Assembly (NCBI RefSeq): GCF_027118995.1
Contig: NZ_CP098242.1
Coordinates: 1,178,001 to 1,242,000 of the forward strand
Source: Oxalobacter vibrioformis
GTDB lineage: Bacteria > Pseudomonadota > Gammaproteobacteria > Burkholderiales > Burkholderiaceae_D
Direction of reading: 5' to 3'
DNA length: 64,000 nt
This document shows, one piece after another, positions 1 to 64,000 of this stretch. Position numbers and translations under genes: made by a program. Below the pieces are notes generated by a model that was not told where the DNA came from, did no database searches, and saw only the letters and a list, made by a program, of their open reading frames with translations. Positions within the stretch are counted from its first letter, which is position 1, and every line of letters starts with the position of its first letter.

Positions 1-1083
1 CGCATAGGATTCCCGGCGGGCATTGCCGGTAACCGGCATTTTCATCAGGCGGGCATTCATGATGTCCTGGATATACCCTTTCAATATGCCATCTTCAATC
101 AGCACCGTATGCTGTGTCGGCGTTCCTTCGTCATCCACATTCAGTGAGCCGCGGCGATTGACAATGGTGCCATCATCCACCACCGTGATGCCCTTTGCTG
201 CCACCTGTTCGCCCAATATGCCGGAAAAGGTGCTGGACCCCTTGCGGTTAAAGTCGCCTTCCAGTCCATGACCAATCGCTTCGTGCAGCAATACGCCAGG
301 CCAGCCTGGCCCCAGCACGACCGCCATGGCACCGGCTGGCGCCGGACGCGCATCGAGGTTTACCAGTGCCGCATGCACCGCCTCACTGACATACCGGTCA
401 ATCATGACATCCGTAAAGTATCCATAATCATACCGGCCGCCGCCACCACTGGTACCCATTTCACGACGGCCATCCTGCTCGGCAATCACCGTAACCGAAA
501 GCCTGACCAGCGGACGGATATCCGCTGCCAGTGCGCCATCACTGCGAACTACGAGAATGACATCATATTCCCCGGCCAGTCCTGCCATCACCTGAATAAT
601 ACGCGGATCAGCCGCTTTGGCCTGCCGGTCAATCTTTTCCAGGAGGGCAACCTTTTGCGCGGCAGGGATCGATTGCAGCGGATCGGCCTGAAGGTACAGA
701 TCATGCCCGCTGACCGGACGAGTGGCAGACGCCACCCGAACCTGTCCGGCACCCTGGCGGGCGATCGTCCGGGTTGTCTCGGAAGCAGACAAAAGCGCCG
801 GCAGTGAAATCTCGTCCGAATAGGAAAAAGCCGTCTTCTCACCCGAAACCGCCCGCACCCCGACACCCTGATCAATGGAGAAACTGCCGGTTTTGACAAT
901 CCCCTCATCCAGGCTCCAGCTTTCATTTTTTGTAAACTGGAAATACAGGTCAGCATAATCCACCTGATGGGTAAAGATCGTGCCGAGTGTCTCGATCAGC
1001 CTGGCGTCATCAAGACCATGTGGCGTCAGGAGAATGCTGCGTGCTGTCGCCAGATTCTGTTTTTCCCTGTTTGGTGTCTGCAT
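1..1083 (-). CDS. tldD: TldD metalloprotease, N-terminal 361 codons (partial)
   Basis: The reading frame is open from ATG at 1083 to the left window edge, so roughly the last quarter of a family that usually has about 480 residues is missing. Near residues 266-271 it has HEAIGH followed by GLEGD, the HExxxH zinc motif of the TldD/PmbA family. TldD acts with TldE as a cytosolic heterodimeric protease that degrades unfolded peptides and matures some modified peptides. It lies downstream of a nitrilase-family gene and yhdP, an order common in Betaproteobacteria. A terminator-like hairpin at 1246-1269 separates it from the nitrilase gene, so it may have its own promoter in 1084-1245. Identity is secure; the C-terminus cannot be judged. 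Confidence 0.93.
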   Translation of the reverse strand, partial: MQTPNREKQNLATARSILLTPHGLDDARLIETLGTIFTHQVDYADLYFQFTKNESWSLDEGIVKTGSFSIDQGVGVRAVSGEKTAFSYSDEISLPALLSASETTRTIARQGAGQVRVASATRPVSGHDLYLQADPLQSIPAAQKVALLEKIDRQAKAADPRIIQVMAGLAGEYDVILVVRSDGALAADIRPLVRLSVTVIAEQDGRREMGTSGGGGRYDYGYFTDVMIDRYVSEAVHAALVNLDARPAPAGAMAVVLGPGWPGVLLHEAIGHGLEGDFNRKGSSTFSGILGEQVAAKGITVVDDGTIVNRRGSLNVDDEGTPTQHTVLIEDGILKGYIQDIMNARLMKMPVTGNARRESYA

Positions 1084-1245
1084 GAAATATCGTCCGGTAA
1101 TAATCTGTTGTATAAGGATGATTGTAGAGGATTGTAGCGAACTCCGCTGGCGGGCCATGTTCCGAAAGCAGCGCAACAGGCCCTATCGTATGCCAATCCC
1201 GCGTTTTTTCATTGCGACTCCCCAAAGGATGGCATCACAACAACA

Positions 1246-1269
1246 AAACGCACCGCAATGGTGCGTTTT
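1246..1269 (-). terminator. Hairpin terminator after the nitrilase-family gene
   Basis: AAACGCACC and GGTGCGTTT form a perfect 9-bp stem around a 5-nt loop, 6 bp past the stop codon of the nitrilase-family gene. Both arms are followed by T-rich sequence. It should end most transcripts of the upstream pair and so partly uncouple tldD. Confidence 0.75.
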
Positions 1270-1275
1270 TGAAAG

Positions 1276-2073
1276 TTACAGCCGTTTATGCTTTAGCGCC
1301 GGCAGTTTTTCACGAACGGTATTCAGTACCTCCTGCTCAATTTCGCCCAGCACGATACCTTCCCCTTCCATCAACTCTGCCTTGACTTCACCCCATGGAT
1401 CAATCAGTACGGTCTGCCCCCAGGTACGGCGGCCCGTCTGGTGACGTCCTCCCTGGGCCGCTGCCAGGATATAACACTGGTTTTCAATCGCCCGCGCCTT
1501 GAGAAGAATTTCCCAGTGCACCTTGCCTGTTGTATACGTAAAGGCCGCCGGCACAACGATCAGCGCACATTCACCAAAAGCCCTGAAAAGTTCGGGGAAA
1601 CGCAGGTCATAGCAGACGGTCAGCCCCACCCGGCCAAAAGGCGCCTCGAATGACACTACCTCATCGCCACCGCAGATATATGTCGACTCATCATAGGCTT
1701 CCTTACCGGATGCAAAACTGAAAAGATGGATTTTGTCATACCGTGAAACCGTTTCTCCCTGCGGGTCATAAACCAGGGTGGTATTCAATACCTTGTTTTC
1801 AACCGGCGCAACAAGAGAAAGCGTTCCACCGATCAGCCAGATGCCATGCGCTTTCGCCATGGCTGACATGAAATCCTGCACCGGACCGGAACCCGGCGCT
1901 TCTGCCTGTGCCAGCTTTTCCTTGTCACTTTTGCCGATACTCGGCCAGTATTCCGGAAGTAATACCAGTTCAGCGCCCTGCCGGGCGGCCTCGGCAATCA
2001 GCCTTCTGGCTGATTCAATGTTTTCCTCAATCTCCGGCGTGGAAACCATTTGTATTGCAGCTACTTTTGTCAT
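1276..2073 (-). CDS. Carbon-nitrogen hydrolase, nitrilase/Nit1 type
   Basis: A 265-residue single-domain enzyme of the nitrilase superfamily, probably cytosolic. The Glu-Lys-Cys catalytic set is visible: E41 in LLPEYW, K114 in YDKIHLF and C154 in LTVCYDLRFPE. The family hydrolyses amide bonds. Close relatives (YbeM, mammalian Nit1) are deaminated-glutathione amidases, and that is the likeliest activity here, but the substrate cannot be read from sequence. Its ATG overlaps the yhdP stop as ATGA (2070-2073), which suggests translational coupling. The order yhdP-nit-tldD is conserved in related bacteria without implying a shared reaction. Family is certain, substrate is inferred. Confidence 0.92.
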   Translation of the reverse strand: MTKVAAIQMVSTPEIEENIESARRLIAEAARQGAELVLLPEYWPSIGKSDKEKLAQAEAPGSGPVQDFMSAMAKAHGIWLIGGTLSLVAPVENKVLNTTLVYDPQGETVSRYDKIHLFSFASGKEAYDESTYICGGDEVVSFEAPFGRVGLTVCYDLRFPELFRAFGECALIVVPAAFTYTTGKVHWEILLKARAIENQCYILAAAQGGRHQTGRRTWGQTVLIDPWGEVKAELMEGEGIVLGEIEQEVLNTVREKLPALKHKRL

Positions 2074-5000
2074 ATCTCATCCTTATTTTCGGGTTTGATG
2101 GCATCCATGAATTTCTTGGCCCGGCTGTCCTTGCTTTCAATCTTCTGAATATTCGGCTCTGCCCACGAACCGGTTATCTGATATTCAAATGTAAAGGTTT
2201 TTGACAGCGGGTCCTTCAAAAACAATTGAGCAAGAAATGTGCCAACACCAATGGCGGGATTAATCACACTGTAGGCAAGTGAAGCGGCCCCGGCATTGAT
2301 TTCAGGCAAAACCGCCACATGCAGGTTCTGCGTTTCCCTGGCAATATCCACGCTGCCATCCATCAGAACCGTTGCCTGCACCCCTTTCATGGTCAGATTT
2401 TCTGTCCTGGCCACCCCTTTGGTAATCTCGGCCTTGGCCACAATTTCATCAAAGGCAAATCCGTCAGAGAAAACATCCCTGAAATCCAGCGTGAGACGGC
2501 GCGGCAGCGATTGCATGCTCAAGACACCCAGTAATTTTGCCATACCGGGATCAACCTTGAGAAACTGTCCTTTTCCTACATTCAAATCAATTTTTCCCGA
2601 AAGGCTCGGAATATCGAGGGAATAGGGAAGACCGGCCCAACTGATATCGCCATGCATCTTCCCTTTACCACCACTCAATATCCCTTTATAGCCAAAACGA
2701 TCCAGCAGTTTACCCGCATTGACGATATCCAGATCGTAATTCATGCGCGTGTGCTGTGCCCCTGAATGGTCAACAACCCAGTTACCGGTCGACTGTAATC
2801 TGGCATCCGGATTGGATACACTCAGGCGATTAATCCGCCACTCCCTTCCTGTCGGCCCGACCGTATTATTGGCAACCAGCTCAATACGTCCCAGCTTGAT
2901 ATCAAACAGGGTGAAATTATCGACAACCAGATCAAGTGCCGGAATCTGGCGCACACTGTCACGCTTGACAATATCTTCGATTTTCTCCGGGCTGGAACGT
3001 GGTATGGCCAGGGTGGCAAAACGGCCCGTCAGTTTGCCTGTTGCCTGCTTTCCGGTTGGCTCTGTCCATATCAGCTGTCCTTTCAGCTCATTGGCGTCCA
3101 CATCCGCCTGCCAGCGACCTGCCTGACGGGAGCCGGTAATCACCGCGTTGGACAGCTTGAATTCCATCGCACTCAACTCATCCACCTGGATGAAAAACTG
3201 TTGTGGCTCAACATATTTTCCGATATCTGCGCCCCCCTTACTGGCGCCTTTTCCTTTGCCATCATCGGCAAATAATGCATCCAGTGATTCCTGCCAGACA
3301 TTCATGTCCAAAGACGGCATTTTCAGATTAAGCGAAACCCCCGGGTGCAACACCGGCTTCATATTGATACCCAGTCCGCCGCGAACAAGCTGCCATATTT
3401 TATCGGTCTTCTGGCGCTCGTAATGCGCGGCAGCACCAGAACCATAAGCAATTCTGATTTCATCACGCCGCGCTTTCCCCATCGAGGCGATTGCATTGGC
3501 AGTAACACGCAGCTGTCGCGTTTCTGAAGCCTTTTTCCCGAGAGGAGCCGGCAGATCGATGCCCAATCCATTCATGCCGGATTCAAGCACGATATCAGGG
3601 TAACCACCGCCCTGTGATCCTGCCTTTTGCGCGATGGAAAGGGTATAGGGCATGCTTCCTGACAATCTTCGCATCATTTTCCCCATACTGCCGCCAGGAT
3701 AATTTCTGCGCAACCCGTCAGCCGTCAGGGTGCCACTCGCATTGACCTGAGAACGGCCATCTTTGGTGCCGCCCGTGATACTGACATTCCCGCCAAGGAA
3801 TTGGGCATTGACCCCATTCAGTTCAAACCCCTTGTCAGAAAAGTGCACCTTGCCACGCACAGCAGTCAGTACGGGAAGATCAGGAAAGAGATGGATTTCA
3901 TTGTCTGCAAACTGGACCGTTCCCTGTACTTTGGAATTCGCCATGTTGGAAAGCGGCATCTGCATTTTCAACAGCAGGCTGGTTTTGCCCATGGTTTTTG
4001 ACTCTTCCGTCAGGCCGCCAATGACGTCATTGACGGGGGAAGCATTCACAAAACGGATAAAGTCCTGCAACTCGCCATTGGCGTTACCGGTAATATTCAG
4101 TGAGGCATCCTCTGCCAGCATATCCGGAATAACGACATCCACGTTTGAGAGCATGGCACCACTTAATATGGCGTTATCCGCATGAATGACAATCTCCCCT
4201 CCCTTGATGGTCAGCCAGCCATTGATCTTATCTATCGGCTGCCACATCAGCTTCCCTTCACGGGTGAGCATGGTCGGCGCATGATTCAGCCGCACATTGC
4301 TGACATCCATCCGGACACTGAACTCACTGCCCGGTGCTTTTGCCGCACCGGCAAACGGAAATTCAGCAAGATCGCCCTTGAGGTGAACCGTAATATTACT
4401 GGCAGTACCTTCCTCAAATGCCTTGGTCAGCCAGGTGCGCAACACCTCTTTTGTCTGCAACGGGACATAATTTCTCACGTTAGTCATATCAATGCTTTTC
4501 ACCGTCGCCGTCATATCAATCTTGCCGGGCGCGCTTTTTTCATCTTCCCCTGTTGGTTTGACATGCCGGCCAAAAAGCGAAACCGAAATCCCGTCCAGTG
4601 AAAAATCCATTTTTTCAATCACAAAAATAAACTCGTCCCGGGTGGCAAACGACCAGTTTGCCAGGAGTTTCAGTGCATCAAAATTCCAGCTGGATTTCGG
4701 AAAATAAGATGGCATGTTCAGTGTTGCCGCATCCGAATCCAGTTCCAGCGAGCCGCCATACTCATTGGCCGAGATCCCCCCGGTGAGATTTTTGAATCCC
4801 GGAATAGCCGGGATGGCGGCCTGCGCCGGTGTCTTTGCAGTTGCTGCGCGGGCAGAACGGGCTGCCACCGCATTCATGGAGAGATTCTTGAATTTTCCGT
4901 TCAACTGATACGAAACCAGGTCAGGATATTGTCCCTCCCACCGAATAGTGAAATGATTGAGTTCACCTGAGGGCGAAAAATCATTCAGCATCTTTCGCTG

Positions 5001-6248
5001 CTCGGCAGACAGCGGAAGATATTTCGTCATCTGGATCAGCGTTCCCAGATCCAGTTCATCCGTTGTGATTTCCGTGCTTGCCGGTTTGCCGTCGGTGGCT
5101 GGCATATGCCTTTCCGAAAAGTCGAGACTTTCCATTCGGATGCCGTCAGCCGTTTCCAGAAAAATGTCGCTGAGCGCAACCGTATGCGGACGATCCCCCA
5201 AAGAAAGATTATCACTGACAGCGCTGGCATCAAACAGTTCCTTGGCCGAGAGTCGCCCGGAAATATGAACCAGGTCCAGCACCGGCAAATGCGGTTCAAA
5301 CTGGAATATCACATCCTTCAGATCGATATCCACTGTCAGGTCAGCAATCCTGGCATGATCAAATGTCATCCAGGCATTAACCGCCCCGGCCCCCCTCTTC
5401 AAGCCATAGGGAAAATCAACATAGGGTTTCCAGGGGTCCAGTTCTGCCGCAGGCAACGCCACATACAGATTACCTTTCCATGCAGACGTATCCGATATGC
5501 GCTCGGCAAACATCGGATGGACAAAATCCGCCCTGATATCAATTTCACCGGACTGTGTAATACTGGAATGCGCAATAAAACGCATGCGGTGCTGCCGCCC
5601 GTCATTAACGAGAATAAAATTCAGATCCTTCAGCGCCAGTTCCGGCGCATCCCGCATTTCATCAAGCCAGCGAATCGTCCCGTCACGGATGGTAATCTTG
5701 TCCTGCACCAGGACCCAGTCCATGCCGCCGCCCTTTTTCCGGGTACTCGTGTCAGCAGGCAATCCGGCAACAAAGAGATTCCCCGACTTATCGCGGCGGA
5801 TATCGAGTTCAGGACGGTTGATCTCAAGATGGGCCAGGCGAAGATCAAAAACGAAAAAGGACCACCAGGAAATTTCGGCCGTTACCTGGGGCAATTGCAA
5901 TGCCGGATTGCCTTCCGGATCATGAATCACCAGTTCGTTGAGTTTCAAAAGCGGGTGGAAACCATACCATGACGCATCAATGCGGGAAATGGTGACCTGG
6001 CGGCCAAATCCGTCACTGAGCATTTTCTCTACATTGGGCTTGTACTGGCTGATCTGTGGCAGAACAATATAACGGACAGAAAGAAAAATCGCGCAAAAAA
6101 CCAGGTAGCCGGCGAACGCGATTCTGAGTGCAATCCGACTGAGGCGCATCAATCGGGAATCGGGATTCCCCCTGATTTTACGCAGTCGCTCCTGTCCCTT
6201 TTGCCAGGCATTCAGGAGTTTTTGCATTCGGGGTGATTCTGTCAGCAT
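2070..6248 (-). CDS. yhdP: YhdP family AsmA-like envelope protein
   Basis: A 1392-residue protein with one membrane segment near the N-terminus (IALRIAFAGYLVF onwards) followed by a very long periplasmic region. It has the AsmA-like and DUF3971-type repeats of the YhdP/TamB/YdbH group, including a C-terminal AsmA-like part with the stretch KGQFLKVDPGMAKLLGVLS. These proteins form long grooved bridges that move phospholipids between inner and outer membrane. I chose ATG at 6248 (MLTESPRMQ). The frame stays open to an ATG at 6323, but that would put the start only about 45 bp from glnE and leave little promoter space. It is divergent from glnE and coupled downstream to the nitrilase gene. Confidence 0.93.
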   Translation of the reverse strand: MLTESPRMQKLLNAWQKGQERLRKIRGNPDSRLMRLSRIALRIAFAGYLVFCAIFLSVRYIVLPQISQYKPNVEKMLSDGFGRQVTISRIDASWYGFHPLLKLNELVIHDPEGNPALQLPQVTAEISWWSFFVFDLRLAHLEINRPELDIRRDKSGNLFVAGLPADTSTRKKGGGMDWVLVQDKITIRDGTIRWLDEMRDAPELALKDLNFILVNDGRQHRMRFIAHSSITQSGEIDIRADFVHPMFAERISDTSAWKGNLYVALPAAELDPWKPYVDFPYGLKRGAGAVNAWMTFDHARIADLTVDIDLKDVIFQFEPHLPVLDLVHISGRLSAKELFDASAVSDNLSLGDRPHTVALSDIFLETADGIRMESLDFSERHMPATDGKPASTEITTDELDLGTLIQMTKYLPLSAEQRKMLNDFSPSGELNHFTIRWEGQYPDLVSYQLNGKFKNLSMNAVAARSARAATAKTPAQAAIPAIPGFKNLTGGISANEYGGSLELDSDAATLNMPSYFPKSSWNFDALKLLANWSFATRDEFIFVIEKMDFSLDGISVSLFGRHVKPTGEDEKSAPGKIDMTATVKSIDMTNVRNYVPLQTKEVLRTWLTKAFEEGTASNITVHLKGDLAEFPFAGAAKAPGSEFSVRMDVSNVRLNHAPTMLTREGKLMWQPIDKINGWLTIKGGEIVIHADNAILSGAMLSNVDVVIPDMLAEDASLNITGNANGELQDFIRFVNASPVNDVIGGLTEESKTMGKTSLLLKMQMPLSNMANSKVQGTVQFADNEIHLFPDLPVLTAVRGKVHFSDKGFELNGVNAQFLGGNVSITGGTKDGRSQVNASGTLTADGLRRNYPGGSMGKMMRRLSGSMPYTLSIAQKAGSQGGGYPDIVLESGMNGLGIDLPAPLGKKASETRQLRVTANAIASMGKARRDEIRIAYGSGAAAHYERQKTDKIWQLVRGGLGINMKPVLHPGVSLNLKMPSLDMNVWQESLDALFADDGKGKGASKGGADIGKYVEPQQFFIQVDELSAMEFKLSNAVITGSRQAGRWQADVDANELKGQLIWTEPTGKQATGKLTGRFATLAIPRSSPEKIEDIVKRDSVRQIPALDLVVDNFTLFDIKLGRIELVANNTVGPTGREWRINRLSVSNPDARLQSTGNWVVDHSGAQHTRMNYDLDIVNAGKLLDRFGYKGILSGGKGKMHGDISWAGLPYSLDIPSLSGKIDLNVGKGQFLKVDPGMAKLLGVLSMQSLPRRLTLDFRDVFSDGFAFDEIVAKAEITKGVARTENLTMKGVQATVLMDGSVDIARETQNLHVAVLPEINAGAASLAYSVINPAIGVGTFLAQLFLKDPLSKTFTFEYQITGSWAEPNIQKIESKDSRAKKFMDAIKPENKDEI

Positions 6249-6368
6249 GAATAAAAAGTCTGTGGTTAAGCGTAAAATTAGGGCAAAACAGGTTATTTTC
6301 CTGCATGATGCAGGGGGAAACATTTTCCTCTGTTTTTGCTGAAACCTTTATTTTTCCGGTTCAACAAT

Positions 6369-9107
6369 ATGATCCCATCCCTGTTACCCGCAGAAGCCGC
6401 TTCGAGATTTTACATGCACTGGGTGAATGCCGACCAGCCTGTACGGCAAAAACAGGTCGAATTGCTTTCACAGCATAACCTTTCCACGCTCGATTTCACG
6501 GCATTGTTACAAAATGAAACCTCATCAGGCTTTACGCTGGCCCGCGCCATGCGGCGCTTGAGAAACCTTGTTATTGCCAGCCTGATATATCGCGATCTTG
6601 GCGGGAAAGCCGACCTTGATGAAGTCGTCAGCACCATGACCGCTTTTGCAGAATTTGCCATTCGCACGCAGACAAGGGCATTAACAGAAGAAATGATAGC
6701 GGCACACGGCACGCCAATGAGTGCCACCTCTGACGAAGAACAGGAACTGATTGTGCTGGGAATGGGCAAGCTGGGCGGAGGAGAGCTGAACGTTTCTTCT
6801 GATGTGGATCTCATATTTGTTTATCCTGAAAACGGAGACACCCACCCGTCAGAACCCGGGCAAAGACCGCTTTCCAACCAGGAATTTTTTACCCGTCTGG
6901 GGAAACGGCTGATCAATGCACTTTCTGAAATCAGTGAGGATGGTTTTGTTTTCCGTGTGGATATGGCATTGCGTCCAAATGGAACCTCCGGCCCGCTTGT
7001 CAGCAGCATTAACGCCGTTGAACAATACCTGATTGTCCAGGGACGGGAATGGGAACGCTATGCCTGGATCAAGGCACGTCCTCTTACCGGACGTAAAAAA
7101 GACATTGCCGCCCTGGAAAGCATCGTACTGCCTTTTGTCTACCGGCGTTATCTGGATTATGGCGTGATTGATGCCATCCGCACCATGCACCACCAGATTC
7201 GCGCCGAAGTGCTTCGCCAGGAAAAAATGCACCCGGAACGCAACAATAATGTCAAACTCGGACGGGGCGGCATTCGTGAAATCGAATTTCTGACGCAGAT
7301 GTTCCAGTTGATTCGTGGTGGACGGGATGTTTCCCTGCGTAATCGCTCTACCCGGGAAATTCTGCATATCCTGGTTGGTAAACGACAGATAGGGCAGGAT
7401 ATTTCAGACCAGCTTTTAGATTCCTACACCTTCCTGCGCAACCTGGAACACCGCCTGCAATATCTGGATGATGCGCAAACCCATGTGCTTCCCGCCAACC
7501 TGGACGACAAAACGCTTGTTGCCAACATGATGGGTTACACCCGTTCGGAAAATCTCCTGCAGGAGCTGCAGAAACATCGCGCATTTGTTGCCGCACAATT
7601 TGATGAGATTTTCAGCGACAAGTCAGCTGTTGCGCCGGAAGCATCCCAAACCGTGCTGTACCAGCCCATCCTGATCAACCAGGAAGAAAACGAGCAACTT
7701 GCTGCCATCGAAGCCAAGCTCGGGCCGCTGGGCTTTACAGAAACCCGGCCTGCCGCGCAGCGCATCCTGGCACTCTGGAAGGCAAACCGTATCCAGTCAC
7801 TGTCCGACAACAGCCGCAACCGCCTGATGTCACTCATTAACCTGGTTCTCCCCCAGATCGCAAACACTTGTGCCAATCCCCTGCTGTCACTTTCCCGGCT
7901 GCTGGATTTTTTTGAATCCATTGCCCGTCGTTCAGCCTATCTTTCGCTGCTGACGGAATACCCGGCAACGCTGGGGCGACTGATTCGCATGATGGATGCC
8001 AGTGACTGGGCCGCCCAATACCTGACGCGGCATCCGATTCTCCTGGACGAACTGCTGGATGTGAGAACCCTGCTTGCGCCACCGGACTGGCCGGGCTTTA
8101 CGGCAGAACTTGATAACCAGTTGGCCATCGAACGTGGCGATACGGAACGCCAGATGGATTTTTTGCGGGACATGCATCATGCCCAGCTTTTCCGGCTGCT
8201 GGCACAGGATCTGGAAGGTGTGCTGACAGTAGAACATCTGGCTGACCACCTTTCCAAATTGGCAGACATCATCATTGAGGCAACCATCCGGGAAGCCTGG
8301 CTTGCCATGCCCAACCGTCACACCGATACCCCCCGTTTTGCCGTCATCGCCTACGGGAAACTGGGCGGCAAGGAACTCGGCTATGCGTCCGATCTTGACC
8401 TGATCTTTCTTTATGAAGACGATCATGTCGACGCCCCCATGTTGTACGCCAGGCTGGCACAGCGCTTCATCACCTGGATGACAAGTCCCACATCGGCCGG
8501 CCGGCTTTTTGATGTGGATATTGCCCTGCGCCCGGATGGCGCCAGTGGCCTGATGGTATCGAGCCTCGCTTCTTTTGAAAAATACCAGAAAGCCTCCGCC
8601 TGGACATGGGAACACCAGGCATTGACGCGGGCCCGTTTTTGCGCAGGCGATGAAAGCATCGGCGAACGGTTTGAGGCCATCCGCAATGACATTTTAAGAC
8701 AGCCGCGTGATGCGGCATCCGTGCAGCATGATGTCTTTTCCATCCGGCAGAAAATGCATGATGCCCACCCGAACCGATCCGCGCTTTTTGACCTCAAGCA
8801 TGATACCGGCGGCATGATCGACATTGAATTTGCTGTCCAATATCTGGTATTGATGCACGCAAAAACCTGCCCGGAACTAACCGGCAATATTGGCAACATC
8901 GCCCTTTTGGTACTGTGTGAAAAAATCGGGCTGATTCCGGCAGGGCTGGGACAGGCTGTTGCGGATATTTACCGCAATTTCCGCCGGCGCCAGCACCAGA
9001 TCAGGATGCAGGGAGCAGAGTTCTCGCGCGTTGCCCCTGAAATGGTCGAAGAGGAAATTGCGAAAGTCAGGGAATTATGGGATACCGTTTTTTCGGTAAA
9101 GAGGTAA
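6369..9107 (+). CDS. glnE: Bifunctional glutamine synthetase adenylyltransferase/adenylyl-removing enzyme
   Basis: At 912 residues it has the normal length for GlnE, which adenylylates and deadenylylates glutamine synthetase in response to PII and glutamine. Both nucleotidyltransferase halves are intact: GMGKLGGGEL with SSDVDL near residues 131-148, and AYGKLGGKEL with ASDLDL near 660-678. The start at ATG 6369 (MIPSLLP) is preferred over an in-frame TTG at 6336 because it is the first ATG and fits family N-termini. The gene ends 4 bp before the end of the convergent gpsA, with no room for a separate terminator. Confidence 0.96.
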   Translation: MIPSLLPAEAASRFYMHWVNADQPVRQKQVELLSQHNLSTLDFTALLQNETSSGFTLARAMRRLRNLVIASLIYRDLGGKADLDEVVSTMTAFAEFAIRTQTRALTEEMIAAHGTPMSATSDEEQELIVLGMGKLGGGELNVSSDVDLIFVYPENGDTHPSEPGQRPLSNQEFFTRLGKRLINALSEISEDGFVFRVDMALRPNGTSGPLVSSINAVEQYLIVQGREWERYAWIKARPLTGRKKDIAALESIVLPFVYRRYLDYGVIDAIRTMHHQIRAEVLRQEKMHPERNNNVKLGRGGIREIEFLTQMFQLIRGGRDVSLRNRSTREILHILVGKRQIGQDISDQLLDSYTFLRNLEHRLQYLDDAQTHVLPANLDDKTLVANMMGYTRSENLLQELQKHRAFVAAQFDEIFSDKSAVAPEASQTVLYQPILINQEENEQLAAIEAKLGPLGFTETRPAAQRILALWKANRIQSLSDNSRNRLMSLINLVLPQIANTCANPLLSLSRLLDFFESIARRSAYLSLLTEYPATLGRLIRMMDASDWAAQYLTRHPILLDELLDVRTLLAPPDWPGFTAELDNQLAIERGDTERQMDFLRDMHHAQLFRLLAQDLEGVLTVEHLADHLSKLADIIIEATIREAWLAMPNRHTDTPRFAVIAYGKLGGKELGYASDLDLIFLYEDDHVDAPMLYARLAQRFITWMTSPTSAGRLFDVDIALRPDGASGLMVSSLASFEKYQKASAWTWEHQALTRARFCAGDESIGERFEAIRNDILRQPRDAASVQHDVFSIRQKMHDAHPNRSALFDLKHDTGGMIDIEFAVQYLVLMHAKTCPELTGNIGNIALLVLCEKIGLIPAGLGQAVADIYRNFRRRQHQIRMQGAEFSRVAPEMVEEEIAKVRELWDTVFSVKR

Positions 9108-9111
9108 AAAC

Positions 9112-10131
9112 TCAAACGGGTTTTCCATAGGCATGATCCGCTTCATTGCGCGCATCCCGCGCAAGCAGCCGGGCAAGCATTTCTCTCGGTGAAATTCCGT
9201 CAAAAAGCACCCCGGCGACCGCATTGGCAATCGGCATTTCCACCTGATGTTCTTTTGCCAGCGTTCTGACTGCCTGCGCACAGCGCACCCCCTCAGCAAC
9301 ATGCCCCAGCTCAGCCACAATGACATCCAGTGACATCCCTTTTGCCAGGGCAAGCCCGACCTGGCGATTACGGGATAAATCGCCGGTGCATGTCAGAATC
9401 AGGTCTCCCATTCCGGTCAATCCCATAAAGGTTTCCTGTCTCCCCCCCAGCGCTATTCCCAGCCGGGTGATTTCAGCCAGTCCGCGCGTCATCAGCGCTG
9501 CCCGCGCATTGGTGCCCAATCCCATACCATCCGACAGGCCGGTCGCAATCGCCAGGATATTCTTGATTGCGCCCCCCACTTCAACACCGGTCACATCATC
9601 GCTGGAATATATCCGCATATTGCCAAAATTAGCCGTCCCGATCACTTGCTGTTGCAGCAGGGATGAATCCGATGCGATGGTCAGCGCACAAGGGAGCCCT
9701 GCCGCCACTTCCTGCGCAAACGATGGACCGGACAGCACGCCCCGGCTGACGCTGTCTGGAATAATCTCGGAGACAACCTGATGCGGCAGGCGTCCTGTAT
9801 TTTCTTCAAAGCCCTTGCATAACCAGACGAGATTGGGAATCGAAAAACGTTTCAGGTTTTCCGTGACCGGACGCAATCCCGCAACAGACGTTGCAACAAA
9901 AAGCAACGAATTTTTATCCTGAATATGATCCAGTGCCGCTTCAAAAACCGCAGTAAGCCGAAGTTGCTCAGGTAATTTGAATCCGGGGAGCGCGGCTTTG
10001 TTTTCACGGGATTTTTCTGCCGCATGAATAATGTCAGCATTTCTGTCCCACACCATAACCGGATGGCGCTCAGCGAGCGCAATCGCCAATGCAGTACCCC
10101 AGGCACCGGCACCAAGAACCGTAATATTCAT
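9112..10131 (-). CDS. gpsA: Glycerol-3-phosphate dehydrogenase [NAD(P)+]
   Basis: GpsA reduces dihydroxyacetone phosphate to sn-glycerol 3-phosphate for phospholipid synthesis in the cytosol. The protein has 339 residues, with the Rossmann motif GAGAWGTALA at residues 7-16, GGAIKNILAIATG carrying the catalytic lysine in the middle, and the helical C-terminal domain. It is the last gene of a minus-strand cluster rhodanese-grxC-secB-SH3-gpsA, an order widely kept in Betaproteobacteria. The SH3 gene ends 36 bp upstream. There is nothing unusual in length or motifs. Confidence 0.97.
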   Translation of the reverse strand: MNITVLGAGAWGTALAIALAERHPVMVWDRNADIIHAAEKSRENKAALPGFKLPEQLRLTAVFEAALDHIQDKNSLLFVATSVAGLRPVTENLKRFSIPNLVWLCKGFEENTGRLPHQVVSEIIPDSVSRGVLSGPSFAQEVAAGLPCALTIASDSSLLQQQVIGTANFGNMRIYSSDDVTGVEVGGAIKNILAIATGLSDGMGLGTNARAALMTRGLAEITRLGIALGGRQETFMGLTGMGDLILTCTGDLSRNRQVGLALAKGMSLDVIVAELGHVAEGVRCAQAVRTLAKEHQVEMPIANAVAGVLFDGISPREMLARLLARDARNEADHAYGKPV

Positions 10132-10167
10132 GTGTTGTCACCCTCGAAAACGGGGCAAAAGAAACGA

Positions 10168-10620
10168 TTACACACCCCAGACATCACTGACCCGGACAAA
10201 CCCCGCCTGTCCATCCTGATGCGATATATGTATCCAGCCAGCCTGCACTGGCTTGACCACCTCCAGAATGACATTTTTTTTCGCCTGAAAAACAACCGGT
10301 GACGCGGTATCCGGTGATTCATGTATCCGCGCCAGATCCGTTTTTACCGCAATATACCGCTTTTGCCCCAGTGCCTTTGACTCAACCCATGCCATGTCCC
10401 CGGAAACATCACGTATCTTGGTCCAGCTTTCGTAAGTCAGCAACACTTCGAGCGGCATATGCGCAGGCGCAATAAAAAGCCTGATGCCATTATAGCTTGG
10501 CGCGTCGTACAAAACAGCAGGCTCATCACCAATCGCACCAAAATCAAAGGCATGCACACTGCCTGCTGAAAACATCAGTAACAAGCCCAGTGCAAGCCCT
10601 GATCTTATCAAACGCGTCAT
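10168..10620 (-). CDS. Secreted SH3-domain protein
   Basis: A 150-residue protein with a clear signal peptide (ALGLLLMFSAGSVHA, cleavage near residue 24). Two SH3b-like repeats follow (about 30-90 and 91-150), with the typical VLYDAPS...PLEVL and RIHESPDTASPVVFQAKKN patterns. It is therefore probably periplasmic and may bind peptidoglycan or protein partners, but no catalytic motif is present. Its start codon overlaps the secB stop as TAATG (10618-10622), so it is probably translated by coupling. Its function is unknown beyond the fold. Confidence 0.82.
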   Translation of the reverse strand: MTRLIRSGLALGLLLMFSAGSVHAFDFGAIGDEPAVLYDAPSYNGIRLFIAPAHMPLEVLLTYESWTKIRDVSGDMAWVESKALGQKRYIAVKTDLARIHESPDTASPVVFQAKKNVILEVVKPVQAGWIHISHQDGQAGFVRVSDVWGV

Positions 10621-11111
10621 TACTGCACTGGCGTTTCGCTGCCATTGGCGGCAACCTGCTGCGTTGCCTGTTCCTGCTGGACACGTTCACGGAAATAGGC
10701 TTCAAAATTGATTTCAACCAGGTGAACCGGCGGAAAACCAGAACGGAGCACAATATCAGCCACATTGGCGCGCAGGTACGGATAGACAATGCTTGCGCAG
10801 GTAATGTAAAGCACCTGATCAAGCGTCTCTTTTGGCAGGTTGCGCACCTCAAAGATACCAGCCTGCTTGGCTTCAATCAGGTAAGCCGTTTTGTCACCGA
10901 CCTTTGCTGTCAGGGTAACCGTGACGGTTGTTTCATACGTCGTTTCTGCCAGTGCTTCTACGCCGACATTGACCGTGATCTGCAAATCCGGCATTTTCTG
11001 TTCCAGAAAAATAGCCGGTGAATTGGGCTGTTCAAGTGAAAGATCTTTCAGGTAAATCGTCTGGAGCTGGAATATGGGTTGGGACGTTTCAGCAGTGGTT
11101 TCAGAAGACAT
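10620..11111 (-). CDS. secB: Protein-export chaperone SecB
   Basis: SecB keeps secretory precursors unfolded and delivers them to SecA. The protein has 163 residues, with the conserved core QPIFQLQTIYLKDLSLE near the N-terminus, then KAGIFEVRNL-type and CASIVYPYLRANVADI segments; the acidic peptide-binding surface is kept. It sits 29 bp downstream of grxC and overlaps the next gene by one base. The C-terminal tail is Gln/Ala-rich, as in other betaproteobacterial SecB proteins. Confidence 0.97.
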   Translation of the reverse strand: MSSETTAETSQPIFQLQTIYLKDLSLEQPNSPAIFLEQKMPDLQITVNVGVEALAETTYETTVTVTLTAKVGDKTAYLIEAKQAGIFEVRNLPKETLDQVLYITCASIVYPYLRANVADIVLRSGFPPVHLVEINFEAYFRERVQQEQATQQVAANGSETPVQ

Positions 11112-11140
11112 ATCAGTGGCTCCGGTTGGTTATAAATAAA

Positions 11141-11404
11141 TCAGGATTTTTTCAGCATGGGTTCAAGCAGTCCCTGCTTGTCAAGGGCGGCGAGGTCATC
11201 ATATCCACCGACATGCGTATCACCGATATATATCTGGGGAACCGTGCGCCGCCCGGTTTTTTCCATCATCTCATCGCGCAGGCGGTCGTCCCTGTCGATA
11301 TAGGTTTTCTCGATATGCGGCACACCCTTTAACTGCAGGAGCTTTTCAGCCATCGTGCAATAAGGGCACACTTCTTTTGTATACATCAGGATACGGGGAG
11401 CCAT
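11141..11404 (-). CDS. grxC: Glutaredoxin 3
   Basis: An 87-residue glutaredoxin with the dithiol active site CPYC at residues 13-16, the TVPQIYIG cis-Pro segment and the GGYDDL glutathione-binding motif. It reduces disulfides and glutathionylated proteins, using glutathione that gshA and gshB elsewhere in this window would supply. I start it at ATG 11404 (MAPRILMY), which has GGGA upstream, rather than at an in-frame ATG five codons earlier. The rhodanese gene ends 17 bp upstream. Confidence 0.96.
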   Translation of the reverse strand: MAPRILMYTKEVCPYCTMAEKLLQLKGVPHIEKTYIDRDDRLRDEMMEKTGRRTVPQIYIGDTHVGGYDDLAALDKQGLLEPMLKKS

Positions 11405-11421
11405 GGTGATTTCCCACAAGA

Positions 11422-11823
11422 TTATTGCGTGACCGGCAAACTGTTGGTTTTCCAGCCAGTCATACCGCCATCCAGGCTGAAGACCTGGGTAAACCCGGCT
11501 TTTCTCAACAGATCAGCTGCCGTTCGTGAGCGCTTGCCATCTTCACAGACCACAATAACCGGCTGTGATTTAAGCTTCTCAATACGGGGCATACGCTCCT
11601 CAAGGGAGTCATAAGGCACATGAATGGCATTCAGGAGGTGCCCGGCCTTGTACTCTTTCTGGTCGCGGATATCAATAATAGCCGCCTTGCCCTTATTGAT
11701 CATGGTGGTGGCCACGGTATGGCTGATACGGGCGCCGCGGCGGATCCTTGGCCACAGCAACGCGCCGATGCAATACACAATGACACAAATTAAAAAAACA
11801 TTATCCCAAATAAAATTCAGCAT
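11422..11823 (-). CDS. Membrane-anchored rhodanese-like protein
   Basis: A 133-residue protein with an N-terminal membrane helix (about residues 4-25) and a single rhodanese domain facing the cytosol or periplasm. The catalytic Cys is C93 in VVCEDGKRSR. It belongs to the YibN-type group commonly encoded just before grxC and secB. Sulfur transfer is the family activity; the physiological acceptor is unknown. I start it at ATG 11823 (MLNFIWDN), since a start six codons upstream would add residues absent from relatives. The divergent gpmA begins 92 bp away. Confidence 0.9.
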   Translation of the reverse strand: MLNFIWDNVFLICVIVYCIGALLWPRIRRGARISHTVATTMINKGKAAIIDIRDQKEYKAGHLLNAIHVPYDSLEERMPRIEKLKSQPVIVVCEDGKRSRTAADLLRKAGFTQVFSLDGGMTGWKTNSLPVTQ

Positions 11824-11914
11824 ATTTCCTGCCTGGATCATCGATTACAAAACCGATACATTATAGAATAGAAACAAGCAGGACATTCGTGATACTTAAT
11901 TTTCCTATTCGACT

Positions 11915-12613
11915 ATGTATAAAATTGTATTCATGCGACACGGGCAATCGGCCTGGAACTTTGAAAACCGCTTCACCGGCTGGACGGATGTCGACCTGAC
12001 CGAGCAGGGCCGGGCAGAGGCCAAAACAGCCGGCAGCATTTTGCGAAAGGCCGGCTTTGAATTCGATCTTGCCTATACCTCCGTTCTCAAGCGGGCAATC
12101 CGGACACTTCTGATTGCGCTGGATGAAATGGATTGCATGTGGTTGCCCGTATCCTGCCAGTGGCGCTTGAACGAAAGGCATTACGGCGCTTTGCAGGGAT
12201 TAAACAAGGCCGAAACGGCTGACAAATACGGTTCAGAGCAGGTTCACGTCTGGAGAAGGAGTTACACCACGCCACCGCCTGCTCTCAACCCGGATGATCC
12301 CCGTACATCCTACGCTGCCCCGGCATATCGCACACTCAGCCGCGATGAAATACCATTGACTGAAAGCCTGAAAGATACCGTTGCCCGTGTCATGCCGTTA
12401 TGGAATGATGTCATCGCACCACAGGTTCGCGAAGGCAAGCGTATCCTGATGTCAGCGCACGGTAACAGCCTGCGGGCACTTTTCAAGGAGCTGGATAATA
12501 TCAGCGATGATGATATTGTCGGACTCAATATTCCCACGGGACAACCTATTGTCTACGAGCTGGATGCCAACCTGAAACCTATCCGGAATTACTATCTGGA
12601 TGTGAATACCTGA
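11915..12613 (+). CDS. gpmA: 2,3-bisphosphoglycerate-dependent phosphoglycerate mutase
   Basis: GpmA interconverts 2- and 3-phosphoglycerate in glycolysis and gluconeogenesis. The 232-residue protein starts [15 protein letters not shown], with the phosphorylated His at residue 9 in the RHG motif. It also carries [11 protein letters not shown] and, near the C-terminus, the second catalytic His in [10 protein letters not shown]. It heads a plus-strand group with envC, ctpA and moeB, an arrangement common in Betaproteobacteria. An 82-bp gap follows, without a clear terminator. Confidence 0.97.
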
Positions 12614-12695
12614 TTTTTTCAAAAGAGGAAAAAACGATTATTGCAGCAAAACGACTTATACCGATTGGCCTGTCATAGGGTGATGTGAAATACCG

Positions 12696-14159
12696 ATGAA
12701 TGTTTTCCGCATCATGTTTCCTTTTTCTATGCCTGTAAAAAAAGAAATCGGCTGTCATGTTTTTCTTCTCGCGCTGACCGTTTTCCTGTCAGCTGTACTG
12801 ACTGCACCCTATACAGCAGCACAAACCTCAAAAAAGACAGCAACCACGCAAAACAGCAAAACAAAAACACCGGCAAAATCCGGTAGCACCAGCACAAAAA
12901 AAACCACCGCGAAGCCTGCCACAAAAACAGCCGCTTCCTCAAAAAAACCAGCAAAAGCGGCCACCAAATCCCCGGCAAAAGCGAGCGACACAAAGCAAAA
13001 GCAGGTGGCAGAAACCGAACGGGGAAAAGTCCGCCAGCAATTGACCCATCTGAAAAAAGAAATCGGCAAAACCGAAACCGAAAAAGGCAAGGCCGCAGAC
13101 ACACTGGCAAAATCTGAAGAAGCCATCAAAAGCACCAACCGCACCATCCAGGAACTCGAGCAGAAACACGCATCAACAGAAAACCGTCTTGGTCAGTTAA
13201 CGTCCGAGCAATCCCAACTCGAAAAAACCGTCGCCCAGCAACAGGACCAGCTCGCGAAACTGTTGCAGGAACAATACATTTCCGGCAATGAAGACCGCAT
13301 GAAGCTGCTCTTATCCGGCGACAACCCCAACCGGATCAATCGCGAACTGCAGTACATGACCTATATTTCCGAAGCCCAGGCAAAACTCACCATCGCCCTT
13401 CGCGCCAATCTGAAAACCGTCGACGGCAAGCGGCAGCAGACCGAATCAACCAAACAGGAACTGGAAAAAATCGCGCAGCAAAAACAGACACAAAAACAAA
13501 AGCTCGAAAAAGAAAAAGCCGAGCGCGCAGTGCTTTTAGCGCAGCTTTCTTCCAAACTGAAAGAACAGCAAAAACAGGCAGAACGACTGGCGCAGGATGA
13601 AAAACGGCTTTCCTCCCTGGTCGATAATCTGGCCAGGAAAATTGAAGAACAGCGCAAAGCTGCGGCAGCAAGAAAAGCTGCTGCAGCAAAAAAACAGGCC
13701 GCCAAAAAAGGGCAGAAACCTCAAAAAGTCGAGGCCGTTGCGGATGCCGAGTCTGCAAAAAGCTCCTTTGCCCAGCAGCGTGGCCGCATGAAACTGCCGG
13801 TGAGGGGAACCATCACGGCCCATTACGGATCAAAACGGGCCGATGGGCCCAGTTGGAAAGGCATTTTCATCCAAAGCGGTCATGGCGCGGATATCCGGAG
13901 TGTTGCCAATGGCGAAGTCGTCTTCGCTGACTGGCTGCGCGGCTTTGGCAACCTGATTATTGTCGACCATGGCGCACAATACATGACAATTTATGCCAAT
14001 GCGCAAACCCTGCGCAAAAAGGTTGGCGACAATGTGAAAGGCGGCGATGTTATAGCCAATGTCGGCAATAGCAGCGATAATACGCAAACCGGTTTATACT
14101 TCGAGATGCGCCATAACGGGCGTGCATTCAACCCGATGGACTGGGTAACTACTAGGTGA
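12696..14159 (+). CDS. envC: EnvC-like murein hydrolase activator with degenerate LytM domain
   Basis: A 487-residue exported protein with a signal segment near residues 20-45, a Lys/Ala/Thr-rich low-complexity stretch (about 46-105), long coiled coils (about 105-340) and a C-terminal LytM/peptidase M23 domain (about 365-487). The domain has HYGSKRADGPSWKG where an active enzyme has its first metal ligands, so the zinc site looks incomplete, as in EnvC. Such proteins activate septal amidases during cell separation. It ends 3 bp before ctpA, so the two are probably co-transcribed. The low-complexity stretch is longer than I expect for the family. Confidence 0.9.
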   Translation: MNVFRIMFPFSMPVKKEIGCHVFLLALTVFLSAVLTAPYTAAQTSKKTATTQNSKTKTPAKSGSTSTKKTTAKPATKTAASSKKPAKAATKSPAKASDTKQKQVAETERGKVRQQLTHLKKEIGKTETEKGKAADTLAKSEEAIKSTNRTIQELEQKHASTENRLGQLTSEQSQLEKTVAQQQDQLAKLLQEQYISGNEDRMKLLLSGDNPNRINRELQYMTYISEAQAKLTIALRANLKTVDGKRQQTESTKQELEKIAQQKQTQKQKLEKEKAERAVLLAQLSSKLKEQQKQAERLAQDEKRLSSLVDNLARKIEEQRKAAAARKAAAAKKQAAKKGQKPQKVEAVADAESAKSSFAQQRGRMKLPVRGTITAHYGSKRADGPSWKGIFIQSGHGADIRSVANGEVVFADWLRGFGNLIIVDHGAQYMTIYANAQTLRKKVGDNVKGGDVIANVGNSSDNTQTGLYFEMRHNGRAFNPMDWVTTR

Positions 14160-14162
14160 TAT

Positions 14163-15620
14163 ATGAGCGGAAAACTTCGCAATTTTATACTGATAGGGCT
14201 GGGCATGCTGGCAGGTATCGCTGCTTCCATGCAGTTTTCTGCAATGGCACAAAAGCAGACTGCCCCGCTTCCCCTGGACGAGCTAAGGCAACTGGCTGAT
14301 GTTTTCGGACTGATCAAGTCCGACTACGTTGAGCCTGTAGACGATAAAAAACTGCTGACGGAAGCAATTTCCGGCATGGTTGCCTCGCTGGACCCGCACT
14401 CGGCCTATCTGGACAAAAAAGCGCTGAAAGAGCTGCGCGAAGGCACACAGGGACGCTTTGGCGGGCTGGGAATTGAAGTGGGAACCGAAGATGGTTTCAT
14501 CAAGGTGATCTCTCCCATTGAAGATACGCCTGCCTATCGCACCGGCATCAAGCCTGGTGATTTGATCACCCGTTTGGATGGTGTCTCCGTCAAGGATATG
14601 ACACTGGATGAAGCCGTCAAAAAAATGCGCGGCGAGCCAAACACCAAAATCGTGCTCACCATCGTGCGAAAAAATGAAAACAAACCGCTGGTGATGACGA
14701 TTGTCCGCGAAGAAATCCGCGTCCAGAGCGTCAAATCCAAAATGATTGAGCCTGGCTATGCCTGGCTCAGGGTCGCCCAGTTCCAGGAACCGACAGTGGA
14801 TGACCTCGTCAAGAAAATCAACGCGATCTATGCCCAAACTCCCAATATCAAGGGGCTGGTTCTGGATCTGCGCAATGATCCAGGCGGTATTTTGCCGGGT
14901 GCTATCGGGGTGGCATCCATCTTCCTGCCAAAGGATGTGGTTATCGTTTCAACAAACGGTCAGCTGCCGGAATCCAAGGCAACCTTTTATGCCCGCCCTG
15001 AATTTTATGCCGGCCGTCACCTGAATGACCCGCTGTCCAAACTGCCGCCCCAGATCAAGACGGTACCCATCGTTGTCCTGGTCAATATCGGCTCAGCGTC
15101 CGCCTCTGAAATCGTGGCTGGCGCCCTGCAGGATCACAAGCGCGCCACTATTTTGGGAACACAGACATTCGGCAAGGGATCGGTTCAGACCGTTCGCCAG
15201 ATTTCACCGGATACCGCAGTCAAACTGACAACCGCACGCTATTACACGCCGAATGGCCGCTCCATCCAGGCCAAAGGCATTGTTCCTGACCTGATGGTGG
15301 ATGAGACGCCGGAAGGCGATGGCTACAACAGCCTGCGTCTGCGTGAAGCGGATCTGCTGAAACATCTTTCCAATGATCCTGCCCAAAATGAGGATGAGGC
15401 CCAGCGGATCAACGAAGAAGAAGAACAGAAGCTTTTAAGCAACACCAAGAAATACAAGCCGCTTGAATATGGCAGCAAGGACGACTTCCAACTGACGCAG
15501 GCACTGAATCACCTGAAAGGACAACCCGTCAAAATCTCGAAAACCAAAGTCGAAGAAAAGAAAAACGGGGCTGATGCTGAAAAAACAGAAACAGAGTCCA
15601 ATCTGAAAAACAAGCAGTAA
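14163..15620 (+). CDS. ctpA: Carboxy-terminal processing protease (S41, PDZ)
   Basis: A 485-residue periplasmic serine protease with an N-terminal signal or anchor helix and a PDZ domain at about 95-175 (FGGLGIEVG...IKPGDLITRLDG). The S41 catalytic domain has the Ser near 310 in GSASASEIVAGAL and the Lys near 335 in FGKGSVQT. CtpA trims C-termini of envelope proteins and controls murein hydrolases, which fits its position 3 bp after envC. The Glu/Lys-rich tail (about 415-485) is charged and probably disordered. It ends 9 bp before moeB. Confidence 0.95.
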   Translation: MSGKLRNFILIGLGMLAGIAASMQFSAMAQKQTAPLPLDELRQLADVFGLIKSDYVEPVDDKKLLTEAISGMVASLDPHSAYLDKKALKELREGTQGRFGGLGIEVGTEDGFIKVISPIEDTPAYRTGIKPGDLITRLDGVSVKDMTLDEAVKKMRGEPNTKIVLTIVRKNENKPLVMTIVREEIRVQSVKSKMIEPGYAWLRVAQFQEPTVDDLVKKINAIYAQTPNIKGLVLDLRNDPGGILPGAIGVASIFLPKDVVIVSTNGQLPESKATFYARPEFYAGRHLNDPLSKLPPQIKTVPIVVLVNIGSASASEIVAGALQDHKRATILGTQTFGKGSVQTVRQISPDTAVKLTTARYYTPNGRSIQAKGIVPDLMVDETPEGDGYNSLRLREADLLKHLSNDPAQNEDEAQRINEEEEQKLLSNTKKYKPLEYGSKDDFQLTQALNHLKGQPVKISKTKVEEKKNGADAEKTETESNLKNKQ

Positions 15621-15629
15621 TCTGCGGGA

Positions 15630-16409
15630 ATGAACACGCGCCAATCCGAACGTTACTCCCGCCATATCCTGCTGAAAGAACTGGGCATGGATGGCCAGGA
15701 AAAAATCCTGGCTGCCCATGCCCTTGTCATTGGCGCAGGCGGCCTGGGATCACCTGCCTGCTATTACCTGGCTTCCGCTGGAATCGGGAAAATCACGCTC
15801 GTGGATGACGACACAGTAGACTTGTCCAATCTGCAACGGCAAATCCTGCATACAACCGATCGTATCGGCCAGCCGAAAGCCGTTTCCGGAAAAACCACGC
15901 TGTCGAAAATCAATCCGGATATCGACATTATTGCGTTAAATGAGCGGCCGGATGAATTCCGCCTGCATGAACTTGCCGAAAGCGCATCGGTTGTTCTGGA
16001 CTGCACTGATAACTTTGCCAGTCGCCACATCATCAACCGGGTTTGCGTTGCCAGCCGTCGGCCACTGGTATCCGGCGCGGCACTGCAGTTTGACGGACAG
16101 GTATCGGTCTATGATATGCGCGCAAACGATGCGCCATGCTACTCCTGCCTGTTTTCAGCCGACCAGCCGTTTGAAGACAGAAAGGCGGCACAATTCGGCG
16201 TCTTTGCTCCTGTTGTCGGCATCATCGGCACCATACAGGCTGCAGAAGCCTTGAAACTCGTGGCCGGCATTGGCAAATCACTGGCTGGTTCACTGCTGAT
16301 TCTTGATGGACTGACCATGTCGTGGACCCGGATACAGCTTGACCGCAATCCGGATTGTCCTGTCTGCGGCAAACACCAGGCCCGCGCCATAAATCACGAA
16401 GCGCCATAA
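15630..16409 (+). CDS. moeB: MoeB/ThiF family adenylyltransferase
   Basis: A 259-residue E1-like enzyme that adenylates the C-terminal Gly of a small sulfur-carrier protein (MoaD or ThiS). It has the nucleotide motif GAGGLGSP near residue 32, [13 protein letters not shown], and zinc-binding CYSC (about 169-172) and CPVC (about 242-245) pairs. MoeB, for molybdopterin synthase, is the usual call for this length and these motifs, but ThiF or HesA roles cannot be excluded. Its last 16 bp overlap the 3' end of the convergent pyrE gene. Confidence 0.9.
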
Positions 16410-17071
16410 CGAGCGCGATAGGCATTGACCGCATCACGGTACTGCGACAGGGAGGAATCAACCCCATCCTGCGAAAGATAGGTCATCAGGTCATCAAGGC
16501 TGGCAATCGACAACACCGGCATGTGGTAGGCATTCTGCACTTCCTGAACAGCTGAGAATTCGGACAGCGCATCATCCTTGCCTGAACGCTCCATGCGATC
16601 CAGCGCAATCAGTACCGCAGCAGGGGTCGCACCAGCGGCCCGGATAATCCCGACAGATTCATTGACAGACGTCCCGGCGGAAATCACATCATCAACAATG
16701 ACAACCCGCCCGGCCATTGGCGCGCCAACCAGGGTTCCTCCCTCTCCATGATCCTTGGCTTCCTTGCGGTTATAGGCAAAAGGCGCATTGCGCCCCCGGT
16801 TTGACAATGCGACTGCTACCGCAGCAACCAGTGGAATCCCTTTGTAAGCCGGACCATACAGCATATCGAACGCAATGCCGGAATCCAGGAGCGTCTGCGC
16901 ATAAAAATCCGCCAGCCTGCCAAGTGAGGCACCATCATTGAACAATCCGGCATTAAAAAAGTAAGGGGATGTGCGCCCGGCCTTGGTAATAAATTCACCA
17001 AAACGCAACACCCCGGAATCAACGGAAAACTGGATAAAATCCTGTCGCAAATTACTCACTATCGGCCTCAC
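16394..17071 (-). CDS. pyrE: Orotate phosphoribosyltransferase
   Basis: PyrE joins orotate and PRPP to give orotidine 5'-phosphate in pyrimidine synthesis. The 225-residue protein has the PRPP-binding signature [13 protein letters not shown], the [13 protein letters not shown] flexible loop and the [20 protein letters not shown]-terminal region. It begins at ATG 17071. Its 3' end overlaps moeB tail to tail by 16 bp, so the two stop codons lie inside each other's gene. Confidence 0.96.
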
Positions 17072-17172
17072 TCACAGCAAAAAATCAAAAAAACACTCCA
17101 TTGTAGCGCGTGAAAAACAATTGGGAAAAGCGTTGTGCCTTACAGAAAGCAGACAGCTCCTGTTGCAATAAA

Positions 17173-17197
17173 AAAGGGAAGAAAGCCTCTTCCCTTT
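17173..17197 (-). terminator. Rho-independent terminator of trpB
   Basis: AAAGGGAAGA and TCTTCCCTTT form a 10-bp stem around a 5-nt loop. On the minus strand it is followed by six T residues, 20 bp past the trpB stop codon. Confidence 0.85.
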
Positions 17198-17217
17198 GAT
17201 ATCACGACACATGGAAC

Positions 17218-18417
17218 TTACAGATTAAGATAATCGGCAACAAAATCCGCATCCTTGTCCCCTCTGCCCGAGAGATTGACCAGGATCGTCTTGTCCTTGC
17301 CCAACTCCTTTGCCGCCCGCATGGCATAGGCCACGGCATGCGCACTTTCCAGTGCAGGAATAATCCCCTCCACACGAGATAACGTAATAAAGGCATCCAG
17401 GCATTCCTGGTCTGTTGCCGACTCATACTGCACCCGCCCCATGTCCTTGAGATAACAGTGCTGGGGGCCAACACCCGGATAGTCCAGACCGGATGCAATC
17501 GAGTAAACCGGCAATGTATTGCCATCCTTGTCCTGCAGGGCATAGCATTTATAACCATGCAGCGTGCCCTTGGTGCCCAGTGTCATGGTTGCGGCATTGT
17601 CCGGTGTATCCAGCCCTTTTCCGGCCGGCTCCACACCCACCAACCTCACCGATTCATCCGGCAGAAATTCCGTGAACATCCCAATCGAATTTGAGCCGCC
17701 CCCCACGCAGGCCACTATCATATCCGGCAGTTTTTTTTCGCGTGCCAGAAATTGCTCACGCGACTCCTTGCCGATAATCATCTGAAAATCGCGCACCATT
17801 TTCGGGAACGGGTGCGGTCCAACCGCAGAGCCAATCGCGTACAGAAAATTATCCGGGTCCTTGACATACTCATCAAAGGCGCTGTCGACCGCATCCTTCA
17901 GCGTCTGGGTACCGCGGGTAACCGGAATCAGTGTCGCGCCCAGGATTTTCATCTTGGTGACATTCGGGTGTTCTTTTTCAATATCAATGACGCCCATATG
18001 AATTTCACAGGGAAGCCCTACCAACGCACAGGCGGTTGCCATCGCAACGCCATGCTGCCCGGCCCCGGTTTCTGCAATCACCTTGGTCTTTCCCATAAAC
18101 TTGGCCAGCAGCGCCTGTCCCAGGCAGTGATTGATCTTGTGCGCACCGGTATGATTCAGGTCTTCCCGTTTGATGAAAATACGGGCACCGCCCTGGCGTT
18201 CTGTCAGTTTTTTCGCAAAATAAATCGGGCTGGGGCGACCAACGTAATGGGTATACAGTTCCTGCAACTCATCCTGGAACGCCCTTGTCTGCCTGACAGT
18301 TTCATAGGCATCACTGATCTTGTCCATGGCAACTTTTAACTCAGGCGGAATGATCTGCCCGCCATACTCACCAAAATACCCGGCCTTATCCGGCATTTCC
18401 CCAAACTGTTGCGACAT
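17218..18417 (-). CDS. trpB: Tryptophan synthase beta subunit (orphan)
   Basis: TrpB condenses indole with serine, using PLP. The 399-residue protein has the PLP lysine at K94 in HTGAHKINH, the catalytic Glu at about 117 in AETGAGQHG, the phosphate-binding GGGSNS loop and [15 protein letters not shown] 18417 is preferred because GAAGGA lies 6-11 bp upstream; the upstream TTG (18432) would swallow that site. No trpA, trpF or other trp gene is adjacent: pyrE and ampG flank it. A possible promoter (TTCGAC, 18 bp, TATGAT) lies at 18461-18490 and a terminator at 17173-17197, so it looks monocistronic. Confidence 0.94.
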
Positions 18418-18460
18418 ACTTGTTTCCTTCAATTATTTTTAATCATCCAAACAGGCAAAA

Positions 18461-18490
18461 ATCATAACTCCGATACGCTGTAATGTCGAA
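18461..18490 (-). promoter_or_regulatory. Possible trpB promoter
   Basis: On the minus strand TTCGAC and TATGAT are separated by 18 bp, ending 44 bp before the trpB ATG and just after the ampG stop codon. The -35 match is moderate. Confidence 0.4.
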
Positions 18491-18516
18491 TATCCTGCCC
18501 GCATTTTTCGTGTTTT

Positions 18517-19755
18517 TTATTTGTTACCGTTCCAGGGCGCGATTTTGGGGAGCATCATCATGCCCGGCAATGCCAGGACGAAACAGATATTGAAAAACAT
18601 GAACCAGCCTGTCTGATCCACGATAAAGCCCGCGGATGCGTTGATAAACGTGCGGGGAATCGCCGCCAGAGACGTAAAAAGCGCGTACTGCGTGGCACTG
18701 TACCGCTTGTCCGTGGTTCTGGCGATATAGGCAACAAAGGCCGCCGTTCCCAGCCCGACCCCCAGGGCTTCAAAACCAATCACAAAGGCAAGGATATAGG
18801 GATTTGCGCCCTGTGATGCTATCCATGAGAATCCCAGAATGGACACCGCCTGCACCACCCCATACAACCACAGTGCCCGGTTGATGCCCAGGCGGATCAT
18901 CCAGATCCCCCCCAGCATGCCGCCGATCAGGCTCGCCCAGAAACCGGTCGTTTTCGCAATGGCGCCAATCTGGGTCATGCTAAATCCCAGGTCCAGATAA
19001 AACTTAGTTGCCAATGCCGTAGCCAGGCTGTCCCCCAGCTTGTACAGAAAAATAAAACTCAGGATAAAAAAAGCATTCTTCCAGCCCGCACGGGTAACAA
19101 ACTCCCTGAAAGGCAAAACAACCGCTTCCCGCAGATTGGCAGGAGGTACGCCATATATTTCGGGTTCCCTGATCAGAAGTGAGCAGATAAATCCTGGAAT
19201 CATGAAAGCGGCTGTTATCCAGAAGACCCATTGCCAGCTCATCATGTCCGCTAAAATCAGGGAGAGTGCCCCAGGAACCATGCCCGCAACCCGATAGGCA
19301 TTCACATGAATGGCACTGCCCAATCCCTGTTCATTATCCGGCAGCAATTCCCGCCGGTAGGCATCCAGTGCGATATCCTGGCTCGAAGACAGGAAAGCAA
19401 CAAATGTGCACAAGAGGCCAATCAGCAAAAGATGCTTCATCGGATCAAGCATGCCCATCATGCCGATGGAAAAGAAAAGGCCAAGCTGGGTAATTGCCAT
19501 CCAGCCGCGCCGGCGCCCCATCTTTCCAAGGCTGAAGCGGTCCATCAGCGGCGCCCAGATAAATTTCCAGGTATAGGGGAACATCACCAGCGCAAAAAGG
19601 CCCAGTGATTTGACATTGAGTCCCGACTTGGCAAGCCAGGCCTGAAGCAGGTTAAGCAGGATAAAAAGCGGCAGTCCGGATGAAAAACCGATAAAAACGC
19701 AAATCAGCATGCGCTGGTGAAACGCACTGAAGAATTTGCGCTCAGGCGTTGTCAT
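18517..19755 (-). CDS. ampG: AmpG-type MFS muropeptide transporter
   Basis: A 412-residue integral membrane protein with about 12 hydrophobic segments and the AmpG signature region GFSSGLPLFILLNLLQAWL at the N-terminus. It also has FIWAPLMDRFSLGKMGRRRGWM and FLSSSQDIALDAYRRELL. AmpG imports anhydro-muropeptides for cell-wall recycling and indirectly affects beta-lactamase induction. Its ATG overlaps the metW stop by 4 bp (ATGA at 19752-19755). It is thus coupled to metX-metW despite the unrelated role. Confidence 0.93.
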   Translation of the reverse strand: MTTPERKFFSAFHQRMLICVFIGFSSGLPLFILLNLLQAWLAKSGLNVKSLGLFALVMFPYTWKFIWAPLMDRFSLGKMGRRRGWMAITQLGLFFSIGMMGMLDPMKHLLLIGLLCTFVAFLSSSQDIALDAYRRELLPDNEQGLGSAIHVNAYRVAGMVPGALSLILADMMSWQWVFWITAAFMIPGFICSLLIREPEIYGVPPANLREAVVLPFREFVTRAGWKNAFFILSFIFLYKLGDSLATALATKFYLDLGFSMTQIGAIAKTTGFWASLIGGMLGGIWMIRLGINRALWLYGVVQAVSILGFSWIASQGANPYILAFVIGFEALGVGLGTAAFVAYIARTTDKRYSATQYALFTSLAAIPRTFINASAGFIVDQTGWFMFFNICFVLALPGMMMLPKIAPWNGNK

Positions 19756-20369
19756 AAGCCGGATGATGCTTTCTTTTTCAATCGAAAAACAGCCAGCGCG
19801 CCACGCAGGTTGCGAAGAAAAGACACCGGTTTTCCATGGTGAAGCGCCACACAGTCTGTCACCGTCAGCCCGACCCGATTGGCCAGGTCGCCAAAATCAC
19901 TGATGGTGGCGCACCGCAGGTTCGGGGTGTCATACCACTCATAGGGCAACTCCTGGGTTACCGGCATACGCCCTTTCAGCAGCGTCAGGCGATTCTGCCA
20001 ATAAGCAAAATTGGGAAAAGAAACAATGGCTTCATTACCCACCCTTGCAATATCGTGCAACAGCGCTTCCACATTTTTCATCATTTGCAGCGCGGACAGG
20101 CACAACACCGTATCAAAAGAATTATCCGCAAACAGGTCAAGCCCCTTTTCCAGATCATGCTGGATAACCGGTACCCCCCTGCTTGCACAGCCCGGAATTT
20201 TTTCATCGTCAATTTCAACACCGTAGCCACTGCATCTTTTTATCGAGTGCAGATATTCCAGCATGGCGCCATCGCCACATCCCAGATCCAGCACATGCGC
20301 CTCTTTAGGCACCCAGTGGGCGATAAATGCCAGGTCGGCCCTGAGTTCCCGCAGTTTGAGTACGGCCAT
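19752..20369 (-). CDS. metW: Methionine biosynthesis protein MetW
   Basis: A 205-residue class I SAM-methyltransferase-fold protein with VLDLGCGDGAMLEYL (motif I), HDLEKGLDLFADNSFD and the MetW-type segment EAIVSFPNFAYWQNR. MetW is needed together with MetX for efficient homoserine O-acylation in many Betaproteobacteria; no methyl acceptor is established. Its ATG overlaps the metX stop (TGATG at 20367-20371), and its own stop overlaps ampG. Confidence 0.93.
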   Translation of the reverse strand: MAVLKLRELRADLAFIAHWVPKEAHVLDLGCGDGAMLEYLHSIKRCSGYGVEIDDEKIPGCASRGVPVIQHDLEKGLDLFADNSFDTVLCLSALQMMKNVEALLHDIARVGNEAIVSFPNFAYWQNRLTLLKGRMPVTQELPYEWYDTPNLRCATISDFGDLANRVGLTVTDCVALHHGKPVSFLRNLRGALAVFRLKKKASSGL

Positions 20370-21508
20370 CAGTTCCCCCGTTCCTCAATTTCCAGCCACA
20401 TCCTGTCAACATAGGATCGGACCAGGTCATGGTATCGTTCATCCGTCAGCAAGAAGGCATCATGCCCGTGCGGCGCGTCAATATCCGCGTAGGTCACTTC
20501 CCGCCGGTTATCAATCAGCGCCTTGACGATTGCCCGGCTGGCATCAGAAGAAAAACGCCAGTCCGTTGTGAATGATGCCAGAAGAAATTTTGCCTGCGTA
20601 CCGGCAAGTGCCCTGGTCAGGTCGCCATCGTAAGGTGCTGCGGGATCAAAATAATCCAGCGCCCGGGTAATCAGCAGATAGGTATTGGCGTCAAAATAGG
20701 AAGAAAACTTGTCGCCCTGGTAATGCAGATAGGATTCGATTTCGAACTCCACACCAAACCCGAAATGATACTGGCCCGAACGCAGCATGCGGCCGAATTT
20801 TTCGGACATGTCCACATTGGAAAGATACGTGATGTGGCCTATCATGCGCGCCACGCGCAAACCGTTTTTCGGCACGACACCATACGCATAAAAATCGCCG
20901 CCGTGAAAATCCGGATCGGTCAGAATCGCCTGGCGGGCCACATCATTAAAGGCAATATTCTGGGCTGTGAGCTTGGCTGTCGATGCAATAGCAATACAGT
21001 GTTCGAGCCGGGCCGGAAACATCATGCTCCACGCCAGCGCCTGCATCCCCCCCAGAGAACCACCCATCACGGCAGCAAATTTCCGTATGCCCAGCACATC
21101 AGCAAGACGGGCCTGTGACTGCACCCAGTCTTCAACGGTGACAACAGGAAAACCATGTCCATAAGGCTTGCCCGTTTCGGGATTGATATGCATCGGCCCC
21201 GTAGAACCAAAGCAGGAGCCCAGGTTATTCACGCCGATGACAAAAAAACGGTTGGTATCAACCGGCTTTCCCGGTCCAACCATGTTGTCCCACCAGCCAA
21301 TGTTATTAGGCTGATCCTCATAATACCCGGCCACATGGTGTGAGGCATTCAACGCATGACAGATCAGTATCGCATTCGATTTATCCGCGTTGAGCGTTCC
21401 GTAGGTCTCATAGACCAGCGTGTAATTGGCAATCAATGCGCCGCTTTGCAAACGCAAAGGCTCATCAAAATCAATTGACCGGGCAGTTACCGCTCCAACA
21501 GAAGTCAT
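20369..21508 (-). CDS. metX: Homoserine O-acyltransferase MetX
   Basis: A 379-residue alpha/beta-hydrolase-fold enzyme that acylates homoserine (acetyl-CoA or succinyl-CoA) in methionine synthesis. The nucleophile elbow is [12 protein letters not shown], with [15 protein letters not shown] before it, the Asp in FTTDWRFSS and the His in [12 protein letters not shown] 21508 is preferred over an in-frame GTG at 21523. The donor acyl group cannot be decided by eye. The gene heads metX-metW-ampG, with overlapping junctions throughout. Confidence 0.95.
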
Positions 21509-21560
21509 GTATTCGTCTTGCACCCTGAAAAACAGCGTGCCTTCCTTTTTATTTCATGAA

Positions 21561-21601
21561 AAAACAAAGCCCGAAAGCAGCGGACCTGTCGGGCTTGTTT
21601 T
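21561..21601 (-). terminator. Terminator between ptsI and metX
   Basis: An imperfect 12-13-bp stem (AAACAAGCCCGA on the minus strand, with one bulged base) closes a 14-nt loop and is followed by six T residues on the minus strand. It probably ends the pts transcript about 130 bp after ptsI. Confidence 0.75.
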
Positions 21602-21732
21602 CAAGCTCGCTTTAGCCGCATTTATTTCGGGGACATCCCCCTGCGCCCGCAAGCTGAATTGTTCAAATCGGCGCAACAGTACAAGCATAACGAAGTCATC
21701 GCCCAGCGTCAAACCACAGAAGAAAAAAAGCG

Positions 21733-23514
21733 TTACACGGCTGCAGGCAACTGCCTGACTTTCTCAACAGCCCGCTCTATCGCATCCGGCTCTCCCAGAC
21801 TCAATATTCTTTTTACCCTGGGTGCAAGCTCTTTTAAGCTGGCATTGAGAATTTCCTGCTTCACCGTCAAAAGCTGGGTGGAGTGCATGGAAAACTCCCT
21901 CAACCCCATGCCGAGCAAAAGCCGCGTCATGGCAGGATCTCCGGCAAGCTCACCACAAATGGATACCGGCAAACCAGCCTTTGCTCCCGCCCTGATTACC
22001 GTTGACAACATGGTCAGAATCGCCGGATGCAAGGGATTGTACAAATGGGCCACTTCCGGATCCACCCGGTCAATCGCCAGGGAATACTGGATCAGGTCAT
22101 TGGTACCGATCGACAGAAAATCCAGGCGCCTGGTAAACATGGACAAGGCAAAAATCGCCGCCGGCACTTCAACCATGGCGCCAATAGGAATATTCGGGTC
22201 AAACTTCACCTTTTCGGCCTTCAATTGCGATTTGGCCTGCTCAATCATCGCCAGCGACTGGTCAATCTCAAAAGCATGCACCAGCATCGGAATCAGCAGC
22301 TTTACCGGACCAAAAGCCGATGCCCTGAGGATAGCGCGTAATTGCGTCAGGAAAAGCTCCGGCTCCGCAAGGCAAAAACGGATGGCACGCTTGCCCAGTG
22401 CCGGGTTCAGCACACTGAAATCAGAAATGCCGATCGGCTTGTCGGCACCAATATCCAGCGTGCGGATCGTAACAGGGCGCCCCCGCATGATGACCACCGC
22501 CTTTTTATAGGCTTCAAACTGCTCCTCCTCGCCGGGAAGGCGGCTCATGTCACCGGCCTTGCTCATAAACAGGAACTCGGAACGGAAAAGGCCAATGCCG
22601 CTTGCTCCGTTTTCCAGCGCGGCATTACAGTCATCCGGAAATTCGATGTTCGCCATCAGGGTGATTGGCGTCCCATCGTGCGTCATTGTCGGTGTCTTTT
22701 TCAGCTTGCTGAGTTTTTTCAGCGCCTTTTCCCGGGCCACTTTCCTGACGCGGTATTGTTCCAGCACCAGCGACGTCGGGTTGACAATAACTACCCCGGT
22801 ATCTGCATCGATAATCAGCCAGTCATCCTGTTCGATGAGCATCAATGCATTCGGCAAGCCAAAAACCGCAGGCGCATCAATACTTCTGGCGACAATCGCC
22901 GCATGGGAATTTTTACTGCCGACTTCAGAAATAAAACCACTGAACGTCCGGTCACGAAAATGGAGCATGTCAGCAGGAGAAATATCATACGCCACGACAA
23001 TCATGTCGATGCGCTCCTCCTCCGGGATTTCTGCCAGAACAGGCGCTGTCTCAGGCATATTTTCGCCAACCTGCCCCTGCAGGTTTTTCATGACACGTTC
23101 TGCCACCTGCTGGATATCCGCCTTGCGCTCACGAAGATAAGGATCTTCAATTCCATCGAACTGCGCCGACAATTGCTCAATTTGAGTCAAAAGCGCCCAT
23201 TCCGCATTATATCGTCGCGTGCGAATGATGTTGAGCGGCTCTTTGGCAATCATGGCATCCGAAAGGATCATCGCATGCACATCCAGAAAGGCGCCCAGCT
23301 CAACCGGCGCATCCTTTGGCAGGCTGCTCCAGATACTTTCCAGTTCATTATGAACCGCCTCGATAGCAGCCTCCAGCCGCGTAACCTCAGCCTCAACCTT
23401 TTCCTGGGGAACAAGATAATGACGCACATCCAGCGCAGCACGGGGAATAAGATGGGCGCGACCAATGGATATGCCACGCGAAACCGTGGTGCCATGAAGC
23501 GCGAAAGATGCCAT
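21733..23514 (-). CDS. ptsI: PTS enzyme I (phosphoenolpyruvate-protein phosphotransferase)
   Basis: Enzyme I takes phosphate from PEP and passes it to HPr. The 593-residue protein has the phosphorylated His in GSKNSHAAIVARS, the GIGLFRSEFLFM PEP-binding segment and the C-terminal Cys loop LPVSICGELAGDP. I start it at ATG 23514 (MASFALHG), which has GGGA upstream at good spacing; the ATG at 23532 has its purine run too close. It is the last gene of EIIA-HPr-EI. No sugar permease (EIIB/EIIC) is nearby, so a regulatory or incomplete PTS is likely. Confidence 0.95.
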   Translation of the reverse strand: MASFALHGTTVSRGISIGRAHLIPRAALDVRHYLVPQEKVEAEVTRLEAAIEAVHNELESIWSSLPKDAPVELGAFLDVHAMILSDAMIAKEPLNIIRTRRYNAEWALLTQIEQLSAQFDGIEDPYLRERKADIQQVAERVMKNLQGQVGENMPETAPVLAEIPEEERIDMIVVAYDISPADMLHFRDRTFSGFISEVGSKNSHAAIVARSIDAPAVFGLPNALMLIEQDDWLIIDADTGVVIVNPTSLVLEQYRVRKVAREKALKKLSKLKKTPTMTHDGTPITLMANIEFPDDCNAALENGASGIGLFRSEFLFMSKAGDMSRLPGEEEQFEAYKKAVVIMRGRPVTIRTLDIGADKPIGISDFSVLNPALGKRAIRFCLAEPELFLTQLRAILRASAFGPVKLLIPMLVHAFEIDQSLAMIEQAKSQLKAEKVKFDPNIPIGAMVEVPAAIFALSMFTRRLDFLSIGTNDLIQYSLAIDRVDPEVAHLYNPLHPAILTMLSTVIRAGAKAGLPVSICGELAGDPAMTRLLLGMGLREFSMHSTQLLTVKQEILNASLKELAPRVKRILSLGEPDAIERAVEKVRQLPAAV

Positions 23515-23538
23515 CGTTTTTCCCGACTGCATATCCCT

Positions 23539-23808
23539 TTACTCCGCCTCCCCGAACTTGCCGTTAATGAGGGTGACGATCGCCTCCATGCATTCTGCCT
23601 CATCGGAGCCATCCGTCTCCAACGTGACGCGTGCCCCCTTGCCGGCAGCCAGCATCATGACGCCCATGATGGACTTGGCATTGATTCGCTGATTGTTACG
23701 CGTCATCCAGACTTCGCAGTGATATTTGGTTGCCAGCTGGGTCAGCTTGGCAGAAGCACGGGCATGAAGCCCGAGCTTGTTGACTATTTCCAGTTCTCGT
23801 TCAATCAT
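23539..23808 (-). CDS. ptsH: PTS phosphocarrier HPr
   Basis: An 89-residue HPr. H15 in KLGLHARAS is the site phosphorylated by enzyme I. S46 in NAKSIMGVMML matches the position used for regulatory phosphorylation by HPr kinase in other bacteria; no HPr kinase gene is in this window. It lies between the EIIA gene and ptsI. Confidence 0.96.
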   Translation of the reverse strand: MIERELEIVNKLGLHARASAKLTQLATKYHCEVWMTRNNQRINAKSIMGVMMLAAGKGARVTLETDGSDEAECMEAIVTLINGKFGEAE

Positions 23809-23844
23809 ATTTTGCGTTTGTCCATGACTGCACCACCCATTCCA

Positions 23845-24237
23845 TCAGCAACAGTTATCTATTCTGACTGCACCGCTTTTTCCGCCGGACAGTGCTTTTT
23901 CGATAACCGTTTCCAGGTCATTTTCGCGATACGTGATCGCCCTTAACAACATTGGCAGGCTGACACCGGCAATTACCTCAACCCGCCCCTGCGTTGTCAG
24001 TCGATAACAGCAATTGGACGGCGTGCCTCCCAGCACATCGGTCAGAACCAGCACGCCAGAGCCGTCATCCAGCCGGGCTATCGCCTGCGAAGCGACCAGA
24101 TTAATGTCATTCAGATCCTGGTCAGCCCTGACATCAATAGCTTCTATCCGCTCCTGCTTTCCCTCAAACATATGGGATGCGGTGGCCATAAATGCATTGG
24201 CCAATGGCTCATGCATGATGAGAAGAATACCTATCAT
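23845..24237 (-). CDS. PTS IIA component, mannose/fructose (EIIA-Man) family
   Basis: A 130-residue EIIA domain with the phosphorylated His at residue 9 (GILLIMHEPL) and the family motif TDVLGGTPSNCC. As a stand-alone IIA gene upstream of ptsH and ptsI, it matches the ptsM-ptsH-ptsI set of Betaproteobacteria, in which no membrane permease is encoded. The IIA is thought to signal PEP status rather than feed sugar uptake. The last codons, including two adjacent Cys, look variable. Confidence 0.92.
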   Translation of the reverse strand: MIGILLIMHEPLANAFMATASHMFEGKQERIEAIDVRADQDLNDINLVASQAIARLDDGSGVLVLTDVLGGTPSNCCYRLTTQGRVEVIAGVSLPMLLRAITYRENDLETVIEKALSGGKSGAVRIDNCC

Positions 24238-24380
24238 TTTTCAGCTTGCGGCAAAATTAAAAACCGGACACACATCAGCATCCTGTCAATACGGCCCGAT
24301 AAGCCGCAAGACAAACACCATGCAAATCTTTGCTGCCTGTTAACGTAATACAACCTATTGTAATTAATAAACCCGTCAGG

Positions 24381-25322
24381 TCAAATTGTTTCATCAAGCG
24401 CATTGAAAAACATCTCGGCCACGTTGAACCCGGTCTGCGCTGCAATCTCCCTGAAACAGGTAGGGCTGGTTACGTTAATTTCCGTCAGCCAGTCGCCGAT
24501 AATATCCAGACCAACCAGAAAAAGCCCTTCTGCCGCCAGGCTCAAAGCCAGCGTTTCCGCAATTTCCCTGTCGCGCCCGGATAACGGCTGTGCCACGCCC
24601 TGCGCCCCAACTGCCAGATTGCCCCGGATATCCCCCTTTTGCGGGATACGCGCCAGCGCATAAGGCACCACCGTGCCATTGATCAGCAACACCCGCTTGT
24701 CCCCCAGCGCAATTTGCGGGATAAACTTCTGGGCCATGATGGCGCGACCGCCATTTTCGGTCAATGTTTCAATCACCGAGCCCATGTTCATGCCATCGCC
24801 CATAATACGAAATATGCCGGCACCGCCCATTCCATCAAGCGGCTTGAAAATCACATCCCCGTGCTGCGTGTGAAATTCGCGCAATAAGGCATCGTCACTG
24901 CTGACCAGGGTTGGCACGACAAATTGGGGGAAACGGGCAATCGCCATCTTTTCGTTATAGTCCCTGAGCGCCGCAGGGCGATTGAATATCCGCGCACCAG
25001 CCGCCTCTGCGAGATCAAGCAGATAGGTGCTGTAAAGATAATTCATATCAAAAGGCGGGTCTTTGCGGACAATGACCGCATCAAAAGCGGCCAGCGGGAA
25101 AAACTTCTTTTCTTCGGAACGATACCAGTTGGCATCCTCTTTTCCCGTCAGTACGATCTGCCTTGCCCTGGCAACAATATCGCCATCCGAATAAGCCATG
25201 TCCTGCGACTCAAAAGCATAGATCACATGACCACGCTTTTGCGCTTCCACCATCATGGCGAAAGTCGAATCCTTCCAGACCTTGAAGCTGTCCAGTGGAT
25301 CAGCCAGAAATGCAATTTTCAT
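24381..25322 (-). CDS. gshB: Glutathione synthetase
   Basis: GshB adds glycine to gamma-glutamylcysteine in an ATP-grasp reaction. The 313-residue protein starts MKIAFLADPLDSFKVWKDST. It shows FDAVIVRKDPPFDMNY, the ATP-grasp elements VIFKPLDGMGGAGIFR and MAQKFIP, and the metal-binding end LTEINVTSPTCFREI. It starts 8 bp after gshA, so the two-step pathway is one transcription unit. Confidence 0.96.
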   Translation of the reverse strand: MKIAFLADPLDSFKVWKDSTFAMMVEAQKRGHVIYAFESQDMAYSDGDIVARARQIVLTGKEDANWYRSEEKKFFPLAAFDAVIVRKDPPFDMNYLYSTYLLDLAEAAGARIFNRPAALRDYNEKMAIARFPQFVVPTLVSSDDALLREFHTQHGDVIFKPLDGMGGAGIFRIMGDGMNMGSVIETLTENGGRAIMAQKFIPQIALGDKRVLLINGTVVPYALARIPQKGDIRGNLAVGAQGVAQPLSGRDREIAETLALSLAAEGLFLVGLDIIGDWLTEINVTSPTCFREIAAQTGFNVAEMFFNALDETI

Positions 25323-25330
25323 GAATCGCC

Positions 25331-26629
25331 TCAGATAGCGGCCATTTCAGGATCGGTTCTTTCGAGTTCGATGGATGCCGCCAGCAATGCCAGACGCGCA
25401 ACCACCCCGTACATATAGAAACGGTTGGGAACGGCGGTACCCGGCTCTGCGGCCTTATCCGGCAACGCATGCGGATGTGAAAATGCCAGCGGCACAAAAT
25501 GAGCGCCCGGCGCATTCAGATTCTCTATCTCGCTACGTTGGTCATGAACGCGGTAAAAACCACCTACCACGTACCGGTCAATCATATAAACAACCGGCTC
25601 GGCAACCGCATTATCAACACGCTCGAAAGAATGTACGCCTTCCTGGATAATGACATCACTGACTTCAAGCCCTTCCTTGACAACGGACATCTTGTTGCGC
25701 TGTTTGCGGTTAAGGCCCGTGATCTCGCTGGCATCCGTTACTGTCATGATACCCATGCCATAGGTGCCGGCATCCGCTTTGACAATGACAAAAGGCTTCT
25801 CCTTGATGCCGTATTCCCTGTATTTACGCCGGATCTTGACCAGAACCGAATTGACATTGGCAGCAAGGCACTCTTCCCCCTCACGCGCGGCAAAGTTGAT
25901 CTCGCTGCAGTGATTGAAAAACGGATTGATAATCCAGGGATCAACACCGATCAGTTTGGCAAAGCGCCGCACCACATCATCATAAGCGGCAAAATGATTG
26001 CTTTTACGGCGAATCGTCCAGCCCGCATGCAACGGAGGCAACAGGCTCTGCTCATACACTTCATTCAATATGGCCGGACTGCCTGAACTCAGATCATTAT
26101 TCAGCAAAATGGTGCAGGGATTGAAGTCCGGCAGGCCGACCCTGCGCCCGTTGTTAATCCGGATTAGCGGCTCAATCACATGAACCGAACCATCCGGCAG
26201 TGACAGCTCCGTCGGGCCGGTTATTTCTTCGGAGATGGAGCCCAGGCGCACATTCAGTCCTGCCATCCGCATCAGTTTGATCAGCCGCGCCAGATTTTGG
26301 AGGTAATAGGTATTGCGTGTATGGTTTTCCGGCACCAGCAGAAGGTTTTTGGCATCAGGACAGTACTTTTCAATAGCTGCCATGGTGGCCTGAACCGCCA
26401 GCGGCACCATTTCCGCTGAAAGATTATTAAATCCCCCAGGGAAAAGATTGGTATCGACAGGCGCCAGCTTGAACCCCGCATTGCGCAAATCCACCGAACA
26501 GTAAAACGGCGGCGTATGATCCTGCCACTCCAGGCGGAACCATCTCTCAATCGATGGCGTTGCCTCGACAACGTTTTTCTCCAGCTCAAGGAGCGGGCCA
26601 TTCAAAGCAGTAACCAAATGTGGATCCAT
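25331..26629 (-). CDS. gshA: Glutamate-cysteine ligase, proteobacterial type
   Basis: This enzyme makes gamma-glutamylcysteine, the first step of glutathione synthesis. The 432-residue sequence resembles the GshA family of Betaproteobacteria and allies rather than E. coli GshA, for example LPDFNPCTILLNNDLSSG, NPFFNHCSEINFA and VKADAGTYGMGIM. It precedes gshB with an 8-bp gap. Its leader contains a terminator-like hairpin 35-70 bp upstream of the ATG (26673-26698). Confidence 0.93.
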   Translation of the reverse strand: MDPHLVTALNGPLLELEKNVVEATPSIERWFRLEWQDHTPPFYCSVDLRNAGFKLAPVDTNLFPGGFNNLSAEMVPLAVQATMAAIEKYCPDAKNLLLVPENHTRNTYYLQNLARLIKLMRMAGLNVRLGSISEEITGPTELSLPDGSVHVIEPLIRINNGRRVGLPDFNPCTILLNNDLSSGSPAILNEVYEQSLLPPLHAGWTIRRKSNHFAAYDDVVRRFAKLIGVDPWIINPFFNHCSEINFAAREGEECLAANVNSVLVKIRRKYREYGIKEKPFVIVKADAGTYGMGIMTVTDASEITGLNRKQRNKMSVVKEGLEVSDVIIQEGVHSFERVDNAVAEPVVYMIDRYVVGGFYRVHDQRSEIENLNAPGAHFVPLAFSHPHALPDKAAEPGTAVPNRFYMYGVVARLALLAASIELERTDPEMAAI

Positions 26630-26961
26630 ATCATCCTTTATGATTTGCGAGCATCCTGTCTGTTAAAAACAATGCCTCAGCCTGCTTCATGTGAGGCACT
26701 TTTTCATTTTATCAAACGTGCGCTTTTTTAATTGAAGCACATTTACCGGCCTGCCGCACTGATTTTGACAATATATTGCATTTAAAAAAACGGCTGATGA
26801 GTACAGTTTGACACAAAATCAGAAAACGGGGGGGTCTGCCCGTGTGGCTTTTTTATTTCCCGATAATGGCACTCTCCCGATAAAATAGTAAACTGTTCAG
26901 GGCATCCTCACGAATACCGACATAAACTGCCATGCCCGGCTATCGGGCAGAAAGCGTTGAA
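26630..26961. other. Intergenic region between gshA and ubiK
   Basis: This 332-bp divergent spacer holds a bidirectional terminator-like hairpin at 26673-26698. It also has a weak hairpin (ACGGG/CCCGT, 26826-26843) followed by GTGG and a run of six T on the plus strand, and A/T-rich sequence around 26760-26790. I see no convincing -35/-10 pair and no ORF with coding character. Confidence 0.6.
26673..26698. terminator. Terminator-like hairpin in the gshA leader
   Basis: TGCCTCA and TGAGGCA form a 7-bp stem, extended by weaker pairs, around a 12-nt loop. On the minus strand it is followed by TTGTTTTT, and on the plus strand by CTTTTTCATTTT. It lies between divergent genes rather than after one, so it is either an attenuator of gshA or the end of a small transcript. 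Confidence 0.5.
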
Positions 26962-27231
26962 ATGGAAAATAAAAATATTTTTGATGATCTGCAATCCCGG
27001 ATCAACCAGATTATCGACAGCTCCCCCGTAAAAGATATCGAAAAAAATATCCGCGCACTGATAACACAGGCCCTTTCCCGCCTTGATGTTGTCACACGTG
27101 AAGAGTTTGACCTGCAGGTCATGACAATCACCCAGTTGCGCGAACAGATCAATCTGTTGCAGGCTCATCTGAACAAACTCGAAAAGAAACTGGAAAAGCA
27201 GGCGGGCCCCTCGGATGACCAGACTGTCTGA
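26962..27231 (+). CDS. ubiK: UbiK-type ubiquinone biosynthesis accessory factor
   Basis: An 89-residue, almost entirely helical protein with the BMFP/YqiC pattern: an N-terminal amphipathic helix (FDDLQSRINQIIDSSP), DIEKNIRALITQALSRLDVVTREEFD and a C-terminal coiled coil (about residues 50-82). UbiK trimers bind lipid and UbiJ and help aerobic ubiquinone synthesis. I start it at ATG 26962 (MENKN); an in-frame ATG at 26932 would add ten residues. It ends 8 bp before comM. Confidence 0.85.
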   Translation: MENKNIFDDLQSRINQIIDSSPVKDIEKNIRALITQALSRLDVVTREEFDLQVMTITQLREQINLLQAHLNKLEKKLEKQAGPSDDQTV

Positions 27232-27239
27232 ATAACCGC

Positions 27240-28763
27240 ATGAGCCTTGCCATCCTGAAAAGCCGTGCCCTGACCGGCATGGAAGCGCCTGAAGTCACGG
27301 TCGAGGTCCATCTGGCAAATGGCCTGCCGTCTTTCACTATTGTGGGGCTTGCCGACACCGAAGTAAAAGAAGCGCGCGAGCGTGTCAGGGCGGCCCTGCA
27401 AAATGCCCGCTTTGAATTTCCTGCCAGAAGAATCACGGTCAACCTGGCTCCTGCCGACCTGCCAAAAGAGTCCGGGCGTTTCGATCTGCCCATCGCACTG
27501 GGCATCCTGGCTGCATCCGGTCAAATGCCGAAAGAAAAACTCAGCCATTACGAATTTGCCGGCGAGCTCTCTCTTTCCGGTGATCTTCGCCCCATACGCG
27601 GCGCACTGGCCATGACCTTTGCCATGCAGCGCTCAGGGACAGCATCGGGCAGCCGCACCGCTTTTATTCTTCCATCGGACAATGCCGAAGAAGCATCACT
27701 GGTTGATGACATTGCTATCCTGCCAGCCAATTCATTACTGGAAGTGTGTGCCCACTTCAGTTCAAATGAAGAAGAGCAGCAGCTCAAGCAACACACCGGC
27801 AGGAACGGTTTCGAAACCTCATCGTATCCGGACTTTGCCGAGGTCAAAGGACAGACACAGGCAAAGCGTGCACTGGAAGTCGCTGCGGCCGGCAGTCATA
27901 ATGTGCTGATGAGCGGCCCTCCGGGCACAGGAAAAACCATGCTCGCCACCCGGTTCGCCGGCATTCTCCCTCCCATGACGGATGAAGAAGCCCTTGAATC
28001 CGCCGCCGTTCAATCACTGACAGGGCATTTTGAGGCATCACGCTGGAAAATGCGTCCTTACCGTTCCCCGCATCATACCGCTTCGGGTGTGGCGCTGGTC
28101 GGCGGTGGCAACACCCCTCGTCCGGGTGAAATTTCCCTTGCTCATTGCGGCGTGCTCTTTCTTGATGAGTTGCCGGAATTTGACCGCCGTGTCCTGGAAG
28201 TCCTGAGGGAACCGTTGGAATCCGGCCACATCACCATTTCCCGTGCGGCGCGCCAGGCCACGTTTCCGGCACGTTTCCAGATGATCGCCGCCATGAACCC
28301 CTGCCCCTGCGGTTATCTTGGCCATGCCTCAGGCAAATGCCGCTGCACACCTGACGCGGTTGCCCGCTACCAGTCCCGGATATCCGGCCCCCTGCTGGAT
28401 CGTATTGACATCCAGATACCGGTACAGGCACTGGACCAGGAAGAATTGATGAAACCCTCTGCCAGTGAATCATCGGCTGCCATTGCCAGGCGCGTTGCAC
28501 AAGCATATGCCCTGCAACACCACCGGCAGGGCAAATCCAACAATCTGTTGCTCCCACCGGAAATCGACGCCTACTGCAAGCCGGATGAAAAAGGTGAGCA
28601 GTTGTTAAGGCAGGCAATGGTCCGTCTTAACTGGTCGGCCAGAGCCTATCATCGTGTACTGAAAGTCGCCCGCACCATTGCCGATCTGGCAGAGGATGCG
28701 CATGTGGGACAGCGGCACATTGCCGAAGCGATACAATACCGGAGAGCACTTCAGGAACCATAA
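27240..28763 (+). CDS. comM: YifB/ComM family AAA+ ATPase (Mg-chelatase-like)
   Basis: A 507-residue protein with an N-terminal Lon-protease-like fold (about 1-180), an AAA+ core with Walker A GPPGTGKTM and Walker B GVLFLDELPEF, and a C-terminal lid domain with NPCPCGYLGH...CRCTPDAV. ComM is a hexameric helicase that promotes branch migration when transformed DNA is integrated. It is not a true magnesium chelatase. It follows ubiK closely and is followed by a DUF1840 gene 44 bp later. Confidence 0.94.
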   Translation: MSLAILKSRALTGMEAPEVTVEVHLANGLPSFTIVGLADTEVKEARERVRAALQNARFEFPARRITVNLAPADLPKESGRFDLPIALGILAASGQMPKEKLSHYEFAGELSLSGDLRPIRGALAMTFAMQRSGTASGSRTAFILPSDNAEEASLVDDIAILPANSLLEVCAHFSSNEEEQQLKQHTGRNGFETSSYPDFAEVKGQTQAKRALEVAAAGSHNVLMSGPPGTGKTMLATRFAGILPPMTDEEALESAAVQSLTGHFEASRWKMRPYRSPHHTASGVALVGGGNTPRPGEISLAHCGVLFLDELPEFDRRVLEVLREPLESGHITISRAARQATFPARFQMIAAMNPCPCGYLGHASGKCRCTPDAVARYQSRISGPLLDRIDIQIPVQALDQEELMKPSASESSAAIARRVAQAYALQHHRQGKSNNLLLPPEIDAYCKPDEKGEQLLRQAMVRLNWSARAYHRVLKVARTIADLAEDAHVGQRHIAEAIQYRRALQEP

Positions 28764-28807
28764 CCGGTTTATCCGAACCAATGATGAGAAACAACAGGAG
28801 ATAGCAC

Positions 28808-29212
28808 ATGCTGGTGACATTCAAATCAAAAGCCACAGGGGATCTTTACATGTTTGAAGAGAATGCCCGGCAGATTCTTGATCTTCTGGGCAAAGAAGTT
28901 CGCCAGGGCATTATCACGGCAGAACAGACCGGTGATGCCATCAAGGTACTGGAAGCGGAAATCGCCCGCCAGAAGATAGAAGAGGCAAGAGAGAAAGAAG
29001 AGCGGGAAAAGGAAGAACGCGAAGCGGAAGAACGGCGCTTTTATGGTGAGGGCAAGGACGAGGAAGATGAAAAAGAGAAGGAACGTCTCAGGGGCAAGCC
29101 AGAACCCCAAAAAGTCGAACCTTCCGTCCCATTTTCAGCACGTGCCTATCCCTTCCTGCAAATGCTGAAAGCCGCTCACAAAAAAGAACGCGATATCGTC
29201 TGGGGGGTCTAG
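28808..29212 (+). CDS. DUF1840 domain protein
   Basis: A 134-residue protein that begins MLVTFKSKATGDLYMFEENA and ends with PFSARAYPFLQMLKAAH, both typical of DUF1840. The centre (about 55-105) is an extremely Glu/Lys/Arg-rich predicted single helix. No function is known for the family, which is mostly betaproteobacterial. The start has a good ribosome-binding site (CAGGAG) 7 bp upstream. Confidence 0.85.
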   Translation: MLVTFKSKATGDLYMFEENARQILDLLGKEVRQGIITAEQTGDAIKVLEAEIARQKIEEAREKEEREKEEREAEERRFYGEGKDEEDEKEKERLRGKPEPQKVEPSVPFSARAYPFLQMLKAAHKKERDIVWGV

Positions 29213-29353
29213 CACGTGATTTCAGACACCATTCACCGGAAAAAATCAAAAAAAGTTCGAGTTTGGTGTACCCTATAGCGTTTGATATGGCTTTATGTCC
29301 CTTAAGGCTTCACGCAACTGAAAATTTATTCCGGCAACACATCCCATTTTTCC

Positions 29354-29947
29354 ATGAAACTTAAAACAGCAGAAAACCCTTCCCGAGACAAGCGCCCCTT
29401 ATGGCTCAGCTTCATCATGCTTTCGCTGGCAGCCCTGATACTGGCCGGCTGTGCCCGCCCTAATGAAGATAATGTCAAACAAATGCTTTCAACGACCTAT
29501 CAGTGTAAATGGCTTGAGCTGGGGTCATATGAAAAAGTGGAATCACTGCCAGGAATCTGGAGTTACGTTCTCCGCTATCAATTCAAACTCAGTTTTGTCA
29601 ATGGTGAGGAAGGCGCCCGACAATTCATGAAGGGCATGGTCAACACCACCCCGGGCGTGACTGACTGGCAAAAGGTTCTTGAAAACCCCAAAGCGCACGC
29701 ATACATCCGTAATGACTGTTCGTTGCCCGCGCAGAAAATCATGGAGCAAATCGCCATCCATACCTATATCCAGTTGGACGACAAGAAAGTCTCACAGGTG
29801 GAAATTCCCATGACCATTACCATCAATGGCTGGGCCGAAATGACGCCAGGCCGCGGTGGCTGGAACATGGATATGCGGCGAGACAAGGTCGACCCCCAAT
29901 ATGTCCTGACCAGCCCACTCCCCAAAAAAGCGCTAAGCGGTAAATAA
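29354..29947 (+). CDS. Lipoprotein of unknown function
   Basis: A 197-residue protein with a long N-terminal region, a hydrophobic stretch (about 15-32) and lipobox LAGC with the lipidated Cys at 33. The mature part has two further Cys and regular hydrophobic spacing but no motif I recognise. It is probably anchored in the envelope. The N-region before the hydrophobic core is longer than usual; ATG codons at residues 1 and 22 both exist, and I keep the first. A terminator follows at 29982-30010. Confidence 0.7.
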   Translation: MKLKTAENPSRDKRPLWLSFIMLSLAALILAGCARPNEDNVKQMLSTTYQCKWLELGSYEKVESLPGIWSYVLRYQFKLSFVNGEEGARQFMKGMVNTTPGVTDWQKVLENPKAHAYIRNDCSLPAQKIMEQIAIHTYIQLDDKKVSQVEIPMTITINGWAEMTPGRGGWNMDMRRDKVDPQYVLTSPLPKKALSGK

Positions 29948-29981
29948 ACTGCATTTTTCCCGGACTCGCATCAACAGTATC

Positions 29982-30010
29982 AAACGGCAGGCAATCGTCG
30001 TCTGCCGTTT
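29982..30010 (+). terminator. Rho-independent terminator after the lipoprotein gene
   Basis: AAACGGCAG and CTGCCGTTT form a 9-bp stem with an 11-nt loop, followed by T residues that run to the stop codon of the convergent midA gene. Confidence 0.85.
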
Positions 30011-30011
30011 T

Positions 30012-31160
30012 TTACAGCCTCTCGCTCCGGTCAATTGATACCAGATGCGGTGGCAAATCCAGGTTGCCCAAAATCATGACCTTGAAAAGTTCCCCCATCT
30101 CGGTGGGAGACAAGAGCATCTGCACCTTTTTTGCCTGGGGAAGATAATGTACAACTGCTGCTGGAGAAATTTGCAGCAACCGCTCTGTTATGCCATTGGC
30201 CAGTAAAAAACCCGCCTGGCTTGCATAGCACAGCAAATCCATCCCGCTTTCCGTGGCAGCGCCTGCTACCGCACTGAAATCCACGTGTGCTGTAATATCC
30301 TGCAACCCGACATGCCAAAACGGATCAGCATGAACATGATGCCGGTAATAGGACATGAGGGTACCCTGGCTGCGCTCAGGCAAATAATATTCCCGGGCCG
30401 GATAACCATAATCAATCAACAGTGCCGCACCGCCCTCTCCGGCGTTTAACATATCTCCCAAAGAGCGGACAAAGGCACAGGCATAAGGGTGCACCTCTGT
30501 CACATAGCCATCGTGCAATCCTTCTGCATCAGGAATCTGCAAGGCAATCTGGGCCAGCAAGGCAGCGTCTGCCGGTTGTGCCTCAAAAACGAAGCCGTCT
30601 TTTGAGACACGCACACCCAACTCATGCCATTTTCCCTCTTTTTTAACTACCCGCTGTACCGGCATGGCATCGAGCACTTCATTTCCCAGGATCACCCCCG
30701 TAAATGCTTCCGGCAAACGATCAATCCATCTCACCTGGGGAAAAGGCGCCAGCATTTCCTGTTGTCGTTGCTTCAGGCTGCCGGAAAGATCAAGAATGTC
30801 ATAGCACTCAGGAATGATATCCTGCTGTGCTAACGCCATCAGAATGTCACAGGCCAGACGACCGCTTCCCGCACCGATTTCCATGATATGGCATGCGGAT
30901 TGCACAAAAAAAGGCTGTATTGAACGGGCAATGGTCTGCCCGAACAACGCCGATATTTCCGGCGCAGTGACAAAATCACCCTGCCTGCCTACGACCTGTC
31001 CACCATGACTATAATAACCCAGGCCCGGTTCATACAGCGCCATTTCCATATACCGTGCAAACGAAATCCATCCGCCATGTTGCGAAATGACGTCTTCTAT
31101 TTTTCGCCTTAAAACAGCGGACAAGGCAAGCGCTTCTGGTGACGGAACGGGCAATTTCAT
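30012..31160 (-). CDS. midA: MidA-type SAM-dependent methyltransferase
   Basis: A 382-residue protein of the MidA/NDUFAF7 family (COG1565). It contains ISFARYMEMALYEPGLGYYS near the N-terminus, the SAM-binding motif IMEIGAGSGRLACDIL and the family motif GVILGNEVLDAMPV. The mitochondrial homologue methylates a complex I subunit; in bacteria the substrate is not settled. ATG 31160 (MKLPVPSP) is preferred to the longer reading from 31211. It is divergent from folB. Confidence 0.88.
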   Translation of the reverse strand: MKLPVPSPEALALSAVLRRKIEDVISQHGGWISFARYMEMALYEPGLGYYSHGGQVVGRQGDFVTAPEISALFGQTIARSIQPFFVQSACHIMEIGAGSGRLACDILMALAQQDIIPECYDILDLSGSLKQRQQEMLAPFPQVRWIDRLPEAFTGVILGNEVLDAMPVQRVVKKEGKWHELGVRVSKDGFVFEAQPADAALLAQIALQIPDAEGLHDGYVTEVHPYACAFVRSLGDMLNAGEGGAALLIDYGYPAREYYLPERSQGTLMSYYRHHVHADPFWHVGLQDITAHVDFSAVAGAATESGMDLLCYASQAGFLLANGITERLLQISPAAVVHYLPQAKKVQMLLSPTEMGELFKVMILGNLDLPPHLVSIDRSERL

Positions 31161-31345
31161 AGCGGCATTGTATTCAAAGAAACGAGAATACGCACCTGCC
31201 GTCTCAACCACAGGCGGTTTTTCGGGATAAAAAACAGAAAACGTGCCACTGCCAGGTCAGCCTGACGTACAATATTTGTGACCCGGCCAGTTCAGGATTT
31301 TCGCAAAAACGGCCAAAACCCATTTTCAGGACTCCAGAGAAAACC

Positions 31346-31744
31346 ATGCACACCCTTCTCCATCCCCGCCTGACAGACTGCCGCCGTGTTTTTCTCCGCA
31401 ATTGCGAAATAACCACGCGTATCGGCATTCACGACTACGAAAAACAAGGCCCGCAGCGCCTGATCATTAATGTGGATCTGTTTATCCCATTGGCGATCTC
31501 AACCCCCCTTGAAGACGAACTGGCAGAAGTGATTGACTATTCCTTCATCAGGGAAGCCATCGACAGCCTGGTTTCACGCGGCCACATCAATCTGCAGGAA
31601 ACTTTCTGCGATGAACTTGCCCATCTGCTTTTGGCGCATCCGGATATCCGGGCGGTCCGTGTCACCACGGAAAAGCCCGATGTCTATGACAATGCCGACA
31701 GCATCGGGGTTGAAGTTTTTCACATCAAACGGGAAAAAACCTGA
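31346..31744 (+). CDS. folB: Dihydroneopterin aldolase
   Basis: FolB cleaves dihydroneopterin to 6-hydroxymethyl-dihydropterin in folate synthesis. The 132-residue protein has the IGIHDYEKQGPQRLIINVDL beginning, VIDYSFIREAI, the catalytic Glu in NLQETFCDELA and the Lys in VTTEKPDVYDNAD. An inverted-repeat element begins 4 bp after its stop codon, so that element may supply its transcript end. Confidence 0.92.
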   Translation: MHTLLHPRLTDCRRVFLRNCEITTRIGIHDYEKQGPQRLIINVDLFIPLAISTPLEDELAEVIDYSFIREAIDSLVSRGHINLQETFCDELAHLLLAHPDIRAVRVTTEKPDVYDNADSIGVEVFHIKREKT

Positions 31745-31747
31745 CCG

Positions 31748-31898
31748 TTAAGGAAACGCTGATTAAATGATTTTGGGAGATGAAGTGCAAGGCGCACGGA
31801 GCGCGGTAACCAAGACATATCTTAAGACAGGCGAAGGTTGCGAACACCGCGTAACGCAGCAATTCGCTCTCAAAGCCTTTTAATCAGCGGTTCCTTAA
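31748..31898. mobile_element. MITE-like inverted-repeat element
   Basis: Near-perfect terminal inverted repeats of about 20 bp (31748-31767 and 31878-31898) start and end with TTAA and share GCTGATTAAA. They differ at one base pair plus one inserted base. The 151-bp element fills almost the whole folB-ttcA gap and has no ORF. Its centre is rich in short GC palindromes (GGCGCACGGAGCGCGG). The TTAA at both ends could be the tips of the element or a target duplication. Size and structure fit a miniature inverted-repeat transposable element. No second copy lies in this window. Confidence 0.7.
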
Positions 31899-31905
31899 GC
31901 CCTTT

Positions 31906-32814
31906 ATGACAAAAGCAATAACCCGGCGGCAATTCAAAAAAACCGGATATGAGAACACCAAGCTGAGAAAGCGCCTGTGCCGTCTGACAGGCCAGGCCAT
32001 TGGTGATTTCAACATGATTGAAGCGGGTGACAAGGTCATGGTGTGCCTCTCAGGCGGCAAGGACAGCTTCTGCCTGCTTGATATTCTCCTGGTTCTCCAG
32101 TCACGCGCGCCCATCCATTTCGACATTATCGCTGTCAACCTGAACCAGAAACAGCCAGGATTTCCTGCCGATATCCTCCCACGCTACCTTCAGGAAAGAG
32201 GGATTGCGTACCACATCGAAGAAGAAGATACCTACAGCATCATGAAGCGGCTTATCCCTGAAGGGAAGGCTGGCTGCTCGCTTTGCGCAAGGCTGCGCAG
32301 AGGCATCCTGTACCGCGTTGCCAGTGAAATCGGCGCGACGAAAATTGCACTGGGCCACCACCGTGACGATATCATCGAAACCTTTTTTCTCAATCTTTTC
32401 TTTGGCGCAAAACTCAAGGGCATGCCCGCCAAACTCCTGACCGATGACGGCAGGCACATCGTGATTCGCCCGCTGGCCTACGTGAAGGAAAGTGATCTGG
32501 TACGTTATGCGGATAAGCAACAATTCCCGTTGATACCCTGCAACTTCTGCGGCCCGTTTGTTAATCAGCAGCGATCGCAGATAAAAGCATTAATGCGGGA
32601 ATGGGAAAAACGGTTTCCCGGCAGGGTCGAAAACATCTTCTCGGCCCTGTCCACCCTTGTGCCATCCCATCTGATGGACAAACATCACTTTGACTTCGGA
32701 TCGCTGTCGGCAGAAGCGTCGCTGTTACCTGACACAATGGAAATGCTGGCTGCCGCCTCAACCCTGCCGGATGAGGGTGATGATGCATCTTTTCCGTTTG
32801 TCATGACTTCCTGA
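31906..32814 (+). CDS. ttcA: tRNA 2-thiocytidine(32) synthetase TtcA
   Basis: TtcA thiolates cytidine 32 in tRNA with an ATP-using PP-loop and an iron-sulfur cluster. The 302-residue protein has the PP-loop [22 protein letters not shown] (first Cys pair) and [19 protein letters not shown]. It also has a further Cys in [13 protein letters not shown]. It starts 7 bp after the inverted-repeat element, so its promoter is probably inside that element or upstream of folB. Confidence 0.95.
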
Positions 32815-32824
32815 CGGCCCGTTA

Positions 32825-33301
32825 TCACGGCTGCCTTATCCGGGAAAGCATGGCGGTTGTGGAGCGGTCATGTTCAAAAGGAATCGCGATGGCTTTCCCT
32901 CCCTGTGAAATCACGGCAATGCCTTCGGGAATGGCGACCATATCATAATCCCCGCCTTTTGCATAAAATTCCGGCACGATCTCCTGCACGATTTCCAGCG
33001 CCGTCTCTTCTTCAAAGGAAACGACCAGATCGACGGATTCGAGTGCCGCCAGCACCGCCATGCGATCTTCGCAGATATTGATCGGGCGGTCATCCCCTTT
33101 TCCCAGACGTTTGACGGACGCGTCCGTATTGACGGCAACTATCAGGGAAGCCCCCAGTGCCTTTGCCCGGGCAAGATAAGTGACGTGCCCCCGGTGCAGA
33201 ATATCAAAAACCCCGTTGGTCACAACCAGTGGCCGGGGCAGATGCGCTATCCGGGCTGGCAATTCGGTACGCAGGCAGATTTTTTTGAGGAAAGGGGGCA
33301 T
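32825..33301 (-). CDS. rfaE2: D-glycero-beta-D-manno-heptose 1-phosphate adenylyltransferase
   Basis: A 158-residue nucleotidyltransferase with TNGVFDILHRGHVTYL (HxGH motif) and ICEDRMAVLAALESVD, typical of the C-terminal half of HldE. In Betaproteobacteria it is a separate protein. It makes ADP-heptose for the lipopolysaccharide inner core. I choose ATG 33301, which has GGAG nine bases upstream; ATG 33316 would add five residues. It is convergent with ttcA and its kinase partner is not in the window. Confidence 0.93.
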   Translation of the reverse strand: MPPFLKKICLRTELPARIAHLPRPLVVTNGVFDILHRGHVTYLARAKALGASLIVAVNTDASVKRLGKGDDRPINICEDRMAVLAALESVDLVVSFEEETALEIVQEIVPEFYAKGGDYDMVAIPEGIAVISQGGKAIAIPFEHDRSTTAMLSRIRQP

Positions 33302-33511
33302 TGTCCTTGTCTCCATAAGCACATGACTGATCCTTAAGATACCTTTTGGCTGGGGTTCTTGCCACCTTTTTTTGATTTTTCTGCCGAAAACGGAATTTTT
33401 ACGCCTTTACTGTTGCCTGACATGGGCGGATAATGTTTTGTGTAGTATTCTCAATTTGCCTGAGGCGTAACAGGACGGCAAACTTTGTACCCTCTGATAC
33501 AGGATATCGAC

Positions 33512-34273
33512 ATGACTCCCGATAATAAACAAACAAAGTTTTTGCGCTGGTTGTTTCCCCTTGTCTGCAGCATTATTCTGGTGATGATGACTCCGTATAC
33601 CCTGGCTGATACACCTGCTGCGGGCAAAACGGTTTCGCCGCCTCCCTCCGTCAATCTGGATTATGTCGTTCGCGCCAATTACAGCGCCATGAGTATCGGG
33701 GGCACCTCCAATATCAAATGGAAACAGTCCGGAAGTGAATACGCAACGCAAAGCAGCGCACGGGGCAACCTGGTTGGACAGCTTCTCGATACATCCAGCA
33801 AAGGCATTATCGGGACAAAAGGACTTAAACCCTCCCTCTTTACAGAAAAACGCCGTAACCGGGATGAAACCCGGACCACATTTGACCAGGACAGCAAGGC
33901 CCTGAAATTTTCAGACTCCGGCGAATCCCTGTTTTTTTCTGATGGCATCCAGGATCAGGCCAGCATTGTATGGCAACTGGTATCCATGGCGAGAGCACAG
34001 CCGGAAAACTTCACCCCCGGGAAAAAACTGACATTCATGGTGTCGGGGAGAAACCGGATTGACCAGTGGGATTTCACCATCGTCGATGAAATCACCTTCC
34101 TGACGTCGCTGGGCGAAATCAAGGCCGTTCACCTCATAAGAACCGATAAAAAAGGAAAAACCACCGAAGTCTGGCTGGCGCCGGACAGGGAATGGTATCC
34201 GGTCAAACTGGTCTTTTTTGACAAAAAGGGACTGCGCCTGGAACAGATTATCAAAAAAATCACACCAGGATAA
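33512..34273 (+). CDS. DUF3108 domain protein, exported
   Basis: A 253-residue protein with an N-terminal hydrophobic segment (about 10-35) compatible with a signal peptide, followed by a beta-rich DUF3108 domain (LDYVVRANYSAMSIGGTSNIKW ... VWLAPDREWYPVKLVF). The family is periplasmic and of unknown function. ATG 33512 is chosen because AGGA lies 7 bp upstream; an in-frame TTG lies earlier. It is convergent with tamB, 22 bp apart. Confidence 0.85.
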   Translation: MTPDNKQTKFLRWLFPLVCSIILVMMTPYTLADTPAAGKTVSPPPSVNLDYVVRANYSAMSIGGTSNIKWKQSGSEYATQSSARGNLVGQLLDTSSKGIIGTKGLKPSLFTEKRRNRDETRTTFDQDSKALKFSDSGESLFFSDGIQDQASIVWQLVSMARAQPENFTPGKKLTFMVSGRNRIDQWDFTIVDEITFLTSLGEIKAVHLIRTDKKGKTTEVWLAPDREWYPVKLVFFDKKGLRLEQIIKKITPG

Positions 34274-34295
34274 ACCGTTCAAGGTCAAACCGGAC

Positions 34296-37200
34296 TCAGT
34301 CAAAACTCCATTCATACAGCAGGTCAATCGCACTGCTCGTACCGGTTGCCGCTTCAACACGCACCCGCTGTGAAACGATATAACGCAGCTTGACCAGGTT
34401 CGACACGGTAGAAATGCCCTGCTCATAGGTCAGGTACAGGCGGTTTGATATCTGTTTGCTGACAGACAGGACCGTGCTTTCCATGTCGGCTCCAGCGCCT
34501 ACCCCAATCTCATCCACACCGATCGTGCTGGCCAGGCCGGATTGCATACTGCCCAGAGAAGAGGTGCTGAGCAATGCCGCAGCCGCAGCCGCAACCACAC
34601 TGCGGTCATGATCATTGGCACTCTGCGCCCCGCCATGCCCCAGTATCAGCCATGACAGCTTTTCTGAATCCGAGACATTGGGATTGGACACCAGCTTGAC
34701 CTGCAGATTCTGCGGTGTCCCCCTGACCTGCACACCAGCTTCCACGGCATCTTCCATCCCGAAAGTCGGCACTTTACGAATTGCCAGGATATCCAGGGAA
34801 GGACGCTCGGCAGGCCCGCTGAATACCACATTTCCCCGCTCAACCGTCAGCTTTTGCCCATAGGCATTGAAAGTGGCATTGACCGCCTGAACTTTTCCGA
34901 ACACTCGCAAAGACTGGTCCTCAGCTGATGCCACCTGCAAATTACCTTCCAGACGGGCATCCAGCCCCCAGCCATCAATCCGGAAGCGGTCTCCCAGATC
35001 AATGGTCATATCCATGGCGACAGCCATCGGCTTTTTGGACTCGCTGGCGCTATCCTCCCGTCCGAGCACAACCACATCGTCACTGAAATTCACATTATTG
35101 TATTCAACGGACTGGATCAGCGCCTTGTCCACCCGCCATTTTCCATTGAGCGTCATCTTTTCATTATCCAGGGTCATCTGCCCCTGCCCGCTCAAGGCCA
35201 ACTGCTTGTCCGGACTGGATAAAAGGAGCAGCTTGTCTGCCAGGAAACTCAGATTGATATGCATGTTGCCATGATCAAAACTGCCGCCGCCCTCCATACG
35301 GAAAACGCCCTCATCTCCCCGGATCGTAGCCTGTTCCAGTGTGACGCGATTATTGTCAAGACGGGCCAGGAGCTGCCCGTCATGCAGTTTCACCCCCCAG
35401 GTATACCAGCGAAATGACAGGGCATTGCCTGCGAATGTCCCGGTGAGGCGAGGGTCGCCAATCGTGCCCGCCCCGTTTATCTTTACCTTGAGGCTACCGT
35501 TGATATCAATATCAGGCTGACCACTGACAACACTGACCCAGTCAAGTGTCGGCATATCGGCATCAAGTTGCAGCCTGAACGGGCTTTGTTTCGGAAAATG
35601 CCAGCCATTCCTGTTGCGCACAAGCTGGGCATTGGCTGTCAACTGGATGACACCCGTTGTCTCTCCCTTAATATTGGCCAGCACGTCCAGTTCGTTTTTC
35701 GCCAGATTCAGGCGCATATCCATTTCCGTCAATCCCAGCTTGACGCTGGTATCACCCCGTATCGTCAGATCTCCGCTTTCCCTGTAAACATGCACTTTCC
35801 CTGTCAGCATCCGATCCATATCCACCGACCACTCCGCTCCGAAAACCAGTTGCCCTCCCACTTTCTGCCTGAGTGCCGGGGCAAAGGCCGTCAGATATCG
35901 CAGCGGAAAGCCTTTGGCATAGCCATCTGACCGGATGCGTGAACCGCGCTTTTCCAGTTTATTCACAACCAGCCGCCCATCCGGGAATGTCAGCGTAAAA
36001 TCCTGAAGGGAAAAGAGCCGTGTTCCCGCATGAAGCGGTGCGGGAGATGCCAGGGAAAAGGGTTGTTTTCCCTTGTTTTCGAGCGCCTGTATTTCACCAC
36101 CCCACCCCTGTTTTGCCTTCCATCCACCAGCAGCCCGGGTGTAAAGATCCATGGTATTGTTCTGTGCTGACGCTTCCAGGCTGTGGGCCTGCAGCGTCCC
36201 GTTTGCCTGAAACTGCAGCGCAGACCACAGCATGTCAGCGGCAGCCAGATTCCGGGCGTCAATGCGCACGTCCATTAAATCGGCCGGGCGGGTACCAAAA
36301 CGGCCATCCGCATGAATCGATTTCGCGCGAACCGGACCGGGAAACGCCAGATCACTGCCATCAAGCTTCAATTTGGCCTGTAATGCTTCAAATGTGCCGG
36401 ATAACGTCCCTTCGCCCGCCACAGTGCCTTCAAACGGTTTGCCCAGCGCAGCCAGTTTGGGCGCATCCAGTTTCCACCGCAGACTTTCTCCGGCTTTGCC
36501 AAAAGCTCCATTGGCATTAAAGCTGTTCGGTCCCAGCGCCAGTAATACCTCCACATCCCGCAATGCGGTTGCCGTCACCGTGAACCGGCCTTTTCCCGTC
36601 AGGGGATTATCGAGAAAACGGCTGGGCTGCAAGGCATAATTGATGGCGGCATGCCACTCAGGAGAAAGATGCCCCTTGGCAGCTATCGTCGCATTGATCT
36701 CCGAAGAAGGATAAGCGCCCAGCGCTGACAGATTGAAACGACTCGCTTTTCCGTCAAAGGAAAAGTCACGAGCCAGTGTCAGTCCCATGCTGCCCTCCAG
36801 CTGTATCTCGCCGTTGGCTGCACGCAACCTGAACAGGGGAAGGTCAAGCCGGTCACTCGCATGGATTACTCTGGCATCCAGCGCGAGGCGGCTCTCCGCC
36901 AGCTTGACGGTCATGACCTGTTTTTTCTCTTCTGCCGATACGGCAATATTGCCTGAAATGGCGGTTTTTCTGATACTGGAATGAATGCCACTCAGATCGA
37001 AACGCCCGGTGCGCAGGGACAAATCCACACCGTCCAAACTCAGCCTTCCGTTGCCGCTGAACTGACCGGCTGCGCCCATATCCATCACCAGTTGCTCCAG
37101 CAGCATGATTTGTGTATTTCCTCCCATCCTGGCGGTTACCGTCCGCAAAGGCAGGCGGTTTGCATCAATCGTGCCCGGGATAGTGTTATCGATGCGAACC

Positions 37201-38024
37201 GAGCCCGCAACCGATTCGTCCGCTTTGGTCTGAATCTCTGCGGTTGCCTGAATCCGGCTTTGCGGCCAGTCGGCACTTACCTGTGAGGGATCCACGTTTT
37301 TCGCGTTGAGAGAAAGGGATGGCAGGATAAAACCGGCAAAAGGCGTGACCTTGGCATTGGCTTTCACCTCCGCGCCAAACCCGGCAAACTGTCCCTCAAA
37401 GCGGATATCATGAAGATCTCCAGCCACCTGGGCCGTCCCTTCCGCCTTTTCATGGTTTACCGTCGCTTTGCCGTCAAGAGAAAAAGGCGCATGCGTACCC
37501 AGCTTCAGTTCCGCACTGACTATGCCGAAGGGACTCTCAAAACCCGCCTCCTTCAGCTCCCAGGCCGCCTTGTTCGCATCAAGGGATAAACGGACATCCT
37601 GAAAGCGGAGCGCATCATAGGTCAACTGGTCCACCTGCACCTTCCCGACATGAATGGACAGGGGGGGCACCAGCGATTCCGGCAGCGTAAAAGGCGCGTC
37701 CGATGGTACCCCGCTTTCAATTGTCAGCCGGGAAACCGTTACTGATTCCACACCGAGCTGACCAAGCAGGATGCGGGAGGGCCACCAGGAAATCTCCACT
37801 TCTTCGGCAGATATTTTTCGTTCCGGCGTCAGGTATACCGCCTCCTCAACTTTCATCGTCCCCGTCAGGGAACCACTGACGCCATTGAGAATAATACTGC
37901 CGTTACTGGACGAAACAATTTTGTCTGCCACCCATTTCAGGGCAAACTCGTGCTGTATCACAACAAGCAATGTCACCACCGCAACAACCGGAACCGCCAG
38001 GAGAATAATAAGCCAGCGCCGCAT
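34296..38024 (-). CDS. tamB: Translocation and assembly module protein TamB
   Basis: A 1242-residue protein with an N-terminal membrane anchor (WLIILLAVPVVAVVTLL), a long beta-helical AsmA-like body and the C-terminal DUF490/TamB domain ending IDLLYEWSFD. With TamA it spans the periplasm and helps outer-membrane protein insertion and lipid transport. Its ATG overlaps the tamA stop (TGATG at 38022-38026). It is a paralogue of yhdP at 2070-6248, so two long lipid-bridge proteins sit 30 kb apart. Confidence 0.95.
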   Translation of the reverse strand: MRRWLIILLAVPVVAVVTLLVVIQHEFALKWVADKIVSSSNGSIILNGVSGSLTGTMKVEEAVYLTPERKISAEEVEISWWPSRILLGQLGVESVTVSRLTIESGVPSDAPFTLPESLVPPLSIHVGKVQVDQLTYDALRFQDVRLSLDANKAAWELKEAGFESPFGIVSAELKLGTHAPFSLDGKATVNHEKAEGTAQVAGDLHDIRFEGQFAGFGAEVKANAKVTPFAGFILPSLSLNAKNVDPSQVSADWPQSRIQATAEIQTKADESVAGSVRIDNTIPGTIDANRLPLRTVTARMGGNTQIMLLEQLVMDMGAAGQFSGNGRLSLDGVDLSLRTGRFDLSGIHSSIRKTAISGNIAVSAEEKKQVMTVKLAESRLALDARVIHASDRLDLPLFRLRAANGEIQLEGSMGLTLARDFSFDGKASRFNLSALGAYPSSEINATIAAKGHLSPEWHAAINYALQPSRFLDNPLTGKGRFTVTATALRDVEVLLALGPNSFNANGAFGKAGESLRWKLDAPKLAALGKPFEGTVAGEGTLSGTFEALQAKLKLDGSDLAFPGPVRAKSIHADGRFGTRPADLMDVRIDARNLAAADMLWSALQFQANGTLQAHSLEASAQNNTMDLYTRAAGGWKAKQGWGGEIQALENKGKQPFSLASPAPLHAGTRLFSLQDFTLTFPDGRLVVNKLEKRGSRIRSDGYAKGFPLRYLTAFAPALRQKVGGQLVFGAEWSVDMDRMLTGKVHVYRESGDLTIRGDTSVKLGLTEMDMRLNLAKNELDVLANIKGETTGVIQLTANAQLVRNRNGWHFPKQSPFRLQLDADMPTLDWVSVVSGQPDIDINGSLKVKINGAGTIGDPRLTGTFAGNALSFRWYTWGVKLHDGQLLARLDNNRVTLEQATIRGDEGVFRMEGGGSFDHGNMHINLSFLADKLLLLSSPDKQLALSGQGQMTLDNEKMTLNGKWRVDKALIQSVEYNNVNFSDDVVVLGREDSASESKKPMAVAMDMTIDLGDRFRIDGWGLDARLEGNLQVASAEDQSLRVFGKVQAVNATFNAYGQKLTVERGNVVFSGPAERPSLDILAIRKVPTFGMEDAVEAGVQVRGTPQNLQVKLVSNPNVSDSEKLSWLILGHGGAQSANDHDRSVVAAAAAALLSTSSLGSMQSGLASTIGVDEIGVGAGADMESTVLSVSKQISNRLYLTYEQGISTVSNLVKLRYIVSQRVRVEAATGTSSAIDLLYEWSFD

Positions 38025-39838
38025 CAGAATGTAAACCCGAAAGAAAAGTGCACACGGAATTCCTGCGTCTCTTCCCCGTATGCCACATCAATACCCAGGG
38101 GACCGGCCGGGCTTCTCCATCGTGCACCGATACCATAACCGAATGCCGGGTCCAGATCGTTAAGATTGTCCGCCGCATTGCCCGCATCGACAAAAACAGC
38201 CGCGCCCCAGTTGCCATAAAAATAATACTGGTATTCCACGCTGCCCACCGCCAGGTAACGCCCTCCCACGGTGGCTCGCCCCTCCTTGACACCCAGGCTT
38301 TCAAAAGCATAGCCGCGCACTGACTGGTCACCACCGGTTCTGAACATCACGGTGGAAGGAATGCCTTCACGGGAACTGGACAAAACCGCCCCCATTTCTG
38401 TCCGTAACAACAGGCTTCCCTTTTCCCCGACGGGATGAATATAAGCCGCTTTGAGATAAGGCCGCAAAAAACTCCTGTCTGTCAGGACCGGCTCAACCGC
38501 AGCGCCAATCTGCGCCTGGACAGCATAGCCGCGTGTCGGATTAAGCCGGTTATTCAGTTCCCGCTTGATCACGCCATAAGTCAATGGCAAGGCTTCACTT
38601 TCCTTGTCGTCCGAGCCATTGACCCTGGTGTTTTCATTGAGATACTCCAGCATCACAAACTGTTCAAGCCGTGGTGTCCCCCAGGATGTTTTGCCAAAAA
38701 GGCTGATCAAACGCGTATCTTCACCCTGGATATCCGAGCGTTCATATTTACCGCCAATACTGTTGGTAAAACCGCCCTCGGTTTTCGGGAAATAAATCTC
38801 GGCATGCCCTGTCTGCTTCCGGGTTTCCAGTACCACCCCGCTTTTCAGGTTCCACTCCTGGCCGAAAAATTTAAGGTCATCGTAACTCAGGCTGAACCGG
38901 TTACCGGTATCAGTGCTGTAACCGACACCGATCGCCGCATGCCGCTTCTTGTTTTCGACAACACTCACTGTCACGGGTACTTCATCCAGCCCTGAATCCA
39001 CATCAGCGGTCACCTCAACAAAGCGAAAATACCCGGTATCCTGAAGATGGGTCTGCCAGTTGACCAGGGCCTTTTCGCGGTAAACCGCGCCCGGTTTGAC
39101 TGGACGCTCCCGCATAATGATGTCTTCGCTGTACCGACTCAGGCCGATGATTTTTATCTCGCCAAAGCGCACCGGCGTTCCACTGTCTATTTCCACCCGC
39201 AAAACCGCTGTGCGCGCTTCAGGATCAACCACCGCCTGTGAATCGGTTATGCGCGCTCTGGGATATCGCACCCGCATAACCTGACGCAAAAGTGCTGCCT
39301 TGGCGGCTTCCCAGTCAGCCTGTCTGAAGCGCATCCCCTCATGCAACACCCAGCGTTTTTTCAAATCACTCATCTGTGGTTTCTGTGACGCCTCCTGCAG
39401 GATAATAGCTCCGTCGAAGATGATATTCACCTCACTCACACGGACCGGTTCCCCGGGATCAACGGCGATATGAATCTGGAACGATTCACCGGCAGGCTCC
39501 ATCTTTGTATCAATAACCGGAGAAAAATAACCTTCCGTTTCCAGGAGTTTTTTGATTTCATCCGGTGTCTGACGATACAGTCGCCGCAACTGCGCGCGGT
39601 CAACCTTGTCATTGCCGCGCCAGCGCACCAGGGACAGATTTTCTTCCAAAATCTGCTGTATGTTATCCGGCGCATCAATCATCACGCCATATGCCGATAC
39701 CTCAGCATAAACCGGCGCAAGACAGGAAAATAAAAACGCAGCAAAAAAAACCTGCCATAATCTGAAAAGAATATGGAAGCCTCGGACACGTAACAGTCCC
39801 TCATGCGATTTCTGTGCGCTGGCGCGTTTTTTTGCCAT
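38024..39838 (-). CDS. tamA: Outer-membrane protein TamA (BamA/Omp85 family)
   Basis: A 604-residue Omp85 protein with a signal peptide ending near AYA/VYA at about residue 45, three POTRA domains (about 50-290) and a 16-strand barrel. The barrel contains the conserved VRGY motif (QSVRGYAFESLG) and ends FRVHFSFGFTF with a terminal Phe. The signal n-region is long (about 25 residues) and Lys/Arg-rich. It is divergent from queC. Confidence 0.94.
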   Translation of the reverse strand: MAKKRASAQKSHEGLLRVRGFHILFRLWQVFFAAFLFSCLAPVYAEVSAYGVMIDAPDNIQQILEENLSLVRWRGNDKVDRAQLRRLYRQTPDEIKKLLETEGYFSPVIDTKMEPAGESFQIHIAVDPGEPVRVSEVNIIFDGAIILQEASQKPQMSDLKKRWVLHEGMRFRQADWEAAKAALLRQVMRVRYPRARITDSQAVVDPEARTAVLRVEIDSGTPVRFGEIKIIGLSRYSEDIIMRERPVKPGAVYREKALVNWQTHLQDTGYFRFVEVTADVDSGLDEVPVTVSVVENKKRHAAIGVGYSTDTGNRFSLSYDDLKFFGQEWNLKSGVVLETRKQTGHAEIYFPKTEGGFTNSIGGKYERSDIQGEDTRLISLFGKTSWGTPRLEQFVMLEYLNENTRVNGSDDKESEALPLTYGVIKRELNNRLNPTRGYAVQAQIGAAVEPVLTDRSFLRPYLKAAYIHPVGEKGSLLLRTEMGAVLSSSREGIPSTVMFRTGGDQSVRGYAFESLGVKEGRATVGGRYLAVGSVEYQYYFYGNWGAAVFVDAGNAADNLNDLDPAFGYGIGARWRSPAGPLGIDVAYGEETQEFRVHFSFGFTF

Positions 39839-39859
39839 TCCCCGGTGTCGTTTTATAAT
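39832..39859 (+). promoter_or_regulatory. Predicted queC promoter
   Basis: TTGCCA and TATAAT, separated by 16 bp, overlap the start of the divergent tamA gene and predict a transcript beginning near 39866. That gives a leader of about 100 nt before queC. Confidence 0.6.
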
Positions 39860-39903
39860 TTATGAATTCAGGATACGATAATCACCAAGCTGTCATTATT
39901 GCT

Positions 39904-39938
39904 CAGTCCGCATTTCTGTGAAATCGAAATCCGGACTG
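39904..39938 (+). promoter_or_regulatory. Terminator-like hairpin in the queC leader
   Basis: CAGTCCG/CGGACTG and ATTTC/GAAAT stack into a 12-bp stem with one C-C mismatch and a 9-nt loop, followed by TTTCTGCTTTTTC. It lies between the predicted promoter and the queC start, so it can act as an attenuator. I could not match a known preQ1 aptamer to the sequence before it. Confidence 0.5.
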
Positions 39939-39969
39939 TTTCTGCTTTTTCACAAAAAACCGGCACATT

Positions 39970-40683
39970 ATGTCATCTCTCAATCACGCGCTTGTTCTGT
40001 TCAGCGGGGGACAGGACTCCACAACCTGCCTGGCCTGGGCCCTTGCCCACTATACACATGTAGAAACCATCGGATTTGATTACGGGCAGCGGCACCACAT
40101 CGAACTCGCCATGCGTCCAACCATTCTCTCCAGGCTGCGCACCCTTTCGGATGACTGGAATAACCGGCTAGGGATGGATCATGTCATCGATCTCTCGCTG
40201 ATTGCCAGTCTCTCGGATACCGCCATGACAACAGAAACGGAAATCCGATTTATGGAAAACGGGCTGCCCAATACCTTTGTTCCGGGACGCAACCTGCTTT
40301 TCATGATGGTCGCAGCCACACTGGGCTACCGCCGTAATCTGGACATCCTCGTGGGCGGCATGTGTGAAACCGATTCATCAGGATATCCGGATTGCCGGGA
40401 TGACACCATGAAAGCACTGCAATTGACCCTGAATCTGGGCATGGCAGGACAATTTCGCGTGGAAACCCCGCTGATGTGGAAAGACAAGGCCCAGACATGG
40501 CAACTGGCCAAAAATATCGGTGGCACGGCCCTTGTTGACCTGATCCGTGAAGAAACCCACACCTGCTACCTGGGTGAACGCGGCACATTGCACGACTGGG
40601 GACATGGTTGCGGAGCGTGCCCAGCCTGTGAACTGCGCAAAAGAGGTTATCGCATTTTCTCCGGTAATCCCGCCTCTGGTTGA
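39970..40683 (+). CDS. queC: 7-cyano-7-deazaguanine synthase
   Basis: QueC makes preQ0 from 7-carboxy-7-deazaguanine, ammonia and ATP, on the route to queuosine. The 237-residue protein has the PP-loop [24 protein letters not shown], and the zinc-binding cluster at the C-terminus ([15 protein letters not shown], with a further upstream Cys in HTCYLG). No queD, queE or queF is adjacent. Confidence 0.95.
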
Positions 40684-40702
40684 AACAGGCGCTTTTCCAG
40701 TA

Positions 40703-40737
40703 AAAACGCGCACTTCCTGAAAGGAAAGTGCGCGTTT
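40703..40737. terminator. Bidirectional terminator between queC and phosphoketolase
   Basis: AAACGCGCACTT and AAGTGCGCGTTT form a long GC-rich stem with TT/AA-rich flanks on both strands, between two convergent genes. Confidence 0.88.
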
Positions 40738-40764
40738 GTTTGTTAATGACGAAAAACAGAACAA

Positions 40765-43167
40765 TCAGTCGTCAGTCCATTTCCAGTCACGAATCTCCGG
40801 CATATCCTCACCATACTGATGGACATATGCCTTATGCTCTAAAAGCCTGTCACGCAGGTACTGCTTGGTATAAGCCGTCCGTCCCGCAAGTTGTGGCAGC
40901 CGGTCGATCGTATCGCCCACCAGGTGGAAACGATCCAGGTCATTTAACACCACCATGTCAAACGGTGTGGTGGTGGTACCTTCTTCCTTGTAACCGCGAA
41001 CATGCAGATTCTTGTGGTTGGTCCGGCGGTAGGTCAGGCGGTGGATCAGCCAGGGATAGCCATGGTAGGCAAAGATAATCGGCTTGTCCGTCGTAAAGAG
41101 CGAATCAAAATCCTTGTCCGGCATGCCATTGGGATGCTCATTTGAAGGCTGCAACACCATCAGGTTAACAACGTTAACCACACGAATCTTCAACTCAGGG
41201 AATTGCTCGCGCAGAATCTTCACGGCCGCCAACGTTTCCATTGTCGGAATATCCCCACAGCAGGCCATGACCACATCAGGCTCACCGCCTTTGTCATTAC
41301 TGGCCCACTCCCATATACCTGCCCCGGCGGTGCAATGCTTGATGGCATCGTCCATGTTCAGGTACTGCAATGCCGGCTGTTTACCTGCCACAATCACATT
41401 AATGCGATGGCGGCTGCGCAGACAGTGATCCGTCACTGACAGGAGGGTATTGGCATCCGGTGGCAGATAGACACGGGTAATGTCCGCCTTCTTGTTCATC
41501 ACGATATCCATGAAACCCGGATTCTGGTGGCTCAACCCATTGTGATCCTGGCGCCATACGTGTGATGTCAGCAGGTAGTTAAGCGAAGCAACCGGACGAC
41601 GCCACGGAATATGGCGAGTCACCTCCAGCCATTTCGCATGCTGGTTGAACATGGAATCAATGATATGGATAAAGGCTTCATAACAGGAAAAGAAACCATG
41701 ACGCCCTGTCAGGATATAGCCCTCCAGCCAGCCCTCGCACTGATGCTCGGAAAGCATCTCCATGATGCGGCCATTATGTGAAATCTGGTAATCATCCGGC
41801 TTGATATCCGCTACCAGGCAGCGATCGGTTACTTCAAATACCGCGCCCCAGCGATTGGATTCGGTTTCATCCGGGCTGAATACACGGAAATTTCTGGCTT
41901 CCTCATTCAGTGTGATGACGTCACGGATCATGCGTCCCTGGATACGGGTCGCTTCGGCAACGGTTGCACCCGGATGGGGAACATCCACCGCATAATCCCG
42001 GAAATCCGGCATGCGCAGATCACGCAACAGGATACCGCCATTGGCATGGGGATTGGCGCCCATCCGGCGAATGCCTTTTGGCGCAAGCGCCTCAAGTTCG
42101 GGCAGGAAGCGGCCATCCTCATCAAAGAGTTCTTCCGGCTTGTAGCTTCTCATCCACTCTTCCAGGATTTTCAGGTGATCCAGATTGGTCTTGGTCTCGG
42201 ATACCGGCACCTGATGTGAGCGGAATGAGCCTTCATACTTCAGCCCGTCAATCACTTTCGGGCCGGTCCATCCCTTCGGCGTACGCATGACGATCATCGG
42301 CCAGACCGGGCGCTCTTTAAGACCATTGGCGCGGGCATCTGCCTGGATAGCCTTGATCTCGGCAATTGCCCTGTCCATGACAGCCGCCATCTGCTGATGC
42401 AGGGCCATGGTGTCACCATTCACCGAATCATAATCGACATAATAAGGCTTGTACCCGTATCCCCTGAACAGCATATCCAGCTCGTTATGCGGAATACGCG
42501 CCAGGACGGTTGGGCCTGCAATTTTCCCGTCATTCAAGTGAAGAATCGGCAACACCGCGCCATCATATTCGGGATTGAGAAATTTATTGGAGTGCCAGCT
42601 GGTTGCCAGCGGGCCGGTTTCCGCCTCACCGTCACCGACAACACAGGTGACAATCAGGTCAGGGTTATCAAAGGCCGCACCAAACGCATGCGACAGGCAG
42701 TAACCCAGCTCACCCCCTTCATTGATGGAACCCGGTGTTTCCGACGCCACATGGCTTGGTACACCGCCGGGGAAGGAGAATTGTGTAAACAGCTTTTTCA
42801 TTCCCTGTTCGTCCTGCGAAACATTGGGATAAAACTCGCTGTAACTGCCCTCAAGATAAGTGTGTGCGACAAGGCTTGGACCACCATGACCCGGTCCTGT
42901 AACATAAATCATGTCCAGATCGTGATTGTTGATCACCCGGTTTAAGTGGACATAAACAAAATTCAGGCCCGGTGAGGTACCCCAGTGACCCAGAAGCCTG
43001 GGTTTGACATGTTCCGGAGCCAGAGGAACGCGCAAAAGCGGGTTGTCGTAAAGATAAATCTGGCCGACTGACAGATAATTGGATGCACGGAAGTACGCAT
43101 CCATTTTTTGCAGCAGATCCGGAGACAGTGGTTTGGCATTCTGATCAATTTCCGCATTCATACCCAT
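40765..43167 (-). CDS. xfp: Phosphoketolase (xylulose 5-phosphate/fructose 6-phosphate)
   Basis: An 800-residue TPP-dependent enzyme. It has [29 protein letters not shown], the TPP motif [13 protein letters not shown], and C-terminal [14 protein letters not shown]. It converts xylulose 5-phosphate (and possibly fructose 6-phosphate) plus phosphate to acetyl phosphate and a sugar phosphate. ATG 43167 has AAAGGA 4-9 bp upstream; the longer reading is unsupported. No acetate kinase or transaldolase is adjacent. A well-formed promoter lies at 43304-43332, so it seems independently transcribed. Confidence 0.94.
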
Positions 43168-43468
43168 AGTTTCCTTTCGTTCCTGGTGCCTGGTCTCCTG
43201 CATGCAACATTAAAACCAAAACAGCAATGTTCAGGCAATGGTGAATCGATGTCTCTTCGTATTGACAGACTGTAAACACAACGAAGTCATGCTTAGTGAA
43301 TTAATACTACACACTGGGATGTGATAAAGCAATGATAAAAATTGCCTCAAAGCATGAAAAGCCGGATAAAAAATGATTTCTCCCGTACTTCGTTTAGACG
43401 ACAGCCAAACAGCATCATGTCACAGGCAGGAATCCGTTCCCTGCGGCGGGTCAAGAAGGCATGAAATT
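43168..43468. other. Intergenic region between xfp and glmU
   Basis: About 300 bp hold the xfp promoter (43304-43332) and a leader of about 130 nt. The rest, on the glmU side, shows only a weak 7-bp hairpin near 43426-43446, without a T-run, and no coding character. Confidence 0.55.
43304..43332 (-). promoter_or_regulatory. Predicted xfp promoter
   Basis: On the minus strand TTGCTT and TAGTAT are separated by 17 bp; the predicted transcript starts near 43297, about 130 nt upstream of the xfp ATG. Confidence 0.55.
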
Positions 43469-44827
43469 TCAGGTTTTTGGTTTGGCCGGACGCTTCCAGT
43501 CTGAAATAAATGTCTGTTTGCTGCGGGATACAGTCAATGAGTGTGGCGGCGCATCTTTTGTCAGGGTGGTACCTGCCCCCACCGTTGCACCGGCCCCTAC
43601 CCTCACCGGCGCGACCAGTTCACAATTGGTGCCGATAAAGGCATCATCCTCAATAACGGTTTCATGCTTGTTGGCACCATCATAATTGCAGGTAATGGTG
43701 CCTGCGCCAATATTGACACGGCTGCCAACCGTCGAATCCCCGACATAGGCCAGATGGCTGGCCTTGCTTTGGGCCGCAACACGGCTGTTCTTGATCTCGA
43801 CAAAATTGCCGATATGGACTTCTTCGCCAAGATCCGCGCCCGGACGAAGGCGGGCATAAGGTCCGATAATGGAGTCCGCACCGATAACGGCTCCATCAAT
43901 ATGACAGAATGGGCGAATCTCCACGCCATCATTAATCGCAGACTCCCGGACATAGCAATTCGGACCGATGGAAACATTCTCACCCAGCACCACATTACCT
44001 TCAAAAACACAATTGACATCAATGAAGACATCCCGGCCACACTGCAGTGAGCCACGCACATCCAGACGCGAAGGATCTGCCAGCGTCACGCCCTGTTCCA
44101 TGAGGGCGTCAGCCACATTGCGCTGATGTATCCGCTCCAGTTCGGCAAGCTGTTTTTTGTTGTTGATCCCCAGAATTTCCCATACATGGTCAGGCTGGGC
44201 CGACATGACAGGCACGCCTTCTGCCACGGCTGCCGCCACGATATCCGTCAGGTAATATTCCTTCTGCGCATTGTCATTGGGAAGCGCGGCCAGCCATGCT
44301 TTCAGCTTTCCCGTCGGCACGATCATGATACCGGCATTGATTTCGCTGATTTTCAGCTCCGCCTCATTGGCATCTTTTTGCTCGACAATACGGGTAATTG
44401 CCCCGTTTTCCCGCACGATCCGGCCAAGCCCCGTCGGGTCCGGCAGATCGACTGTCAGAATCGCAAACCGGTCAGCTCCCGCTTCTGCCACCAGTTTTCT
44501 GAGTGTTGTCGCCGTAATCAGCGGCACATCCCCATAAAGAATCAGTGTTGGCTGTGATTCATCCAGATGAGGCAGCGCCTGCATTACCGCATGTCCCGTT
44601 CCCAATTGAGGCTCCTGCAAGGCAAAGTTAAGATCAGATGCCGGAAAAGCCTTGATCACCGCATCGCCGCCATGCCCGTAGACCACATTGATGCTTAAAG
44701 GAGAAAGAAGACGAGCCGTATCAATAACATGGCCTAAAAGCGGCTTGCCGGCCAGTTGGTGAAGCACCTTTGGCAGGCTGGAATGCATGCGTTTGCCCAT
44801 ACCTGCTGCGAGAATAACGACGTTCAT
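43469..44827 (-). CDS. glmU: Bifunctional UDP-N-acetylglucosamine pyrophosphorylase/glucosamine-1-phosphate acetyltransferase
   Basis: GlmU acetylates glucosamine 1-phosphate and uridylylates it to UDP-GlcNAc for cell-wall and LPS synthesis. The 452-residue protein begins [21 protein letters not shown] (uridylyltransferase). It continues to a left-handed beta-helix acetyltransferase domain with hexapeptide repeats and [20 protein letters not shown] 44827 gives the normal N-terminus; the frame remains open 43 codons upstream, but that extension has no family match. No glmS is adjacent. Confidence 0.97.
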
Positions 44828-44901
44828 AGGAATACCGTGAAATAAAATCAATAAAATGCCATTCTGTAAAAAGCGGGTAATACTCCGCTCAAACGAAAGA
44901 C

Positions 44902-45390
44902 TCAGCTGTCTGTTTCGAAAACCCCTCTGGCACGGTCTTTTCTGACATCGTCCCACCTGAATAACCGGCCATTCATGGCGATATAGACATCCGGCTCAAG
45001 CAACCGGACCACACCAAAGGCATAGCCGAGATTGAAAAACGCATCGGACCCGGAAACGGCATAAGGAATCATGGCCCCAGTCAGCACGATTGTTTTTTCC
45101 AGTGATGCAAGGGCCAGCACCAGCGCGGTTTCCTGCATGGTGTCTGTTCCGTGGATAATCAGAATCCTGTCTTCCGGGGCCTGCTGGCAGGCATGAAGCA
45201 CACGCTCCCGATCCGTATCGGTCATATCCAGCGAATCAAGGAGCGGCAGGGCTTCAAAAACAAAAGGCGCATGAACACGCCCCTGTTCCAGCATCTGCGG
45301 GACCTGGCTTTTCTCAAAGCCCAGTGTCCCGTCAATGGGATTGTATTGCTTGTCAAAGGTACCACCGGTGGCAATGATACGTACAGCCAT
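44902..45390 (-). CDS. Single-domain asparaginase-family protein
   Basis: A 162-residue protein that matches only the N-terminal domain of L-asparaginases (normally about 330 residues). The catalytic set is present: Thr in ATGGTFDKQ, Thr-Asp in [12 protein letters not shown] and Lys in [10 protein letters not shown]. It ends at a proper stop codon after RGVFETDS, with no asparaginase C-terminal domain after it. Short stand-alone members of this domain family exist in proteobacteria. Amide hydrolysis is plausible, but the substrate is open. It lies between glmU and an unknown gene. Confidence 0.85.
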
Positions 45391-45413
45391 AGAGAACCTT
45401 TCGTCAGCAGGCG

Positions 45414-46142
45414 TTAAACAAGAAAGAAATGCTGGCCGGAAAAACTCGCTTTCTGGAACAGCCTTTTCCAGCCGGGGGGCCAGGGCAATGCCGGCCCAGC
45501 ATACCCGGGCAGGCTCTGCCTGACAGGATGGACAGGAACCGACTCCGGGAAGATGACGCCGTCACCAGGAATCGCATTGAGGCTATACATATAGCCCGGT
45601 AACAGCATATCGCAAACTGCCGCAAACCAGACGGCATGCTCTTCATCCTCTCCCAGCGCCTGGGCCAGTCCTTCTGGGTCAAACCGCGCAAGCGCCTCAA
45701 TGAGTTCTTCGGTTGTCGCGCCAGGCAGATCCCCCCATCCCATCACCGGATTGAAAATATAGTCTCCCCCGGAGCCATACCAGCCTTCACGCCAGGGACG
45801 CTGCACCCAGTTGCGCGTGCCGGTAAATAAATGCCAGCGCCAGTGCATCCCGGAAGGCTGCGGCCAGGAATGGAGATAAAGGCGCTGGTACCCGGCGGTG
45901 TGCAACTGTCTGACCATATCCATCAGGCGCGCATGCGGCATGCGGTCCGGCGCTTCCCGGCGAAAAAGGATTGGCTCACCATCGGCATGCTGTACCTCAT
46001 CCGTTGAGAGATTTAAGTCCAGGCATTTCCGTTCGCTGCCAAAACGGGCGGAGACCCAGCCTGTCAGCAGGTTGACGGCTGTCAGCACACCATAGCCGCG
46101 ATGGCGATGGAAAATAACAGTGCCTGGCGCAATGGGTTTCAT
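45414..46142 (-). CDS. Uncharacterised conserved-looking protein (242 aa)
   Basis: I do not recognise this protein. It has no signal peptide or membrane segment. It is rich in Trp, Gly and Pro, with an N-terminal beta-rich part (GTVIFHRHRGYGVLTAVN) that resembles a small SH3-like or CarD-like barrel. A Trp-dense middle (WRWHLFTGTRNWVQRPWREGWYGSG) and an acidic helix (TTEELIEALARFDPEGL) follow. Codon use matches its neighbours. It sits between rbgA and the asparaginase-domain gene on the same strand, 23 bp from the latter, so they are probably co-transcribed. Confidence 0.7.
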   Translation of the reverse strand: MKPIAPGTVIFHRHRGYGVLTAVNLLTGWVSARFGSERKCLDLNLSTDEVQHADGEPILFRREAPDRMPHARLMDMVRQLHTAGYQRLYLHSWPQPSGMHWRWHLFTGTRNWVQRPWREGWYGSGGDYIFNPVMGWGDLPGATTEELIEALARFDPEGLAQALGEDEEHAVWFAAVCDMLLPGYMYSLNAIPGDGVIFPESVPVHPVRQSLPGYAGPALPWPPGWKRLFQKASFSGQHFFLV

Positions 46143-46198
46143 ACAATCTCTGAATGAAAAGAAGTTATTTTATCCTGTACCGACACTTTTGTGCCCTT

Positions 46199-47128
46199 TC
46201 AATCCGCAAGGTTCCCGGAGAGTGCCTTTTGTTCCCGCGCACTCCTCTCTTTTTCCTGTTCTGCGTCAAATGCGGTCATCATGGCGTTTCTGGTTTCCGG
46301 TGACTCCAGGCTGATGCGCCCCAGCGCCCCGCTGCGATAGTCATTCAGTAAAACGTGGGATGCTTTTTCCACATCCGCATCCCCGCCTTTCACCCGAAAA
46401 CCCCTTCTTTTCGCGACGCCTTCAACCACATCAAAACCATCCGCTCCCGCGGTTTCCATCCCGTAACGTGCCGCCAGCAATGCCGGATAACGGGCCAGCA
46501 ATATCTCTGCCAGAAAAACCGCCACTTCCTCCTCAATCAGGGCATTGACACCAACCGCATGGCTGGCTGCCAGCATCAGCCCATCACTGGGATAATGGAT
46601 TTTCGGCCAAAGCATCCCCGGCGTATCGATCAGGATCATCCCCTTGTTCAAATACAGGCGCTGCTGGGACTTTGTAACCGCAGGCACATCGCCCACAGCA
46701 GCGACCCTGCGTTTCAGCAGCATGTTCATCAGGGTGGATTTGCCCACATTCGGAATCCCCATGATCATCATGCGAAGCGGCTTGGATGCCTCCCCCCGGT
46801 TTGGCACAATTTCCTGGCAAAGCGCAGGGATTCTTGCAACCTCTGCCGGATTTTTCGTACTGATTGCCACGGCATGGGTCTGGTTTTCTTTTTCAAAAAA
46901 AGCAATCCACTCCTTCGTGACGGCGGGATCAGCAAGATCGCTCTTATTCAGGATTTTCAGAGACGGGCGCTGCCGGAAAAGGCGCAGCTCTTCCACCATC
47001 GGGTTACAGCTTGCCCTGGGAATACGGGCATCCAGCACCTCGATTACCAGGTCGGTTGTTTTCATGGTTTCCGCCGCTTTTTTGCGAGCGGCGTTCATGT
47101 GCCCGGGAAACCATTGTATCGATGACAT
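46199..47128 (-). CDS. rbgA: Ribosome biogenesis GTPase YlqF/RbgA
   Basis: A 309-residue circularly permuted GTPase: G4 (LNKSDLADP) precedes G1 (GIPNVGKSTLMN), then G3 (DTPGMLWP). It starts SSIQWFPGHMNAARKKAAE, the RbgA/YlqF signature. RbgA promotes late 50S subunit assembly in Firmicutes; the proteobacterial relatives are less studied. It starts 2 bp after the upstream histone-deacetylase-like gene and is probably translated with it. Confidence 0.92.
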   Translation of the reverse strand: MSSIQWFPGHMNAARKKAAETMKTTDLVIEVLDARIPRASCNPMVEELRLFRQRPSLKILNKSDLADPAVTKEWIAFFEKENQTHAVAISTKNPAEVARIPALCQEIVPNRGEASKPLRMMIMGIPNVGKSTLMNMLLKRRVAAVGDVPAVTKSQQRLYLNKGMILIDTPGMLWPKIHYPSDGLMLAASHAVGVNALIEEEVAVFLAEILLARYPALLAARYGMETAGADGFDVVEGVAKRRGFRVKGGDADVEKASHVLLNDYRSGALGRISLESPETRNAMMTAFDAEQEKERSAREQKALSGNLAD

Positions 47129-47130
47129 GG

Positions 47131-48063
47131 TTATCCCCGTTCCAGTCCGGCCAGCGTCCGGATATGAGCAACGGCACTGGCTGCCAGCGCCTCCAGATTG
47201 TAGCCCCCTTCCATGAAGCTGACGATACGTCCTTTTGCATGTTCATTGGCCACATCCATGATCTGCCGGGTAATCCAGGCATAATCATCTTCAACCAGTT
47301 GCATCCCGCCCAGCGGATCATCTTTGTGCGCATCAAAACCCGCAGAAATAAAGATCATCTCCGGACGGTGCTCGTGCAGGGCGGGCAACCACTTGTCCGT
47401 CACCACCTGCCGGATCACCGTGCCATCGGTTCCTGACGGCACCCCCACATTGACCATATGCTTGCGCTGGCGTTCATTGCCGGAAAAAGGATAAAGGTAT
47501 TCCTGGTAATAGCTCACCATCATCACCCGCGGCTCATGGGCAAAAATGGCTTCTGTCCCATTACCATGATGCACATCCGTATCGACGATGGCGACACGTT
47601 CAAGGCCATGCACCTTGATTGCCCGCATTGCCGCAACGGCAACATTATTAAAAACACAAAATCCCATGGCTTCGCTGGCAGTGGAATGATGCCCTATCGG
47701 CCGCACCAGACAAAACGCATTATCGATTTCTCCCTTCAGCACCGCATCAGTTGCCGCTACTGCCGCGCCCGTGGAGCGTAAGGCGGCCTTCCAGCTGTAG
47801 GCATTTAACAACGTGCCGCTCAAGGGATAATATTCTCCCTCTTCCGGGATGTTGTCCCTGGCGTCCGAAATCATATCCGCCACATGCGCCCTGGCTATAT
47901 CTTCCACAGCAGCTTCTGGCGCTTCCCTGAAATCAAGATACTGCACTGTTCCGCTGGAAACCAGCATATCCTGGATAGCATGGATTCTGGCCGGCTTTTC
48001 CGGATGGTATTCGCCCATTTCATGTTTGAGGCAAAGTGGATGCGTGTATAAGGCTGTTGTCAT
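47131..48063 (-). CDS. Histone-deacetylase-superfamily amidohydrolase (copy 1)
   Basis: A 310-residue class II-type deacetylase with the tandem His pair RPIGHHSTASEAMGFCVFNN, the zinc ligands in IVDTDVHHGNGTEAIF and SAGFDAHKDDPLGGM. In bacteria such enzymes deacetylate polyamines, acetoin-related targets or protein lysines; the target here is unknown. A close paralogue of the same length lies immediately upstream (48079-49011) with a 15-bp gap. RbgA follows after 2 bp. Confidence 0.9.
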   Translation of the reverse strand: MTTALYTHPLCLKHEMGEYHPEKPARIHAIQDMLVSSGTVQYLDFREAPEAAVEDIARAHVADMISDARDNIPEEGEYYPLSGTLLNAYSWKAALRSTGAAVAATDAVLKGEIDNAFCLVRPIGHHSTASEAMGFCVFNNVAVAAMRAIKVHGLERVAIVDTDVHHGNGTEAIFAHEPRVMMVSYYQEYLYPFSGNERQRKHMVNVGVPSGTDGTVIRQVVTDKWLPALHEHRPEMIFISAGFDAHKDDPLGGMQLVEDDYAWITRQIMDVANEHAKGRIVSFMEGGYNLEALAASAVAHIRTLAGLERG

Positions 48064-48078
48064 AAAGTGACTCCCAAA

Positions 48079-49011
48079 TCAATCAAGTCCGGCAAGGGTG
48101 CGGATATGCGCCACGGCACTTCTGGCCAGTGCCGTGCGGCTGTATCCCCCTTCAAGAAAACTGACAAGGCGGCCGCGGGCATACTGTTTCGCCACCGCCA
48201 TAATCTGTTGCGTCAACCAGATATAATCGGCTTCCACCAGCCTCATGCCACCAACCGAATCATCCTTATGCGCATCAAAACCCGCAGAGATAAAAAGCAT
48301 TTCCGGTGCGAAATCATGCAATGCCGGCAGCCATTTTGCCAGGACCAGATCCCGCACGGCATCTCCTTCAGTTCCTGACGGCACCGGAATATTCACCATA
48401 TTCGGCAGCGTCTTATCAGTGCGGGTATAAGGATAAAACGGGCTCTGGAAAAAACTGGTCATCATGACCCGCGGCTCTTTCGAAAAAGCTTCTTCCGTGC
48501 CGTTGCCATGGTGCACATCAAAATCCACAATCGCAACTTTTTTCAGCCCGCACACATCAATGGCATATCTTGCCGCAATCGCCACATTATTGAAAACACA
48601 AAACCCCATCGGGGTGTGCAGCCTAGCATGATGTCCTATCGGTCGCACAAGACAGAAGGCGTTGCTGATTTCTTCCTCAATCACCGCGCGGGTTGCAGCA
48701 ACAGCCGCGCCGGCAGCCCTTAAGGCAGCCTGCCACGAATACCGGTTTAACAGTGTATCAGCATCGACGGAAAAATACTGCCCGGGTATTTTTGGATGAT
48801 AATCCTTCACCAGATTGATCGATGTGGGGGAATGCACCCGCGCAATATCACTCACATCAGCCAGAGGCGCTTCCCTGAAAAGCAAAAAACGGTCGGTTCC
48901 GCTTTCTGCGAGCCGTTCCTCAATGACCTCAATACGCGCAGGACTTTCGGGATGATAAGCACCCATTTCATGTTTTTTACAGTCAGGGTGGGTGTAAATA
49001 GCCGTTGTCAT
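48079..49011 (-). CDS. Histone-deacetylase-superfamily amidohydrolase (copy 2)
   Basis: A 310-residue paralogue of the next gene with the same catalytic motifs (RPIGHHARLHTPMGFCVFNN, IVDFDVHHGNGTE, SAGFDAHKDDSVGGM). The N-termini are nearly identical in pattern (MTTAIYTHPDCKKHEMGAYHPE). Differences cluster in loops around the active site: ARLHTP here versus STASEA there after the His pair, and QSPFYPYTRTD versus QEYLYPFSGNE near the mouth. That suggests divergence in substrate. It heads the minus-strand run HDAC-HDAC-rbgA-unknown. An 11-bp inverted repeat lies upstream at 49074-49105. Confidence 0.9.
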   Translation of the reverse strand: MTTAIYTHPDCKKHEMGAYHPESPARIEVIEERLAESGTDRFLLFREAPLADVSDIARVHSPTSINLVKDYHPKIPGQYFSVDADTLLNRYSWQAALRAAGAAVAATRAVIEEEISNAFCLVRPIGHHARLHTPMGFCVFNNVAIAARYAIDVCGLKKVAIVDFDVHHGNGTEEAFSKEPRVMMTSFFQSPFYPYTRTDKTLPNMVNIPVPSGTEGDAVRDLVLAKWLPALHDFAPEMLFISAGFDAHKDDSVGGMRLVEADYIWLTQQIMAVAKQYARGRLVSFLEGGYSRTALARSAVAHIRTLAGLD

Positions 49012-49073
49012 AACCAGAATATCTGCCGTCCTGTCGAACCATGCCTGAAATGCAGACAGTTTAGCGGAAATTG

Positions 49074-49105
49074 GTTGCCATGACTGTGTTACCTGTCATG
49101 GCAAC
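49074..49105. promoter_or_regulatory. 11-bp perfect inverted repeat between the deacetylase and mltB genes
   Basis: GTTGCCATGAC and GTCATGGCAAC flank a 10-nt spacer. No T-run follows on either strand, so it is not an ordinary terminator. It lies 25 bp upstream of a TATACT -10-like element (49130-49135) for mltB and 60-90 bp upstream of the divergent deacetylase gene. That position suits a regulator operator. Confidence 0.5.
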
Positions 49106-49162
49106 AACAAAGATCGATTCTTTTTAGGCTATACTCAAGTCCCCGGACGGAAAATCAACAGC

Positions 49163-50296
49163 ATGAAACACTCATCCTGCTTTTCTTTTTTACACTGCGC
49201 GCCCAGACGCGCAATTTTATTTCTGGGCTGCCTTTTACTGGCAATACCGGTACTGGCCGATACCGTTCCTGCCCGCACCCTTACCTTGTCATGCCATCCC
49301 CCCAAAACCGTGGACGCGAAAAAGTACAGGAACAGCGAAGCATTCAATCAGGCACTTGCCGCATTTTCAGCCGAAATGGCGAGCAATCACGGATTTGATC
49401 AGCAGGATCTGGACTGCATCCTGAACCAGGCCCGGCATAACCCCACCGTCATTCGTCGGGTCAAGCCCTTTCCGGCAGGCACGCCGAAAAACTGGCAGGT
49501 TTATCGTGCCCGTTTTATTGAGTCCGTCCGCATTACCGCCGGTGCGAAATTCTGGGCCCGGCATAAAAACGCACTGGAAAAGGCAGAGAAAATTTATGGT
49601 GTTCCTCCTGAAATTGTCGTCGGCATTATCGGCATAGAAACCACCTATGGTAAAAACAAGGGCAATTTCCGTATCATTGACGCCCTGGCAACACTTGCCT
49701 TTGATTATCCCGAACACCCGAAACGGGACGCCCGTCTTGCACTTTTCAGAAATGAGCTTGAAAGCACACTGCTGCTTTCTTCCGAACGGGGAATCGATCC
49801 GATGTCCCTGAAAGGCTCTTATGCCGGTGCGATAGGCTGGCCTCAATTTTTGCCCTCCAGCATCCGGAAATATGCCGTTGATTTTGATGGCGACGGTAAA
49901 ATTGATCTGCGACATTCGCCGGTTGACGCCATTGGCAGTGTCGCCAATTTCCTGGCACAGCATGGCTGGAAAAAAGGAGAGCCGGTTGTTTTTCCTGCTG
50001 AACTGCAAGCTGACTGCCCCCGCTCACCTGACACTGCACTCAATCAAGGGCTGGCCGCCAGGCTTACACTCAATGACCTGCGTGATGTCTGCGTAACGCC
50101 AAAATCCGCCCTGCCCGAGAATGTGCTGTGGGGTCTGGTTGATCTTCAAAATGGCTTCGATGCGACAGAGTACTGGCTTGGCACAGACAATTTCTTTGCC
50201 ATCACCCATTACAACCGCAGCTATTTTTATGCCATGTCGGTCATCGATCTGGGACAGGCTGTCAGAGCCTTCAGGGAACAAAACAGAATAAAATAA
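49163..50296 (+). CDS. mltB: Lytic murein transglycosylase B
   Basis: MltB cleaves peptidoglycan to anhydro-muropeptides, the substrate of AmpG-type importers. The 377-residue protein has a signal peptide (AILFLGCLLLAIPVLA, ending near 33), no lipobox, VPPEIVVGIIGIETTYGKN with the catalytic Glu, and SYAGAIGWPQFLPSS. The family motif DLRHSPVDAIGSVANFL follows. It may be soluble in the periplasm rather than lipid-anchored. Confidence 0.94.
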   Translation: MKHSSCFSFLHCAPRRAILFLGCLLLAIPVLADTVPARTLTLSCHPPKTVDAKKYRNSEAFNQALAAFSAEMASNHGFDQQDLDCILNQARHNPTVIRRVKPFPAGTPKNWQVYRARFIESVRITAGAKFWARHKNALEKAEKIYGVPPEIVVGIIGIETTYGKNKGNFRIIDALATLAFDYPEHPKRDARLALFRNELESTLLLSSERGIDPMSLKGSYAGAIGWPQFLPSSIRKYAVDFDGDGKIDLRHSPVDAIGSVANFLAQHGWKKGEPVVFPAELQADCPRSPDTALNQGLAARLTLNDLRDVCVTPKSALPENVLWGLVDLQNGFDATEYWLGTDNFFAITHYNRSYFYAMSVIDLGQAVRAFREQNRIK

Positions 50297-50595
50297 AACT
50301 TTGCCAATATATCAGATGCAATTTGTTGCCTAAAAAATATACAATTATTGACAATAAATGATTTAAAATATTTCAGTCAGGTAATATTTTTTTAAAATAA
50401 CCCTATTTAAACAAAATATCCTGACATACTACTTGGCTGCGGCCAATACAGACGGGGATCAGGGCCCGACAGACAGACCTGACAGCTCTCGGCCATACAA
50501 CCGTAGTGGTCATTTTGTAACACTTCCCTGCTGTATTTTTGTCAGCCGGAAACACAGCAAAGAAGTTTGATTTTTATTTACGGGACCCAAGAAAC
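50297..50595. other. AT-rich spacer upstream of the small HTH gene
   Basis: The first 120 bp are much richer in A/T than the rest of the window, including a TTGACA at 50348-50353, but I see no well-spaced -10. The remainder is ordinary. No ORF or hairpin of note. Confidence 0.5.
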
Positions 50596-50931
50596 ATGAC
50601 AACTAGAGGAAAAAAGAAGGCAAGCAAAAAAGAGGATGATAACCTTGAGCAGCGCCAATATGATCCTAACCACCTGTTGGACACACTGATTCAAAAACTG
50701 GGGATTAAAAACGATGCCGCCCTTTCGCGCGCGCTGGAAGTCGCCCCGCCGGTCATCAGCAAAATCCGCCACAACCGCCTGCCGGTCGGTGCCTCTTTAC
50801 TGATCCGCATGCATGAAGTCAGCGAAATGAGTATCCGCGAGCTCCGCCAGTTGATGGGCGACCGAAGGGCCAAATTCCGGATCAGTGACAAACAATTCAA
50901 ACCCAAATCCCCGGCAGAAGAAAAGAAATAA
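50596..50931 (+). CDS. Small HTH protein, Cro/CI-like
   Basis: A 111-residue protein with a Lys-rich N-terminus (RGKKKASKKEDD) and a helix-turn-helix-like segment (about 43-90: DAALSRALEVAPPVISKIRHNRLPVGASLLIRMHEVSEMSIRELRQLMG). A basic tail follows. It resembles XRE-type DNA-binding domains found in chromosomal regulators of this family. ATG 50596 is preferred over a TTG 19 codons earlier. Its target is unknown; no phage genes surround it. A bidirectional terminator follows. Confidence 0.7.
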   Translation: MTTRGKKKASKKEDDNLEQRQYDPNHLLDTLIQKLGIKNDAALSRALEVAPPVISKIRHNRLPVGASLLIRMHEVSEMSIRELRQLMGDRRAKFRISDKQFKPKSPAEEKK

Positions 50932-50947
50932 GCTTTTTTCAAGGCGC

Positions 50948-50988
50948 AACAAAAAAACTATGCACAAAATGCATGGTTTTTTTGTTGT
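50948..50988. terminator. Bidirectional terminator between the HTH gene and argD
   Basis: CAACAAAAAAACTATGCA pairs with TGCATGGTTTTTTTGTTG around a 5-nt loop, giving A/T runs on both sides. It serves two convergent genes. Confidence 0.85.
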
Positions 50989-50995
50989 CCTGCTC

Positions 50996-52222
50996 TTATC
51001 CTGCCGTCTTTATCCATTCATCAACACTTTGCCTTAGCAAAGCATCTGCCCGGCGGATATGCTCATCCGTAATAATCAGCGGAGGAACCAGGCGGATCAC
51101 ATCCAGACCCGCAAGCAACAAAAGCAACCCGTTCTTTTCCGCCATAGCCGTAATTTCCTTTGCACGGCCCAGGCACGCATCCGACATCACCAGCCCCAGC
51201 ATCAATCCCTTTCCTCTCACCTTGCCAAACACCTGGGGATAAGCGGCAACAACGCCTTCCAGCATCTTTTTCAGTTGCTCTCCGGCAGAGACAACACGCG
51301 AAAGAAAATCGGGTGTATTGATGATTTTCATCACTTCACATGCCACTGATGCCGCAAGCGGATTACCGCCGTATGTCGTCCCGTGCACACCCACGGTAAA
51401 AGCCGCGGCAATTTCATTTGTCGTCAGCATGGCACCAATGGGAAAACCATTTCCCAGCGCTTTGGCCGACGTCATGATATCGGGCACAACATCATAGTCC
51501 ATGTAAGCAAAGAGCTTGCCTGTTCTCCCCATGCCCGACTGGATTTCGTCATAGATAAGCAGCGCATTGTGCCTGTCACACAGTTCGCGAAGCGTCTGGA
51601 GAAACGCTGTTGTTGCAGGCATGACTCCGCCTTCACCCTGCACCGGCTCAACAATGACGGCACAGACATCATCATCCATCACGGCGTGCGCTGCGTCGAT
51701 ATCGTTATAGGGAATATGCTCAATCATCCCCGGAAGCGGGCCGAAACCTTCGGAGTACTTGGGCTGTCCTCCGACAGATACCGTAAAAAGCGTACGTCCA
51801 TGAAACGAATTGACAAAGGAAATGATCCGGGCTTTTTGTAGACCGTATTTGTCGTGCGCCCATCTTCTTGCCAGTTTCAGGGCCGCTTCATTGGCTTCGC
51901 CGCCGGAATTGCAGAAAAAAGCGCGATCAGCAAATGTCGCTTCTGTCAGGGCTTTCCCCAGTTGTAAAACCGGCTCATTCGTGTAGTAATTGCTGACATG
52001 CCACAATGTCTCGGCCTGTTTTTTGATAGTATCAACCAGCACCGGGTGAGCATGTCCCAGGCTGGTAACTGCAATACCTGCCGTCAAGTCCAGGTATTCT
52101 TTTCCCTGCTGGTCCCACAAATTCAGTCCTGCACCCCGGACAGGAATAAATGCACTGGGAGCGTATGTTGGTACGATAACCTCATCAAATGTGTGCCGCG
52201 TGACGGCATAATTTTTTTCCAC
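50996..52222 (-). CDS. argD: Acetylornithine aminotransferase family protein
   Basis: A 408-residue class III PLP aminotransferase. It has VRGAGLNLWDQQGKEYLDLTAGIAV at the N-terminus, FCNSGGEANEAALKLAR, LIYDEIQSGMGRTG and the PLP lysine in TSAKALGNGFPIGAM. It most probably converts N-acetylglutamate semialdehyde to N-acetylornithine in arginine synthesis. Related family members use succinylornithine, so the exact substrate is inferred. It is divergent from mnmE. Confidence 0.88.
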   Translation of the reverse strand: MEKNYAVTRHTFDEVIVPTYAPSAFIPVRGAGLNLWDQQGKEYLDLTAGIAVTSLGHAHPVLVDTIKKQAETLWHVSNYYTNEPVLQLGKALTEATFADRAFFCNSGGEANEAALKLARRWAHDKYGLQKARIISFVNSFHGRTLFTVSVGGQPKYSEGFGPLPGMIEHIPYNDIDAAHAVMDDDVCAVIVEPVQGEGGVMPATTAFLQTLRELCDRHNALLIYDEIQSGMGRTGKLFAYMDYDVVPDIMTSAKALGNGFPIGAMLTTNEIAAAFTVGVHGTTYGGNPLAASVACEVMKIINTPDFLSRVVSAGEQLKKMLEGVVAAYPQVFGKVRGKGLMLGLVMSDACLGRAKEITAMAEKNGLLLLLAGLDVIRLVPPLIITDEHIRRADALLRQSVDEWIKTAG

Positions 52223-52491
52223 TGAACGGACTCCTTTATTTCATCCTGCCCGGTAAAAATCATCAGCAGCATGATTTTCCGGTAAAAAACAAAAAAGCGG
52301 CATGGCCACTGTTTTGCTAATCATACCCCTCTTGAGATGATTTCCGCACGATTTTTGCCGAAAGAACCAGTAAACCGGTTTTCGGGCCGGGCAAAATGCC
52401 ATGTATACTTCTTACTTTATGTCTCTCACTGGTTAATTCCAGAAGAGAATTTTATCCCTAACATCCGATTTCATTCATCAGCATAAAAAAT

Positions 52492-53880
52492 ATGGATTCC
52501 TCCCCGATTATTGCCATCGCAACAGCGCCGGGTCGCGGCGGTGTTGGTATCATCCGTATTTCCGGAAAAGACCTTTCACCTGTCATGCAAAAACTGTTTG
52601 GCGCACTGTCGCCATCGGTTCTCCCGCTTACGCCGCGTCATGCCTACTATCTGCCTTTTTCCGACCATGAAAACAACCTGATCGACAAGGGTATCGTCCT
52701 GTACTTCAAGGCACCACACTCCTATACCGGAGAAGAGGTTCTCGAACTGCAGGGGCACGGTGGTCCGATTGTCCTGCAAATGCTGCAGGAACGCTGCCTG
52801 GAAGCCGGAAAAACTATCGGTTTGAGACTGGCCGAGCCGGGCGAGTTTACTCGCCGGGCATTCATGAATGACAAGCTGGACCTGGCACAGGCAGAAGCGG
52901 TGGCTGACCTGATTGAGGCAACAACAGAGGCTGCGGCCCGATCCGCATCCCGTTCCCTTTCGGGTGTCTTCTCCAGAGAAATTCATGAACTGGTTGACCA
53001 GATTGTCCAGTTGCGGGCGCTGGTGGAATCCAGCCTGGACTTTCCTGAAGAAGATATTGAGTTTGTCCAGAAAGCGAATGCCAGCGGCAGACTGGCATCC
53101 ATTCGCGAACTGCTTGAAAACATTTTTGTTCAGGCGGCACAGGGAGCGCTTTTACGGGAAGGACTTCATGTCGTGCTTGCCGGACAGGTCAATGTCGGGA
53201 AATCATCCCTGTTAAACAAACTGGCGGGCAATAATGTTGCCATTGTCACCCCTATTGCCGGCACCACCCGTGACAAGGTGGTGGAAACCATACAGATTAA
53301 TGGCGTGCCCATCACCCTCATCGATACCGCCGGGCTCAGGACCGACCAGGATACCAGTGATGAGGTGGAAAAAATCGGTATTGAACGCGCCTGGGGAGAA
53401 ATCAGCCGGGCAGACATCATCCTGCATCTCCTGGACGCCAGTCAGGGTCCCACACGCAACGATGAAAAAGTGGCCGCAGAATTCCCGGACGGCATACCTG
53501 TCATCCAGGTCTGGAACAAGATTGACCTTTCCGGTCACCGTCCTTCGGTTGATCATATTCTGGACACAACCCAGGTTTATCTTTCCACGCATGACGGCAG
53601 CGGGATCGACCTGCTGCGCGATGAACTGCTGCGCATAGCCGGTTGGCACCAGACGGGCGAATCCAACTATCTGGCCAGGGAACGCCACCTGGTTGCCATG
53701 AAAGTCGCCGGAGAGCATCTGGCCATTGCATCACAGCAGATAGCGCAGGAAAAACCGGCACTCGATCTGCTGGCAGAGGAACTGAGGCTGGCCCAGGATG
53801 CCTTGAACAGCATCACAGGAAACTTCAGCTCAGACGATCTGCTTGGCGTGATTTTTTCCCGGTTCTGCATCGGCAAATAA
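52492..53880 (+). CDS. mnmE: tRNA modification GTPase MnmE
   Basis: MnmE works with MnmG to form 5-carboxymethylaminomethyluridine at the tRNA wobble base. The 462-residue protein has an N-terminal folate-binding domain ([14 protein letters not shown]), [16 protein letters not shown], the G domain with G1 [18 protein letters not shown], and the obligatory C-terminal FCIGK. No mnmG or rnpA is adjacent. Confidence 0.97.
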
Positions 53881-53909
53881 TTCAACCGCCCTGCCTGTTC
53901 AAAGCGGGC

Positions 53910-54230
53910 TTAATCTGGTGACGCCAGTTTAAGCCCGATAATCCCTGCGACAATCAATCCCATGCTGATGATCCTGGGCAGATTGATTGGATCACCAAAA
54001 AGATAAACTCCCAGGATCACCGTACCGACAGCGCCCACCCCGACCCATACAGCATAAGCGGTCCCAACGGGGAGGTTTTTCATGGCAAGGCCAAGCAAAA
54101 CCACGCTGATCAGCATCGAAACCGCCGTCCATACGCTGGGCCATATCCGGGTAAATCCTTCGCTGTATTTCAATCCGATGGCCCATCCCATTTCAAAGAG
54201 ACCGGCAAGAAACAATATTAACCAGGACAT
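53910..54230 (-). CDS. sugE: SugE/Gdx-type small multidrug resistance exporter
   Basis: A 106-residue, four-helix SMR transporter. It begins MSWLILFLAGLFEMGWAIGLK, with the essential Glu at 13, and has the GTAYAVWVGVGAVGT core. The SugE subgroup exports guanidinium, which is the likeliest role. ATG 54230 gives the normal start. No mini-ykkC guanidine riboswitch is visible upstream. It is divergent from ribBA and convergent with mnmE. Confidence 0.88.
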   Translation of the reverse strand: MSWLILFLAGLFEMGWAIGLKYSEGFTRIWPSVWTAVSMLISVVLLGLAMKNLPVGTAYAVWVGVGAVGTVILGVYLFGDPINLPRIISMGLIVAGIIGLKLASPD

Positions 54231-54325
54231 CGCGTTACCTTGAGCAAAAATAAGCAGTATAGGCAAATCCGGAAAAAGACAAAACCATTGCTGCCAACGT
54301 ATCTTATCCTTTCCACGCCTGAGGT

Positions 54326-54344
54326 CATATTCATTTAGAATATG
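54326..54344. promoter_or_regulatory. Small perfect inverted repeat upstream of ribBA
   Basis: CATATTC and GAATATG flank ATTTA, 21 bp before the ribBA ATG. It is a possible operator or leader hairpin, of weak significance by itself. Confidence 0.3.
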
Positions 54345-54364
54345 AGGTTTCCAGGGATCTGATT

Positions 54365-55480
54365 ATGCCAATCTCCTCTACAGAAGAAATTATTGATGCC
54401 TTTCGTACAGGCCAGATGGTGGTTCTTGTCGATGACGAAGACCGCGAAAACGAGGGTGACCTGATTTTAGCCGCAGATTTTGTGACACCGCAAGCGATTA
54501 ACTTCATGGTGACTCACGCACGCGGCCTGGTCTGCCTGACACTGACAAAAGAACGTTGCCGCCAGCTTGGGCTGGAACTGATGACCCGCGACAATGGCGG
54601 CAAATTCAATACCGCTTTTACCCTTTCCATTGAAGCGGCAAAAGGGGTCTCTACCGGTATATCCGCGCACGATCGCGCAAAAACCGTACAGGCGGCGGTT
54701 GCACCTGACGCGCATCCGGAAGATATCGTCCAGCCGGGCCATATTTTTCCCATCATGGCCAGGCCAGGCGGTGTGCTGATGCGTGCAGGGCATACGGAAG
54801 CCGGATGTGACCTGGCCGAACTGGCCGGCCTTACCCCTGCCAGCGTGATCTGCGAGGTATTAAATGAGGATGGCTCCATGGCACGCCTGCCTGATCTGCT
54901 GTTATTTGCGGAAAAACACGGCATTCGTGTCGGGACAATCGCCGACCTTATCCGATATCGCAGCCAGCATGAAAGCATTATTGAAAGAATGGGCGAACGG
55001 TCGCTTAACACCCCGTTTGGCACATTCCAGTCTGTGGCCTACCGCGACAAGCCGGGTGGATCGGCCCACCTGGCGCTGTTTCATGGAAAAATCGAGGCTG
55101 ACAGGGAAACCTTTGTGCGCGTTCATCAACCTGTCTCATTGATTGACCTGATGGAAACCGAAACGATCAGTCACTCCTGGGATATGGTCTCTGCAATGAA
55201 GATGCTTGCTACCACTCACGGGGGAGTTATGGTACTGTTAAACTGTGAAGCATCTGCCGAAGATGTATTTTTCCGTTTTAACCAGATCGACACGACAGAC
55301 ATTTCATCCGCCGTACACGCAGGAAGCAACGACTTGCGCACCTATGGTATTGGTGCGCAAATCCTGCGGGATCTGGGTGTCGGGAAGATGCGGCTTTTGG
55401 GTAACCCGAGAAAAATGCCATCCATGACCGGATTTAATCTGGATGTAACAGGCTATCTGGAAAAATCAGATGGTCGATAA
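54365..55480 (+). CDS. ribBA: 3,4-dihydroxy-2-butanone 4-phosphate synthase with degenerate GTP cyclohydrolase II domain
   Basis: The first about 205 residues are a complete RibB, with DDEDRENEGDLI and AGHTEAGCDLAELAG, making the four-carbon riboflavin precursor. The C-terminal half (about 210-371) resembles GTP cyclohydrolase II but lacks the zinc-binding Cys set (C-x10-C-x-C) that catalysis needs. It instead reads CEASAEDVFFR in that area. The bifunctional reaction is therefore unlikely and a separate RibA should exist elsewhere. Next is ribH, 27 bp downstream. Confidence 0.9.
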   Translation: MPISSTEEIIDAFRTGQMVVLVDDEDRENEGDLILAADFVTPQAINFMVTHARGLVCLTLTKERCRQLGLELMTRDNGGKFNTAFTLSIEAAKGVSTGISAHDRAKTVQAAVAPDAHPEDIVQPGHIFPIMARPGGVLMRAGHTEAGCDLAELAGLTPASVICEVLNEDGSMARLPDLLLFAEKHGIRVGTIADLIRYRSQHESIIERMGERSLNTPFGTFQSVAYRDKPGGSAHLALFHGKIEADRETFVRVHQPVSLIDLMETETISHSWDMVSAMKMLATTHGGVMVLLNCEASAEDVFFRFNQIDTTDISSAVHAGSNDLRTYGIGAQILRDLGVGKMRLLGNPRKMPSMTGFNLDVTGYLEKSDGR

Positions 55481-55507
55481 ACCCACCCTCACCGTTGGAG
55501 ACAATTC

Positions 55508-56005
55508 ATGAATATTGCTACCTTTAAAATTGATTTGCAGGGCGAGGATTTACGGATTGGCATTGTTCAGTCGCGTTTCAACGAAGATATCTGCCATGGG
55601 CTCCTTTCCGCCTGCCTGGCTGAGTTGAAACGCCTGGGGATTGCCGATGAGGACATCCTGATTGCCACCGTACCAGGTGCGCTGGAAATTCCGCTCGTTC
55701 TGCAGAAAATGGCAGAATCCCAGCAGTTTGATGCCCTGATTGCCGTGGGAACCGTCATTCGCGGGGAAACCTATCATTTTGAAATTGTTTCCAATGAATC
55801 CGCGGCAGGCATCACCCGTATCGGCCTTGATTATGGCATTCCCATTGCCAATGCCATCCTGACAACCGACACCGATGAACAGGCTGAGAGCCGAATGGTG
55901 GAAAAAGGAACCGATGCGGCTCGGGTCGCAGTGGAAATGGCCAATCTGGCTATTTCGCTTGAAGAGCTTGAAGCGGCGGCAGAGGAACATGCCGAAGACG
56001 AATAA
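55508..56005 (+). CDS. ribH: 6,7-dimethyl-8-ribityllumazine synthase
   Basis: RibH condenses the RibB product with the pyrimidine intermediate to form lumazine. The 165-residue protein has [29 protein letters not shown], the active-site loop [14 protein letters not shown] and the terminal [14 protein letters not shown]. It has an acidic tail. It is flanked by ribBA and nusB, a typical riboflavin-nusB order. Confidence 0.97.
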
Positions 56006-56067
56006 ATTTCAAACCGCTTTACACATTGTTACGATCCCTGACTTTACCGGACAGATACCATCACATC

Positions 56068-56538
56068 ATGAACGCCAAAAGCATACACGCGAACCCGAAC
56101 AAAAACCGCTCACCGCGCCGCCGGTCACGCGAATTTGCTTTACAAGCCCTGTACCAGTGGCTGCTTAACCAGGATGATGCGCCGGTTATCATTGAACACA
56201 TTCGCCAGGCGCACGGTTTTGACAAGGCTGATACAGAACATTTTGTCGCCCTCGTCTCAGGCGCCATTCAACAGGCCGATACCCTGCGTGAAGAAATTGC
56301 CCCCCTTCTGGATCGCACGATTGAAGAGCTTTCCCCGGTTGAATATGCCTCCCTGCTTTTAGGTGCACATGAGCTTACCAGTCATCCGGAAATTCCTTAC
56401 CGTGTCGTCATCAATGAAGCCGTTGAACTGACCAAATCATTTGGCGGCATCGACGGACACAAATTCGTCAACGGCGTACTGGACAAGCTGGCCGCCAAAC
56501 TGCGCGCAGTCGAAGTTGATGCAGACAGGGCAAAATAA
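56068..56538 (+). CDS. nusB: Transcription antitermination factor NusB
   Basis: A 156-residue RNA-binding helical protein for rRNA antitermination. It has [17 protein letters not shown] near the N-terminus, [16 protein letters not shown] and [15 protein letters not shown]...[13 protein letters not shown] 56068 is chosen; an in-frame TTG at 56026 gives a longer product without family support. It begins 62 bp after ribH and is followed by a terminator. Confidence 0.96.
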
Positions 56539-56540
56539 AA

Positions 56541-56562
56541 CAGGCAGAACCCCGTCTGCCTG
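56541..56562. terminator. Terminator after nusB, shared with metF
   Basis: CAGGCAGA and TCTGCCTG form an 8-bp stem (longer with flanking AA/TT) and a 6-nt loop, followed by five T residues on plus and four on minus. It lies between convergent nusB and metF. Confidence 0.88.
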
Positions 56563-56586
56563 TTTTTCCCGACGCATAAAAACCAA

Positions 56587-57432
56587 TCAGGTGCGGTAGC
56601 CGCTCTGACGCAGGCGCTCACACAAGGCTTCAACCGGTGCGGCCTGGTTCAGGCTATAAAAATGAAAACCCGGTGCGCCGCCCCCAAGCAAATGCTCGCA
56701 CAACCGCGTCACCACATCCAGCCCGAATTCGCGAATGGATTCGAGATCATCGCCATAACTTTCCAGCTTCAGACGTATCCAGCGCGGTATTTCAGCACCG
56801 CATGTATCGGAAAAACGCGCCAGGCTGGCGTAATTGGTAATCGGCATAATACCGGCAATAATCGGTACATTCACGCCCTGGGCCTGTACATTTTCTACAA
56901 AACGGAAATATGCATCCGGATTATAGAAATATTGGGTAATCGCGGCATCGGCTCCTGCGTTGATCTTCCTGACAAAATTGTCCAGATCGTCCTGCGGCGA
57001 TTTGGCCTGGGGATGCATCTCCGGATAAGCCGCCACATCCATATAAAACCAGTCACCTGTCTCGGCCCGGACAAACTCCACCAGTTCATTGGCATAATGA
57101 AATTCACCCAGCACACCATAAGCACTGGGCAAATCACCCCGCAAGGCAACCAGATGGCGAATGCCCTTCGACTTGTAATCCATGATTTTTTCGCGAATCA
57201 TCTCGCGGGTTGTGCCGATACAGGTAACATGGGGTGCCGCCCGCTGACCTTCATTGTGGATTTCAAGCGCTACATCCTGCGTCCCTTCGCTTGTTGATCC
57301 GCCTGCTCCACGCGTAACGGAAAAATATTCCGGTGAAAGCTGATACAACTGTCTGCGGGTTTCCCGCAGCCTTTCACATGCCTCCGGTGTTTTCGGAGGA
57401 AAAAACTCAATACTGAAATGATGAGATGACAT
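56587..57432 (-). CDS. metF: Methylenetetrahydrofolate reductase
   Basis: MetF (FAD) reduces 5,10-methylene-THF to 5-methyl-THF, the methyl donor of methionine synthase. The 281-residue protein has the start SIEFFPPKT, SVTRGAGGST, VALRGDLP, and ADAAITQYFYNPDAYFRF. It is the last gene of the ahcY-holin-metF transcript, and its ATG directly follows the holin stop codon. The unit is under the SAH riboswitch upstream of ahcY, which links it to methyl-cycle demand. Confidence 0.95.
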   Translation of the reverse strand: MSSHHFSIEFFPPKTPEACERLRETRRQLYQLSPEYFSVTRGAGGSTSEGTQDVALEIHNEGQRAAPHVTCIGTTREMIREKIMDYKSKGIRHLVALRGDLPSAYGVLGEFHYANELVEFVRAETGDWFYMDVAAYPEMHPQAKSPQDDLDNFVRKINAGADAAITQYFYNPDAYFRFVENVQAQGVNVPIIAGIMPITNYASLARFSDTCGAEIPRWIRLKLESYGDDLESIREFGLDVVTRLCEHLLGGGAPGFHFYSLNQAAPVEALCERLRQSGYRT

Positions 57433-57774
57433 TTAATTTTTCAATAATAAAGTAGACAATGCCCATGAAATAATGCTGTACAACAGGGCCCCGCCAACAG
57501 CAGACCAGAAGCCCGCCACCTGGAACCCTGTCACCAGGCTGGATACCAGCCAGAACATCAGTCCATTGATGACAAAAATAAAGAGGCCCAGCGTCAGGAG
57601 CGTCACCGGCAATGTCAGCAACACCAGAACCGGCCTGATCAGTGCATTGATCAAACCCAGAATCAGCGCCGCCAAAAGTGCGGTACCAAAACTGCTGATG
57701 GTAACGGACGACATAAGATAAGGCAGCGCAAAAAGCGCTACCGTATTAATCAGCCAGACAATGACCCAGCGCAT
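57433..57774 (-). CDS. Small four-helix membrane protein (holin superfamily IV-like)
   Basis: A 113-residue protein with four membrane segments (about 5-20, 25-50, 53-80 and 85-110), Gly/Ala-poor loops and the family-typical ALILGLINALIRPVL. It belongs to the phage-holin family IV/YvlD-like group, which is chromosomal in most bacteria. Here it is conserved between ahcY and metF, so it is not evidence of a prophage. Its function is unknown. Confidence 0.85.
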   Translation of the reverse strand: MRWVIVWLINTVALFALPYLMSSVTISSFGTALLAALILGLINALIRPVLVLLTLPVTLLTLGLFIFVINGLMFWLVSSLVTGFQVAGFWSAVGGALLYSIISWALSTLLLKN

Positions 57775-57797
57775 AACGGCTCCTTATAAACATCCAC

Positions 57798-57827
57798 CAG
57801 CCTGTCCTTATCCTTCCGGACAGGCTG
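57798..57827 (-). promoter_or_regulatory. 10-bp hairpin between ahcY and the holin-like gene
   Basis: CAGCCTGTCC and GGACAGGCTG pair around a 10-nt loop with no T-run after it. It could stabilise or process the ahcY message, but it is not a normal terminator. Confidence 0.45.
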
Positions 57828-57844
57828 TGCATGGCCGAAAACCA

Positions 57845-59260
57845 TCAATAGCGGTAATGATCCGGCTTGTATGGTCCTTCTTTCTTCACACCAATATAGG
57901 CTGCCTGCTCGTCCGTCAGTTCTGTCAGTTGGGAATTCAGTTTTTTCAGCTGCAACAGTGCCACTTTTTCATCCAGATGCTTGGGCAACGTGTAGACCCC
58001 TACCGGATACGCACCCGTATTGGTAAAGAGTTCGATCTGTGCAATGGTCTGGTTCGCAAAAGAAGAACTCATCACATAGGAAGGATGCCCGGTTCCACAG
58101 CCCAGATTAACCAAGCGTCCTTCTGCCAGCAAAATGATCCGGTGAGCATCGGGGAAAATCACATGGTCCACCTGGGGCTTGATGTTCTCCCACTGGCATT
58201 TCTCCTTTAAGCCAGCCACATCGATCTCATTGTCAAAATGACCGATATTGCAGACAATCGCCTGATCCTTCATGCGCAGCATGTGGTCATAAGTGATCAC
58301 GTGATAATTCCCTGTCGCTGTCACAAAAATATCGCCATGCTCGGCAGCATAGTCCATTGTCACCACACGGTAACCTTCCATGGCTGCCTGAAGGGCGCAA
58401 ATCGGATCAATCTCCGTCACCCATACCTGGGCGGAAAGGGCACGCAGAGCCTGTGCAGAACCTTTACCCACATCGCCATAACCGCAGACAACCGCTACCT
58501 TGCCGGCAACCATAACGTCAGTTGCCCGTTTAATACCGTCAACCAGTGATTCCCGGCAGCCATACAGGTTGTCGAATTTGGATTTGGTAACGGAATCATT
58601 CACATTGATTGCCGGAAAGCTGAGCTTGCCTTCCCTGTGCATCTGATAAAGCCGGTTAACACCCGTAGTCGTTTCCTCGGTTACCCCCTTGATATGAACC
58701 AGGCGCTTGGAATACCAGGCAGGATCAATAGTCAGATAACGTTTGATGGCATTAAAGAGACACACCTCTTCTTCCGAGCCGGGATTGTTCAGGATTGAAA
58801 TATCTTTTTCTGCGCGGCTGCCCAGATGTAAAAGCAGGGTGGCATCGCCGCCATCATCCAAAATCATGTTGGAAAAGCCCCCATCCGGCCAGTCAAAAAT
58901 CCGGTGCGTATACTCCCAGTACTCATCCAGTGTCTCGCCCTTATAGGCAAAAACCGGCGTACCGCCTGAAGCGATTGCGGCAGCCGCATGATCCTGCGTG
59001 GAATAAATATTGCATGACGCCCAGCGCACCTCTGCACCCAGCGCTTCGAGCGTCTGGATCAGCACAGCGGTCTGAATCGTCATGTGCAGAGAACCGGTAA
59101 TACGTGCGCCTTTTAACGGCTGGCTGTCAGCATATTCCTCGCGGATAGCCATCAGTCCCGGCATCTCGGTTTCAGCAATTTTGATTTCCTTGTGGCCCCA
59201 CTCGGCCAGATTGATATCTGCAATGACGCAGTCGTTTTGCGTTTTGCTAACAGCGTGCAT
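57845..59260 (-). CDS. ahcY: S-adenosylhomocysteine hydrolase
   Basis: AhcY splits SAH to homocysteine and adenosine, closing the methyl cycle. The 471-residue protein has [16 protein letters not shown], the NAD motif [15 protein letters not shown] and [15 protein letters not shown], and ends [13 protein letters not shown], as usual. ATG 59260 (MHAVSKTQ) follows AAAGGGGG; the long upstream reading runs through the riboswitch and is not coding. It is controlled by the SAH riboswitch at 59298-59415. Confidence 0.97.
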
Positions 59261-59297
59261 CTCACGCCCCCTTTCTTGAAAAGAATAGAAAAAAGTA

Positions 59298-59415
59298 ACG
59301 TGAGCGCCGTTCATACAGTAACCGAGCCTGGCGAAACCCCTCGCATAACCCTCTGTTTCTGCAATCACAGAAACAAAACGCGAGTGTCAGATCATTTCGT
59401 CGCAACGCTCCTCGG
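59298..59415 (-). promoter_or_regulatory. SAH riboswitch
   Basis: On the minus strand the region reads CCGAGGAGCGTTGCGACG, later CCAGGCTCGG, and then AACGGCGCTCACG, the hallmark segments of the S-adenosylhomocysteine riboswitch. The central hairpin GTTTCTG...CAGAAAC is also present. Position before ahcY is the usual one. SAH binding is expected to switch on ahcY-holin-metF. CTCACG in the 3' strand can pair with CGTGAG next to the ATG (59261-59266), giving a plausible translational switch. Confidence 0.93.
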
Positions 59416-59482
59416 TCAGATAATCATAACACCAAATTTCGAGGCTGTGCAAAATCGATTTCCATTCGGCAACACTTCACTG

Positions 59483-60418
59483 TCAATCCCCGAGCCGCAT
59501 CCCGATACACAAGTCATTCCGTCCGGCATACTCAGTCGCGGACATTTTTTTTGAATCCGCTGGACGAACGGTGGAAACCTCAATTTCCCCGCCATGGGCG
59601 GATATCCGGAAACTTTTTTCGCCTACAGCCGAAATAACGCCAATCTGACGGCCTTTTACACTCTGAAATGTTGGCGACAGATGCTTGCGTGCCCCATAAA
59701 GATGAATTTTTTTCCCGTTGAGTGTTGTCCATGCACCAGGAGCAGGGTCACTTCCGCGGATCAGGTTATAGACCAGATTGACATGCATATTCCAGTTGAT
59801 GCGGGCTTCTGTTGCGCGAAACCAGCCTTCATAGCTCGCCTGGGATTCGTCCTGCGGGGTTTCAACATGTCTGCCCGCTACAACCAGAGCTGCGGCTTCC
59901 AGCATGGCAGCAACACCCATGGGAAACAGCTGGTCAAAATAAATGCTGCCCAGCGTATCATCAGGCAAAATAGGGATTTTTTTCTGAAGGATGATCGGCC
60001 CCTCATCCATGCCATCGGTCGGGCGGAAGATAGTCAGCCCGGTTTCTCTTTCACCACAGACAATCGGCCAGTTGATCGAACTGGGGCCGCGGTATTTGGG
60101 CAAAAGGGAAGGGTGATACTGGATTGTGCCAAGCCGCGGGACATTGACGAAATTCTGTGGTGCAAACTGCAGGACAAACGCCATGATCCCGATATCCGCA
60201 TCCAGGCTCTTCATTGCATTTTCAGCCGCCGCATCCGTCAAATTGGGCATCTGGAATATCGGGATATTTCTTTTCTCTGCCTCAATTCGCAATGGGTCAG
60301 GAGACGCCCCCGGTTTTTCAGGTGCCGTAAAAACACCGGCAACCTCATCACCCCGCGCCAGGAATGCCTCCATGACGGCCTTCCCGAAAAGCTGCTGTCC
60401 AATAATGGCAATTCGCAT
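59483..60418 (-). CDS. Formyltransferase-fold protein, 10-formyl-THF hydrolase-like
   Basis: A 311-residue protein with an N-terminal formyltransferase domain (MRIAIIGQQLFG) and the catalytic HPSLLPKYRGPSSINW. The Asp segment DGMDEGPIILQKK is followed by a C-terminal OB-like domain. It resembles the formyl-THF-hydrolase part of 10-formyltetrahydrofolate dehydrogenase more than Fmt or sugar formyltransferases. It probably moves or releases the formyl group of 10-formyl-THF. The start ATG 60418 has AGGGAGGG 5 bp upstream, and this lies 12 bp after the poly-U of the frc terminator. A link to formyl-CoA metabolism is inferred from position only. Confidence 0.8.
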   Translation of the reverse strand: MRIAIIGQQLFGKAVMEAFLARGDEVAGVFTAPEKPGASPDPLRIEAEKRNIPIFQMPNLTDAAAENAMKSLDADIGIMAFVLQFAPQNFVNVPRLGTIQYHPSLLPKYRGPSSINWPIVCGERETGLTIFRPTDGMDEGPIILQKKIPILPDDTLGSIYFDQLFPMGVAAMLEAAALVVAGRHVETPQDESQASYEGWFRATEARINWNMHVNLVYNLIRGSDPAPGAWTTLNGKKIHLYGARKHLSPTFQSVKGRQIGVISAVGEKSFRISAHGGEIEVSTVRPADSKKMSATEYAGRNDLCIGMRLGD

Positions 60419-60439
60419 AAAACCCTCCCTAAAAAAAAC

Positions 60440-60465
60440 GGATGGGTGACTTTCGTCACCCATCC
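60440..60465 (-). terminator. Strong terminator downstream of frc
   Basis: GGATGGGTGAC and GTCACCCATCC form an 11-bp stem with a 4-nt loop and are followed by eight T on the minus strand (60431-60438). The T-run lies immediately upstream of the Shine-Dalgarno of the formyltransferase gene. Confidence 0.93.
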
Positions 60466-60475
60466 TGGCTTGCGT

Positions 60476-60498
60476 CTGATGAACTAAAGGTTCATCAG
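60476..60498 (-). promoter_or_regulatory. Second hairpin behind frc
   Basis: CTGATGAAC and GTTCATCAG form a 9-bp stem with a 5-nt loop between the frc stop codon and the main terminator. No T-run follows it; it may protect the 3' end of the frc message. Confidence 0.6.
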
Positions 60499-60521
60499 GA
60501 CATACACATGTTCCGCTTTAA

Positions 60522-61811
60522 TTATTTTTTCGGCGGGAGGGTGTATGCACCAGCTTCTTTCAGCCTGTTGAAGTCAGCTTCGGAGAAACCACAAACATCT
60601 TTGGTGATTTGCTCGTTATGCTCACCCAGCCCTGGGGATGGGTACTTCTTGTCGACTTCACCGAGGGACAGTTTGACCGGCATACCAACGGTGTAGTAGT
60701 CACCTTCTGGATGGCCTTCAATCTTCGTCCACATTTCACGGTGCAATACGTGCGGATCAGCAACAACTTCTTCAGTTGAGAGAACCGGGCCGCATGGGAT
60801 GTCCAACTCATTGAAGCGTGCGGTGACTTCCTGCTTGGTGTAGTTCTTGGTGTACTCGGATACATATTTCCAGAACTCATGCTGGTTCTTGTTACGTGCA
60901 GCAGCAGGCGCAAAGCGCTCATCATCCGGCTCAAGACCGATTTCCTTCAGCAGAACAGGAACAACCGGTGCCTGGGCAACCATGTAGATGTAGTCGTTTG
61001 GACCAAATGGCTTACATGGGATTGCGTTACCGATATGGCCACCGCCGGAATCGTTAAGCGCACGTGGCACGTAGGTCAGACCCAGGGTTGGCGGGCCATA
61101 CTCGGCCAGCTCAGCGGTACCGCCCAGCAGACGAAGGTGGTCACGGAATTTAACACGGCACAGGTTCATGACAGAATCCTGCATCGCGGCTTCCACGATC
61201 TGGCCTTTGCCGCCATTGTGGGTACGATGATAGATCGCTGCAACGATACCCAGTGCCAGATGGACACCGGTACCACTGTCACCGATAAACGCGCCACTGA
61301 TGGTTGGAGGGCCGTTTGGATCACCGGTTACGGACATGGAGCCACCCATTGCCTGGGCAATCGGCTCATATGCCTTATAGTCAGAGTACGGGCCGGATGA
61401 ACCGAAACCCTTGATGGAGGCGATAACCAGACCTGGGTTGAGTTCCTGCAGTTTTTCATCCGGATAACCCAGACGTGTCAGCACGCCAGGACCGAAGTTG
61501 TCCATAATGACGTCGCATTTTCTGATCAGTTGTTCAAATACTTCCTGGCCAGCCTTGCTCTTCATGTTGACGGTGATGGAACGCTTGTTGGCGTTCAGCA
61601 TCTTGAAGTAGAAGCTTTCCTGACGCTTGCCGTCTACAACGTGTGCGAGCTGCTGACGGGTGATGTCACCAGTTGGTGCTTCAAACTTGATGACATCGGC
61701 TCCCAGCCATGCGAGCAGCTGGGATGAAGTTGGACCTGCCTGTACGTGCGTCATGTCAAGGACGCGTACGCCGGACAGTGCCTTATCTGTTGGGAGTGGA
61801 TAATTACCCAT
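60522..61811 (-). CDS. frc: Formyl-CoA:oxalate CoA-transferase-like class III CoA-transferase
   Basis: A 429-residue class III CoA-transferase, near the length of Oxalobacter FRC (428). It keeps the catalytic Asp (D178, GDSGTG) and Gln (Q24, THVQAGP), GDITRQQ, NANKRSI, and ends with SPGLGEHNEQ. Where FRC has Trp48 it has Gln (Q54), as in E. coli YfdW. The glycine loop is DSGGGHIGN (GGGH at 256-259) instead of GGGGQ. Oxalate or formate is the likely substrate, but another small carboxylate is possible. The ATG 61811 has GGAGG 10 bp upstream. Lys is mostly AAG and Arg often CGT, unlike the AAA-rich neighbours, which suggests high expression. Confidence 0.85.
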   Translation of the reverse strand: MGNYPLPTDKALSGVRVLDMTHVQAGPTSSQLLAWLGADVIKFEAPTGDITRQQLAHVVDGKRQESFYFKMLNANKRSITVNMKSKAGQEVFEQLIRKCDVIMDNFGPGVLTRLGYPDEKLQELNPGLVIASIKGFGSSGPYSDYKAYEPIAQAMGGSMSVTGDPNGPPTISGAFIGDSGTGVHLALGIVAAIYHRTHNGGKGQIVEAAMQDSVMNLCRVKFRDHLRLLGGTAELAEYGPPTLGLTYVPRALNDSGGGHIGNAIPCKPFGPNDYIYMVAQAPVVPVLLKEIGLEPDDERFAPAAARNKNQHEFWKYVSEYTKNYTKQEVTARFNELDIPCGPVLSTEEVVADPHVLHREMWTKIEGHPEGDYYTVGMPVKLSLGEVDKKYPSPGLGEHNEQITKDVCGFSEADFNRLKEAGAYTLPPKK

Positions 61812-61989
61812 GATGTGTTTTCCTCCAATTATTGGTGTGTGCGCTGTTAAATACAACTCCCTTTTGCCAAAGGAAACTACATCTTTACTCCCTTAGCAAA
61901 GGGCAAACCAGATGACCTTAATACCTGACAGGTTCCCTTCTCTTTGCAGTGTTACTACAATTACCCATCAAATATCCAAGCTGGTTGCT

Positions 61990-61995
61990 ATCATA
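61990..61995 (-). promoter_or_regulatory. Predicted -10 element of the frc promoter
   Basis: TATGAT on the minus strand predicts initiation near 61983. The FNR-like box at 62019-62032 is then centred near -42, and no -35 hexamer is evident, which fits an activator-dependent class II promoter. Confidence 0.55.
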
Positions 61996-62018
61996 GCCGT
62001 TTCCGACCGGATATATTC

Positions 62019-62032
62019 TTGATTCAGGTCAA
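62019..62032. promoter_or_regulatory. FNR-like box 1 (frc-proximal)
   Basis: TTGATTCAGGTCAA matches the FNR consensus TTGAT-N4-ATCAA at nine of ten positions. It lies about 42 bp upstream of the predicted frc start site. Confidence 0.65.
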
Positions 62033-62058
62033 TTTTCTCATTTAGAACCCTCCAGATC

Positions 62059-62072
62059 TTGATCTTTGTCAA
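62059..62072. promoter_or_regulatory. FNR-like box 2 (regulator-proximal)
   Basis: TTGATCTTTGTCAA matches the FNR consensus at nine of ten positions. It is exactly 40 bp (about four helical turns) from box 1 and 52-65 bp upstream of the Crp/Fnr-family gene, where it could mediate autoregulation. Confidence 0.65.
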
Positions 62073-62123
62073 TTTTTTTGAGATGCTTCGCTATGTGATA
62101 TCAAAACAGCAGGTTGAATATTC

Positions 62124-62732
62124 ATGGCATTAATCGCAAACCACCCTGAAAAAAACATTATTCGTGTGCAGCTTTCCCAAAACTGCATATTGAAAGAATT
62201 GACACAACAGGAGTTGCTGGAGCTTGAGCCGCACCTGGATGTGACAGACCATGTCAAGGGAGATTGCCTGACACACCAGGGCGATCGTGATCTGGATGTG
62301 ATATTTGTCCTGGACGGCATCCTGAAAAGAGCCGTTGCCAACCAGCATGCAAAAGAAATGATCCTGCGTTTCACCAGTGAACGCTATATGGAGGCGACCT
62401 ACGCATCATGGCGACTGAACAAGGCGGCATCATTCAGTATTATTGCGGTGACAAAAACCCGGGTTGCCCGGATTGCCATGCCGGCATGGTCAGCCTATAT
62501 TCAGGACAAACCCAAGTTAAAACAATTCTTTGAGCTGGAAGTCATGCGTATCATGAGCAGTATCATGTCACATACCATTACACTGCACCTTCTGGATGCT
62601 CCGGGCCGGGTACACCGTTTTCTGCGAAAACATCCTGACCTCTTTGATCGTATGCCGAAAAAAGAGCTGGCATCCTATCTGAATCTTTCCCCGGAAACAC
62701 TGAGCCGCCTGAAAAACCAGGGAAAAATTTAA
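62124..62732 (+). CDS. Crp/Fnr family transcriptional regulator
   Basis: A 202-residue regulator with an N-terminal cyclic-nucleotide-binding-like beta-roll (about 20-115), a dimer helix (about 120-150) and a C-terminal winged HTH ending MPKKELASYLNLSPETLSRLK. Recognition-helix residues E191, S194 and R195 match the FNR E-xx-SR set for TTGAT half-sites. Only two Cys (21 and 48) are present in the sensing part, too few and misplaced for an FNR iron-sulfur cluster, so the signal is unknown. It is divergent from frc and about 260 bp from the OFA antiporter gene, and is the obvious candidate regulator of both. Confidence 0.85.
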   Translation: MALIANHPEKNIIRVQLSQNCILKELTQQELLELEPHLDVTDHVKGDCLTHQGDRDLDVIFVLDGILKRAVANQHAKEMILRFTSERYMEATYASWRLNKAASFSIIAVTKTRVARIAMPAWSAYIQDKPKLKQFFELEVMRIMSSIMSHTITLHLLDAPGRVHRFLRKHPDLFDRMPKKELASYLNLSPETLSRLKNQGKI

Positions 62733-62899
62733 TCCCCTTTTGCATTTTTCCAACTCAGGCACGCCGCAGCCAATTTCTCTTTTGTGTCGCCTTATCCTTC
62801 TGACACAGGCACGGCATTTTTATTCCCGTACATTCTGCCTGGCACTTAATGCCGGCAAGTGCCATTCAATGGCATTTGTATCCCGACTTTCAGGCAAAA

Positions 62900-62931
62900 A
62901 AAAGCGGTAGTGCCGAAACACTACCGCTTTT
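62900..62931 (-). terminator. Strong terminator downstream of the OFA antiporter gene
   Basis: AAAAGCGGTAGTG and CACTACCGCTTTT form a 13-bp stem with a 6-nt loop, followed by eight T residues on the minus strand. It is 60 bp past the antiporter stop codon and may also end the convergent regulator transcript. Confidence 0.93.
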
Positions 62932-62990
62932 GTGCATTTAGCTTGTTATCAGGGGCAATTCAGCAAAAACCCCTGATCTGAAAAGCTATA

Positions 62991-64000
62991 TTATGCTGCT
63001 GCTTTCGCTTCTAAAGCCTCAACCTCTGCATTGTTGCCGAGGATGAAGCGACGACGCCATGGCTTCAGTACGAAGAAGGACAGGATCGAGCAGGTGAATG
63101 CGATACATGCGGAAAGGATAAACACGCGATCCCAGTTACCGCCGGCCGAGAGGCCTGCTGCAAACGGAACCAGCAGTGAGGATGTCCCTTTTGCTGTATA
63201 CAGTGTACCTGCGTTACCCGCCGCGTTTGCCACACCGAAGGTGTCAGCACACATGGATGGGAACAGTGAGAAGATCTCGCCCCAGAATGCGAAGGTCAGC
63301 GCTGCGAAGAGCATAAAGCCGAACGGTGTGCGACCATAAGCCATCAGACCGAGCAGTGCGAAGCCTTCACCCATGAACACCAGGAACATGATGTTTTCAC
63401 GGCCGAAACGATCAGAGAGATAACCGCAAAGTGGACGTGTCGCACCGTTAGCAATGTTGTCGATCGACATTGCCATCGTCAGCAGTGGCAGGGTAACACC
63501 CATCAGGGTTACCGGGATACGGGAAAGACCGTAGTCACGGGAAACCGGACCGAAGGAAGCCGTTGCCATAATACCGCCAGAAGCAACACCCACGAAGCAG
63601 ACATAAATCAGCCAGAAGATCGGCTGTCTCATGATTTGAGTCGGGGTGAACTCTTTCTTACTGGATACAACACGCGGCACAGCCTTGGTGCCTGGCGGCA
63701 GCTTGGCACGTGGCATGAAGATCGCGCAGATACAGATGATGATGCCCTGGAGGATACCGAATACCAGAAAGGTCTGCTCGTAGCCGGAGCTGTTGATCAT
63801 GGAAGCAACCGGAATAACGGTAATAGCAGCACCACCACCGAAACCGGCAGCTGTTGCACCCGCAGCAAGACCGCGCTTGTCCGGGAACCATTTCAGCGCA
63901 TTACCCACCGCAGTACCGTAAACAGCACCAGCACCCATACCGGTGATGACGGAAGCGATATACAGTACAGTCAGAGTGGAGGCATAGGAATACATGATCC
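62991..64000 (-). CDS. oxlT: OFA-family (oxalate/formate antiporter) MFS carrier, C-terminal part
   Basis: About 335 codons are present; the reading frame stays open past 64000, so the first helices and the start are missing. It has at least eight membrane segments, KWFPDKRGLAAGATAAGFG, and the segments GATRPLCGYLSDRFGRE and TLYTAKGTSSLL. The latter two align with those carrying Arg272 and Lys355 in OxlT, both kept. OxlT exchanges oxalate for formate and so drives proton motive force. The sequence is clearly divergent from the classical OxlT, so oxlT is a family-level symbol and the substrate may differ. Its codon use resembles that of frc (AAG- and CGT-rich). Confidence 0.82.
   Translation of the reverse strand, partial: IMYSYASTLTVLYIASVITGMGAGAVYGTAVGNALKWFPDKRGLAAGATAAGFGGGAAITVIPVASMINSSGYEQTFLVFGILQGIIICICAIFMPRAKLPPGTKAVPRVVSSKKEFTPTQIMRQPIFWLIYVCFVGVASGGIMATASFGPVSRDYGLSRIPVTLMGVTLPLLTMAMSIDNIANGATRPLCGYLSDRFGRENIMFLVFMGEGFALLGLMAYGRTPFGFMLFAALTFAFWGEIFSLFPSMCADTFGVANAAGNAGTLYTAKGTSSLLVPFAAGLSAGGNWDRVFILSACIAFTCSILSFFVLKPWRRRFILGNNAEVEALEAKAAA

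Follow-up and report, generated by a model that had tools for sequence, protein, structure and literature searches.

Oxalobacter is a specialist oxalate degrader and is linked to kidney-stone risk. In Oxalobacter vibrioformis, two palindromic boxes lie between the frc-like gene frc2 and the divergent gene of a 202-aa Crp/Fnr-fold protein, and this locus raises the question of what the boxes do and which protein reads them. In a search of the open-access literature (subscription papers were mostly outside its scope), no paper on a Crp/Fnr-type regulator of Oxalobacter oxalate genes was found. The main text of PMC9812493 contains neither ‘regulator’ nor ‘promoter’; PMC4764995 treats other regulators and lacks the words ‘Crp’ and ‘promoter’; and PMC10192776 has none of the terms regulator, Crp, Fnr, LysR, GntR or operon.

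Boxes and promoters between frc2 and the regulator gene

The window, i.e., the whole stretch of DNA analyzed, comprises 64,000 bases (1178001-1242000) of a genome assembled as one contig of 2,606,300 bases. The features that bear on the question are as follows.

62019..62032, strand not applicable: box 1, TTGATTCAGGTCAA, center 62025.5; predicted class II-like site for the frc-like gene
62059..62072, strand not applicable: box 2, TTGATCTTTGTCAA, center 62065.5; adjoins the regulator gene
61990..61995, minus strand: TATGAT, -10 of the frc-like gene, beginning 30 positions beyond the center of box 1
62010..62018, minus strand: GAATATATC element between box 1 and the -10
62059-62064: TTGATC, left half of box 2, positioned as a -35 for the regulator gene would be
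62082..62087, plus strand: GATGCT, possible but weak -10 for the regulator gene, with a 17-bp spacer from TTGATC
62124..62732, plus strand: Crp/Fnr-fold regulator, 202 aa, divergent; proposed binder of the boxes
60522..61811, minus strand: frc2, frc-like gene for a class III CoA-transferase of 429 aa; proposed target
62991..63998, minus strand: oxlT-type oxalate/formate antiporter gene, cut by the window end; TIGR04259 413.7 bits (cut-off 335)

Both boxes were found where the first-pass annotation had placed them, with their centers 40 bp apart. Taking the start of frc2 to lie seven bases beyond TATGAT, at 61983, box 1 would be centered near -42, which agrees with the distance of about 42 bp claimed earlier; with the ATG at 61811, this start predicts a leader of about 172 nt. 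The promoter had also been described as lacking an evident -35, and indeed the hexamer 17 bp upstream of TATGAT is AAGAAT. A class II activator site is centered near -41.5 and adjoins the -10, and there is no -35. Sequence comparison placed a similar form of the GAATATATC element in both the frc2 and the frc1 promoters of Oxalobacter. On the regulator side, GATGCT was taken as the candidate -10 from the CATGAT-type -10 at the equivalent place in other genera.

The frc2 product scored 472 bits with NF003809 (cut-off 442) and 452.7 bits with TIGR03253, under the cut-off of 504.2. A formyltransferase-like gene lies beside frc2 (window 59483-60463, minus strand) and has a counterpart beside frc in O. 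formigenes; it scores under all NCBIfam cut-offs and possibly serves in formyl handling.

Conservation of the boxes in Oxalobacter and Oxalobacteraceae

The regulator was found in 9 of the 13 Oxalobacter genomes searched. In all nine, box 1 at the regulator locus is a perfect palindrome; the same holds for box 2 in eight, G011 having lost it. The middle four bases vary among Oxalobacter loci while the palindrome holds. The TATGAT of frc2 is the same hexamer at the same spacing to box 1 in 8/8 aligned loci. The regulator-side hexamers at box 2 of seven loci (GATGCT in three, AGCGTT in two, CATGCT and GGCGTT in one each) include no good -10. In O. paraformigenes (G004:C1:143292-143838), the frc2 beside an intact regulator matches only at residues 9-89 and 363-429 and thus looks broken; both boxes and the regulator are still kept.

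The oxc gene, named in the first-pass annotation as a further place to look, carries a perfect box in its promoter in 12/12 Oxalobacter genomes with that promoter in the sequence (G003, which has just the 3′ part of oxc, was left out), and the -10 (CATACT or CATAAT) begins at +30 from the box center in nine of these and at +29 in three. The oxc of the window’s own genome (G000) passes the Oxc models. Four boxes at an exact 24-bp spacing precede oxc in O. formigenes HC-1 (G001:C1:598308-598393) and O. paraformigenes HOxBLS (G004:C2:15641-15726); just the last box of each array stands at class II distance. Before oxlT, a one-mismatch box of the form TTGACNNNNRTCAT, which for the antiporter gene listed above falls outside the window, was present in the six Oxalobacter genomes checked, with a CACAAT- or CAAAAT-type -10 read off the sequences as beginning at +29. 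Four frc1 stretches (G000, G009, G010, and G011), chosen for having a box, show TATGAT at +30, the box lying 189-441 bp before the gene match.

Membership of every frc in such a regulon was ruled out, as 12 of the 23 frc-related stretches checked, counting both whole genes and fragments, have a perfect box within 450 bp upstream and the other 11 have none there. The box-less stretches comprise all seven frc of the 41-45% identity type (L071, L072, L073, L074, L081, L082, and L085) and four that are second genes, or fragments of genes, following one for a ThDP enzyme (L068, L069, L070, and L084). A PAS/AAA+ regulator gene lies upstream of five of the seven (G001, G004, G005, G006, and G007), so other control may act there; for G001 alone, the gene before the 41%-identity frc (L085) was confirmed with Pfam as encoding a PAS/sigma-54-interaction/Fis-type regulator. 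The ThDP-enzyme/frc operons have a class II box in front in G001 and G004; within 500 bp none was found before those of G005 and G007, and the genes for ThDP enzymes in G010 and G000 likewise have none. In G001 this enzyme matches acetolactate synthase and 2-hydroxyacyl-CoA lyase models best, below cut-off, and is therefore not Oxc.

Of 245 Oxalobacteraceae genomes scanned with a profile built from eight orthologues, 63 gave a regulator match, representing 22 of 44 genera, and the other 182 gave none. The box survey outside Oxalobacter took in all 55 listed regulator loci. A perfect box lies at most 350 bp upstream of the regulator in 53 of these 55 loci; as the loci share ancestry, they cannot be counted as independent events. 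Of the other two, L250 carries a one-mismatch box, and L248 (G035) lacks a box and has no oxalate gene in its stretch. L248 is alone in this among the orthologues outside Oxalobacter and is possibly a paralogue with another task. The divergent neighbor is oxc or frc in 39 of 50 testable loci (oxc in 31, frc in eight). At nine loci it is a ThDP enzyme with 25-40% identity to Oxc, followed by frc in four; one locus has oxlT and frc near and not directly divergent, one has none of these, and at five the contig end is too close. A plasmid search returned distant relatives only (18 records, <60% identity). One record, L155 (JAMPER010000001.1), is titled as an Alistipes senegalensis metagenome bin and carries Oxalobacter oxalate genes; the title is probably wrong.

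Outside Oxalobacter, 47 loci have a single box and six have two. Promoter geometry at single-box loci was counted after merging identical sequences, leaving 44 sequences in the oxc/frc direction and 45 in the regulator direction, and a -10 was accepted with at least four of six matches to TATAAT, A in second place and T in last. The results showed that a -10 begins at +30 from the box center towards oxc/frc in 43 of the 44, the runner-up offset reaching 4; by predicted starts, these sequences and the frc2 loci of Oxalobacter (8/8) have the makings of class II sites. Towards the regulator, a -10 begins at +16 in 41 of 45, which makes the left half of the box, TTGACC, stand as a -35 with a 17-bp spacer. 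A single palindrome is thus predicted to be a class II site in one direction and to lie over the regulator’s core promoter in the other. Among the two-box loci, the boxes lie 38-40 bp apart in three (genus g41), as in Oxalobacter; in the other three (g39) the distance is 98-107 bp, and at +30 from each box in the oxc direction there is a TATGAT or TATCAT.

In the whole genome, TTGATNNNNGTCAA has 8 sites vs. 1 for the reversed control. The looser TTGAYNNNNRTCAA has 16 vs. 5, about threefold only, and some of its sites are in coding or mobile DNA. Oxalate genes account for four of the 16 (the frc2 pair, one site at oxc, and one upstream of frc1), two are near an nrdD-like gene and one is upstream of a pflB-like gene, both names coming from reading translations; the other nine look scattered. 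The expectation of the first-pass annotation that the boxes would not be strewn at random was therefore borne out in part, with boxes standing at oxalate genes and further matches scattered across the genome. Two boxes 20 bp apart (G000:C1:40674-40707) lie upstream of an anaerobic ribonucleotide reductase-like gene and overlap the next gene’s end. Exact copies of the oxc box, TTGATCTAGGTCAA, occur at G000:C1:859371-859384 and G000:C1:2513364-2513377, in regions that look mobile or unannotated; these two belong to the nine scattered sites.

The 202-aa regulator and other candidate readers of the boxes

The 202-aa protein is predicted to have a cyclic-nucleotide-binding-type beta barrel, a long dimerization helix and a C-terminal HTH, as in the Crp/Fnr superfamily; its matches to PF00027 (22.9 bits) and PF13545 (21 bits) are both under their cut-offs. 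FNR-type DNA recognition combines E-x-x-S-R in the recognition helix with TTGA-N6-TCAA sites. The residues E191, S194, and R195 named in the first-pass annotation are present, the helix reads ETLSR in 62 of 63 regulator loci, and together with the boxes at the loci this would point to recognition of the FNR type. FNR proper has cysteines that bind a [4Fe-4S] cluster. In an alignment of 62 homologues no cysteine occupies an invariant or nearly invariant column, C21 being invariant solely among the eight Oxalobacter sequences; this supports the earlier statement that the cluster cysteines are missing and suggests that an Fe-S cluster of the FNR type is absent. In CRP, a Glu and an Arg in the barrel contact cAMP; in one pairwise alignment the facing positions in the regulator are Thr and Ala, so that it does not appear to be a cAMP-responsive CRP.

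Comparison with known systems used sequence matching and a Foldseek fold search, the latter with families taken from among the matches listed. The best sequence match among solved structures was 3DN7 (E 7.4e-10, regulator residues 27-198), a short Crp/Fnr protein of the Bacteroidota member Cytophaga hutchinsonii; its alignment to the regulator likewise stops at the recognition helix, but identity is low and both the host phylum and the gene context differ. FNR of Aliivibrio fischeri (5E44 and 9QLY) has about 20% identity to the regulator, which differs in lacking the conserved cluster cysteines and in its linkage to oxalate genes. CRP of E. coli and mycobacteria differs at the cAMP-contact positions and in the DNA half-site. 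The cluster-free regulators of the FixK/DNR type (FixK2, 4I2O) have nitrogen or oxygen-cascade targets, whereas the regulator described here sits with oxalate genes.

The boxes might instead be bound mainly by a 321-aa FNR-type protein of the same genome (G000:C1:693026-693991; L019:727-1692), a more global regulator whose targets would include the oxalate genes. It is present in G000, G001, G002, G003, G004, G008, G009, and G012; its helix, ETVSRT, would presumably fit TTGA-N6-TCAA, judging by residue roles; and the boxes near the nrdD-like and pflB-like genes fit an anaerobic regulon, nrdD and pflB being typical FNR targets. We nevertheless regard this as unlikely, because the boxes go together with the 202-aa gene and the oxalate genes across many genera, and because PF00027 did not find the 321-aa protein in G010 and G011, which keep the boxes, although these assemblies are 76 and 87% complete. 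The idea that this protein is an FNR with lost cysteines was ruled out; two cysteines are common to all 121 aligned sequences (the query and 120 homologues listed), which makes it a distinct Crp/Fnr type.

A protein of another family could also read the palindrome, the 202-aa regulator being merely a neighbor, which we judge improbable. It draws support from G005, G006, and G007, which keep perfect oxc boxes and in whose assemblies neither the regulator nor any other Crp/Fnr protein was detected. However, Crp/Fnr proteins typically have sites of this palindromic form at class II spacing, and the regulator may be hidden by breaks in the assemblies. In G005, a frc copy is cut by the contig start, and oxlT is followed by unrelated genes without a gap; in G007, contig ends cut through frc copies; and in both G006 and G007 contig ends lie near pyk, so that the absence of the regulator from these three is uncertain. 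A true loss in G002 is unsupported, since a run of 100 N follows oxlT just where the sister assembly G008 has the regulator.

Chance palindromes on -35-like TTGAC words are strongly disfavored and very hard to credit: TTGACC does act as a -35-like hexamer in the direction of the regulator and the loose pattern is just modestly enriched, but the half-sites are kept across 26 different versions of the four middle bases, the -10 spacing towards oxc/frc is fixed, and a first-order Markov null placed a box in 182 of 126000 simulated upstream stretches of 250 bp, a figure whose comparison with 53/55 is not a p-value because the orthologue loci are related by descent. Judged from sequence, conservation is a stronger argument against chance than the genome-wide counts.

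A proposed model for control of oxalate catabolism

We consider it likely that the boxes are operators of the 202-aa protein, a Crp/Fnr-fold regulator dedicated to oxalate catabolism in Oxalobacteraceae that would activate oxc and frc and limit its own synthesis. Box positions, conservation, spacing and gene linkage, with the fold prediction, were established directly; from these we infer that the 202-aa protein binds the boxes, activates oxc/frc, represses its own gene and responds to an effector drawn from the oxalate pathway. By its sequence the regulator is probably neither FNR nor CRP. Counting against the model are the oxc boxes of G005, G006, and G007, where no regulator was detected, the 321-aa protein as a possible competitor, the frc-related stretches that lack a box, and the poor regulator-side -10 of box 2. 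Bound at box 1, about 42 bp before the frc start, it would act as a class II activator, and the same layout at oxc, at one kind of frc1 and, more weakly, at oxlT suggests a regulon of uptake, CoA transfer and decarboxylation.

Bound at box 2, the regulator would cover its own core promoter; in most relatives one palindrome would do both jobs. The first-pass annotation had proposed an activator acting at both promoters, a reading that gained no support: the box overlaps the regulator gene’s core promoter in 41 of 45 single-box relatives, and this argues for self-repression. Given the poor regulator-side -10 at box 2 in Oxalobacter, the model is at its weakest on self-repression in this genus. 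The effector may be oxalate, oxalyl-CoA, formyl-CoA or formate, as opposed to an Fe-S cluster or cAMP. The fuller reading, of a metabolite-gated oxalate Crp/Fnr regulator whose one palindrome is both the class II site of oxc/frc and its own -35, with the two roles split between two boxes in Oxalobacter and g41, is one that we hold tentatively, at a little short of an even chance.

The same box layout is seen in a range of related bacteria, the gut bacterium Oxalobacter with its link to kidney stones among them. Since this conserved arrangement singles out one protein, one operator and a small set of targets, the control of oxalate breakdown becomes directly testable, and in culturable aerobic relatives too.
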